Source of the DNA: Lysobacterales bacterium
Lineage (GTDB): Bacteria; Pseudomonadota; Gammaproteobacteria; Steroidobacterales; Steroidobacteraceae
Assembly (NCBI GenBank): GCA_003819815.1
Contig: RPQJ01000020.1
Span: 1 to 41,038 of the forward strand
Length of the DNA stretch: 41,038 nucleotides
Direction of reading: 5' to 3'
Shown here: one piece after another, positions 1 to 41,038 of the stretch
Layout of the letters: each line of letters opens with the position of its first letter
Position numbering within the stretch: position 1 is the stretch's first letter
The notes under the pieces: model-generated
What the model was told of the DNA's origin: nothing
Seen by the model: the letters and a program-made list of their open reading frames with translations, nothing else
Databases searched by the model: none
Made by a program: the position numbers and the translations under genes

Positions 1-5
1 AGGAC

Positions 6-674
6 GTGCTGACCAAGTACGAGCTCGTCTTCAAGCACGACCGCGCCGGCCGCCTGGTGGACGCGCAGGAATTCAAGCTCATCAAGTTCCCGCGCTCGCG
101 CTTCTCGGCGAGCCTGCTCGAGGAACTGCAGAAGGAGGCCGCGCGCACGGTGCACTTCGAGGGTGACGACCTCATCATCGACCACGTGTACATCGAGCGG
201 CGCATGACACCGCTCAACCTTTACCTGCGTTCGGCCTCGCGCGAGGACGCGGAGAAGGCCGTGATCGAATACGGCCAGGCCATCCGCGATCTCGCCGTCA
301 CCAACATCTTCCCGGGCGACCTGCTGCTGAAGAACTTCGGCGTGACGCGCCACGGCCGCGTGATCTTCTACGACTACGACGAACTGTGCCTGGTCACGGA
401 TTGCCGTTTCCGCGAGATCCCGCAGTCGCAGCACGACGAGGACGACATGCGCGCGGACGCATGGTTTTACGTCGGCGAGAGCGACGTGTTCCCCGAGACG
501 TTCATCAATTTCCTCGGGTTCGACCCGCAACTGAAGCAGGTCTTCCTCGATGCGCATGCCGAGGTGCTCACCGCCGAATGGTGGCGCGGCATCCAGGAGC
601 GCCTGCGCGAGGGCGACGTGCTCGAGGTGCTGCCTTACCACCGGCACCGCGTGCGGGTATTCTCGAGCCTCTGA
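6..674 (+). CDS. aceK: Isocitrate dehydrogenase kinase/phosphatase, C-terminal part (5' truncated by window edge)
   Basis: Motifs IEYGQAIRDLAVTNIFPGDLLLKNFGVTRHGRVIFYDYDELC and QSQHDEDDMRADAWFYV are characteristic of the AceK C-terminus; reading frame likely extends off the left edge. Confidence 0.95.
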   Translation: MLTKYELVFKHDRAGRLVDAQEFKLIKFPRSRFSASLLEELQKEAARTVHFEGDDLIIDHVYIERRMTPLNLYLRSASREDAEKAVIEYGQAIRDLAVTNIFPGDLLLKNFGVTRHGRVIFYDYDELCLVTDCRFREIPQSQHDEDDMRADAWFYVGESDVFPETFINFLGFDPQLKQVFLDAHAEVLTAEWWRGIQERLREGDVLEVLPYHRHRVRVFSSL

Positions 675-676
675 CG

Positions 677-2179
677 ATGCACCGCCCCCCGGCCTGGCTG
701 GTGGCACTGCTGGTGCTGCTCGCGTTCGCGTTCCAGGGCACGCGCGGCCTGTGGGAGCCCGACGAGGGACGCTACTCGGCGGCGGGCCTCAACATGCTCG
801 AGAGCGGCGACTGGCTCGTGCCGACGCTGGACGGGGTGCATCCGCACCTCACCAAGCCGCCGGTCACCTACTGGGCGCTCGCGGCGAGCTTCGCAGTGTT
901 CGGCGAGAACGAGTGGGCCGCACGACTGCCCGGCGCGCTCGCGTTCGTAGGCACCGGTCTGCTCGTCTTCGGGCTCGGGCTGCGGCTGTGCCCCGCCCGG
1001 CCGTGGCTGCCCCCGCTCGTCCACGCGCTCGCGCTCGGCCCGGTCATGGGCGGGAACGTGGTGTCGACGGACAACCTGCTCGTGTTCTTCGAAACCGCCG
1101 CGATGTACGCGTTCGTCGAGGCGTGGCACCGCGGTCCCGGCCTCGACCGCCGCTGGATCCGGGCGATGTGGCTCGCGTTTGGTCTCGCGTTCATGACCAA
1201 GGGACCGCCGGGGCTGCTCCCGCTCGCCGCGGTGGTGGCGCTGCTCGCGTGGCAGCAGCGCGCCTCGCTCCGGCAGCTGTCCGACCCGCTCGGCGTCGCC
1301 GCGTTCGCGGTCGTCGCGTTCGCGTGGTTCGCCTTCGTGGTGGCGCAGGAGCCGTCGAGGCTCGGGTATTTCCTCGGCGACGAGATCTACGGCCGCGTCT
1401 TCACCGACCGTCACGACCGCAATGCCGACTGGTACGACGGGTTCCGCGTGTACCTGCCCGTGCTGCTCGCCGGATCGCTCCCGTGGTGGCCGCTCGCACT
1501 CGCGTCCGTGGGCGGGCCGCGACGTGCCTGGTCGCTGCTTCGGGGCCGCCTAGCGGTGCGCGACCGGGAGTGGAGCCTGCTCGTGCTGTGGTTCGTGGTC
1601 CCCTTCACGGTCTTCATGCTGGCCCGCTCGCGGCTCGAGCTGTACGTGCTGCCGCTCTTCGTGCCGCTGTCGCTCGCGCTCGCGAGGCCGCTCGCCGGCT
1701 GGCCGTGGCTCGATCGCCGCCGGCTCGCCCGGATCGCAGGCGCGACCGCGGTGGCGCTGGTCGCGTTCAAGGGCACCGTCGCGCACTGGCCGAACGACCG
1801 TGACGCACGGACGATGGCCGCGGGCCTCGGGACCGTCCTCGAATCGAACGGCATCGGGCGCCTGACGTTCGTCGGCATGAAGCCCTACTACGGGCTCGAC
1901 CTCTACCTCGACGTGTCGGTCGAATCGGTCGAATTCGCCGCGAGCGGCCTCGAGTACGCGACGCACGTGACGCCCGAAGATACGTGCGAGGCCTTTGCCG
2001 CCCGGCCGGATGCGGCCTACGTGGTCCGCGAATCCCGGCGGCGCGAGTTCGACGACGCGGTGGCGCGCTGCGCCGGCCTCGCGGCGCCAAGGATCGGCGA
2101 ATTCCATGCCGACGGGCACTGGCTCGGCCTGTACGCCGTCCGGCCCGAGGACGCGACGACTTCGGCCCACATCCGATAG
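677..2179 (+). CDS. ArnT/PMT-like (GT39-type) membrane glycosyltransferase
   Basis: N-terminus MHRPPAWLVALLVLLAFAFQGTRGLWEPDEGRYSAAGLNMLESGDWLVPTLDGVHPHLTKPPVTYW matches the ArnT-like DE motif region; many TM segments; ATG 677 lies 2 nt after the aceK stop. Confidence 0.85.
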   Translation: MHRPPAWLVALLVLLAFAFQGTRGLWEPDEGRYSAAGLNMLESGDWLVPTLDGVHPHLTKPPVTYWALAASFAVFGENEWAARLPGALAFVGTGLLVFGLGLRLCPARPWLPPLVHALALGPVMGGNVVSTDNLLVFFETAAMYAFVEAWHRGPGLDRRWIRAMWLAFGLAFMTKGPPGLLPLAAVVALLAWQQRASLRQLSDPLGVAAFAVVAFAWFAFVVAQEPSRLGYFLGDEIYGRVFTDRHDRNADWYDGFRVYLPVLLAGSLPWWPLALASVGGPRRAWSLLRGRLAVRDREWSLLVLWFVVPFTVFMLARSRLELYVLPLFVPLSLALARPLAGWPWLDRRRLARIAGATAVALVAFKGTVAHWPNDRDARTMAAGLGTVLESNGIGRLTFVGMKPYYGLDLYLDVSVESVEFAASGLEYATHVTPEDTCEAFAARPDAAYVVRESRRREFDDAVARCAGLAAPRIGEFHADGHWLGLYAVRPEDATTSAHIR

Positions 2180-2254
2180 GGAGTGTCGCGCGAGCCAGCC
2201 GGGGGTATCGTACGGCCGAGGAACGGGACGCGGAGTCAAACGGAGGGGGCGCCG

Positions 2255-3232
2255 ATGGGATACGCCACGGGCCGAACGATGCCGAACCTGCTGTGCGCGG
2301 GACTCGCAATGCTGGCTGGCATCGCACTCGCCGAAGGCGACGTGAACGTGCCGCGGCCGGTCGAAGAACTCGAGCGGGAGCTCGCCACCGACCCGTTCCG
2401 CATCGAGCGAGCCGAAATCAGCCGGCCGAAGGCCCAGGGCGACATCACGCTGAAGGCCGACGTCTCGTTCGACGGGCGCCCCGCCTACCGCGTGAAGCTG
2501 CGGCGTGCGGAACCGGGCGCCGACTCGTTCAACAACCGGCCCCGCTACGACCTCGCCGCGTACGAACTGCAGAAGCTGTTCCTGTCGCCGGCCGAGTACG
2601 TCGTCCCGGCGACGGCGTTGCGCATGATGCCGCTCGCGGAGCTGGCCCCGTACGCCCCCGCGGCAGCGCCGACCTTCCGTGGCTCCGACGAGGTGCTGGT
2701 GGTCCTGCAGTACTGGCTGCAGGAGGTGAAGGTGATCGCCGACGTCTACGACCCGGCGAAGTTCGAGGCGGACCCCGTGTATGCGCGCCACATCGGGCAG
2801 CTGAACGTGCTCACGTGGCTGATCGAGCACGGCGACTCGAATACCGGCAACTTCCTGATCTCCCGGGCGCCCGCCGGCCAGCGCGTGTACTCCATCGACA
2901 ACGGCGTGGCCTTCGCGCTCAACGACAGCGATCGTGGCCAGCTGTGGAAGGACCTGCGCGTCGATCGGCTGCCGGCAGACGTCGTCGAGCGCCTGCGCGC
3001 AGTGACGCGCGAGGAACTCGAGCGGCGCCTGTCGGCCGTCGCCGAGTGGCAGCTGCGCGACGGCCGATGGATGGCGGTGCCTCCGGGCCAGAGCCTGTCG
3101 GCGATGCGCGGCGTGCGCGAGAAGAAGGGCACCGTGCAGCTCGGGCTCACGCGGGCCGAGATCGACGGCGTGGCGAAGCAGCTCGAGAAGCTCCTGGCAC
3201 GGGTGGACGATGGCAAGATCAAGACCTACTGA
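2255..3232 (+). CDS. Predicted secreted protein with atypical protein-kinase-like fold (Fam20C/HipA/PI3-4K-like motifs), function unknown
   Basis: ORF 2183..3232; start chosen at ATG 2255 with GGAGGG upstream and a signal peptide. Motifs: YRVKLRR (Lys strand), RYDLAAYELQKLFLSPAEYVVPATALR, LIEHGDSNTGNFLIS (catalytic D..N), VYSIDNGVAF (metal-binding D). Confidence 0.7.
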   Translation: MGYATGRTMPNLLCAGLAMLAGIALAEGDVNVPRPVEELERELATDPFRIERAEISRPKAQGDITLKADVSFDGRPAYRVKLRRAEPGADSFNNRPRYDLAAYELQKLFLSPAEYVVPATALRMMPLAELAPYAPAAAPTFRGSDEVLVVLQYWLQEVKVIADVYDPAKFEADPVYARHIGQLNVLTWLIEHGDSNTGNFLISRAPAGQRVYSIDNGVAFALNDSDRGQLWKDLRVDRLPADVVERLRAVTREELERRLSAVAEWQLRDGRWMAVPPGQSLSAMRGVREKKGTVQLGLTRAEIDGVAKQLEKLLARVDDGKIKTY

Positions 3233-5213
3233 CGGATTCGCAGGCATCCTTGCGCGGGTTCCTCGAGTCGCGTGCGCGGCGGCCGTTCTCGCGGCCGGCT
3301 TTCTCGCCTCCAGCCACGCGGCGTCGGAGACGACGTCCCCTGCCCCGCAGGAGGCCCGCGGCGCCTCGGACGTGCACCGCAGCGTCGAGCGAGTCGTCGC
3401 GTTCGCGGACGTGCACGGAGCGCACGAGGAACTCGTCGCGCTGCTGCAGTCCGTCGGCGTCGTCGACGCGGAGTTGCGATGGAGCGCCGGCACGACCCAC
3501 GTCGTGAGCCTCGGCGACCTGCTCGACCGCGGCGCGGATTCGCGTCGCGTCATGGACCTGCTCATGCGCCTGCAGCGCGAGTCGCGGGAGGCCGGCGGCG
3601 CGTTGCACGTCGTGCTCGGCAATCACGAGGCGATGAACGTGCTCGGCGATCTCCGTTACGTCGCGGACGGGGAATTTGCCGCCTACGCCGCAGACGAGGA
3701 TCCGGCCGAGCGTGCCGCGCGCCGCGCCGAGTTCCTCGGCCGCAATCCGGGCGCCACGACCGCGGATTTCGAGAAGGCGTTTCCGCCCGGCTACTTCGGC
3801 CACCGCAGGCTGCTCGGGCCCGACGGCCCGTATGGACGGTGGCTGTTGTCGCTCCCGGCCGCGGTCGTCGCGGGCGACGCGGCATTCATGCACGGCGGGC
3901 CTTCCGTGCTGCTGCACGGCCGTAGCATCGACCGGCTGAACCGCGACTACGCGGCGGCGCTCGCGGAGTACCTCTCGGCGCTCGACACGCTCGAGCAGGC
4001 GGGCCTGGTCCGGTTCGAGGACGACTTCGGCAAGCGGGCGGACGCGGCCGTCGCGAGGCTGGCCACGGTCGCGGACGGTGCCGAGCGCTCGCGGCTCACG
4101 GCCGCAGTCGAGCGGTTGCGGGTCGCCGACGATCACCCGCTGCTCGGACCCGCCGGCCCCAACTGGTACCGGGGCGCGGCGCTCTGCAACGAGTGCGCCG
4201 AGGCCGACGTGCTGCGGCCCTGGCTCTCGCAGGTCGGGGTCCAGCGCCTGGTCGTAGGCCACACCGTGGCGCGAAATAACCTCGTCGCGTCGCGGTTCGA
4301 CGGCGCGCTCGTGAAGCTCGATGCCGGCATGAACCGCGCCGTCTACAAGGGACGGCCGGCCGCGCTGCTGCTCGAGCGCGGCGCGCCGCCGCGGGTCGCA
4401 TATGCCCTGCCCACGGTGGCGCCCGCCCCGGTCCCTTCGGAAGCGGTGCACGTCAGTTCCGAGTCGCTGGACGAAGCGACGGTCGCCGACGTGCTCGCGC
4501 GCGGAACGATCGCAGTCACGGCAGCGTGCGCGCCCGGCATCTCGACGGTGAACGTGACTCACGAGGGTCGTACGGTGACGGCGGTGTTCGAAGCCGCGCC
4601 GCGTGCGGTCGTCGAGCGCGAGCTCGCGGCCTGGCGCCTCGATCGAGTGCTCGGACTCGGTCTCGTGCCGGCCACCGTTGCGCGCAGCCACGATGGACGC
4701 GAGGGCGTGCTGCAGGGACGGCCCGAGCAGTGGGCGAGCGAGCGCGACCGCCAGCATGCGCGCAATGGCGTGCGCGCGGGACTCTCCTGCCAGTCCGTCA
4801 CGGTGCCGGAACGCGCCGAACCGGCCCGCCGCCCCCTCGAGGCGCAGGGCCGCCCGCCGCGGCTGCCGGGAGGTGGTCCGTGCGACGCCAAGGCGCAGTA
4901 CCAGCTCGCCTACGCGTTCGACGCGCTCATCGGCAACGACCGACGCACGCCGGACCAGTACGTCTACGACGTCGAGAGCTCGGCGTTGCTGCTCACGGGC
5001 CACGGCGCGGCTTTCGATACGACAGTCCGCCTTCCCGAGGCGCTGGAGGCGGTGCTTGGCGCCACCGGGGCCGAGATGCAGTCGCGGCTGCGCCGCCTCG
5101 ACGCGACGAACGTCGCGGACGCGCTCGGCGCCGCGGGCGGCAAGCGCGAGGCGGAGGCGCTGCTCGAGCGCCGGGATCGCATCCTCGAGCTCGCCCGCAA
5201 GGGCGGCCGCTGA
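3210..5213 (+). CDS. Secreted Shewanella-like (PPP-family) metallophosphoesterase with C-terminal degenerate kinase-like domain
   Basis: Signal peptide, then FADVHGAHEE, SLGDLLDRGADS, VLGNHEAMNVLGDLRYV, MHGGPS, VVGHTV = PPP/Shelph motifs; C-terminus VERELAAWRLDRVLGLGLVPATVAR...FDALIGNDRRTPDQYVYDVESSALLLTGHGAAF resembles an atypical kinase lobe. Confidence 0.85.
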   Translation: MARSRPTDGFAGILARVPRVACAAAVLAAGFLASSHAASETTSPAPQEARGASDVHRSVERVVAFADVHGAHEELVALLQSVGVVDAELRWSAGTTHVVSLGDLLDRGADSRRVMDLLMRLQRESREAGGALHVVLGNHEAMNVLGDLRYVADGEFAAYAADEDPAERAARRAEFLGRNPGATTADFEKAFPPGYFGHRRLLGPDGPYGRWLLSLPAAVVAGDAAFMHGGPSVLLHGRSIDRLNRDYAAALAEYLSALDTLEQAGLVRFEDDFGKRADAAVARLATVADGAERSRLTAAVERLRVADDHPLLGPAGPNWYRGAALCNECAEADVLRPWLSQVGVQRLVVGHTVARNNLVASRFDGALVKLDAGMNRAVYKGRPAALLLERGAPPRVAYALPTVAPAPVPSEAVHVSSESLDEATVADVLARGTIAVTAACAPGISTVNVTHEGRTVTAVFEAAPRAVVERELAAWRLDRVLGLGLVPATVARSHDGREGVLQGRPEQWASERDRQHARNGVRAGLSCQSVTVPERAEPARRPLEAQGRPPRLPGGGPCDAKAQYQLAYAFDALIGNDRRTPDQYVYDVESSALLLTGHGAAFDTTVRLPEALEAVLGATGAEMQSRLRRLDATNVADALGAAGGKREAEALLERRDRILELARKGGR

Positions 5214-5216
5214 CGC

Positions 5217-6878
5217 TCAGACGGCGCGGACGCCGCCGCGCAGGACGAAGCTGCTCTCGGCCTGAAGGCCGTCGACGTCGCTTGCGATGACGGTGACGCG
5301 CAGTTCCTCGAATGCGCCCGCCGGCGGCCGTCCGGTGAAGCGGCGGGTCTGGGCGTCGAAGGCGAGCCACGCGGGCAGCGCCCGACCATCGGTGAGCCGC
5401 GCGGCCAGGGTGAGCACGTCGCCCGGGTCCGAGTCGCGGAACGCGTCGTCCGCCACGACGTGCTCGAAAGGACGGCCGGGCTGGTATTCGACGTCGGGAA
5501 TCGGCCGGCCCGCCTCGGGCGCGACGTTGATCACGTTCTCCTGCGCCTTGCGCGTGAACTCGCGGCCGATCGCTACCGCGAGGCCGATCCAGCAGAGCGC
5601 GAGCGCGAGGTTGAGCAGCGCGAACTGGGGCGGCGCCCAGCCGAAGTGATTCAGGCCGAGGTAGACGACACCGGCCTGGATCAGGTCGCCGAAGCGCCAG
5701 AAGAACGTGTCGATCGCCGTCTTGCCCTCGTACTTGGAGTCGCGGTCGACCGGCAGGAAGAGCGCGTGGCGCGTCGTGTTCATCAGCGAGTAGTCGACGC
5801 TGTTCTCCGCGATCTTCACGAGGCGGATCAGAGTGAAGATCGGGACGAATCCCCCGAGCAGCGGCGAGACGGCCAGCAGCCCGTAGCCGAGCGCCACGAT
5901 CGCGGGGTGAATCAGCAGCGCCCCGCGCAGGCCGAGCCCGGGATGACGATAGATGCGCGAGACGAGGAACAGCTGGATCGAGAGCCCGATGATCGTGACC
6001 CAGAACTGGAAGTCGCCGTAGAACGCCGTGATGAGCGCGCCGGCGTCGAGACCGCCGCCGCTCGCGGCCGCGCGCTCCTGCGCGTCGCGCTGCACGAAGT
6101 CCGCGAGGATGAACTCGCCGGTCGAGTTGATCCAGTTCAGGAGCACGACGAGCAGCGCGATCAGGAGCAGGTAGCGGTCCCGCAGCACCAGGCCGATGCC
6201 GCCCATGAGGCGCGGCAGCGGCCGGCCGTGCTCGGCGACGATCGCGAGGGACCCTGCAGGCACCGCGCGCCGCTCGGGACCAGCGAGTGCGAGCGTCGCG
6301 GCCAGTACGGCGGTCGCGAGCACCATGAGGCCCACCGGCGTCAGCGAGGCCACCGCGAGCTGCGCGCACTTGGCGCCCGCGAGCGCGCCCAGGTTCGCGC
6401 CGACCATGATCACCGGGAACAGGCGCTGCCCGCTCTTCAGGTTGAACGTGTCCGCCGCGAACGCCCAGAACTGCGCGATCATCATCACGCCGAAGATGCT
6501 GACCCAGACGAAGAACGCGAACGCGATCGGCACGCCGCCCCAGGCGAGCGCCGCGAAGAGCGCCATGTTGAGCGCGAAGAAGACCGTCACCGCCTGGAGC
6601 AGTTTCGCGCCGTCGAGCCGCCGTCGCACGACGCCGTACAAGGGCACCAGGAACATCAGCACGAGCGCGATGACGGCGACCGCGTAGGCACGCACCTCGG
6701 CCGAGAAGCGCGTGAGCATGAAGGCCTCGCGCAGCGCCTTCACGATCATGTAGGAAAAGAGCAGCAGGAACCCGTGCGCGAGGAAGATCTGCACGCAGCG
6801 CCCTTCCCCGGGGCGGACGCGCGTGAAGAGCGTGAGGGTCCGCTCGAAGCGGGTCAGGCCTGCGTGGTCGGTCAGCAC
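5217..6878 (-). CDS. NTT/TLC-like (COG3202-type) MFS membrane transporter with C-terminal He_PIG/cadherin-like domain
   Basis: Multiple TMs with VWVSIFGVMMIAQFWAFAADTFNLKSGQRLFPVIMVGANLGALAG as in ATP/ADP-translocase-like MFS proteins; C-term FEHVVADDAFRDSDPGDVLTLAARLTDGRALPAWLAFDAQTRRFTGRPP resembles Ig/cadherin-like He_PIG. Confidence 0.75.
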   Translation of the reverse strand: MLTDHAGLTRFERTLTLFTRVRPGEGRCVQIFLAHGFLLLFSYMIVKALREAFMLTRFSAEVRAYAVAVIALVLMFLVPLYGVVRRRLDGAKLLQAVTVFFALNMALFAALAWGGVPIAFAFFVWVSIFGVMMIAQFWAFAADTFNLKSGQRLFPVIMVGANLGALAGAKCAQLAVASLTPVGLMVLATAVLAATLALAGPERRAVPAGSLAIVAEHGRPLPRLMGGIGLVLRDRYLLLIALLVVLLNWINSTGEFILADFVQRDAQERAAASGGGLDAGALITAFYGDFQFWVTIIGLSIQLFLVSRIYRHPGLGLRGALLIHPAIVALGYGLLAVSPLLGGFVPIFTLIRLVKIAENSVDYSLMNTTRHALFLPVDRDSKYEGKTAIDTFFWRFGDLIQAGVVYLGLNHFGWAPPQFALLNLALALCWIGLAVAIGREFTRKAQENVINVAPEAGRPIPDVEYQPGRPFEHVVADDAFRDSDPGDVLTLAARLTDGRALPAWLAFDAQTRRFTGRPPAGAFEELRVTVIASDVDGLQAESSFVLRGGVRAV

Positions 6879-6933
6879 GTGAGATTCCCGGTGCGCATGC
6901 CCCCTCCCTTCGGCCCTGCGTGCTCAGCGGCGA

Positions 6934-8115
6934 TCATGCATCGTTCGCAGCGGAGCGTGCGAGTGCCTGCCCGAGGTCGGAAACGAGGTCGTCGGCATCC
7001 TCGATGCCGATCGACAGGCGGACGGTGCCCGGACCGATTCCGGTCCATGCCGCCTGAGAGGCGTCGAGCCCGCGCGGCTGCTGCAGCGCCGGCGGCACGA
7101 CCAGCGACTCGGTCGAACCCAGGCTCGAGGTGATGGCGAAGAGCTCGAGGGCTTCGGCGAAACGCGTCGCCGCGTCGGTGCCGTCGCGCAGGTCGAACGT
7201 GACGATCGTGCCGTAGCCGTCCATCTGGCGGGTCGCGAGCTCGTGGCCCGGATCCGCGGGCAGGCCCGGGTAGCGGACCCGCTCGACCTCGGTCCTGCCG
7301 GCTAGGAACTGCGCGACCCGCAGCGCGTTGGCGCACTGGGCTTCCCAGCGCAGGAAATACGTCTTGAGGCCGCGGAGCACCAGCCAGGCGGCGTGCGGAT
7401 CGAGCGTCGCCCCGAGGTTGATCGCGTCGTCCCGCAATGCATCCACGAGCTCCCGCCGGCCGATGACCGCGCCGCCCATCACGTCGCCGTGACCCGATGC
7501 GTACTTCGTCAGGCTGTGCACGTACAGGTCGACGTCGTAGCGGCCGTGGTTGTGCAGGCCGCCGAGCGTGTTGTCGAGCATCGTGAGCGCGCCGTGGCGA
7601 CGGGCGGCGGCCGTGACGCGCTCGAGATCCACGACTCGCAGCACCGGGTTCGACGGCGACTCGAGCAGGACGAGCCGCGTCGGCACCGTGGCGAGCGTGC
7701 GCTCGAGCGAGTCCGGGTCCGAGAGCGTGAGCATCGTCGAGCGCACGCCGTAACGGCCGAGCAGTCGTCGCACGAGCGAACGGGTCGGCGGATACAGCTC
7801 GGCGAAATACACGACGTGCTGGCCGGCCTCGAGCAGGCCGAGCAGCGGCAGCGCGATCGCTGCGACGCCCGAGGCCGTGAGCAGGCACGCATCGCGGTCC
7901 TGGAGGTCCGCGAGCGCGATCTCGAGCTGGCGCAGCGTCGGATTCGACACGCGCGAGTAGTAGTAGCCTTCGCGCTGCCCGTTCCACTGCCGGAGCGTCT
8001 CCTCGACGTCGTCGAAGGTGAACTTGACGGACTGGTAGATCGGCGCGACGAGCGGACGGTTGTCCTCCGGGACCCGGACCTCCGGCAGGTGCGTGACCCG
8101 CGAGCGCTTGCGCAT
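6934..8115 (-). CDS. Cys/Met metabolism PLP-dependent enzyme (cystathionine gamma-synthase-like, trans-sulfuration family)
   Basis: MRKRSRVTHLPEVRVPEDNRPLVAPIYQSVKFTFD...; YYYSRVSNPTLRQLE; PLP-lysine region LYVHSLTKYASGHGDVMGGAV; ITSSLGSTESLVVPP. Confidence 0.8.
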   Translation of the reverse strand: MRKRSRVTHLPEVRVPEDNRPLVAPIYQSVKFTFDDVEETLRQWNGQREGYYYSRVSNPTLRQLEIALADLQDRDACLLTASGVAAIALPLLGLLEAGQHVVYFAELYPPTRSLVRRLLGRYGVRSTMLTLSDPDSLERTLATVPTRLVLLESPSNPVLRVVDLERVTAAARRHGALTMLDNTLGGLHNHGRYDVDLYVHSLTKYASGHGDVMGGAVIGRRELVDALRDDAINLGATLDPHAAWLVLRGLKTYFLRWEAQCANALRVAQFLAGRTEVERVRYPGLPADPGHELATRQMDGYGTIVTFDLRDGTDAATRFAEALELFAITSSLGSTESLVVPPALQQPRGLDASQAAWTGIGPGTVRLSIGIEDADDLVSDLGQALARSAANDA

Positions 8116-8120
8116 GCGGG

Positions 8121-8900
8121 TCAGGCCCGGATCTCGAAGCGGTCGGCGTCGAGATGGACCGGGAAGCTCTCGCGGTGGGAGCGCAGCGACTCGAGGTCGA
8201 GCACGACCGTCTCGACCCGGTCCCCGGCGCCCTCGCTCGACAGCGGTCGACCGACGAAGTCGACGGCGACGCTGTCGCCGGCGTAGGTGACGCCATTGCC
8301 GTCCTTGCCGACCCGATTGACGCCCACGACGTAGCACTGGTTCTCGATCGCACGGGCGCGCAGCAGCGTGGACCACGCCAGGGCGCGGCGCTGCGGCCAG
8401 TTCGCGACGTAGACGAGCGCATCGTAGTCGCCGAGGCTGCGGCTCCACACCGGGAAGCGCAGGTCGTAGCAGATCATCGGGCAGACACGCCAGCCCTTCA
8501 CGTCGACCACGAGGCGCCTGTCGCCCGCGGCATAGTGCGCGTGCTCGTTCGCCATGCGGAACAAATGCCGCTTGTCGTAGTGGACCGTCGAACCGTCGGG
8601 ACGCGCCCACACGAGACGGTTGTAGCGTCGCTCGCCGTCCTTGACGATGAGGCTGCCCATGATCGCGCAGCCGAGCGACGCGGCCTCTTCCCGCATCCAC
8701 TCGACGGTCGGACCGTGCATGTCCTCGGCGAGGCCCTCCGCGTCCATGCTGAAGCCGGTCGTGAACATCTCGGGCAGCACGACGAGGTCGGTGTGGCCGG
8801 CGAGCCCGCGAAAGCGCGCCGCGAGCGCGCGCCGGTTGGTGGCCGGGGCCTGCCACGCGAGGTCGGCCTGCACGAGGGTCACGCGGAGATGGGACGTCAT
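8121..8900 (-). CDS. yafV: Carbon-nitrogen hydrolase, omega-amidase YafV-like
   Basis: MTSHLRVTLVQADLAWQAPATNRRALAARF..LVVLPEMFTTGFSMDAEGLAE..; nitrilase-type E-K-C triad regions (VLPEMF, YDKRHLF, CYDLRFPVWSR). Confidence 0.85.
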   Translation of the reverse strand: MTSHLRVTLVQADLAWQAPATNRRALAARFRGLAGHTDLVVLPEMFTTGFSMDAEGLAEDMHGPTVEWMREEAASLGCAIMGSLIVKDGERRYNRLVWARPDGSTVHYDKRHLFRMANEHAHYAAGDRRLVVDVKGWRVCPMICYDLRFPVWSRSLGDYDALVYVANWPQRRALAWSTLLRARAIENQCYVVGVNRVGKDGNGVTYAGDSVAVDFVGRPLSSEGAGDRVETVVLDLESLRSHRESFPVHLDADRFEIRA

Positions 8901-10069
8901 CGGAGTCCTCCGGCGGCAGCGAGCCGCGACAGTCGCTCGCCGGCCGCGTCGAGCGTCGCGTCGTTCTTGGCGAAGCAGAAGCGCACGAGCCGCTCCGACG
9001 GCGGGTCGGACGAGAATACGGAAACCGGAATGGTAGCCACGCCGGCCTCCCGCGTCAGCCAGCGCGCGAACTCCACGTCCGGCAGGTCGCTGACCGCCGA
9101 ATAGTCCGCCAGCTGGAAGTAGGTGCCCCGGGACGGCACGCACTGGAGCGGCGTCGCCGCAAGAAGCGCGAGGAACCGGTCCCGCTTGCGGGTGTAGAAG
9201 TCCGCGAGCGTGGCGGCATGACCGGGCTCCGCCGTCATGAAGTCGGCGAGTGCTGCCTGCATCGGCGCCACGACCGCGAACTGCACGAACTGATGCACCT
9301 TGCGGAACTCGGCCGTGAGGCCCGGCGGCGCCACGCAGTAGCCGACCTTCCAGCCCGTGCAGTGGTAGGTCTTGCCGAATGAGGACACGACGAAGCTGCG
9401 CGCCGCGAGTTCAGGGCGCGAGTGCAGGCTGGCGTGGAGTCGAGCGTCGAGCACGACGTGCTCGTAGACCTCGTCGGAGAGCACGAGGGCGGCGCTGGGC
9501 TCGAGCACTGCGGACAGGGCGTCGAGATCCGCACCGGTCCAGGCCGCGCCGGTGGGATTGTGCGGCGAATTGACGATCACGAGGCGCGTGTGAGACGTGA
9601 GCGCGTCCGCGACGCGCTGCCAGTCGACCGCGAACCCCGGCCGCGCGAGCGGGACCCGTATCGTGCGCCCGCCGGCCAGCTCGACCGCGGGCTCGTACGA
9701 GTCGTAGGCGGGCTCGAGCACGATCACGTCGTCGCCCGGCCTCACGACCGCGTGGATCGCCGCGAACAGGGCTTCGGTCGCGCCCGAAGTGACGGTGACC
9801 TCGCTCCCCGGCGACACGCGGCGACCATAGAGCGCCTGCACCTTCGCGGCGATCGCCTCGACGAGCGCCGGCGCGCCCGCCATCGGTGCGTACTGGTTGG
9901 CGCCGCGCCGCATGTGCTCCGTCACGAGCTCGACGAGCCGCGCCGGCGGGTCGAAGTCCGGGAACCCTTGCGACAGGTTGATCGCGCCGCACTCCTGCGC
10001 GAGGCGCGACATCACCGTGAAGATCGTGGTGCCGACTCGCGGCAGTTTCGATTCGGGAGGTGGCGACAT
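8897..10069 (-). CDS. ybdL: Methionine/glutamine-type PLP aminotransferase (YbdL-like, class I/II)
   Basis: KLPRVGTTIFTVMSRLAQECGAINLSQGFPDFDPPARLVELV; NSPHNPTGAAW; SFGKTYHCTGWKVGYC; start chosen at ATG 10069; 4-nt overlap with yafV-like gene. Confidence 0.87.
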   Translation of the reverse strand: MSPPPESKLPRVGTTIFTVMSRLAQECGAINLSQGFPDFDPPARLVELVTEHMRRGANQYAPMAGAPALVEAIAAKVQALYGRRVSPGSEVTVTSGATEALFAAIHAVVRPGDDVIVLEPAYDSYEPAVELAGGRTIRVPLARPGFAVDWQRVADALTSHTRLVIVNSPHNPTGAAWTGADLDALSAVLEPSAALVLSDEVYEHVVLDARLHASLHSRPELAARSFVVSSFGKTYHCTGWKVGYCVAPPGLTAEFRKVHQFVQFAVVAPMQAALADFMTAEPGHAATLADFYTRKRDRFLALLAATPLQCVPSRGTYFQLADYSAVSDLPDVEFARWLTREAGVATIPVSVFSSDPPSERLVRFCFAKNDATLDAAGERLSRLAAAGGLR

Positions 10070-10076
10070 GCCGGCC

Positions 10077-10201
10077 GCAGCTCCCTTCACGAGGAGAGAG
10101 ACTTCGGCAGACACGCCGTGAACCCTTCCCTGGGGGCTCGCACGCCGCATCCCTGCGGCGTGACGGTCTGCCGAAGTCTCTCTCCTCCTGAAGGGCGCCG
10201 C
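10077..10201. repeat. Palindromic element A: ~36-nt imperfect inverted repeat (inner 22 bp perfect) flanking a 53-nt core
   Basis: gaggagagagacttcggcagac (10091-10112) is the exact reverse complement of 10166-10187; core 10113-10165 contains hairpin cacgccgca-tccc-tgcggcgtg. Confidence 0.95.
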
Positions 10202-10254
10202 TCCATCGGTTGCACGCCAAGCGCTCCCGCATCGATAAAGCCGGGACCACTGCA

Positions 10255-10377
10255 GGCCGGGGCTGCGGGAGGGAGAGGGTCCGCGAGACCGTCACGCCGC
10301 AGGGACGCGGCGTGCGAGCCCCCAGGGAAGGGTTCACGGCGTGTCTCGCGGACCCTCTCCCTCTCGCAGCCCCGGCC
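10255..10377. repeat. Palindromic element B: 35-bp inverted repeat (one mismatch) flanking a 53-nt core that is the reverse complement of element A's core
   Basis: Arms 10255-10289 / 10343-10377; core 10290-10342 differs from the reverse complement of 10113-10165 at one position. Confidence 0.95.
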
Positions 10378-10382
10378 GGTCA

Positions 10383-11144
10383 TCAGCCACGCTTCGGGGT
10401 CGACGCGGCGACGGCCGCCATCGCGGCGCCGATCAGGCCGGCATCGTTGCCGAATTCGGCGCGCACGATCTCGGCGCGGCTCTCGAGCAGCGGCCCGAAG
10501 TGCGCCCAGTTCTCGGTGACCCCGCCACCGATGATGAACACGTCGGGCCAGAGGAGCGCGTGGTACGCGGCGAGCACCTCGTTCACGGCGGCCGCCCAGG
10601 CCGGCCAGCCGAGCCCCTGGTCGACGCGCACCTTGGCTGATGCGCGGTGCTCCGCCTCCTGGCCGCGGACCTCGAGGTGGCCGAGCTCGGTATTCGGCAC
10701 CAGCCTGCCGTCGACGAAGATCGCCGTGCCGATGCCCGTGCCGAGCGTGAGCACCATCACCGTGCCGTCGCGGCCACGGCCGGCGCCGAGCGTCATCTCT
10801 GCGACCCCGGCGGCATCCGCATCGTTCAGGAACGCAACGGGGCGCCGCAGGCGCTCCTCGAGCAGCGCCTGGGCATTGGTGCCGATCCAGCGCCGGTCGA
10901 CGTTCGCCGCGGTCCAAGCGACGCCACGCTTCGCGACTGCGGGGAAAGCGAGCCCGACGGGCCCGTCCGAGGGCAGCTCGCGCGCGATGGCAGCCAGGAG
11001 GTCGATCACCGCGACGGGCGCTGCGTCCGCCGGGGTCGGTCGCTTCACGACCTCGCCCAGAACGCGGCCCGCGGTCGCGTCGACCCGTCCGGCCTTGACG
11101 AAGGACCCGCCGACGTCGAAAGCAAGGATCGGCGCTGCGGCCAC
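10383..11144 (-). CDS. ppgK: Polyphosphate glucokinase (ROK family)
   Basis: ILAFDVGGSFVKAGRVD; TAANVDRRWIGTNAQALLEERLRRPVAFLNDADAAGVAEMTLGAGRGRDGTVMVLTLGTGIGTAIFVDGRLVPNTELGHLEVRGQEAEHRAS - PpgK pattern. Confidence 0.88.
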   Translation of the reverse strand: MAAAPILAFDVGGSFVKAGRVDATAGRVLGEVVKRPTPADAAPVAVIDLLAAIARELPSDGPVGLAFPAVAKRGVAWTAANVDRRWIGTNAQALLEERLRRPVAFLNDADAAGVAEMTLGAGRGRDGTVMVLTLGTGIGTAIFVDGRLVPNTELGHLEVRGQEAEHRASAKVRVDQGLGWPAWAAAVNEVLAAYHALLWPDVFIIGGGVTENWAHFGPLLESRAEIVRAEFGNDAGLIGAAMAAVAASTPKRG

Positions 11145-11147
11145 GGG

Positions 11148-12014
11148 TCAGGTCCTCTTCATGCTCTCGATCATCTGCTGGTTCGCGGCGAGCGCCATCT
11201 GCGCATCGCGGTCGCGGGCCTTCTGCTGCCGCGACATGGCGACGCCTGCGATGACGACGCCGACCGCGACGATCGCGATCAGGATCGTGGCGAGCGCGTT
11301 GATGTCCGGGCTCACGCCGAGGCGTACCTTCGAGAAGACGACCATCGGCAGCGTCGTCGAGCCCGGGCCCGCCACGAAACTCGAGATCACGAGGTCGTCG
11401 AGCGAGAGCGTGAACGCGAGCAGCCAGCCCGAAAGCAGCGCCGGCGCGATGATCGGCAGCGTGACGAGGAAGAACACCTTCGCGGGCCGCGCGCCGAGGT
11501 CCTGCGCCGCCTCCTCGAGCGACTCGTCGATCTGCGCGAGCCTCGACTGCACGACGACCGTGACGAACGCCATCGTGAAGGTGATGTGCGCGAGCACGAT
11601 CGTCGTCATGCCGCGGCCCGCGGGCCAGCCAATCAGCTGCTCCATCGTGACGAAGAGCAGCAGCAGCGAGAGGCCCGTGATCACCTCGGGCATCACGAGC
11701 GGCGCCGTGGTGAGGCCCGAGAGCAGCGTCCGGCCCCGGAACGGGCCGAACCGCGCGAGCACCATGCCCGCGAGCGTGCCGAGCGCGACCGCGATGGTCG
11801 CCGACAGGGCCGCCACCTTGAGGCTGAGCCACGCCGCGCCGAGGATCTGCTCGTTCTGCATGAGCGCCGCGTACCACTTCGTCGAGAAGCCCCCCCAGAC
11901 CGTGACGAGGCGCGACTCGTTGAAGGAGTACACGACGAGCGAGACGATCGGGACGTACAGGAACAGGAATCCCAGCACCAGGACGCCGATCCGGAACCAC
12001 GAGCGTTCGTTCAT
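11148..12014 (-). CDS. potI: Spermidine/putrescine ABC transporter permease
   Basis: MNERSWFRIGVLVLGFLFLYVPIVSLVVYSFNESRLVTVWGGFSTKWYAALMQN; EEAAQDLGARPAKVFFLVTLPIIAPALLSG permease EAA motif. Confidence 0.93.
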   Translation of the reverse strand: MNERSWFRIGVLVLGFLFLYVPIVSLVVYSFNESRLVTVWGGFSTKWYAALMQNEQILGAAWLSLKVAALSATIAVALGTLAGMVLARFGPFRGRTLLSGLTTAPLVMPEVITGLSLLLLFVTMEQLIGWPAGRGMTTIVLAHITFTMAFVTVVVQSRLAQIDESLEEAAQDLGARPAKVFFLVTLPIIAPALLSGWLLAFTLSLDDLVISSFVAGPGSTTLPMVVFSKVRLGVSPDINALATILIAIVAVGVVIAGVAMSRQQKARDRDAQMALAANQQMIESMKRT

Positions 12015-12931
12015 CACCGGTGCAGCCCTCCGCCCGACTCCGCGTCCTGGGCGCGCTGGTAGTACATGATCGGGATCACGAGGAACAGCAGCAGCGCGAT
12101 GGCGACCGCGCTCGCCACCGGCCAGTCGCGGTTGTTGAAGAACTCGGTCCAGAGCACCTTGCCGATCATGAGCATGCCCGGATCGCCGAGCAGCGTCGGG
12201 ATCACGAACTCGCCGACGGCCGGAATGAAGACGAGCAGGCAGCCCGCGATGATGCCCGGCACCGACAGCGGCAGCGTGACCTTGAGGAACGACTCCCAGG
12301 GACGCGAGCCCAGGTCGGCGGCCGCCTCGAGCAGCGTCAGGTCCAACTTCTCGAGGTTGGCGTAGAGGGGCAGGATCATGAACGGCAGGTACGAATAGAC
12401 GATGCCGACGTAGACCGCGAAGTCGGTCTGCAGCATCCGTATGGGCTCGTCGATGATGCCGAGCGACATCAGCGCGTTGTTGAGGAGCCCGTTGTTCTTC
12501 AGGATGCCGATCCACGCGTAGACGCGCAGCAGGAACGACGTCCAGAACGGCAGCACGACGAGCAGCAGCAGCACGTTGCGGGTCGAGGGCCGGGTGCGCG
12601 CGATGGCGTAGGCCATCGGGTAGCCGATCAGGAGGCAGATCAGCGTCGAGACGCCCGCGACGAAGATCGAGTTCAGGTACGCCTTCCAGTACAGGTTGTC
12701 CTCGACCAGGAACGCGTAGTTCGCGAAGTTGAGCTGCACCTGCAGCACCTTCTCGTCGATCCACGCGAAGAGCGGCTGGTACGGCGGCATCGAGATCTGC
12801 GCGTCGGAGAACGAGATCTTGAGCACGATCACGAACGGGATCAGGAAGAACAGCAGCAGCCAGAAGTACGGCACGGCCGTCACCAGCGTCCGGCCGGTGA
12901 TGCCCACCCTCTTGAGCGCGCGGGCGATCAT
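12014..12931 (-). CDS. potH: Spermidine/putrescine ABC transporter permease
   Basis: VPYFWLLLFFLIPFVIVLKISFSDAQISMPPYQPL; EAAADLGSRPWESFLKVTLPLSVPGIIAG; start ATG 12931 overlaps potG stop. Confidence 0.93.
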   Translation of the reverse strand: MIARALKRVGITGRTLVTAVPYFWLLLFFLIPFVIVLKISFSDAQISMPPYQPLFAWIDEKVLQVQLNFANYAFLVEDNLYWKAYLNSIFVAGVSTLICLLIGYPMAYAIARTRPSTRNVLLLLVVLPFWTSFLLRVYAWIGILKNNGLLNNALMSLGIIDEPIRMLQTDFAVYVGIVYSYLPFMILPLYANLEKLDLTLLEAAADLGSRPWESFLKVTLPLSVPGIIAGCLLVFIPAVGEFVIPTLLGDPGMLMIGKVLWTEFFNNRDWPVASAVAIALLLFLVIPIMYYQRAQDAESGGGLHR

Positions 12932-14073
12932 TTCGTGACCACCACCGGGCTCGTGGGATCCCAGCTCAGGTACACCCGCTCGTCCCACGTTATGCGCTCG
13001 TCGGCATGACGCGCGGCGTTCGGCTGCGTGACCCGCACGACCTTGCCGGACGCGAGGCGCAGCAGGTAGATCGACAGGTCGCCCATGTAGGCGATGTCCT
13101 GCACCGTCGCTGCCGTCCAGTTGTCCGGCCCGGCAGGCTGCTCGCGCGACATCTGCATCTTCTCCGGACGGATCGCCGCCCAGACCGTGGCTCCCGGGGC
13201 CGAGCTCACGCCGTGGTCGACGTAGATCGGCTGCTCGAGGTCGTCACTGCCGATGCGCACGTACGACGGCTCGTCCTCGGTCAGGCGTCCCTCGAACATG
13301 TTGACCGAGCCGATGAACTCGGCGACGAAGCGCGAGCTCGGGTACTCGTAGATCTCGGTGGGCGTGCCGACCTGCACGATCTCGCCGTGGTTCATGAGGC
13401 CGATGCGCGTCGAGAGCGTCATCGCCTCCTCCTGGTCGTGCGTCACGACGATGAACGTGACTCCCAGCGTTTCCTGGATGTTGATGAGCTCGAACTGCGT
13501 GTGCTCGCGGAGCTTCTTGTCGAGCGCGGCGAGCGGCTCGTCGAGCAGCAGCAGCTTCGGCTTCTTCACGAGCGCGCGCGCGAGCGCGACCCGCTGCCGC
13601 TGGCCGCCCGAGAGCTGGTGCGGCTTGCGCTTCGCGAACTGGCCGAGCTTGACCATGTCCAGCATCTCGCCGACCCGCTTGGTGATCTCCGCCTTCGCGA
13701 CCCTGTCCTGCTTGAGCCCGAACGCGACGTTCTGCTCGACGGTCATGTGCGGGAAGATCGCGTACGACTGGAACATCATGTTCACGGGCCGCTCGTACGG
13801 CGGCATCGCCGTCACGTCGACCCCGTCGATGAAGATCCGGCCCTGCGTCGGCCGCTCGAAGCCCGCGAGCATCCGGAGCAGCGTCGTCTTGCCGCAGCCC
13901 GAGGCGCCGAGCAGGCAGAAGATCTCCTTCTTGTAGATGTCGAGCGTCACGTCGTCGACGGCGACGAAGTCGCCGAACTTCTTCGTGACGCGCTCGATGC
14001 GGACGTACGGCTGCGCGTCCGGGTCCTTCCACGGCTCGAACCGGACCTGGTTATCGCGGGGGGAGGTGGCCAT
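12928..14073 (-). CDS. potG: Spermidine/putrescine ABC transporter ATP-binding protein
   Basis: Walker A GASGCGKTT, signature LSGGQRQRVALARAL, Walker B LLLLDEPLAALD, H-loop VTHDQEEAMTLS, C-terminal TOBE-like region. Confidence 0.95.
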   Translation of the reverse strand: MATSPRDNQVRFEPWKDPDAQPYVRIERVTKKFGDFVAVDDVTLDIYKKEIFCLLGASGCGKTTLLRMLAGFERPTQGRIFIDGVDVTAMPPYERPVNMMFQSYAIFPHMTVEQNVAFGLKQDRVAKAEITKRVGEMLDMVKLGQFAKRKPHQLSGGQRQRVALARALVKKPKLLLLDEPLAALDKKLREHTQFELINIQETLGVTFIVVTHDQEEAMTLSTRIGLMNHGEIVQVGTPTEIYEYPSSRFVAEFIGSVNMFEGRLTEDEPSYVRIGSDDLEQPIYVDHGVSSAPGATVWAAIRPEKMQMSREQPAGPDNWTAATVQDIAYMGDLSIYLLRLASGKVVRVTQPNAARHADERITWDERVYLSWDPTSPVVVTK

Positions 14074-14081
14074 GGGGTCGC

Positions 14082-15230
14082 TCAGTTGCCGGTGGTGAAG
14101 CGGGTCCAGGCGCGGTTCAGGGACCGCGTGAACTCCGCCGATTTGGCGAGGTTCGGCTGCAGCCGCTCCTTCACCTCGGGGGTCGGGTAGATGCCCGTGT
14201 CGCTGCGCAGCTCCTCGTTCACCTGGTCGAGCGCGGCGGCATTCGCGGTCGCGTAGTTCACGAAGTTCGAGTTTGCCGCGGCGACGTCGGGTCGCAGCAG
14301 GTAGTCGATGAACTTGTGCGCGTTGCCGGGATGCTTCGCGTCGGCGGGGATCGCGAGCGTGTCGAACCACATGAGCGCGCCCTCCTCCGGTATCGAGTAG
14401 CGGACGTCGACGGCCTTGCCCGCCTCGGCGGCGCGATCGCGCGCCTGCAGCATGTCGCCACTGTAGCCCACCGCGATGCAGATCTCGCCGTTCGCGAGAT
14501 CCTCGATGTACTGCGAGCTGTGGATCGACCGGATGTAGGGACGGACGGCGAGCAGCGCCGCGGATGCGGCCTCGAGATCCGCCTCGGACTGGCTGTTCGG
14601 GTCCTTGCCGAGCCAGAGCAGCATGGTCGCGACCATGTCCGTCGGGTCGTCCAGGAACGACACGCCGCAGTCCTTGAACTTCGAAACGACCGCGGGATCG
14701 AACACGAGCCGCCACGAGTCGACCGGCGCGTCCGGCATGATCGACTTCACCTTCGCCGCGTCGTAGCCGATGCCCGTCGTTCCCCACATATAGATGACGG
14801 AGTGCTCGTTGCCGGGGTCGTGCGCCGCGACCCGCCCGGCGAGCGACGGATCGAGGTTCTTCAGGTTCGGCAGCTGCGCCGGGTCGAGCTTGCGGAACAC
14901 GCCGGCCTGGATCTGGCGCTCGAGGAAATAAGCGCTGGGGACCACGACGTCGTAGCCCGAATTGCCGGTGAGGAGCTTCGTCTCGAGCACCTCGTTCGAA
15001 TCGAAGACGTCGTAGCGGACCTGGATGCCGGTTTCCTTCGTGAACGCCTCGATGACGGCCGGGTCGACGTAGTCCGACCAGTTGTAGACGTTGAGGACCT
15101 TCTCCTCGGCGACCGGCCCTGCGTCGGCCGTCGTCGACCCGGAGCCGGTTTCGCCGGACTTCCCCCCGCATCCCGCGAGCGCGAGCGCGCACAGCAGCGG
15201 GAACGCAGCCGCACCGATGACCTGTCTCAT
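14082..15230 (-). CDS. potF: Polyamine ABC transporter substrate-binding lipoprotein (PotF-like, paralog 1)
   Basis: Lipobox LALAGCGGK; VLNVYNWSDYVDPAVIEAFTKETGIQVRYDVFDSNEVLETKLL; AHDPGNEHSVIYMWGTTGIGYD. Confidence 0.92.
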   Translation of the reverse strand: MRQVIGAAAFPLLCALALAGCGGKSGETGSGSTTADAGPVAEEKVLNVYNWSDYVDPAVIEAFTKETGIQVRYDVFDSNEVLETKLLTGNSGYDVVVPSAYFLERQIQAGVFRKLDPAQLPNLKNLDPSLAGRVAAHDPGNEHSVIYMWGTTGIGYDAAKVKSIMPDAPVDSWRLVFDPAVVSKFKDCGVSFLDDPTDMVATMLLWLGKDPNSQSEADLEAASAALLAVRPYIRSIHSSQYIEDLANGEICIAVGYSGDMLQARDRAAEAGKAVDVRYSIPEEGALMWFDTLAIPADAKHPGNAHKFIDYLLRPDVAAANSNFVNYATANAAALDQVNEELRSDTGIYPTPEVKERLQPNLAKSAEFTRSLNRAWTRFTTGN

Positions 15231-15327
15231 TCTGGACTCCCTTGGATCGCCCGGCCGCGGTCCGCCGCGATGCGGCGGTCGCGCTCGTGTTTATAGCTCA
15301 GCGACTATGCAATGTGTAGGCTGCCCC

Positions 15328-15366
15328 AAAAAAACAGGGGCGGCTGAACGAGTCCAGCCGCCCCTG
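15328..15366 (-). terminator. Rho-independent terminator downstream of potF paralog 2
   Basis: Perfect 12-bp stem caggggcggctg (15335-15346) / cagccgcccctg (15355-15366), 8-nt loop, followed on the minus strand by seven T (15334-15328). Confidence 0.9.
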
Positions 15367-15387
15367 CCCTGCACATCGTGCCTGCGC

Positions 15388-16551
15388 TTACTGGCCCGTC
15401 GTGAAGCGGGTCCAGGTGCGGTTGAGCTGCCGCGTGAACTCCTCGCCCTCGGCGAGGTCCGGGAACAGCTTGGCCTTGATCTCGGCCGGCGGGTAGACAC
15501 CCGGGTCGTTGCGCACGGACTCGTCGACGAGCGCCACGGCAGCCGCGTTGCCGGTCGCGAAATTGACGAAGTTCGAGTTCTTCGCCGCGACCTCGGGCCG
15601 CATCATGAAGTTGATGAACTCGTGCGCGTTGCCCGGGTGCGGGGCGTCGGCCGGCACCGCGTACATGTCGAACCACATGATCGTGCCTTCCTTCGGCACG
15701 TTGTACCTGATCACGACGCCCTGCCCGGCCTCTTCGGCGCGATCACGGGCCTGCAGCACGTCGCCGCTCCAGCCCACGGCGATGCAGATCTCGCCGTTCG
15801 CGAGCGCGTCGATGTAGTTCGAGCTGTGGATCATGCGGATGTACGGACGCACGGACACGAGCACGTCCTCGGCGAGCTTCAGGTCCTCGGCGCTCTGGCT
15901 GTTCGGGTCCTTGCCCTTCCAGGTGAGCACCGCGGCCAGGATCTCGCTCGGCGCGTCGAGCACCGAGATGCCGCAGTCCTTGAACTTGGCGGCGTGCTTC
16001 GGATCGAACACGAGGCTCCAGCTGTCGACCGGCGCGTTCGGGTCGATCGCCATCACCTTGGCCTCGTTGAAGCCGATGCCGGTGGTGCCCCACATGTGGT
16101 TCACCGAGTGCTCGTTGCCCGGGTCGTGCAGCGCGACGCGCTCGAGGATCTCGGTGTCGAGATTGCTCCAGTTCGTGAGCTTGCTGCGGTCGAGCTTCTG
16201 GAACACGCCCGCCTTGATCTGGCGCTCGAGGAACGAGGCCGACGGCACCACGACGTCGTAGCCCGTCTTGCCGGCGAGCAGCTTGGTCTCGAGCACCTCG
16301 TTCGAGTCGAACACGTCGTAGTTGACCTTGATGCCGGTCTCGGCAGTGAACTGCTCGAGCACGGCCGGGTCGACGTAGTCCGACCAGTTGTAGACGTTGA
16401 CGACCTTCTCCTCGGCGGGCGCGGCCGCGGCCGGGGCGGCGTCCGTTGCGCCGGCCGCGGCCGGGGCTGCGTCCTCGGACTTCTTGCCGCAGCCGACGAG
16501 CGTGGCCGCGATCGCCAGGCTCGCGAGCCCGGTGCGGATGCTGATGTTCAT
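15388..16551 (-). CDS. potF: Polyamine ABC transporter substrate-binding lipoprotein (PotF-like, paralog 2)
   Basis: Start ATG 16551; lipobox ATLVGCGKK; VVNVYNWSDYVDPAVLEQFTAETGIKVNYDVFDSNEVLETKLL; strongly similar to 14082..15230. Confidence 0.92.
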   Translation of the reverse strand: MNISIRTGLASLAIAATLVGCGKKSEDAAPAAAGATDAAPAAAAPAEEKVVNVYNWSDYVDPAVLEQFTAETGIKVNYDVFDSNEVLETKLLAGKTGYDVVVPSASFLERQIKAGVFQKLDRSKLTNWSNLDTEILERVALHDPGNEHSVNHMWGTTGIGFNEAKVMAIDPNAPVDSWSLVFDPKHAAKFKDCGISVLDAPSEILAAVLTWKGKDPNSQSAEDLKLAEDVLVSVRPYIRMIHSSNYIDALANGEICIAVGWSGDVLQARDRAEEAGQGVVIRYNVPKEGTIMWFDMYAVPADAPHPGNAHEFINFMMRPEVAAKNSNFVNFATGNAAAVALVDESVRNDPGVYPPAEIKAKLFPDLAEGEEFTRQLNRTWTRFTTGQ

Positions 16552-16648
16552 CTGGAATAAACCCCCTGTGGGCGTGAGAGATTGACTCAACTTATAGCCG
16601 AAGCGCATGCGTGCCGCCAACCGGGGCCGCGCACGGCGCTCCCCGGGG

Positions 16649-18046
16649 CTAGATCCGTCCCTCGGCGCGGCACCGCTCGAGCGTGAGATCGAGGCAGCGC
16701 CACGCCTTCTCCGCCAGCTCGTCGATCTGCTCCCGCGTGATCACGAGCGGCGGCGAGATGATCATGGTGTCACGGACGGCGCGCATGATCAGCCCGTTCT
16801 GGAAGCAGAAGTCGCGACAGATGGTACCGACTTCGCCGCGCTTGTCGAAGAACCGGCGGGTCCGCTTGTCGCGCACCAGCTCGAGGGCCCCGATGAGGCC
16901 GATCGAGCGGGCCTCGCCGACCAGCGGGTGCTCGGCGAGGTTTCGCCACTTCGAGGCGAGGTACGGCCCGGTTTCGTCGCGGGTGCGCTGGACGAGATTC
17001 TCCTGCTGGATCAGCGTCAGGTTGACGCTGGCCACGGCGCAGGCGACCGGGTGTCCGGAGTACGTGTAGCCGTGGGCGAACTCGCCGCCCTTGTCGATCA
17101 GCACGTCGGCGACGCGGTCCGCCACCATGACGCCGCCGATCGGCAGGTAGCCGGACGACAGCCCCTTGGCGATGGTCATCAGGTCGGGGCGGATGCCATA
17201 GAGGTTGCTGCCGAACCAGTGGCCGGTCCGGCCGAAGCCGCAGATGACCTCGTCGGCGATGAGCAGGATGCCGTGGCGGTCGCAGATGCGCTGGATCTCG
17301 GGCCAGTACGTCTCGGGCGGGATGATCACTCCGCCGGCGCCCTGGATGGGCTCGCCGATGAACGCCGCGACGCGGTGGGCCCCGACCTCCTCGATCTTGC
17401 GCTCGAGCTCCCGTGCCGCCTTCAGGCCGAATTCCGCGGGCGAGAGCTCCCCGCCGTCCGCGTACCAGTACGGCTGCGGGATGTGGACGATGTCCGGGAT
17501 CGGCAGGCCGCCCTGCTCGTGCATGAACGCCATGCCGCCGAGGCTCGCGCCCGCCATCGTGCTGCCGTGATAGGCGTTGACGCGGGAAATGATCACGCTG
17601 CGCTCGGGCTGCCCGAGCAGGTCCCAGTAGCGGCGCACGAGCCGCACGACCGTGTCGTTGCCCTCGGAGCCCGATCCGGTGAAGAACACTCGATTGAACT
17701 GCGGAGGCGTCAGCTCGACGAGCTGCCGGGCGAGCTCGATCGCCGGCGGATGGGCCGTCTGGAAGAAGCTGTTGTAGTACGGCAGCTCGAGCATCTGGCG
17801 GAACGCCGCCTCGGCGAGCTCACGCCGGCCGTAGCCCAGGTTGACGCACCAGAGCCCCGCCATGCCGTCGAGGATGCGGTTCCCCTCCGAGTCGTACAGG
17901 TACACGCCCTCGGCCTTGACGATGACCCGCGCACCCTTGGCGTGCAGGGACTTGTAGTCCGTGAACGGGTGCAGGTAGTGCTGGCGGTCGAGTTCCTGCC
18001 AGGCAGCCGTGGTGCGGTCGGCGACGTAGGGAACGGGTGGGGTCAT
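16649..18046 (-). CDS. spuC: Class III aminotransferase, putrescine:pyruvate type (SpuC-like)
   Basis: HYLHPFTDYKSLHAKGARVIVKAEGVYLYDSEGNRILDGMAGLWCVNLGYGR; FFTGSGSEGNDTVVRLVRRYW; LIADEVICGFGRTG; polyamine gene context. Confidence 0.85.
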   Translation of the reverse strand: MTPPVPYVADRTTAAWQELDRQHYLHPFTDYKSLHAKGARVIVKAEGVYLYDSEGNRILDGMAGLWCVNLGYGRRELAEAAFRQMLELPYYNSFFQTAHPPAIELARQLVELTPPQFNRVFFTGSGSEGNDTVVRLVRRYWDLLGQPERSVIISRVNAYHGSTMAGASLGGMAFMHEQGGLPIPDIVHIPQPYWYADGGELSPAEFGLKAARELERKIEEVGAHRVAAFIGEPIQGAGGVIIPPETYWPEIQRICDRHGILLIADEVICGFGRTGHWFGSNLYGIRPDLMTIAKGLSSGYLPIGGVMVADRVADVLIDKGGEFAHGYTYSGHPVACAVASVNLTLIQQENLVQRTRDETGPYLASKWRNLAEHPLVGEARSIGLIGALELVRDKRTRRFFDKRGEVGTICRDFCFQNGLIMRAVRDTMIISPPLVITREQIDELAEKAWRCLDLTLERCRAEGRI

Positions 18047-18055
18047 GACGGAACC

Positions 18056-19393
18056 TCAGACGTTGAGCAGCAGATGCTCCCGCTCCCACGAGCTGATCAC
18101 CTGCAGGAATGTGTCGTGCTCGCTCTCCTTGACCGCCGTGTAGGCGAGCACGAAGCGCTCGCCGAGGATGTCGATGAGCGGGCGGCAGTCGCGCAGCTGG
18201 CGGACGGCCTCCTCGAGGTTTCGCGGCAGGCCGAACGGCATGTCATAGGCGCTGCCCGAGACGGGCTCGGACGGCTTCAGGCCCTCCCTCATGCCGAGGT
18301 ATCCGCACGCGAGCGACGCGGCGATCGCGAGGTAGGGGTTCGCGTCCGCGCCGCCGAGGCGGTTCTCGATGCGGCGGTTCTCGGCGTTCGAGAGCGGCAC
18401 GCGCAGCCCCGCCGTCCGGTTGTCGTAGCCCCACTGCGTGTTGATGGGCGCGAGGTGCCTCAGGATGATGCGGCGGAACGAATTCATGTTCGGCGCGAAG
18501 AGCGCCATCGCGAGCGGCAGGTACTTCTGCAGCCCGGCGATGTGCGAGAAGAAGAGCGCGCTCGGGTTGCCCTCCTCGTCGCTGAACACGTTGCGGCCCG
18601 TCTTCGCGTCGACGATGCTCTGGTGGATGTGCATGGCGCTGCCCGGCTCGCGGGCCATCGGCTTCGCCATGAACGTCGCGTACATCTTGTGGCGGAAAGC
18701 CGCCTCGCGCGCCGTCCGCTTGAACATGAACACCTGGTCCGCGAGCGACATCGCGTCGCCGTGGATCAGGTTGATCTCCATCTGCGCGGCGCCGTCCTCG
18801 TGGATCAGCGTGTCGATCTCGATTTCCTGCGCCTCGCAGAACGCGTAGATGTCGTCGAACAGCGGGTCGAACTCGTTGACCGCCGCGATGCTGTAGGACT
18901 GCCGTCCGACTTCGGCACGGCCCGAGCGGCCGACCGGCGGCTTCAAGGGGTAGTCCGCATCGATGTTCGGCTCGACTAGGTAGAACTCGAGCTCGGGCGC
19001 GACGATCGGCTTCCAGCCCTGCTGCGCATACAGGTCGAGCACGTGGCGCAGCACGTGCCGCGGCGCCATCGTGACCGGACGCCCGTCCGCGTAGAAGCTG
19101 TCGTGGATCACCTGCGCGGTCGGCTCCGCGGCCCACGGCACGACGCGCGTCGTCTCGGGGTCGGCCCGCAGCACGATGTCGATCTCGGACGGACTGATCG
19201 CGCGGTCGTCCTCCGGGTAGTCGCCGGTGACGGTCTGCAGGAAGATGCTCTCGGGCATCCGCATGCCCTCCTCTTCCGCGAACTTGACCGCGGGCATCAC
19301 CTTGCCGCGCGCGATGCCGGCCATGTCCGGAACGACGGCCTCGACTTCGGAGATGCCGTGTTCCTTGAAAAACTGGCGTATGGGGGTGCTCAT
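18056..19393 (-). CDS. puuA: Glutamine synthetase-like gamma-glutamylpolyamine synthetase (PuuA/SpuI-like)
   Basis: Start ATG 19393; EVEAVVPDMAGIARGKVMPA; LVEPNIDADYPL; HIHQSIVDAKTGRNVFSDE; adjacent to puuD and spuC. Confidence 0.85.
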   Translation of the reverse strand: MSTPIRQFFKEHGISEVEAVVPDMAGIARGKVMPAVKFAEEEGMRMPESIFLQTVTGDYPEDDRAISPSEIDIVLRADPETTRVVPWAAEPTAQVIHDSFYADGRPVTMAPRHVLRHVLDLYAQQGWKPIVAPELEFYLVEPNIDADYPLKPPVGRSGRAEVGRQSYSIAAVNEFDPLFDDIYAFCEAQEIEIDTLIHEDGAAQMEINLIHGDAMSLADQVFMFKRTAREAAFRHKMYATFMAKPMAREPGSAMHIHQSIVDAKTGRNVFSDEEGNPSALFFSHIAGLQKYLPLAMALFAPNMNSFRRIILRHLAPINTQWGYDNRTAGLRVPLSNAENRRIENRLGGADANPYLAIAASLACGYLGMREGLKPSEPVSGSAYDMPFGLPRNLEEAVRQLRDCRPLIDILGERFVLAYTAVKESEHDTFLQVISSWEREHLLLNV

Positions 19394-19395
19394 GA

Positions 19396-20151
19396 TCAGC
19401 GTCCTTTGGCGTGTTCCCGCGCGGCGTTTCCGAAAGCGGCGAACATCGCCCGCGAGAAGGGGTTTTTCATCACCTGCCACTCGGGGTGCCACTGCACCGC
19501 GAGCGTGAATCCGGGCGCCGAGCGCACGTGGAAGGCCTCGATCAGGCCGTCCGGCGCGCGGGCGTCGACCTCGAGACCGTCGCCCAGCCGCTGGACGCCC
19601 TGGGCGTGCACGGAATTCACCGAAACCCGCTCGGTCCCGGCGATGCCGTGCAGCAGTCCGCCCCGCACCAGCTCGATCTCGTGGGCGGGACCGTACTGCA
19701 CTTCGAGCGGCGCTTCCTTGTCCTCGCGGTGATCCGCGTGGCCGGGCACTTCCTGCACCTTCTGCCAGAGCGTACCGCCGTAGGCGACGTTCATCTCCTG
19801 GAAGCCGCGGCAGATGGCGAAGAGCGGCATCCCGGTGGCGACCACCCGCGGGATGAGCGGCAGCGTCGTCCCGTCGCGGTGCGGATCGTGCAGCGTGTCC
19901 GGATCGCTCGGCGGCCCGGCGTAGCGCCGGGGTTCGACGTTCGACGGGCTGCCGGTGAGCAGGATGCCGTCGACGCCGCGCAGCACGGCGTCGAGGTCGG
20001 CCGCCTCGCCGAGCGAGGGAATCAGCACCGGCACGGCGCCCGACGCCTCGGCGACGGCCGTGATGTACTTCTCGCCGACGCAGTGGAACGGATGCGGACC
20101 GAGGATGCGGCGATCCGCGGGAATGCCGATCAGGGGTTTCGTGCGAGCCAC
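19396..20151 (-). CDS. puuD: Gamma-glutamyl-gamma-aminobutyrate hydrolase (class I glutamine amidotransferase-like)
   Basis: Likely GTG start at 20151 (VARTKPLIGIPADRR); DGILLTGSPSNVEPRRY; FAICRGFQEMNVAYGGTLWQ (nucleophile Cys); VQWHPEWQ. Confidence 0.88.
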   Translation of the reverse strand: MARTKPLIGIPADRRILGPHPFHCVGEKYITAVAEASGAVPVLIPSLGEAADLDAVLRGVDGILLTGSPSNVEPRRYAGPPSDPDTLHDPHRDGTTLPLIPRVVATGMPLFAICRGFQEMNVAYGGTLWQKVQEVPGHADHREDKEAPLEVQYGPAHEIELVRGGLLHGIAGTERVSVNSVHAQGVQRLGDGLEVDARAPDGLIEAFHVRSAPGFTLAVQWHPEWQVMKNPFSRAMFAAFGNAAREHAKGR

Positions 20152-20389
20152 GTTTAAGATCCTAGACGGCTGCCCTGCAGCCGCTGGTTCGAAGCGGGAT
20201 GGATTAAACCACAGTCCCCCCGCGAGAGTCGCCAAGCAGCGCAAAAAAATGCAACTGTTGCTTCAAAAACAACAAGTTACATATGGATTGCCCGAGCGGA
20301 CCGAGCTTGCCGGCCGCGTCGGCGGCGGGCTATGCTCCGCCGACCAAGGCGGCTCGACCGTCACTAAATCCTAAACATCCGGGGTTCCC

Positions 20390-21760
20390 ATGCCGCAGTT
20401 CGCGGACTACGAGCAGGCGCGCGCATGGCTCGCGCAGCACCCGCAGGTGCGCTACGTCGATCTCCTGCTGCCGGACCAGCTCGGCATCCCGCGCGGCAAG
20501 CGCGTCACCGCGGCCGAACTCGAAGGCGTGCACCGGCACGGCCTGCTGCTGCCGGCGTCGATGTTCGCGCTCGACGTGCTCGGCGGCACCGTGCAGGAGA
20601 CGGGCCTCGGATTCGACGACGGCGACGCGGACCGCCTGTGCCTGCCGGTGCCGGGCTCGCTCGCGCCGGTGCCCTGGCTCGGCGAGCACGTCGCGCAGAT
20701 GCAGGTCGCGATGTACGAGCACGACCGCGCGCCTTTCTTCGGCGATCCGCGGCACGTGCTCGAGCGCGTCGTTGCGAACTATGCGGAGCGCGGCCTCACG
20801 CCGGTGATGGCAGTCGAGCTCGAATTCTATTTCGTCGACCGTGAACGCACGCCCGAGGGCCACGCGCAGCCTCCCCGGCAGCCGCTCTCAGGACGGCGCG
20901 AGTCGAAGACGCAGATCAACTCGATGGCGGAGCTCGCGGAATATTCCGCGGTGATCACCGCGATCGACGACGCCGCGCAGGCACAGGGCCTGCCGACCGG
21001 CACGGTGCTCGCCGAGTACGGCCCAGGCCAGTTCGAGGTGAACCTGCACCACGTGGACGACGCGCTGCTCGCCTGCGACCACGCCATCCGCCTCAAACGT
21101 CTCGTCAAGGGCATTGCACTCGCGCACGGCCTCGAGGCGACCTTCATGCCGAAGCCGTACCGGGACCACGCCGGCAGCGGCGCGCACCTGCACGTGAGCG
21201 TCGTCGACCGCGAGGGCCGCAACATCTTCGCCGCCGAGGACGCCGCCGGATCGGCCGAGCTGAGGCACGCGATCGGCGGGCTCGCCGCGACGATGAGCGA
21301 CTCGATCGCGATCTGCGCGCCCACCGCGAACTCCTACCGCCGCTACCAGCCGGAGGCGTACGTGCCGCTCAGCCCGAGCTGGTCCGTGAACAACCGCGGC
21401 GTCGCCTTTCGCGTGCCGCACGGACCTCCGGCGAGCCGCCGCGTCGAGCACCGGGTCGCCGGCGCCGATGCGAATCCCTACCTGCTCGCTGCCGTCGTGC
21501 TCGCGGGCATGCTGCGCGGGCTCGAGCAGCGGCTCGACCCGGGCCCGGTGCTGAACGGCAATGCCTACCGCGACTCGACGCCGAGCATCCCGCTCACCTG
21601 GGCCGAGGCGCTCGCCGTGTTCGAGCGCAGCGAGTTCGCCGGCGAGGCGTTCGGCGTACGATTCGTCGAGCACTATGCGCGCACGCGGCGCGGCGAGATG
21701 CGCGACTTCCTCTCGTACGTGTCCGCGCTCGAATACGACTGGTACCTGACGACGAGCTGA
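20390..21760 (+). CDS. Second glutamine synthetase-like gamma-glutamylpolyamine synthetase
   Basis: VDLLLPDQLGIPRGKRVTAAELEGV; EYGPGQFEVNLHHVDDALLACDHAIRLKRLVKGIA; GSGAHLHVSVVDREGRNIF; SVNNRGVAFRVPHGPPASRRVEHRVAGADANPYL. Confidence 0.85.
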   Translation: MPQFADYEQARAWLAQHPQVRYVDLLLPDQLGIPRGKRVTAAELEGVHRHGLLLPASMFALDVLGGTVQETGLGFDDGDADRLCLPVPGSLAPVPWLGEHVAQMQVAMYEHDRAPFFGDPRHVLERVVANYAERGLTPVMAVELEFYFVDRERTPEGHAQPPRQPLSGRRESKTQINSMAELAEYSAVITAIDDAAQAQGLPTGTVLAEYGPGQFEVNLHHVDDALLACDHAIRLKRLVKGIALAHGLEATFMPKPYRDHAGSGAHLHVSVVDREGRNIFAAEDAAGSAELRHAIGGLAATMSDSIAICAPTANSYRRYQPEAYVPLSPSWSVNNRGVAFRVPHGPPASRRVEHRVAGADANPYLLAAVVLAGMLRGLEQRLDPGPVLNGNAYRDSTPSIPLTWAEALAVFERSEFAGEAFGVRFVEHYARTRRGEMRDFLSYVSALEYDWYLTTS

Positions 21761-21763
21761 CCC

Positions 21764-23035
21764 ATGCAGCACATCCGCTCGTACTACGCAGCCTCCGCCC
21801 ATCCGGCGCCCGTCCGCGGGCCGCTGCGCGGCGACGTCACGGCCGACGTCTGCGTCGTGGGCGGCGGCATCGCCGGCTGCTCGACCGCGCTCGACCTCGC
21901 CTCGCGCGGCTACGACGTCGTGCTGCTCGAGGGCAAGCGGGTCGCCTGGGGCGCCTCGGGCAGGAGCGGCGGGCAGGCGATCTTCGGATTCGCCGCGGGC
22001 CAGGACAAGCTGATCGCACAGGTAGGCCGCGAGGACGCGCGGCGGATGTTCGACGTGTCGGTCGAGGCCCTCGATCTCCTGAAGGAGAGGGTCGCGCACC
22101 ACGCCATCGACTGCGACCTCCACTGGGGGCAGATGCACGTCGCGATCAAGCCGCGCCACGAGGCGGAGCTCAAGGGCTGGCGCGACGAACTCGCGCGGGA
22201 CTACGGATACGACACGCTCCGCTGGCTCGACCGCAACGAGCTCCGCGGCATCCTCGCGACCGACCGCTACACCGGCGGCCTGTACGACACCCGCAGCGGC
22301 CACCTCCACCCGCTCAACTACACGCTCGGGCTCGCCGCGGCCGCCGAGGCGGCCGGCGCACGGATCCACGAGGACAGCCACGTGACGCGCCTCGAGCACG
22401 GCGGCACGGTGGTCGTCCACACGGGCGCCGGCACGGTGCGCGCGAAGCACGTGGCGCTCTGCTGCAATGCCTACGTCGACGAGCTCGCGCCGCGCCTCCG
22501 CGAGCGCATCATGCCGGTCGGCACTTACATCGTCGCGACCGAGCCGCTCGGCCGCGAGCGCATCGAGTCGCTGATGCGCGAGAACGTGGGCGTCACGGAC
22601 GTGAACTGGGTGCTCGACTATTTCCGTCGCTCGGCGGACCACCGCCTGCTGTTCGGCGGCCGCGTCAGCTACTCGGGCCTCGACCCGCTCAACACCGAGC
22701 GCGCGACCCGCGCGCGGATGATCAAGGTCTTCCCGCAGCTCGCGGACGTGGACATCGAGTACGCGTGGGGCGGGTACGTCGACATCACGATGAGCCGGGC
22801 GCCGGACTTCGGCCGGCTCGCTCCTAACGTCTACTACCTGCAGGGGTTCTCGGGACACGGCATCGCGCTCACCGGCATGGCCGGGCGGCTCGTCGCCGAC
22901 GCCATCTCGGGCCAGGCCGAGCGCTTCGACCTGTTCGGAAAACTCGAGCACCGCGTGTTCCCCGGCGGCCGCGCGTTCCGCACGCCGGCGCTGGTGCTCG
23001 CGATGCTCTGGTTCCGCATGAAGGACCTGATGTAG
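21764..23035 (+). CDS. puuB: FAD-dependent gamma-glutamylputrescine oxidase (PuuB-like)
   Basis: Rossmann DVCVVGGGIAGCSTALDLASRGYDVVLLEGKRVAWGASGRSGGQ; YLQGFSGHGIALTGMAGRLVADAI; 3 nt downstream of the GS-like gene. Confidence 0.87.
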   Translation: MQHIRSYYAASAHPAPVRGPLRGDVTADVCVVGGGIAGCSTALDLASRGYDVVLLEGKRVAWGASGRSGGQAIFGFAAGQDKLIAQVGREDARRMFDVSVEALDLLKERVAHHAIDCDLHWGQMHVAIKPRHEAELKGWRDELARDYGYDTLRWLDRNELRGILATDRYTGGLYDTRSGHLHPLNYTLGLAAAAEAAGARIHEDSHVTRLEHGGTVVVHTGAGTVRAKHVALCCNAYVDELAPRLRERIMPVGTYIVATEPLGRERIESLMRENVGVTDVNWVLDYFRRSADHRLLFGGRVSYSGLDPLNTERATRARMIKVFPQLADVDIEYAWGGYVDITMSRAPDFGRLAPNVYYLQGFSGHGIALTGMAGRLVADAISGQAERFDLFGKLEHRVFPGGRAFRTPALVLAMLWFRMKDLM

Positions 23036-23049
23036 CCCGGGCACGGGCG

Positions 23050-23499
23050 CTACAGCTCGAGCGCGTACTCCCAGAAATCGTCCTCGCGCTTCCAGCCGAG
23101 CGACTCGTACAGCCGCTGCGCCGCGAGGTTGGTCTTCGCGGTCGCGAGCGTGAGCCCGGCCGCCCCCGCCGCGCGCGCTTCGTCCGCGGCGCGCACGAGC
23201 AGCGCGCGGCCGACGCCGAGCCGGCGCGCGCCCTCGACGACGTAGAGGTCGTAGAGCACGAACGTGCGCGCGGCCCTGAGCGATGCGAAGGTCGGATACA
23301 TCTGCACGAAGCCGAGCGCCACGCCGGCCTCGTCGAGCGCGAGCAGCACCAGCGACTCGTCGCGCGACAGGCGCTCGGCAAGATAGCGCCGCGCCAGCGC
23401 CGGATCCGGGGGCAATGCGTAGAACTGCCGGTACGCGTCGAAGAGCGGCGCCACCGCATCGACGTCGGCGACACCGGCGCGTCGCACGGCGAGACCCAC
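23050..23499 (-). CDS. GNAT-family N-acetyltransferase
   Basis: Likely GTG start 23499 with GGAGGA upstream; LYVVEGARRLGVGRALLVRAADEARAAGAAGLTLATAKTNLAAQRLYESLGWKRE. Confidence 0.82.
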   Translation of the reverse strand: MGLAVRRAGVADVDAVAPLFDAYRQFYALPPDPALARRYLAERLSRDESLVLLALDEAGVALGFVQMYPTFASLRAARTFVLYDLYVVEGARRLGVGRALLVRAADEARAAGAAGLTLATAKTNLAAQRLYESLGWKREDDFWEYALEL

Positions 23500-23516
23500 G
23501 GCCCCTTCCTCCGGGC

Positions 23517-23984
23517 TCAATTCGTGTCCCGCGCGTAGCGTGCCTCGACCGCAGGGTAGACCTGCCCGTCGGGCGCGACGTTGTACATCAGGAGTGCAAA
23601 GCGGTCCGGCCCCTCGACGTCGAGGACGATGCGCCAGCCCCAATCCGGGCCCTGCGGCACCGAATACCGGCCCATCGCCGCGTAACGGTGGCGGGCGTCG
23701 CTCTCGCCGTCGAGCAGCATGAAGCGCCCCCCGGTGTGGAACGTGTCGATCCAGGCCACGTCCTGCACCCCGGGCTCGTCGGCGTGACGGAGCACCATGA
23801 GGCCTGCGTGCGGCCGGCCGCCCTCGGCCCAGGTGTACTCCAGCGTGGCACAGGCGCCGTCGGCCGCAGCCGCGACGACTGCGCCGGTCGGCGATTCCCG
23901 CGGCGGATCGTCCGGCGACATCCACAGGCAGTTGACGCCGGTCCAGCGACCGGCGAGTACGGCGGGGCGGGGTCGCTTGCTCAT
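23517..23984 (-). CDS. Conserved protein, possibly DUF1579-like
   Basis: ATG 23984 (MSKRPRPAVLAGRWTGVNCLWMSPDDPPRES...); WIDTFHTGGRFMLLDG; between GNAT and SulP genes. Confidence 0.6.
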   Translation of the reverse strand: MSKRPRPAVLAGRWTGVNCLWMSPDDPPRESPTGAVVAAAADGACATLEYTWAEGGRPHAGLMVLRHADEPGVQDVAWIDTFHTGGRFMLLDGESDARHRYAAMGRYSVPQGPDWGWRIVLDVEGPDRFALLMYNVAPDGQVYPAVEARYARDTN

Positions 23985-24001
23985 GCCGATCGTCCTCTGG
24001 C

Positions 24002-25654
24002 CTAGGCTGCCGCTGCCGGCGGCCCCGCGACGCGGAGCGCGTCGACGATGTTGTCGCAGAAGTTCTCGCGCCCGATCCGCTCGACGACCCCGGCCTTCTC
24101 GAGCTTCGCGGCGACTCGCGGGTTCGCGCCCGTGATCATCACGCGCACGCCGCGCCGCTGCAGGTCCTCGATCGCCTCCTCGAGCGCCTGCACGCCGGTG
24201 ATGTCCATGAACGGCACCCAGCGCAGCCGGATGATGAGCACCCTCGGATCGGTGTGCGTGTAGGCGAGCGCTCGCTCGAAGTTCTCGACGGCACCGAAGA
24301 AGAACGGTCCCTCGACCTTGTAGACGAGCACGTCGGGCGGCAGTGGGCCGGCGCCGCGCGCGGCGAGCTCCTCGTGGAGCTCCTGCGCATCGACGGCCTG
24401 CACCTCGACGCTGGAGGACATGCGCCTGAGGAAGTGCAGCGTCGCGAGGATCACGCCCATGTTGACCGCGACGACCAGGTCGACGAACACCGTGAGCACG
24501 AACGTGACCAGCAGGATCGCGACGTCGGCACGCGGGGCGCGGCGCACCATGTGGGCGAAGCGCCGCGCCTCGCTCATGTTCCAGGCGACGACGAACAGGA
24601 TCGCGGCCAGCGCGGCGAGCGGCACGTTCACCGCGAGCGGCGCGAGGAACAGGATCACCGCGACCAGCGTGAGCGAGTGCACGATGCCCGAGAGCGGGCC
24701 CGTGCCGCCGTTGCGGACGTTGGTCGCCGTGCGCGCGATCGCGCCGGTGGCCGCGAACCCGCCGAAGAACGGCGCTGCGATGTTCGCGAGCCCCTGCCCG
24801 ATCAGCTCCTGGTTCGAGTCGTGGCGCGTGCCGGCCATGCCGTCCGCCACGACCGCCGACAGCAGCGACTCGATCGCGCACAGCATGGCGATCGTGAACG
24901 CGGGGCCCATGAGCTCGATGACGCGCGGCGCCGTGACGGGCGGCAGCTCGAGCGTCGGCAGGCCCGAGGGGACGCCGCCGAACGCCGTGCCGATGGTCGC
25001 CACGCCCTCGAAGCCGAACGCGCTCTGCAGTGCGGTCGCGAGCAGCAGCGCCGCGAGCGGCCCCGGGATGCGGTTCACGAACGGCACGCGGCTCGCGTAG
25101 ATCACCACGACGAGCGACGCGGCGGCGACGATCGTCGTCGCCGGGTGCAGCTGCGGCAGCACCGCGAGGAGCCCGGCCACCTGTTCGTGGAAGTGGGTGC
25201 CGGCGGGCGCGGGCAGCCCGAAGAAGTTCTTCCACTGCCCGACGAAGATGATGACGCCGATGCCGGCGGTGAACCCGACGATGACCGGCGCCGGGATGAA
25301 CTTGATGATGCCGCCGAGCCGCGCCACGCCGAGCAGCAGCACCATGATGCCGGCCATCAGCGTCGCGATCTGCAGGCCTTCGATGCCGTGCGTCGCGGTG
25401 ATGCCGGAGAGGATCACGATGAACGCGCCCGTCGGACCCGCGATCTGCAGGCGGCTGCCGCCGCAGGTCGAGACGACGAGCCCCGCGACGATGGCGGTGT
25501 AGATGCCCTGCTCGGGTTTCGCTCCGGAGGCGATCGCGAACGCCATCGCGAGGGGGAGCGCCACGACGCCGACCGTGATGCCGGAGACGACGTTCGGCAG
25601 CCAGTGGTGGCGGGCCAGGAGCCCCTGGCGGTGTGCCTCGACGATCGCAAGCAT
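24002..25654 (-). CDS. SulP-family anion transporter with STAS domain
   Basis: WLPNVVSGITVGVVALPLAMAFAIASGAKPEQGIYTAIVAGLVVSTCGGSRLQIAGPTGAFIVI; C-terminal STAS-like RLRWVPFMDITGVQALEEAIEDLQRRGVRVMITG. Confidence 0.93.
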   Translation of the reverse strand: MLAIVEAHRQGLLARHHWLPNVVSGITVGVVALPLAMAFAIASGAKPEQGIYTAIVAGLVVSTCGGSRLQIAGPTGAFIVILSGITATHGIEGLQIATLMAGIMVLLLGVARLGGIIKFIPAPVIVGFTAGIGVIIFVGQWKNFFGLPAPAGTHFHEQVAGLLAVLPQLHPATTIVAAASLVVVIYASRVPFVNRIPGPLAALLLATALQSAFGFEGVATIGTAFGGVPSGLPTLELPPVTAPRVIELMGPAFTIAMLCAIESLLSAVVADGMAGTRHDSNQELIGQGLANIAAPFFGGFAATGAIARTATNVRNGGTGPLSGIVHSLTLVAVILFLAPLAVNVPLAALAAILFVVAWNMSEARRFAHMVRRAPRADVAILLVTFVLTVFVDLVVAVNMGVILATLHFLRRMSSSVEVQAVDAQELHEELAARGAGPLPPDVLVYKVEGPFFFGAVENFERALAYTHTDPRVLIIRLRWVPFMDITGVQALEEAIEDLQRRGVRVMITGANPRVAAKLEKAGVVERIGRENFCDNIVDALRVAGPPAAAA

Positions 25655-25746
25655 GGGAACGCGCTGCTCCGGGCGGGTGCCCGTGGATTGTCACGCGGCG
25701 GCGGCCCCGCCGTCATCCCGCGGTAAATGCGGACCGACCGTCGCCG

Positions 25747-26121
25747 TCAGCCGCCCGCGGCGTCGTCCTCGCCACCATAGCGCGCGCCGCTGGTGCACGT
25801 CTCGTGCACGACGACGGCCGCGAGCTGCGGCAATCCCGGGCGCAGCTCGCGCCAGATCCAGCGCGCGAGGTTCTCGCTGGTGGGGTTCTCGAGGCCGGGC
25901 ACGTCGTTCAGGTAGTGGTGGTCGAGGCGGACGTGCAGCGGCTCGAACGCCGCCTTGACGTCCGCGAAGTCCATCACCCAGCCGAGCCGCGGATCGACCG
26001 CGCCGCGCACGTGGACCTCGATCCGGAAGGAGTGGCCGTGCACGCGCGCGCACTTGTGACCCGGCGGCACGTTCGGCAGGCGGTGGGCGGACTCGAGCGT
26101 GAAGACCTTGAAGATGTCCAA
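25747..26121 (-). CDS. queD: 6-carboxy-5,6,7,8-tetrahydropterin synthase
   Basis: [30 protein letters not shown]...[44 protein letters not shown]. Confidence 0.95.
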
Positions 26122-26175
26122 GCGGATGACCGTCGTCGGAGGTCGTGGATTATTAGCAGATCGCGGCGGTCCGGC

Positions 26176-28365
26176 CTACTCCGCCGCGCGGACGCGCAGC
26201 TCGTAGCAGCAGTGGATGCGCGGATTGCGGGCAAAGTCTTCCGGCAGCGTCGCACGCGTGATGTCGCGGACGTCGAACCCGTCCGCGAGCCCGGGGTCCA
26301 GGCGGAATTTCTGGTAGTTGTTCGAGAACACGATCACGCCGTCAGGCTCGAGGAGCCGGGCGACCCGGCGCAGCAGAGCCGCGTGGTCGCGCTGCACGTC
26401 GAAGTCGCGCTCCATGCGCTTCGAGCGCGAGTGCGTCGGCGGGTCGACGAACACGACGCCGTAACGGCGACCGGGCGACGCGGCCTGCTCCTCGAGCCAC
26501 GACAGGCAGTCCGCCTGCACGTAGCCGTGCTGTGGCCCCGCGAGACCGTTGAGAGCGAGGTTGCGCCTCGCCCAGGCTAGATACGTGTGCGACATGTCCA
26601 CCGTCGTGGAAGCGAGCGCGCCTGCGCCGGCAGCGTGGACCGTCGCCGTGCCCGTGTAGGCGAACAGGTTCAGGAACGTGCGGCCGGCCGCGAGTTCGCC
26701 GACGCGCCGCCGCGTGAGGCGGTGATCGAGGAAGAGGCCGGTGTCGAGGTAATCCGTGAAGTTGACGAGGAAGCGGTACCGTCCCTCGCGCACCGCGTGG
26801 AAGCTGGCCTCCTCGCCCTGCTTCTCGTACTGCTCGCCGCCGCGCTGGCGCCGGCGCACCCGGAGCACGATCCGCTCCTCCGGCAGCCCGAGCACGCCGG
26901 GCAGCGCAGCGAGCGCCTCGTCGCGGCGGCCGCGCGCCGCGTCCTGCGCGACGGTCGCGGGCGGCGCGTACTCCTGCACGTACGCCCAGCGTTCGTCGTT
27001 GCCGTACAGGTCGATCGCGAACGCGTACTCGGGCATGTCGGCGTCGTAGACGCGGAAGCACGCGACGTCCTCGCGCCGCGCCCACGACTCGAGCCGCGCC
27101 AGGTTCTTGCGGAGGCGATTCGCGAACATCGCGGACCCCGGGCGCTCGCCGGCTGCCGCAAGCCGCTTCCGGCGCGCCTCGGCCGGGTCGGGCTGCACGG
27201 CCTCGGGACCCAGATCGAACCGCAGCAGGCGGCACTCGATCGGTCCGTTGAAGAACGTGTGCGAGCGGTGCGCGCGAAGGCCTAGAGCCCGTCCGAGCGG
27301 CGGGTTCCCGGTGAACACGCCCGCATGCCAGCCCGGGAAGCACTCGAGCAGCTTGCGGCCGAGCTGGGCGTAGACGGGCTCGAGTCCCGCGGTCTCGTCG
27401 AGCCGGACGCCGTACGGCGGGTTCACGAGCACGAGCCCGGAGTCCGCCGTCGCCTTCTCGAGCGTACCGAGGTCGCGGCGCTCGAAGTGCAGGTGATCGC
27501 CCACGCCGCTGCGGCCGGAATTCGCGAGCGCGGCGCGGATCGCGGTCTGGTCGCGGTCCCAGCCGTGGAAGCGCCCGCGGCCCAGGGCGTCGATGCGGCG
27601 TCGCTCGAGGGCCGCTGCACGAACCTCGTCCCAAGCGGCGGGATCGTGGCCGAGCCAGCCCTCGAAGCCGAAGCGGCGACGCAGCAGTCCCGGCGCGAAG
27701 TCGGCCGCCATCAGGGCCGCCTCGATCACGAGCGTGCCCGAGCCGCACATCGGGTCCGCGAACGAGCCGCCTGCCGCGTGAATCGCGGGCCAGCCGCAGC
27801 GCAGCAGGAGGGCCGCGGCGAGGTTCTCCTTGAGCGGCGCCTCGACACCGGACTGACGGTAGCCGCGTCGATGCAGCGGCGCGCCGCCCAGGTCGATCGC
27901 GAGCGAGCCGCGATCCCGCATGACGCTCAGGTTGAGCCGGAGGTCGGGGGCATCGAGGTCGACCGACGGTCGCTGCCCGGTGCGCTCGCGCATGCGGTCC
28001 ACGATGGCATCCTTGGCCTTCTGCGCGGCGTACTGGCTGTGGCGCAGCCACGCGGGCCCCTGCCCCACGACGTCGATCGCGAGCGTCCCCTCCGGGCGCA
28101 GGTGCGCTTCCCACTCGAACTCGCGGACTCCGGCATACAGCGTCTCGGGCGACTCGAGCGGGACGGTGCCGAGCGCGAGCAGGACGCGGCTCGCCGTACG
28201 CGACTCGAGGCAGGCGCGGTAGCCGTCCCGCAGGCTGCCGGCGAACGACACGCCGGCCGGGTGCTCGCGGGAGACGTCGAGTCCGAGGGCGCGCAACTCG
28301 CCGGCGAGCAGGTCGGGGACGTGGCGCGGGCAGGCCGCGAAATACTCGTGGCGCGCGCCGGTCAA
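26176..28365 (-). CDS. rlmL: Bifunctional 23S rRNA (guanine) methyltransferase RlmKL
   Basis: Probable TTG start 28365 (LTGARHEYFAACPRHVPDLLAGELRALG); GSFADPMCGSGTLVIEAALMA; LVNPPYGVRL; KRMERDFDVQRDHAALL; two methyltransferase domains. Confidence 0.92.
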   Translation of the reverse strand: MTGARHEYFAACPRHVPDLLAGELRALGLDVSREHPAGVSFAGSLRDGYRACLESRTASRVLLALGTVPLESPETLYAGVREFEWEAHLRPEGTLAIDVVGQGPAWLRHSQYAAQKAKDAIVDRMRERTGQRPSVDLDAPDLRLNLSVMRDRGSLAIDLGGAPLHRRGYRQSGVEAPLKENLAAALLLRCGWPAIHAAGGSFADPMCGSGTLVIEAALMAADFAPGLLRRRFGFEGWLGHDPAAWDEVRAAALERRRIDALGRGRFHGWDRDQTAIRAALANSGRSGVGDHLHFERRDLGTLEKATADSGLVLVNPPYGVRLDETAGLEPVYAQLGRKLLECFPGWHAGVFTGNPPLGRALGLRAHRSHTFFNGPIECRLLRFDLGPEAVQPDPAEARRKRLAAAGERPGSAMFANRLRKNLARLESWARREDVACFRVYDADMPEYAFAIDLYGNDERWAYVQEYAPPATVAQDAARGRRDEALAALPGVLGLPEERIVLRVRRRQRGGEQYEKQGEEASFHAVREGRYRFLVNFTDYLDTGLFLDHRLTRRRVGELAAGRTFLNLFAYTGTATVHAAGAGALASTTVDMSHTYLAWARRNLALNGLAGPQHGYVQADCLSWLEEQAASPGRRYGVVFVDPPTHSRSKRMERDFDVQRDHAALLRRVARLLEPDGVIVFSNNYQKFRLDPGLADGFDVRDITRATLPEDFARNPRIHCCYELRVRAAE

Positions 28366-29819
28366 GCCCGGCTCCGGGCGGCCGCGAGCAGCACGACCTC
28401 GCGCGGCGCCACGCGCTCGATGCACTTCACGAGGATGCGGTATGCGTCCGGGTCGAACTGCACGTCGCTCGACCGGTCGACCAGCGCCGCGACCTCGGCC
28501 TCGTCCGAAGCCGTGCCGAGGTGCCGCCAGCGATCGATCACGTGCAGCACAGTACCCTCGCCCGAGACCATCCGCTCCTTGAGCCCGATCGGGCCCGGAA
28601 ACGGCCACGGCTTGAGTCTCAAGGTAGAGAGGGCGACGCGCAGCCGGGCGTCGTGCAGCGCGCGCGGCTCCTTGCCCACGCACGCGCCGCGACAGCGGCC
28701 GAGCTGGTGGCCGAAGCACGAGCCCGCGCCCGGCTCGAGCCCCATCGTCTTGAGGCAGAGGCACGCCTCGCGGGCCTTGCCCTCGAGCGCACGGGTTGCG
28801 TCGCGCGCCGTGCGGAACGGGCCGTACGATTCCTCGTCCCCCGTCGGGTCTGCGTCGGCGAGCGGCACGATCTCGACCGCAGGACCGTCCGGGCCGGGAC
28901 AGAGCCGGATGCAGTGCAGGCCGGCCGACCCGCGCAGCTGGCGGTTCGCGCTGGGCCGAAGCTCCTTCACGAGCCGCGACTCGAGCAGCAGCGCGCCGAG
29001 CTCGCCGCCCGTCTCGCGCCACTCGACCGAGCGCACCTGGCGCGCGAGCTTGGCTTCCTTCGACGAGCGGTGCTCGGCGCCGAAATGCGCGAGCACGCGA
29101 CTGCGAAGGTTGCGGCTCTTGCCGACGTAGAGCAACGCATCGCCTTCACCACGGAAGAGGTAGACGCCGGGGCCCTCGGGCAGGTCGTCCGCGAGGTCCT
29201 GCGGCAGGTGGGGCGGCAGTCGTGTCTCGTGGAGCACCGACTGCACCGAGTCCTGCAGCCGCTCGCTCCCGGCCGTGCGCTCGAACGCGGCGAGCAGCGC
29301 GGGCAGGACCTCCGCGTCGCCGAGCGCGCGGTGGCGCTGGCTGCACTCGAGCCCGTGGCGCTCGATCAGCGTGTCGAGGTTGTGCCTCGCATGCTCGGCG
29401 AAGAGCAGTCGCGACAGTCGCACCGTGCACAGCACGGGGGCGGAGAACTTCTCGCCGAGCCGGCGGAATTCGTTGCGGACGAAACCGTAGTCGAAACGGG
29501 CATTGTGGGCGACGAAGAGCCGCCCCTCGAGGCGGCGACGGACCTCGGTCCGCACGTCGTCGAAGGACGGCGCATCGACGACCATCTCGTTCGAGATGCC
29601 GGTGAACTGCTCGATCGTCGGCGGGATGCGCTGCCCCGGGTTCACGAGGCTGCTCCACCGCTCGACGACCGCGCCGTCGTCGAGCAGCACGATGCCGACC
29701 TCGATGACGCGGTGATGCACGGCCATGCCGCCCGTCGTCTCGAGGTCGACGCAGGCGACCGGCCCGCGCAGCGCAGGCGCCTCTATCCGCAGGTCCGGCG
29801 TGGCGAAGGGGTCCTTCAA
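28362..29819 (-). CDS. DnaQ-like 3'-5' exonuclease fused to GIY-YIG (UvrC/Cho-like) nuclease domain
   Basis: Exo motif CVDLETTGGMAVHHRVIEVGIVL, VAHNARFDYGFVRNEF, HRALGDAEVLPALL; then GPGVYLFRGEGDALLYVGKSRNLRSRVLAHF (GIY-YIG-like). Confidence 0.9.
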   Translation of the reverse strand: MKDPFATPDLRIEAPALRGPVACVDLETTGGMAVHHRVIEVGIVLLDDGAVVERWSSLVNPGQRIPPTIEQFTGISNEMVVDAPSFDDVRTEVRRRLEGRLFVAHNARFDYGFVRNEFRRLGEKFSAPVLCTVRLSRLLFAEHARHNLDTLIERHGLECSQRHRALGDAEVLPALLAAFERTAGSERLQDSVQSVLHETRLPPHLPQDLADDLPEGPGVYLFRGEGDALLYVGKSRNLRSRVLAHFGAEHRSSKEAKLARQVRSVEWRETGGELGALLLESRLVKELRPSANRQLRGSAGLHCIRLCPGPDGPAVEIVPLADADPTGDEESYGPFRTARDATRALEGKAREACLCLKTMGLEPGAGSCFGHQLGRCRGACVGKEPRALHDARLRVALSTLRLKPWPFPGPIGLKERMVSGEGTVLHVIDRWRHLGTASDEAEVAALVDRSSDVQFDPDAYRILVKCIERVAPREVVLLAAARSRA

Positions 29820-30688
29820 CGCGGGCCCGTGCCGTCCAGCGTCAGGATAGGCGCGTAGAGCTCGGGCCGGCGGTCGCGGAACACGCCCCAGGCGTGCCGG
29901 TACGCCCGCGCGGCATCGAGGTCGAGGGTTGCCGTCAGCACGGCCTCGTGGGTCCGGTCGGCCTCGGCGACCTTGGCGCCGGTATGGTCGGCGATGAACG
30001 AGGAGCCGTAGAACGTCATTTCGTACCTCTCACCCCGCTCGGTGCCGATGCGGTTCGAGGCGACGAGCGGCATCACGTTCGCGGCCGCGTGCCCCTGCAT
30101 GCAGCGCTGCCAGTGCCCGCTCGAATCGACGCTCGCGTCGTGCGGCTCGGAGCCGATCGCCGTCGGGTACAGGAGCGCCTCGGCGCCCATGAGCGCCATG
30201 CAGCGCGCGGTCTCCGGGAACCACTGGTCCCAGCAGATGCCGACCCCGAACACGCCGTAGCGGGTGCGCCAGACGCGAAAGCCCGTGTCGCCGGGCGAGA
30301 AGTAGAACTTCTCGTGGTAGCCCGGACCCTCGGGGATGTGCGACTTGCGGTAGATGCCGAGCACCGCACCGTCGGCGTCGATCATCGCGAGCGAGTTGAA
30401 ATAGGCATTGTTCGCGCGCTCGAAGAAGCTGAACGGCAGCACCACCTGCAGTTCACGGGCCAGGTCCTGGAACCGCGCGAGCACGGGGTTGCCCTCGACC
30501 GGCCGGGCGAGCGAGAAGTGGCTCGCAAGGTGGTCCTTGCAGAAATACGGCGTCTCGAACAGTTCCTGGACCAGTACGACCTGGGCACCCGCGCCGGCCG
30601 CCTGCCGCACGACACGCTCCGCGCTGTCCAGGTTGGCATCTGCCACCGGACTGCAGGCGAACTGGGTCGCAGCGAACGTGACCTTCAT
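29816..30688 (-). CDS. aguB: N-carbamoylputrescine amidase
   Basis: MKVTFAATQFACSPVADANLDSAERVVRQAAGAGAQVVLVQELFETPYFCKDH; YRKSHIPEGPGYHEKFYFSPGDTGFRVW; GICWDQWFPETARCMALMGAE. Confidence 0.92.
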   Translation of the reverse strand: MKVTFAATQFACSPVADANLDSAERVVRQAAGAGAQVVLVQELFETPYFCKDHLASHFSLARPVEGNPVLARFQDLARELQVVLPFSFFERANNAYFNSLAMIDADGAVLGIYRKSHIPEGPGYHEKFYFSPGDTGFRVWRTRYGVFGVGICWDQWFPETARCMALMGAEALLYPTAIGSEPHDASVDSSGHWQRCMQGHAAANVMPLVASNRIGTERGERYEMTFYGSSFIADHTGAKVAEADRTHEAVLTATLDLDAARAYRHAWGVFRDRRPELYAPILTLDGTGPR

Positions 30689-30871
30689 GGATGCACCTCG
30701 TTTACCGGGATCCGCGCGTGGGGGGCGAGCAGTCTAGCGGTCACGGTGTCTGCGACAACTGGCAGTCGCCAGAGATTATGTCCAGAATACGAGCGAGCCG
30801 GAACGCGCTGCAGGGGGGAGCGAGGACCTGCACTCCCAGAGCGATTCGCGATAATTTCAAGGAGATCAACG

Positions 30872-31975
30872 ATGTCTAACAACTTACTCGAAAGTTTATC
30901 CGCCCTGATCACGCCGGACGTGATCGGTCGGGCGGCCTCCGCCCTCGGCGACTCCGAACCCGCCGTGTCGAAAGGCATGGGTGCGGTATTCCCTGTGCTG
31001 CTCGGCAGCATCGCGAACCGCGCGGACGATCCGGGCTTCGCCTCGACGCTCTTCAACCTGGTCCGCGACCCGGCCAACGACGGCAGCCTGCTCGGCAACA
31101 TCCCGGGCCTACTCGCGCCCGGCGCGGCGTCCTCGCCGATGATGGCTCTCGGCGGCAAGCTGCTTTCCTCGCTGTTCGGCAGCAACGTCGGCGCGCTCGG
31201 CAACTCGCTCGCGAACTACGCGGGCGTGCGTCCGGCCTCGGCGAACTCGATGCTGACCTTCGCCGCTCCGCTTGTGCTCTCGCTGCTCGGCAAGGCCGTG
31301 CGCAGCGGCAACCTCAACCTTTCCTCGCTCGTGAGCATGCTGACGGGCCAGCGCGGCGCCTACGCCGCCGCGATCCCGGGCCCGCTCTCGCGGCTCGAAA
31401 GCTATTTCGCGGCGCCGGTCCGCGAACCTGCGCGCGAGACGTATGCCGTCCCGCCGCCGCCGGAGAAGAAGTCTTCGATCGGCCGCTGGCTGATCCCGCT
31501 CATCGCCGCGCTCGTCGCGCTGTGGCTGCTGTCGCGCTGCATGGGCCCGAAGGAAGAGACGGCCGTCCAGACGCTGCCGGCCCCCACGGTCGAGCCTGCT
31601 CCCCTGCCGGCTCCGGTCGAGCCGCCTCCGGCCCCGATGGCCGAGCCGGCCGCGACGGAGATCCCGCTCGCCAACCTGTACTTCGAGGTGGACAAGTTCG
31701 ACGTGCCGGTCGCGCGCGAGGGCTCGCTCGATGCCGTGATCGAGTACCTGAAGGCGAATCCCACGGCCGTTGCGAGCCTCTCGGGCTACCACGATCCGAC
31801 GGGTGACAAGGCCTACAACGAAGACCTCGCGAAGCGTCGCGCGCAGGCCGTCAAGGACGTCATGGTGGCGGCCGGCGTGCCCGATTCGCAGATCGACATG
31901 GTCAAGCCGGTCGAGTCCACGGGCACGGGCGACCTGGCCGAGGCCCGCCGAGTGGAGGTCGCGATCCGCCGGTAA
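30872..31975 (+). CDS. DUF937-type N-terminal domain + TM + OmpA-like C-terminal domain protein
   Basis: AAGGAG upstream of ATG 30872; MSNNLLESLSALITPDVIGRAASALGDSEPAVSKGMGAVFPVLLGSIANRA; TM WLIPLIAALVALWLL; OmpA-like GYHDPTGDKAYNEDLAKRRAQAVKDVMVAAGV..EARRVEVAIR. Confidence 0.85.
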   Translation: MSNNLLESLSALITPDVIGRAASALGDSEPAVSKGMGAVFPVLLGSIANRADDPGFASTLFNLVRDPANDGSLLGNIPGLLAPGAASSPMMALGGKLLSSLFGSNVGALGNSLANYAGVRPASANSMLTFAAPLVLSLLGKAVRSGNLNLSSLVSMLTGQRGAYAAAIPGPLSRLESYFAAPVREPARETYAVPPPPEKKSSIGRWLIPLIAALVALWLLSRCMGPKEETAVQTLPAPTVEPAPLPAPVEPPPAPMAEPAATEIPLANLYFEVDKFDVPVAREGSLDAVIEYLKANPTAVASLSGYHDPTGDKAYNEDLAKRRAQAVKDVMVAAGVPDSQIDMVKPVESTGTGDLAEARRVEVAIRR

Positions 31976-31998
31976 CCGGCAGATCGTATGAGCGAACG

Positions 31999-32030
31999 CA
32001 CGGGGCCCCTCGCGGGCCCCGTGTCTTTTG
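31999..32030 (+). terminator. Rho-independent-like terminator after the DUF937-OmpA gene
   Basis: cacggggccc (31999-32008)-ctcgc-gggccccgtg (32014-32023) then tcttttg. Confidence 0.8.
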
Positions 32031-32052
32031 GGAAGCACGAACGTGCTGCGGC

Positions 32053-33225
32053 TCAGCCGAGCAGCGCCGCCACGTGACGGGCGATCATGAGTTCCTCGTC
32101 CGTCGGCACGACGTAGGCCGCGACGCGACCGCCAGCCACGCCGATGCAGCGCTCGTGACGCGCGTTGGCGTGATCGTCGAGTGCGAGGCCGAGCCACGCG
32201 GCGCCGTCGGCGATCCGCGCCCGGATCTCCGCCTGGTTCTCGCCGATGCCGGCCGTGTAGACGACCGCATCGAGCCCGCCGAGCGCGGCCGCGAGCGAGC
32301 CCAGCTCGCGCACGGCACGGTAGACGAAGACCTCGACCGCGAGCCGCGCCTCGGGCCGGTCGCTCGCGAGCAGCTCGCGCATGTCGCTCGAAAGGCCCGA
32401 AAGGCCGAGCAGCCCGGACTCGTGGTACAGGAGGTGCTCGACGTCGCGGACGCCGAGCTTCATCTCGTCGAAGAGGAAGAGCAGCACGCCGGGGTCGAGC
32501 GACCCGGTGCGGGTGCCCATGGGGAGTCCCTCCAGCGCCGTGAAGCCCATGGTCGTGGCGACGCTGCGCCCGCCGCGCAGCGCGCACATGCTGGCCCCAT
32601 TGCCGAGGTGGAGGACGATCGTCCGGCCCATCGCCGCGCGCGCGTCGATGGCGGGCATCACCGAGGCGACGTATTCGTACGAAAGGCCGTGGAAACCGTA
32701 ACGGCGGACGCCCGCCTCGGCGTAGCGCCGCGGCAGCGCATAGAGCTGCGCGACCTCGGGCACCGTGCGGTGGAAGGCAGTATCGAAGCACGCGACCTCG
32801 GGCACGCCGGGGAGGCGCTCGAGCATGCGGCGGATGGTGTTCAGGTTGTGCGGCTGGTGCAGCGGTGCGAGCGGCACGAAGCGCTCGAGCCGCTCGAGCA
32901 CGGCCGCGTCGACACGCGTCGGCGCCATGAACTCGAGGCCGCCGTGCACGACGCGGTGGCCGACGCCGGCGATCGGGCGGTCGTGCAGCTCGGCACGAAG
33001 GACGTCGACGAGCACTTCGAGCGCCCGCCCGTGGTCGGCGTCGTCGAGCGCCAGGTCCGCCACGGTTTCGGCGCCGCGGCGCGCCACGAGGCGCGGCGAC
33101 TGGCCGATGCCGGAGACCTGCCCGCGCAGCTCGCGCTCGAGGCAGGCGCCGTCCGCGCGGAACGTCGAGAACTTGAGGCTCGACGAGCCCGCGTTCAGCA
33201 CGACGATCGTGTCGCCTTCCCTCAC
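32053..33225 (-). CDS. ackA: Acetate kinase
   Basis: VVLNAGSSSLKFSTF; GHRVVHGG; FDTAFHRTVPEVAQLYALP; RRYGFHGLSYEYV; GTRTGSLDPGVLLFL; FTALEGLPMGTR. Confidence 0.96.
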   Translation of the reverse strand: MREGDTIVVLNAGSSSLKFSTFRADGACLERELRGQVSGIGQSPRLVARRGAETVADLALDDADHGRALEVLVDVLRAELHDRPIAGVGHRVVHGGLEFMAPTRVDAAVLERLERFVPLAPLHQPHNLNTIRRMLERLPGVPEVACFDTAFHRTVPEVAQLYALPRRYAEAGVRRYGFHGLSYEYVASVMPAIDARAAMGRTIVLHLGNGASMCALRGGRSVATTMGFTALEGLPMGTRTGSLDPGVLLFLFDEMKLGVRDVEHLLYHESGLLGLSGLSSDMRELLASDRPEARLAVEVFVYRAVRELGSLAAALGGLDAVVYTAGIGENQAEIRARIADGAAWLGLALDDHANARHERCIGVAGGRVAAYVVPTDEELMIARHVAALLG

Positions 33226-34616
33226 GAGACGGCCTTGGGCGCCAGCTTGCGGCGCGCGTGCGCGAGCAGTTTCGCGACGGCGGCCGAGCCCATCCGCATG
33301 CGCACGTTGTCGGCGCGGCTCGTGAGCACCACCGGCACGCGGGTGCCGAGCACGACGCCGGCGCTGTCCGCGCCCGCGAAGTACTGCAGCTGCTTGGCGA
33401 GCATGTTGCCGGACTCGATGTTCGGCACCATCAGGATGTCGGCGCGGCCCGCGACGGGCGAGCGGATGCCCTTCGTCCGCGCCGCGTGCTCGCTGATCGC
33501 GTTGTCGAACGCGAGCGGCCCGTCGAGCACGCCGCCCTCGATCTGGCCGCGGTCCGCCATCTTGCAGAGCGCGGCGGCGTCGAGCGTCGAGCGTATGTTC
33601 GGGTTCACCATCTCGACCGCCGAGAGGATCGCCACCTTCGGCTGCGCGATGCCGAGCACCTGCGCGAGGTCGATGGCGTTGCGGACGATGTCCGCCTTCT
33701 CGGCGAGCGTCGGCTCGATGTTGATGGCCGCGTCCGTCACGAGCAGCATCCGGTCGTACGCCGGCACGTCCATCACGAACACGTGGCTCACGCGCCGCTC
33801 AGTGCGCAACCCCGCCTGGCTCGCCACGACGGCCCCGAGCACCTCGTCGGTGTGCAGGCTGCCCTTCATCAGCATCTCGACTTCGCCGGCGCGCGCGAGC
33901 GCCACTGCGGTGGCCGCCGAGGCGTGGCTGTGCTCGGTGGGCACGATGCGCAGCCCCGCGATGTCGGCGCCGTTCGCCTCCGCGACCGCGCGGATCCGGG
34001 CCTCGGGGCCGACCAGGACGGGCACGATCAGCCGGCGACGCGCGGCCTCGAGCGCCCCGAGCAGCGAATCGCGGTCGCAGGGATGCGCGACCGCACAAGT
34101 CACGGGCTCGAGCGGCTCGCACTGCCGGAGCAGCCTCGCGAACACGTCGTTGCGCCGCAGGATGATCTCGGGCGTGGCGATGTCGGAGTATGCGACGTGC
34201 CGGCGCGGCGCCTCGACGATGACCGTGCCCGACACGAGCCGGCGCTCGCCGACCCGCGCCACGCACTCGAACTCCACGAGCCCGGTGTCCGGGTGTTTCG
34301 CGCGCACGGTCACCGTGGCGGTGAGCTGCTCGCCCACCCGGACTTCGCCGGAGTAGTCGAGCCGGGTCGCGACGATGCGCGTGCCCGGCCCGGGCAGCCG
34401 GCGCTCGAGCATGCCGGAGATCACGGAGCTCACGGCCACTGCGTCGACCGCGACCAGCTCGCCCGGGGAATCCTCGCCGTCCTCGACGTGGAACGGTTCG
34501 ACGTCGCCCGACACCAGCACCAGCGCCTCGATCTCGGTCTGGGTGAGCGCGCGCTCCGCGCTCGCCGTGGCGCCGACCTCGAGATCGTCGAAAACGACGT
34601 TGCGGTAGGCCGTCAC
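33222..34616 (-). CDS. Bifunctional MaoC-like enoyl-CoA hydratase / phosphate acetyltransferase
   Basis: GTG start 34616; N-terminal MaoC-like YRNVVFDDLEVGATASAERALTQTEIEALVLVSGDVEPFHVE; C-terminal Pta-like MDVPAYDRMLLVTDAAINIEPTLAEKADIVRNAIDLAQVLGI, LTSRADNVRMRMGSAAVAKLLA. Confidence 0.88.
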   Translation of the reverse strand: MTAYRNVVFDDLEVGATASAERALTQTEIEALVLVSGDVEPFHVEDGEDSPGELVAVDAVAVSSVISGMLERRLPGPGTRIVATRLDYSGEVRVGEQLTATVTVRAKHPDTGLVEFECVARVGERRLVSGTVIVEAPRRHVAYSDIATPEIILRRNDVFARLLRQCEPLEPVTCAVAHPCDRDSLLGALEAARRRLIVPVLVGPEARIRAVAEANGADIAGLRIVPTEHSHASAATAVALARAGEVEMLMKGSLHTDEVLGAVVASQAGLRTERRVSHVFVMDVPAYDRMLLVTDAAINIEPTLAEKADIVRNAIDLAQVLGIAQPKVAILSAVEMVNPNIRSTLDAAALCKMADRGQIEGGVLDGPLAFDNAISEHAARTKGIRSPVAGRADILMVPNIESGNMLAKQLQYFAGADSAGVVLGTRVPVVLTSRADNVRMRMGSAAVAKLLAHARRKLAPKAVS

Positions 34617-36106
34617 GAGAGATCGATCCAGGTCGTCTTGAGCTCGGTGTACTTGTCGAAGGCGTGCAGCGACTTGTCGCGGCCCGTCCCGGACTGCTTG
34701 TAGCCGCCGAACGGCACGGTGATGTCGTCGGCGTCGTAGCAGTTCACATAGACCATGCCGGCGCGCAGCGCGCGCGCGATGCGGTGGGCCTTCTTCACGT
34801 CGCGCGTCCAGACCGCTGCGGCCAGCCCGTAGTCGACGCCGTTGCCGACGCGGACCGCCTCTTCGGCGTCCTTGACCGTGACCGCGGCAAGCACCGGCCC
34901 GAAGATCTCCTCGCGCTCGATCTTCATGCCCGGGCGTACGTCGGCGAAGACCGTCGGCTCGACGTAATAGCCGCCCGTCTCCTCGCGCGCGCGGCGCCCG
35001 CCCGCGAGCAGCGCGGCGCCTTCGCTGCGGCCGGCCTCGATGTAGCCGAGCACCGTCTTCATCTGGACGTCGTCGACGATGGCCCCTAGGCGCGTCGCGG
35101 GGTCGAGCGGGTCGCCGGGCTGCAGCGCGCGGGTCGCGGCGACCACCTTCTCGAGCACCGCGTCCCGCACGGGTTCCTCGATCACGAGCCGCGACGCCGC
35201 GGTACACATCTCGCCCTGGTTGAAGAAGATCGCCGAGGCCGCGGTCGCCGCGGCGCGGTCGAGGTCCGGGCAGTCGGCGAGGATGATGTTCGGCGACTTG
35301 CCGCCGCACTCGAGCCACACGCGCTTCATGTTCGACTGGCCAGAGTACTGCAGCATCAGCTTGCCGGTCCGCGTCGAGCCCGTGAAACCGATGCAGTCGA
35401 CGTCCATGTGCAGCGCGAGCGACTGGCCCGCCGTGTGGCCGTAGCCGGGCAGCACGTTGAAGACCCCGTCCGGGATGCCGGCCTCGGCCGCGAGCGCCGC
35501 GATTCGGATCGCCGTGAGCGGGGACTTCTCGGACGGCTTCAGGATGAACGAGTTGCCGGCCGCGAGCGCCGGGCCGATCTTCCATGCCGCCATGATGAGC
35601 GGGAAGTTCCACGGCACGATGGCGGCCACGACGCCGATCGGCTCGCGGGTGATCATCGCGAGCGCGTCGTGGCTCGTCGGCGCGATCTCGTCGTAGATCT
35701 TGTCGACCGCCTCCGCATACCAGTGGATGCAGCGCGCCGTGGCCGGGATGTCCACGGCGAGGCTGTCGGCGATCGGCTTGCCCATGTCGAGCGTCTCGAG
35801 CAGCGCGAGCTCGTCGCGGTGGGCGAGGATCAGCTCCGCGAAGCGCTGCAGGACGCGCTTGCGCTCGCGCGGCGCCTGCCGGGACCAGACGCCGGCGTCG
35901 AATGCGCGACGCGCGGCGGCGACGGCGAGGTCGACGTCGGCGGCGTCGGTCGACGCGATCGCGGCGAGCGGCCGGCCATCGATCGGGCTGACGCATTCGA
36001 AGGTGGCGCCGGAAACGGCGGGCCGGTAGCGGCCATCGATGAAGGCCTGGCCGTTCAGCTGCAGCGCGCGCGCGCGGGCGCGCCAGTCGATCGTGGGATT
36101 GGACAT
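34613..36106 (-). CDS. puuC: NAD(P)-dependent aldehyde dehydrogenase (PuuC-like)
   Basis: VVAAIVPWNFPLIMAAWKIGPALAAGNSFILKPSEKSPLTAIRIAALAAEAGIPDGVFNVLPG; LECGGKSPNIILADCPDLDRAA; FFNQGEMCTAASRL. Confidence 0.9.
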   Translation of the reverse strand: MSNPTIDWRARARALQLNGQAFIDGRYRPAVSGATFECVSPIDGRPLAAIASTDAADVDLAVAAARRAFDAGVWSRQAPRERKRVLQRFAELILAHRDELALLETLDMGKPIADSLAVDIPATARCIHWYAEAVDKIYDEIAPTSHDALAMITREPIGVVAAIVPWNFPLIMAAWKIGPALAAGNSFILKPSEKSPLTAIRIAALAAEAGIPDGVFNVLPGYGHTAGQSLALHMDVDCIGFTGSTRTGKLMLQYSGQSNMKRVWLECGGKSPNIILADCPDLDRAAATAASAIFFNQGEMCTAASRLVIEEPVRDAVLEKVVAATRALQPGDPLDPATRLGAIVDDVQMKTVLGYIEAGRSEGAALLAGGRRAREETGGYYVEPTVFADVRPGMKIEREEIFGPVLAAVTVKDAEEAVRVGNGVDYGLAAAVWTRDVKKAHRIARALRAGMVYVNCYDADDITVPFGGYKQSGTGRDKSLHAFDKYTELKTTWIDLS

Positions 36107-36116
36107 CGTGCGGGCC

Positions 36117-36746
36117 TCAGAAGGTCGGCGGCGTGCTCGCGGAGATGATCTCGCAGGGCTCGGTGCCGGTGTTGCGGAAGCGGTGCGGAATGGCGCTGGT
36201 GAAGTAGTAGGCGTCGCCGGGGCCGAGCGCGCGCGTCTCGCCGCCGACGGTGAGCTCGATGCGCCCGCGCACGATCACGCCTCCCTCCTCGCCCGCGTGC
36301 TTCAGCATGTCGGCGCCGGTGTCGGCGCCGACCGCGTAGCGCTCGTGCATCACGGACATCGCCCGGTTCGGCCGCCGTGCGGCGACGAGCTTCAGGGAGA
36401 CCGAGCGGTCGCCGAGGTCGGTGAGCTCGTCGCCCTGGTAGAACACCTGCGGGCTCGCCGACAGGTCGAGCGTGAAGAACTCGGCGAGCGACATCGGGAT
36501 GCCCTCGAGCACCTTCTTGAGCGAGCTCACGGAAGGGCTCACGCGATTCTGCTCGATCAGCGAGATCAGGCCGTTCGTGACTCCGGCGCGCTTCGCGAGT
36601 TCGCGCTGCGAGAGTCCGTACAGGGTGCGCACGGCGCGCAGGTGCGCGCCCACGTCGAGGGCGGAGGCAGCCACGGGGTGTTCAATATCCTGCACAGGAG
36701 GAGCGTAAGTCACGGAAGTTTCAGCCTCGTTTGAGGCAAGTGTCAA
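36117..36746 (-). CDS. puuR: XRE-family regulator with cupin domain (PuuR-like)
   Basis: HTH LRAVRTLYGLSQRELAKRAGVTNGLISLIEQNRVSPSVSSLKKVLEGIPMSLAEFF plus C-terminal cupin; adjacent to puuC. Confidence 0.87.
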   Translation of the reverse strand: MTLASNEAETSVTYAPPVQDIEHPVAASALDVGAHLRAVRTLYGLSQRELAKRAGVTNGLISLIEQNRVSPSVSSLKKVLEGIPMSLAEFFTLDLSASPQVFYQGDELTDLGDRSVSLKLVAARRPNRAMSVMHERYAVGADTGADMLKHAGEEGGVIVRGRIELTVGGETRALGPGDAYYFTSAIPHRFRNTGTEPCEIISASTPPTF

Positions 36747-36790
36747 TTTTTCTTATCATCCGGTCTTCCCACCCAGCCAGCGGCCTACCC

Positions 36791-38119
36791 ATGCCAGCCC
36801 AGCCCCAGTTCGACCGCGCGGAACTCGAAGCGTTCTGGATGCCGTTCACGGCGAACAGGCAGTTCAAGGCCCGGCCCCGCATGCTCGCCCGGGCCTCCGG
36901 GATGCACTACTGGACGCCGGACGGCCGGGCGGTGCTCGACGGCGTCGCGGGGCTCTGGTGCGTGAACGCGGGGCACGGCCGCAAGGAGATCACCGAGGCC
37001 GTCAGCCGGCAGATCGCCGAGATGGAGTACGCGCCGCCGTTCCAGATGGGCCACGCACCCGCGTTCGAACTCGCCAACGCCGTCGTCGAGTGGCTGCCCG
37101 ACGGGCTCGACCACGTGTTCTTCACCAACTCGGGCTCCGAGTCGGTCGACACCGCGCTCAAGATCGCGCTCGCCTATCATCGCGCCCGCGGCGAGGGCAC
37201 GCGCACCCGGCTCATCGGACGCGAGCGCGGCTACCACGGCGTGGGCTTCGGCGGGATCTCGGTCGGCGGCATGGTCAACAACCGCAAGTGGTTCGGCACG
37301 CAGCTGCCGGGCGTCGACCACCTGCCCCACACGCACAATCTCTCGCAGAACGCCTACTCGCGCGGCGAGCCTGCGTGGGGCGCGCATCTCGCCGACGAGC
37401 TCGAGCGGCTCGTGGCGCTGCACGACGCGAGCACGATCGCCGCGGTCATCGTCGAGCCGGTCGCAGGCTCGACGGGCGTGCTGATCCCGCCGACGGGCTA
37501 CCTGCAGCGCCTGCGCGAGCTCTGCACGAAGCACGGCATCCTGCTCATCTTCGACGAAGTGATCACCGGTTTCGGACGGCTCGGCTCGCCCTTCGGCTCG
37601 CAGCACTTCGGCGTCACGCCGGACCTGATCACGATGGCGAAGGGCCTCACGAACGGCGCCATACCGATGGGCGCCGTGGCGGCGAGCAAGGGCATCTACG
37701 ACACCTTCATGCAGGGGCCGGAGAACGCCATCGAGCTGTTCCACGGCTACACCTACTCCGCGCACCCGGTGGCGTGCGCGGCCGGTCTCGCGACGCAGCA
37801 GATCTACAAGCGCGACGGGCTGTTCACGCGGGCCCGCGAGATCGCGGACTACTGGGCCGACGCGGTGCACTCGCTCAAGGGCCTGCCGCACGTGATCGAC
37901 TTGAGGAACCTGGGCCTCATCGGCGCGGTCGAGCTCGAGCCGATCGCGGGCAAGCCGGGCGCGCGCGCGTTCGACGCCTTCGTGCGTGCGTTCGAGGCGG
38001 GCATCCTGATCCGCGTGACGGGCGACATCATCGCGCTGTCGCCGCCGCTCATCATCGAGCGCACGCACGTCGACGAGCTGTTCGGGAAGCTGGCCGACGT
38101 GCTCAGGGCGACGCCGTAG
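36791..38119 (+). CDS. Omega-amino acid (beta-alanine):pyruvate aminotransferase, class III
   Basis: FDRAELEAFWMPFTANRQFKARPRMLARASGMHYWTPDGRAVLDGVAGLWCVNAGHGRKEI; FFTNSGSESVDTALKIALAYHRARGEGTRTRLIGRERGYHG; IFDEVITGFGRLG. Confidence 0.92.
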   Translation: MPAQPQFDRAELEAFWMPFTANRQFKARPRMLARASGMHYWTPDGRAVLDGVAGLWCVNAGHGRKEITEAVSRQIAEMEYAPPFQMGHAPAFELANAVVEWLPDGLDHVFFTNSGSESVDTALKIALAYHRARGEGTRTRLIGRERGYHGVGFGGISVGGMVNNRKWFGTQLPGVDHLPHTHNLSQNAYSRGEPAWGAHLADELERLVALHDASTIAAVIVEPVAGSTGVLIPPTGYLQRLRELCTKHGILLIFDEVITGFGRLGSPFGSQHFGVTPDLITMAKGLTNGAIPMGAVAASKGIYDTFMQGPENAIELFHGYTYSAHPVACAAGLATQQIYKRDGLFTRAREIADYWADAVHSLKGLPHVIDLRNLGLIGAVELEPIAGKPGARAFDAFVRAFEAGILIRVTGDIIALSPPLIIERTHVDELFGKLADVLRATP

Positions 38120-38150
38120 CCCGCGGACCTGCGCCGGAGGCGGCGGCCTC

Positions 38151-38199
38151 CAAAAGAAAGCGCCCGGCCCCCTCGCGGGGACCGGGCGCAGCTCTTTCA
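38151..38199. terminator. Bidirectional terminator between convergent genes
   Basis: gcgcccgg (38160-38167) / ccgggcgc (38182-38189) stem extended by cccc/gggg; A/T-rich flanks on both sides. Confidence 0.8.
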
Positions 38200-38227
38200 G
38201 AGCATCAGCTTTCGAGCTGGCGGCGAC

Positions 38228-38983
38228 TTACTCGGCGCCCCACGGGAAGGTCGTGGAGACGGAGAAGATCGCGCGACCCTGGGTATTGAACACGTCGTCG
38301 GACGAGAAGGCTGCGTCGCCCCTGTCGAGGTCGGTGGCGACCCACGCGAGCCCGAGGTCGAAGTTGCCGAGCGTATAGGACACGCCGATCGAGTAGTCGA
38401 AGAACTCGGTGTCGTCGAACACGTCGCCGTAGTTGTAGCCCACGTGCAGGTTCAGGCCGAAGTCCGCCGGCAGCTCGAAGGTGCCGTTGGCCTCGGTGTA
38501 CCAGCCGTCCTCGTCCGAGCCGCCGTAGTCGTTCGTGTACCACTGCTTGAGCTCGAGCCACTGCCAGGACACGCCGGCGTAGATCTCGGGATAGTCGGAG
38601 ATCTCGCAGTCGCGGGGGTCGGCGGGCGGAGCAACGCGGCAACGGCTGCGGTTCTCGCTCGAATCCGGGTACAGGTACCAGACGATGCCGAGGTCGTAGC
38701 CGAAGCCCTCGGAGAACTCGCCGGCGAAGCCACCGTACAGGTCGAGCTCGATGTTGCCGTCGAAGCCGTCGCCGTAGTCGATGTTGCTCGCCCAGGCACC
38801 GGCGTAGAAGCCGCTCTCCGATGCCCAGTCGATGCTGCCCTGCAGCGCGGGGTCACTTGCGCTCAGGCTGACACCGCGGAAGTTGTAGTCGCTGACCGCC
38901 GTGACCGTGCCGGTGATCTCGGCGCTCGCAAGCGCAGTCGAACCCATCAGGACGACCGCCGCCAAGCCTTGAATCAGTCTCAT
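38228..38983 (-). CDS. TorF-family putative outer-membrane porin (gcw_chp-like)
   Basis: Signal peptide; EITGTVTAVSDYNFRGVSLSASDPALQGSIDWASESGFYAGAWASNIDYGD...NIELDLYGGFAGE; Ser/aromatic beta-strand pattern. Confidence 0.85.
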   Translation of the reverse strand: MRLIQGLAAVVLMGSTALASAEITGTVTAVSDYNFRGVSLSASDPALQGSIDWASESGFYAGAWASNIDYGDGFDGNIELDLYGGFAGEFSEGFGYDLGIVWYLYPDSSENRSRCRVAPPADPRDCEISDYPEIYAGVSWQWLELKQWYTNDYGGSDEDGWYTEANGTFELPADFGLNLHVGYNYGDVFDDTEFFDYSIGVSYTLGNFDLGLAWVATDLDRGDAAFSSDDVFNTQGRAIFSVSTTFPWGAE

Positions 38984-39199
38984 GCTGCACCCCTCAGTTG
39001 CAAGAAAGCCACAAAGTTATTGCGGCCAACACGGGCATTGTATCAGATGCGATACGCAGGGGGCCGTGCGGCTGCACACCTCGGAGGCCGCTGCAGGATT
39101 CATGCCAGCCCAAAGTTGCGGAAAAGGCACCCCGCGCGCCCGCGCTGCACTCCGGCGGCGCAACCGCGCGCAGTCGCTGCACCGAGATGGGGAGCCGAC

Positions 39200-39574
39200 T
39201 CAGGCGGCCGGCGGTTCGTAGATCGCGTAGAACTTGCGGGCGGGCTCGAGCACCTCCCAGAGCCCGTCGAATCCCGCGGGCATGACGAAGCAGTCGCCCG
39301 GCCCGAACGTCCACGAACGGCCGTGGTCGTCGGAGATGCGCACCCGGCCCTCGGTCAGCACGCACAGCTCGTTCTCGGTGTAGCGGACCCGCCAGGCCCC
39401 CGCGCTGCTGCGCCAGATGCCGCCGTGGAACCGCCCGCCGGCGTCGCTGTAGAGGTTACGCACGAACTGCGCCGGCATCGGGCTGTCCGCCGCGAGCCGC
39501 GAGGGATCGAGCTCCAGGACCTCCTCCTTGCCGCCGAACTCGTCGATGCGGACGACCTCTGGACCCGTGCTCAT
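39200..39574 (-). CDS. Small cupin-domain protein
   Basis: WRVRYTENELCVLTEGRVRISDDHGRSWTFGPGDCFVMPAGFDGLWEVLEPARKFYAIYE. Confidence 0.85.
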   Translation of the reverse strand: MSTGPEVVRIDEFGGKEEVLELDPSRLAADSPMPAQFVRNLYSDAGGRFHGGIWRSSAGAWRVRYTENELCVLTEGRVRISDDHGRSWTFGPGDCFVMPAGFDGLWEVLEPARKFYAIYEPPAA

Positions 39575-40251
39575 GCTCCCTCTCCTCGCGCGAACTGGAG
39601 GCGAGCGAGGTTAGCACGCGCCTGCTCGAGCAGATCCCGCACCTCGTCGTCGCTCGTCTGTCCGAAGTCGCGATAGCACTGGCCGACCGCGTGGAACGCC
39701 TCGGGCACGTCGAGGCACACGACCTGGTCCGCGACGGCGGCGATGCGCTCCCGCGCGCCCTGCGAGGCGACCGGCACGGCGGCAACGATCCGCGCGGCGC
39801 CGAGCGCACGCAGCGAGCGCACGGCCGCCTCCATCGTCGCACCGGTCGCCAGGCCGTCGTCGACCAGGATCACCGTGCGGCCGCGCACGTCCGGTGCGGG
39901 CCGCCCGCCGCGGTACTCGCGCTCACGCCGCTCGAGCTCGGCCTGCTCCTCGCGGCGTACGCGCTCGAACGTCTCGGGGGACGGCAGCCAGGCCACGACT
40001 TCCTCGTTGACGACGAGCGCGCCGCCGCTCGCGATCGCGCCCATCGCAAGCTCGGGCTGGAACGGCACGCCGAGCTTCCGGACGACCAGCACGTCGAGCG
40101 GCAACCCGAGCGAGCGCGCGACTTCGCACGCCACCGGCACACCGCCGCGCGGCAGGGCGAGCACCAGTGCGTCCCGCGGCCACCCCAGCGGCGCGAGCGC
40201 CTCGGCCAGCGCCCGGCCGGCGTCCGCACGATCGGCGAACCTGAGTCGCAT
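39571..40251 (-). CDS. Phosphoribosyltransferase-domain protein
   Basis: LALPRGGVPVACEVARSLGLPLDVLVVRKLGVPFQPELAMGAIASGG; PRPP loop VILVDDGLATGATMEAAVRSLR; 4-nt overlap with cupin gene. Confidence 0.9.
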   Translation of the reverse strand: MRLRFADRADAGRALAEALAPLGWPRDALVLALPRGGVPVACEVARSLGLPLDVLVVRKLGVPFQPELAMGAIASGGALVVNEEVVAWLPSPETFERVRREEQAELERREREYRGGRPAPDVRGRTVILVDDGLATGATMEAAVRSLRALGAARIVAAVPVASQGARERIAAVADQVVCLDVPEAFHAVGQCYRDFGQTSDDEVRDLLEQARANLARLQFARGEGA

Positions 40252-40352
40252 CGCGGCCTCCGTCCGTTCGTCTCATCGTCGTGCGCGCGCGTCCGCCGTG
40301 TCATGCGCGCATGTACCTAAGTGCTATCCTGCCCTGCACGGACGCGCGGCCC

Positions 40353-41038
40353 ATGAAGGAACAGGACGGCCCGATGCGCACGCCAGCCACCGACGCGACA
40401 GAGTTCGACGCCCGGGTCGAATTCCTCCGCAGGCGGCTGGGCCCGGGCGACGAGGCGATCGAGACCCATCACGCGTGGGTATTTCTCGCCGGCGACCGGG
40501 CCTGGAAGCTCCGCAAGCCGATCCGCCGCGACACGATGGACTACTCGACGCTCGAGGCGCGGGAGCGCAACGCTCGTGCCGAAGTGCGCCTGAACCGCCG
40601 CCTCGCGCCCGGTATGTACCTCGGCGTGCGGCGGCTCGTCCTCGACGCCTCGGGTCGACTTGCCGTGGGCGGCGCAGGCCGGGTCGTCGACTGGCTGGTC
40701 GAGATGCGACGGCTCGATCGCAGCCTCGCGCTCGACGAATGCCTCGCGAACGGCCGCTGTGAGGAACGCGCGCTCGAGCAGGTCGTGGCGCACCTGGCCC
40801 GGTTCTATGCGACGCAGCCCCCGGCGATCACCGACGGCCGCCATCTCGTGCACCGTCTGCTTGGACTCGTCACGGCCAACCGTGAGCCGCTCGCAACGGT
40901 CGACGCCGAGGCAGCGACGCGGCTGCACTCACTGCAGATGCGCGTGCTGCGCGAACGTCCGCATCTGTTCGAGGCCCGTGCCGCGCAGGGCTGCATCGTC
41001 GAGGCCCACGGCGACCTGCGACCGGAACACGTCATCCT
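40353..41038 (+). CDS. APH-like phosphotransferase/kinase-fold protein (COG2187-like N-terminus, 3' truncated by window edge)
   Basis: Manual translation (absent from ORF track, no stop before edge): ETHHAWVFLAGDRAWKLRKPIRRDTMDYSTLEARERNARAEVRLNRRLAPGMYLGVRRLVLD ... EAHGDLRPEHVI. Confidence 0.85.
   Translation, partial: MKEQDGPMRTPATDATEFDARVEFLRRRLGPGDEAIETHHAWVFLAGDRAWKLRKPIRRDTMDYSTLEARERNARAEVRLNRRLAPGMYLGVRRLVLDASGRLAVGGAGRVVDWLVEMRRLDRSLALDECLANGRCEERALEQVVAHLARFYATQPPAITDGRHLVHRLLGLVTANREPLATVDAEAATRLHSLQMRVLRERPHLFEARAAQGCIVEAHGDLRPEHVI

Follow-up and report, generated by a model that had tools for sequence, protein, structure and literature searches.

A predicted bacterial FAM20-like kinase coupled to a phosphatase-pseudokinase fusion: a probable module for reversible phosphorylation outside the cytoplasm

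Two overlapping genes found in a 41 038 nt stretch of Lysobacterales DNA (contig RPQJ01000020.1; the whole stretch is called the window here) probably make up an extracytoplasmic module for reversible phosphorylation that has at its core a bacterial kinase related to the FAM20 secretory kinases of animals. The first gene, here designated K (2255..3232, + strand), is predicted to encode a separate, exported FAM20-like kinase of 325 aa in which the catalytic residues are intact. The second, ORF2 (3210..5213, + strand), is predicted to encode an exported fusion of 667 aa, made up of a phosphatase followed by a degenerate kinase-like domain. Each of these parts is within or near a known family. 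As far as the open PMC papers searched show, what is new is the presence of a FAM20-like kinase in a putatively exported bacterial phosphatase fusion, the all-or-none decay of that kinase and its apparent replacement by a separate one.

The original prediction described two signal-peptide-bearing ORFs overlapping by 23 nt, and both were recovered, with the overlap at 3210..3232 (+ strand). The overlap is considered real because ORF2 includes no other in-frame ATG, GTG or TTG ahead of its hydrophobic segment. Similarly tight spacing was seen in close relatives, where the K and phosphatase genes either share an ATGA overlap (L030, L031) or are separated by gaps of approximately 10–18 nt (L024, L025, L029, L033). 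The two genes are tightly spaced neighbours in genera g9 and g11 as well as in the window's own, and a TLC gene faces them. In genus g15, it is K that the TLC gene faces, with the phosphatase (the ORF2 counterpart) approximately 7 kb away; the intervening sequence in this locus (L034:2011-8760) contains a gene for a PEP-CTERM protein and large unidentified ORFs. The proposed coupling of a putatively secreted atypical kinase to a putatively secreted Shelph-type phosphatase is retained, and the pairing is conserved among relatives.

Using a simple hydrophobic-segment rule, signal-peptide-like N-termini were detected in K (2255..2332, + strand), in ORF2 and in 16 of the 18 scorable K homologues, compared with 1.5% of internal control segments. 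The same rule identified such an N-terminus in 43 of 62 fused phosphatases. An extracytoplasmic location of K and ORF2 is predicted from these N-termini. The residues originally put forward as the kinase marks of K, namely the Lys, the catalytic Asp/Asn and the metal Asp, are all conserved among the 18 homologues. They comprise K81, the candidate ATP-binding Lys in YRVKLRR (2495..2497, + strand), D194 (candidate catalytic Asp) and N199 in the catalytic loop HGDSNTGN (2828..2851, + strand), and D215, the candidate metal Asp and DFG equivalent, in IDNGVAF (2894..2914, + strand). In the alignment of the 18 homologues (A1), K81, H192, D194, N196, N199, D215 and F220 are invariant, with the Lys shifted in the alignment in the divergent K of L145. 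The candidate Glu proposed earlier (in AYEL) was not conserved and had to be abandoned; the acidic residue in RYD/RYE is a better candidate.

The PPP/Shelph phosphatase domain of ORF2 spans residues ~58–392 (3381..4385, + strand) and its catalytic residues are intact. It matched PF00149 (2e-11) and the Shewanella phosphatases 2zbm, 1v73 and 2z72 (E values of 6e-27 to 4e-26), and both the motifs with the metal ligands and the Shewanella match that define Shelph/PPP membership were present. Across about 70 relatives, D67, H69, D103, N138, H139, H228 and H351 show essentially no variation, in agreement with the PPP/Shelph motifs originally recognized in this ORF. ORF2 has the PPP core and all metal-ligand motifs in common with the Shelph phosphatases (PDB 1v73, 2z72, 2zbm) but, unlike the Shewanella proteins, it has a C-terminal kinase or pseudokinase domain, which falls outside the Shewanella match.

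This second kinase-like domain, which makes up the last ~260 residues of ORF2 and had been overlooked, was found because the TIGR03843 model, which weakly matches the catalytic region of K, also touches residues 467–660 of ORF2. The region from residue ~410 to 667 (4437..5210, + strand) appears to be a degenerate FAM20-like kinase domain, that is, a pseudokinase, based on the weak TIGR03843 match, on alignment with intact relatives and on a Foldseek search with a weak model (AlphaFold, three-row alignment, pLDDT 56), which returned mostly kinase folds, the best with an E value of 0.025 and none individually significant. The catalytic loop reads NDRRTPDQ (4935..4958, + strand) in place of the NxDRTxxN of intact relatives, and the metal-binding motif reads TGHGAAF (4995..5015, + strand) in place of IDHSRAF. 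ORF2 is a phosphatase, as had been predicted, but one fused to a kinase half that appears to be dead in the window and is intact in other genera.

A profile of the ORF2 C-terminal domain found matches in 22 of the 120 genomes of the window's family and in 51 of 147 genomes of the order, representing 26 of 56 genera. Nearly all were in frames of at least 580 aa that also carry the phosphatase motifs. Surveys of the class and phylum outside the order recovered hardly anything, and weak matches only. When 75 fused domains were aligned, all four kinase residues (Lys, catalytic Asp, Asn, metal Asp) were seen in 20, none of them in 33 and one or two in the remaining 22, not one of which retains both the Lys and the catalytic Asp. 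Judged by these residues, the fused kinase half is all-or-none, either intact or dead, and in the window it is dead. Set against this, the phosphatase metal ligands are nearly invariant and the phosphatase is therefore under constraint everywhere. The dead domain also conserves non-catalytic positions over deep divergence (e.g. E74, L80–R82 and V89–P90 in alignment A2), which argues against plain decay. The original picture of a coupled pair of separate proteins is correct for the window, but the single-chain fusion is commoner in the order, and it is the separate kinase that is restricted. In one locus (L131:4863-10218), two intact phosphatase-kinase fusions are repeated, each faced by its own TLC gene. 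Another Gammaproteobacterium (G165) has an open frame (L080:2-718) in which similar kinase-like motifs occur and whose visible part contains no phosphatase domain.

To which kinase family do these domains belong? A profile built from 16 intact fused domains matched FAM20A (8e-9), FAM20B (1.4e-6), FAM20C (5e-6) and C. elegans Fam20 (5e-4) in the PDB, and PI4K type II came next with an insignificant score. Single intact proteins matched TIGR03843 with E values of 1e-4 to 9e-14, reaching at most 51 bits against a curated cut-off of 172, so that by sequence the intact fused domains are homologous to TIGR03843 (the SCO1664 family) and not members of it; the kinase-like domain is of the same type, here fused to a phosphatase. 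The intact fused proteins also gave weak catalytic-loop matches to HipA_2, PI3_PI4_kinase and Fam20C. As the score for Pfam Fam20C (PF06702) was at most 15.9 bits, under the gathering score of 26.8, we classed the domains as FAM20-like and not as FAM20 members.

K alone had no Pfam match and no meaningful PDB match, FAM20 included, and a Foldseek search with its structure model (AlphaFold, three-row alignment, mean pLDDT 45) returned nothing useful. K is linked to FAM20 because its profile aligns with that of the intact fused domains (hhalign probability 96.7, E 4.3e-10) and the motifs coincide: HGDSNTGN falls on the DRTxxN and IDNGVAF on the LIDHSRAF of the fused domains. Adding K to the profile improved the FAM20 matches to 5e-12 to 3e-5. 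The homology is visible only with profiles, and BLASTP of K against the C-terminal domain of the window's ORF2 found nothing. In the multiple alignment A9, the Lys strand of K is out of place, and the agreement in the C-lobe is the part relied on. The FAM20 catalytic Lys, Asp and metal Asp are seen in K and in 20 fused domains and are absent from the fused domain in the window, and the FAM20/PI4K-like motifs originally noted in K are supported.

K was present in 18 of the 120 genomes of the window's family. It was not found outside the order in the class and phylum surveys, nor in a class-wide sample of about 270 other Gammaproteobacteria, and scans of viral contigs yielded no K and only generic phosphatases. 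In K-bearing genomes, the fused domain is dead wherever the fused gene was found, and the searches made found no K in genomes with an intact fused domain. Three g9 genomes that lack K have a fused domain with intact kinase motifs. In another instance, G444 (L145) has K and a dead fused kinase, while two genomes of the same genus, G400 and G413 (L139, L143), lack K and carry fusions that are intact. In a tree of the phosphatase domains (73 rows), which is a quick tree with many weak forks, the state with a dead domain plus K appears at three places nested among intact ones, and well-supported branches force at least two. A simple account of this either-or pattern would be a duplication after which kinase function was lost reciprocally, or K may have been transferred between lineages. 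In 38 loci the dead fused domain occurs without any K, and hence the dead domain does not need K.

The gene found tail-to-tail with ORF2 (5217..6878, − strand) encodes a TLC/NTT-type ATP/ADP carrier with a C-terminal He_PIG Ig-like domain. It matched PF03219 (3e-10; 39.9 bits, gathering score 21), PF05345 (3e-11) and the solved ADP,ATP carrier 9j3n (3.6e-12), and its adjacency is retained in relatives. Counting of membrane helices by hydropathy was ambiguous. The TLC-type carriers of these loci match the solved ADP,ATP carriers in sequence and differ from the known TLC/NTT carriers in that there is often an extra C-terminal Ig-like domain. Where an intact kinase is present, be it the fused domain or K, a TLC carrier was found tail-to-tail with ORF2 or K at 24 of 36 loci; at the 38 loci that lack such a kinase there was none. 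In this count, L074 is from genome G081, whose K sits on another contig, and contig ends hide some flanks. The raw Fisher p value of 3e-9 for this association, computed before L074 was recounted, cannot be read as significance because the tree includes only about three independent changes of kinase state, and the test was rejected as proof of a link. TLC genes are also frequent in the window's family (58 of 120 genomes), making a functional link between carrier and kinase suggestive only.

Of the intact loci that have no such carrier, nine have a same-strand gene for an OmpA-like protein at most 171 nt downstream. Examples are L107:3907-5229, L108:2033-3217 and their relatives, where the gene after an intact fusion that lacks a TLC neighbour encodes an OmpA-like outer-membrane protein made up of a beta-barrel, TSP_3 repeats and an OmpA domain, which is a candidate substrate or partner. 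Upstream of K at 386-2179, the window contains a gene for a PMT/ArnT-like glycosyltransferase. The two genes stay next to each other throughout the window's genus, but neither g11 nor g15 retains this arrangement. As it is conserved only in close relatives, this gene was set aside as the clue to the substrate that it had originally been taken for; the neighbour associated with the kinase is instead the downstream gene for the ATP/ADP carrier family (or the OmpA-like protein).

In its commonest form in the order, the module is a single, putatively exported protein in which a Shelph/PPP phosphatase precedes a FAM20-like kinase domain. The fused kinase of the window's lineage has lost its catalytic residues, and the activity would be supplied by the separate, translationally coupled and putatively exported K. 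K would transfer phosphate from ATP to an envelope molecule and the ORF2 phosphatase would take it off the same substrate again. By analogy with Fam20A, which activates Fam20C (PMC7948968, PMC5865150), the pseudokinase domain of ORF2 may bind or tether K and regulate it. The space outside the inner membrane of bacteria has been described as having no available ATP (PMC2229476), a lack that the adjacent TLC-type carrier may resolve by supplying it. Counting for a phosphorylation module are the homology of K and the fused domain, the FAM20 matches, the all-or-none residues, the occurrence of K only with dead domains, the tight spacing, the signal-like N-termini and the adjacency of the carrier. 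Counting against it are the absence of a PDB FAM20 match to K alone, a structure model of K of too low quality to reveal its fold, a carrier association amounting to about three changes, the nine OmpA-like loci, the 38 dead-domain loci that lack K and the ~7 kb that separate K from the ORF2 counterpart in g15. A much bolder proposal, and on present evidence an unlikely one, is that the Gammaproteobacteria of this order have a dedicated cycle of extracytoplasmic phosphorylation that depends on ATP, with FAM20-like kinase and phosphatase in one polypeptide in some genera and split in others, the old domain kept as a regulatory pseudokinase and an ATP/ADP carrier of its own feeding the cycle.

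It is quite possible, if short of probable, that the substrate of K and of the intact fused domains is a small envelope molecule, such as a glycan or a lipid, and not a protein, with the phosphatase catalysing the reverse step. FAM20B phosphorylates xylose and PI4K phosphorylates a lipid; FAM20B is among the best matches here, with PI4K type II next, and in the window's genus an envelope glycosyltransferase gene lies upstream. FAM20B has also been termed the ancestral FAM20 type (PMC7948968). However, the best match is FAM20A and FAM20C is nearly equal, so the sequence does not discriminate between a glycan or lipid and a protein substrate, and the glycosyltransferase is conserved in close relatives only.

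The loci that keep a dead domain without K, and the distance between K and ORF2 in g15, would also suit a pair of independent enzymes encoded in one operon, with the dead domain a leftover or a substrate- or wall-binding module that makes no contact with K. This is doubtful given that K is found only where the fused kinase is dead and that the dead domain conserves E74, L80–R82 and V89–P90. More improbable still is a nucleotide-scavenging locus, in which a secreted phosphoesterase would act on extracellular (di)nucleotides, the TLC carrier would import the products and the kinase-fold proteins would have a side role or another chemistry such as AMP transfer; PKL proteins may have chemistries other than phosphorylation. 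Weak matches of ApaH/PrpE-type models to the phosphatase, and the movement of nucleotides by TLC family carriers such as the solved ADP,ATP carriers, are in its favour, but the phosphatase has its best structural matches among Shewanella protein phosphatases, and dead-kinase loci without K have no carrier, indicating that the presence of the carrier follows that of the kinase and not that of the phosphatase.

The FAM20 kinases (the pseudokinase Fam20A, the glycan kinase Fam20B and the protein kinase Fam20C) resemble the proteins of the phosphorylation module proposed here in their exported kinase fold, predicted in our case, with motifs in register, are the best PDB matches and likewise pair an active kinase with a dead paralogue. 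The proteins described here differ from them in being bacterial and fused or coupled to a phosphatase, and the FAM20 disulfides and dimer interface are not evident. FAM20 has been described as an animal family (PMC7948968), and a 2022 survey called the FAM20 cluster Metazoa-specific (PMC9758233). If the bolder proposal of a dedicated cycle holds, FAM20-type extracytoplasmic phosphorylation, including the pairing of kinase and pseudokinase, would exist in bacteria. A putatively exported FAM20-like kinase with its own phosphatase, often accompanied by a carrier-family gene, makes periplasmic ATP-driven phosphorylation directly testable, and the recurrent combination of a dead fused domain and a live K offers a natural experiment on the origin of pseudokinases.

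AceK, the isocitrate dehydrogenase kinase/phosphatase, has both activities in one protein, as proposed for the intact fusions. It is cytoplasmic and has one active site, unlike the intact fusions, which have two separate domains and predicted export signals. The AceK kinase domain model (PF06315) did not match K or ORF2 and was matched only by an unrelated ORF at 6-671 of the window. This ORF is the C-terminal part of an AceK (3e-92), cut by the contig start and unrelated to K by the models used.

Follow-up and report, generated by a model that had tools for sequence, protein, structure and literature searches.

A dispersed family of palindromic elements in the Steroidobacteraceae presenting two predicted CsrA/RsmA-type hexaloops

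Two palindromic elements lying back to back in a 41,038-nt stretch of DNA from a Steroidobacteraceae bacterium (contig RPQJ01000020.1 of assembly GCA_003819815.1; hereafter the window) were found to belong to a multicopy family, which is best explained, with a probability of roughly 0.6 in our estimation, as a dispersed structured RNA that, judging from its structure and loops, would be transcribed and bound by CsrA/RsmA. This reading draws on the existence of the family, its structure, the covariation of its stem, selection on one strand, a consensus in the loops, a match or near-match to the TwoAYGGAY RNA, and the presence of csrA in the genus.

Element A occupied positions 10077-10201 with its RNA strand, defined here as the one bearing ANGGAN hexaloops (the ANGGAN strand), on the minus strand, and element B occupied 10255-10377 with its RNA strand on the plus strand; the spacer between them (10202-10254) carried no promoter signal common to the copies. 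The arms of A (10077-10112 and 10166-10201, 36 nt each) were 92% complementary and formed a 36-bp stem, P1, with three mismatches and a perfect inner 22 bp, and those of B (10255-10289 and 10343-10377, 35 nt each) were 97% complementary and formed a 35-bp P1. The two cores (10113-10165 in A, 10290-10342 in B) were reverse complements at 52 of 53 positions. These coordinates, arm lengths and core identity were as given in a previous sequence-only reading of this DNA, and a search of the whole window agreed with it that there is no third copy therein. In element B, P1 closed a junction with two hairpins: P2 (10293-10314, plus strand), with the hexaloop AGGGAC at 10301-10306, and P3 (10321-10332, plus strand), CCC-AGGGAA-GGG, with the hexaloop at 10324-10329. 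P3 was drawn following the consensus of the family; when the sequence was folded singly, its stem shifted and the loop opened to 8 nt. The same junction was found in A, with the loops AGGGAU in P2 (10149-10154) and AGGGAA in P3 (10126-10131), both on the minus strand, and all four loops were of the CsrA type. Elements A and B scored 103.2 and 105.7 bits and folded at -100.5 kcal/mol (z -10.2) and -115 kcal/mol (z -12.3), respectively; over all four strands of A and B the folding z-scores were -10 to -12, and none of 200 shuffles was as good.

Both neighboring genes were encoded on the minus strand, namely a ROK-family gene (10383-11144, PF00480), the 3' end of which abuts element B, and a class I/II aminotransferase gene (8897-10069, PF00155), which starts 7 nt past the 3' end of the A RNA. 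Since A ends only a few nucleotides before the gene start on the same strand, it may be part of the aminotransferase leader. A possible aminotransferase Shine-Dalgarno, AAGGGAG, was also noticed within 10077-10090; it belongs to the outer 3' side of the stem and would be paired once A folds.

BLAST yielded 23 matches in the window genome (2.76-Mb assembly, 213 contigs) and further matches in all eight genus relatives, each copy having the conserved core between long self-pairing arms that varied from copy to copy. Neither of the outcomes that the sequence-only reading had named as fatal to its proposal, only two copies with none in relatives or arms that are not self-complementary, was thus encountered, and the multicopy structured-RNA family it had envisaged was borne out by a covariance model, R1, which was built from 44 sequences and found 12-33 copies per genome in nine genomes of the genus. 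With the same model, 69 of 200 family genomes had at least one copy, and 41 of 197 order genomes, representing 25 genera, had copies as well; eight order genomes scored more fully held 10-74 copies each. The copies from other genera and families likewise had near-perfect arms of other sequence. Meanwhile, the element was not found in a phage collection searched with the query used. Copies were often located at contig ends (G003:C334, G006:C60, G006:C300, G231:C9, G297:C43, and G309:C259), suggesting that the palindromes probably break assemblies and that the real copy numbers are higher.

In the R1 structure, 94.2% of cells paired, compared with 64.0% in shuffled alignments and with 36-53% after a displacement of 1-3 columns, although this percentage leans upward because the structure was derived from the same sequences. 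Not hanging on the model-derived structure alone, the covariation count showed that 20 of 20 modelled P1 pairs covary with changes on both sides, and comparison of orthologues revealed matched changes in both arms at the same locus of neighboring species (e.g., G004 versus G007). The stems (median 33 bp) were ~92-95% Watson-Crick with 3-4% G·U despite widely different sequences. As this perfection, with its few G·U pairs, goes beyond what RNA selection alone would produce, an added DNA-level correction between the arms is plausible. The arms, ending ~37 nt from the core, shared a weak consensus, approximately TCCGG..ttCCGGGaGAC, the 5' arm being G-rich and the 3' arm C-rich on the RNA strand; outside the stem, no conserved sequence or base-composition signal was observed. 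The description of the arms as unrelated therefore holds in that their sequences differ between copies, but not entirely, as many copies together disclose the weak consensus.

Since mutation affects the two strands of a palindrome equally, G·T and A·C mismatches are expected in equal numbers except where the folded form of only one strand is under selection. The G·U:A·C ratio on the ANGGAN strand was 127:32 before and 111:30 after deduplication (p 4e-12), with 56 copies of the deduplicated set leaning to one side and 12 to the other, and 61 copies from other genera gave 56:10. The deduplication was greedy at 72%; single-linkage grouping of arms had merged 105 copies and was of no use. The lower P3 helix on the ANGGAN strand varied between G-C and G-U and between A-U and G-U. 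The preponderance of G·U rather than A·C mismatches in the stem indicated selection on a single strand, and the asymmetry points to RNA, or folded single-stranded DNA, on the ANGGAN strand. In folded single-stranded DNA, too, G·T is better tolerated than A·C. Together with the arm covariation, this asymmetry upheld the earlier proposition that the structure of the stem, not its sequence, is kept.

The CsrA-type loops had escaped the sequence-only reading. They lie on the other strand: read opposite to the A core as first presented, the core forms two hairpins with ANGGAN hexaloops. Loop positions 2 and 6 were variable, positions 1 (A), 3-4 (GG) and 5 (A) were nearly constant, and the C-G pairs closing both loops were invariant across the 44 sequences. 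CANGGANG occurred twice in 98 of 124 copies, once in 23 and not at all in 3, and nearly every copy from other genera and families had two such loops. A high-affinity CsrA/RsmE site is an ANGGAX hexaloop placed directly on a stem (PMC4005645), and the hexaloops here likewise sit directly on C-G-closed stems. In addition, a common P3 variant, UACAGGGAUGUA, matched the CsrA SELEX consensus RUACARGGAUGU, and the distance of ~24 nt between the two loops falls within the range of 10-63 nt over which one CsrA dimer bridges sites (PMC7652899). As for the protein, csrA was found in three genus genomes (G003, G005, and G008), adjoining alaS in G003 and G008. It was not found in the window genome (G000), from the assembly of which alaS and its region are missing as well, and thus its absence is most likely due to an assembly gap. 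A family relative, G019, was observed to hold 10 CsrA-like genes and ~21 elements.

Among known RNAs, the closest likeness was to TwoAYGGAY (Rfam RF01731; Weinberg 2010, PMC2864571), which was earlier proposed to bind CsrA on motif grounds (PMC4333381). The two share a variable outer stem and, in the junction beneath it, two hairpins with ANGGAY loops in equal order and on the same strand; the element thus reproduces the TwoAYGGAY topology and strand with a relaxed loop. They differ in that the loops here are ANGGAN with G frequent at position 2 (AGGGAC and AGGGAA in the window are not strictly AYGGAY), the inner hairpins are shorter, and there are many copies per genome with back-to-back pairs. 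The RF01731 model matched a G019 copy at 44.6 bits, above the gathering cut-off of 43, and genus copies (G008, G004) at 26.7-41.9 bits, below it, and these matches lay on the ANGGAN strand. No copy in G000, those of the window included, reached E<=1 with RF01731, and an Rfam scan of the window gave nothing above threshold, a permissive scan returning only chance hairpin matches. The element also resembles the sponge RNAs CsrB/CsrC/RsmX/Y/Z, in which GGA hairpin loops likewise recur as sites for CsrA/RsmA. Those RNAs, however, are encoded by one to few genes with many sites and their own promoters, whereas the dispersed element has dozens of copies with two sites each and without a common promoter; comparison of the flanks outside the stem revealed no conserved promoter and terminator of the CsrB/RsmZ type.

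Of 31 neighboring copies at most 400 nt apart, 30 were back to back with their ANGGAN strands outward and their centers 133-334 nt from each other. A simple gene finder based on codon usage called both neighboring genes at 72 loci, of which 36 lay between convergent, 28 between co-directional and 8 between divergent genes; in the gene order of the window itself, 4 of 35 were convergent. No strand preference was seen for single copies flanked by co-directional genes (9 sense, 14 antisense). Beside the element, no promoter, terminator or AT-rich upstream region common to the copies was found, and no U run followed the stem.

As for the spread of the element, pairs from different loci of the window genome were homologous up to approximately the pair limits and no further, which suggests that a pair moves as a unit. 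The linker of ygiQ, a radical-SAM gene, contained the element in frame in five species (L138, L141, L142, L144, and L040), in the sense orientation in two (G000, G007) and antisense in the other three (G004, G005, G008). In-place inversion through the paired arms would be the simplest account of the two orientations, and independent insertions are possible. In G006, ygiQ lacked the element, its linker was 31-42 residues shorter, and neither arm was present. This empty site spoke against the suggestion that the core inserts into, or templates, existing palindromes, as did the weak arm consensus and the limits of pair homology. No target-site duplications around the pairs were seen by eye. The linked REP transposase (RAYT) that the sequence-only reading had proposed to look for was likewise not found: none of six Y1_Tnp loci had an element within ~1.5 kb. 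On plasmid pDCA (NZ_KU922118, L283:43-1614), an ISAs1-family insertion sequence carried one outward-facing element inside each end, lying between terminal repeats of 16 bp, CAGGGCAATCGCACTA, and a direct repeat of 10 bp, AGGTTGGGGT; it adjoins a haloalkane dehalogenase gene and is identical in NZ_KU922121. The ISAs1 transposase was rejected as a general mover, as ISAs1 genes in G003, G006, G007 and five other plasmids came without elements, and 29 of 32 element-bearing genomes had no ISAs1 gene.

Several of these properties recall REP/BIME/REPIN sequences, which are also dispersed and palindromic, form inverted pairs, and lie mostly at gene 3' ends and sometimes within genes; the inverted pairs here occupy extragenic sites, the ygiQ copies being the exception. 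We therefore considered a REP/REPIN-like mobile element read as folded single-stranded DNA, in which the loops would be transposase contacts and the likeness to CsrA sites would be due to chance. The nearly strict back-to-back pairing, the blocks of homology as long as a pair that recur at different loci within one genome, the sites between convergent genes, and intragenic copies such as those known for REPs (PMC3733652) would all fit, and the strand asymmetry is compatible as well, given that G·T also beats A·C in folded single-stranded DNA. We nevertheless regard this account as unlikely: the invariant loop positions are those that CsrA reads, there is the Rfam match, the Y1 transposase genes have no elements nearby, and the element, at ~125 nt with a sequence-free stem and a three-way junction, has neither the GTAG tag nor a linked RAYT. 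REP dimers within long palindromes (A. variabilis GTAG-15, H. neapolitanus CGTC-1; PMC3733652) come closer in having a conserved repeat inside a longer palindrome, but their outer palindrome has one consensus, whereas that of the present element varies with each copy.

The excess of convergent loci and the very stable stems would also suit a bidirectional transcription terminator or 3'-end RNA stabilizer for convergent genes. Such a role is improbable, however, as the stem is not followed by a U run, the copies inside ygiQ would cut the gene short, and the conserved loops and strand-specific selection would be left unaccounted for. Least probable of all, and very much so, is a process at the level of DNA only, in which a conserved core rides on a palindrome and template switching during replication keeps its arms identical, with no role for RNA. 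It would account for the near-perfect Watson-Crick pairing of such diverse stems, but it predicts G·T equal to A·C, contrary to the 111:30 and 56:10 observed, which disfavors it as the sole cause, and it does not account for the loop consensus. The CsrA/RsmA reading has its own difficulties, namely that the stem is longer than CsrA needs, that no promoter or terminator is shared, that single copies flanked by co-directional genes have no strand bias relative to the neighboring gene, that the ygiQ copies occur in both orientations, and that the genus copies fall below the Rfam cut-off.

According to the CsrA/RsmA reading, the element would act as a dispersed structured RNA of ~125 nt on the ANGGAN strand (minus for A, plus for B), in which a ~36-bp stem, free in sequence but kept in pairing, presents two short hairpins whose ANGGAN hexaloops would both be gripped by one CsrA/RsmA dimer. 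Such binding may titrate the protein or mark the carrying transcript. The element has come to occupy new sites, in many cases as two copies back to back. More tentatively, a proliferating mobile RNA with two predicted high-affinity CsrA/RsmA sites might overlay the genome with a movable layer of control or titration by CsrA, with the stem kept by pairing alone and the strict back-to-back pair as the transposing form.

CsrA sponges have so far been single or few sRNA genes; if the proposed reading is true, repeats that spread through a genome could titrate or redirect a global regulator. The family also provides the orphan Rfam motif TwoAYGGAY with a clear strand and numerous likely relatives, and it offers an unusually clean natural experiment in covariation, with more than 100 stems of one shape and different sequences.
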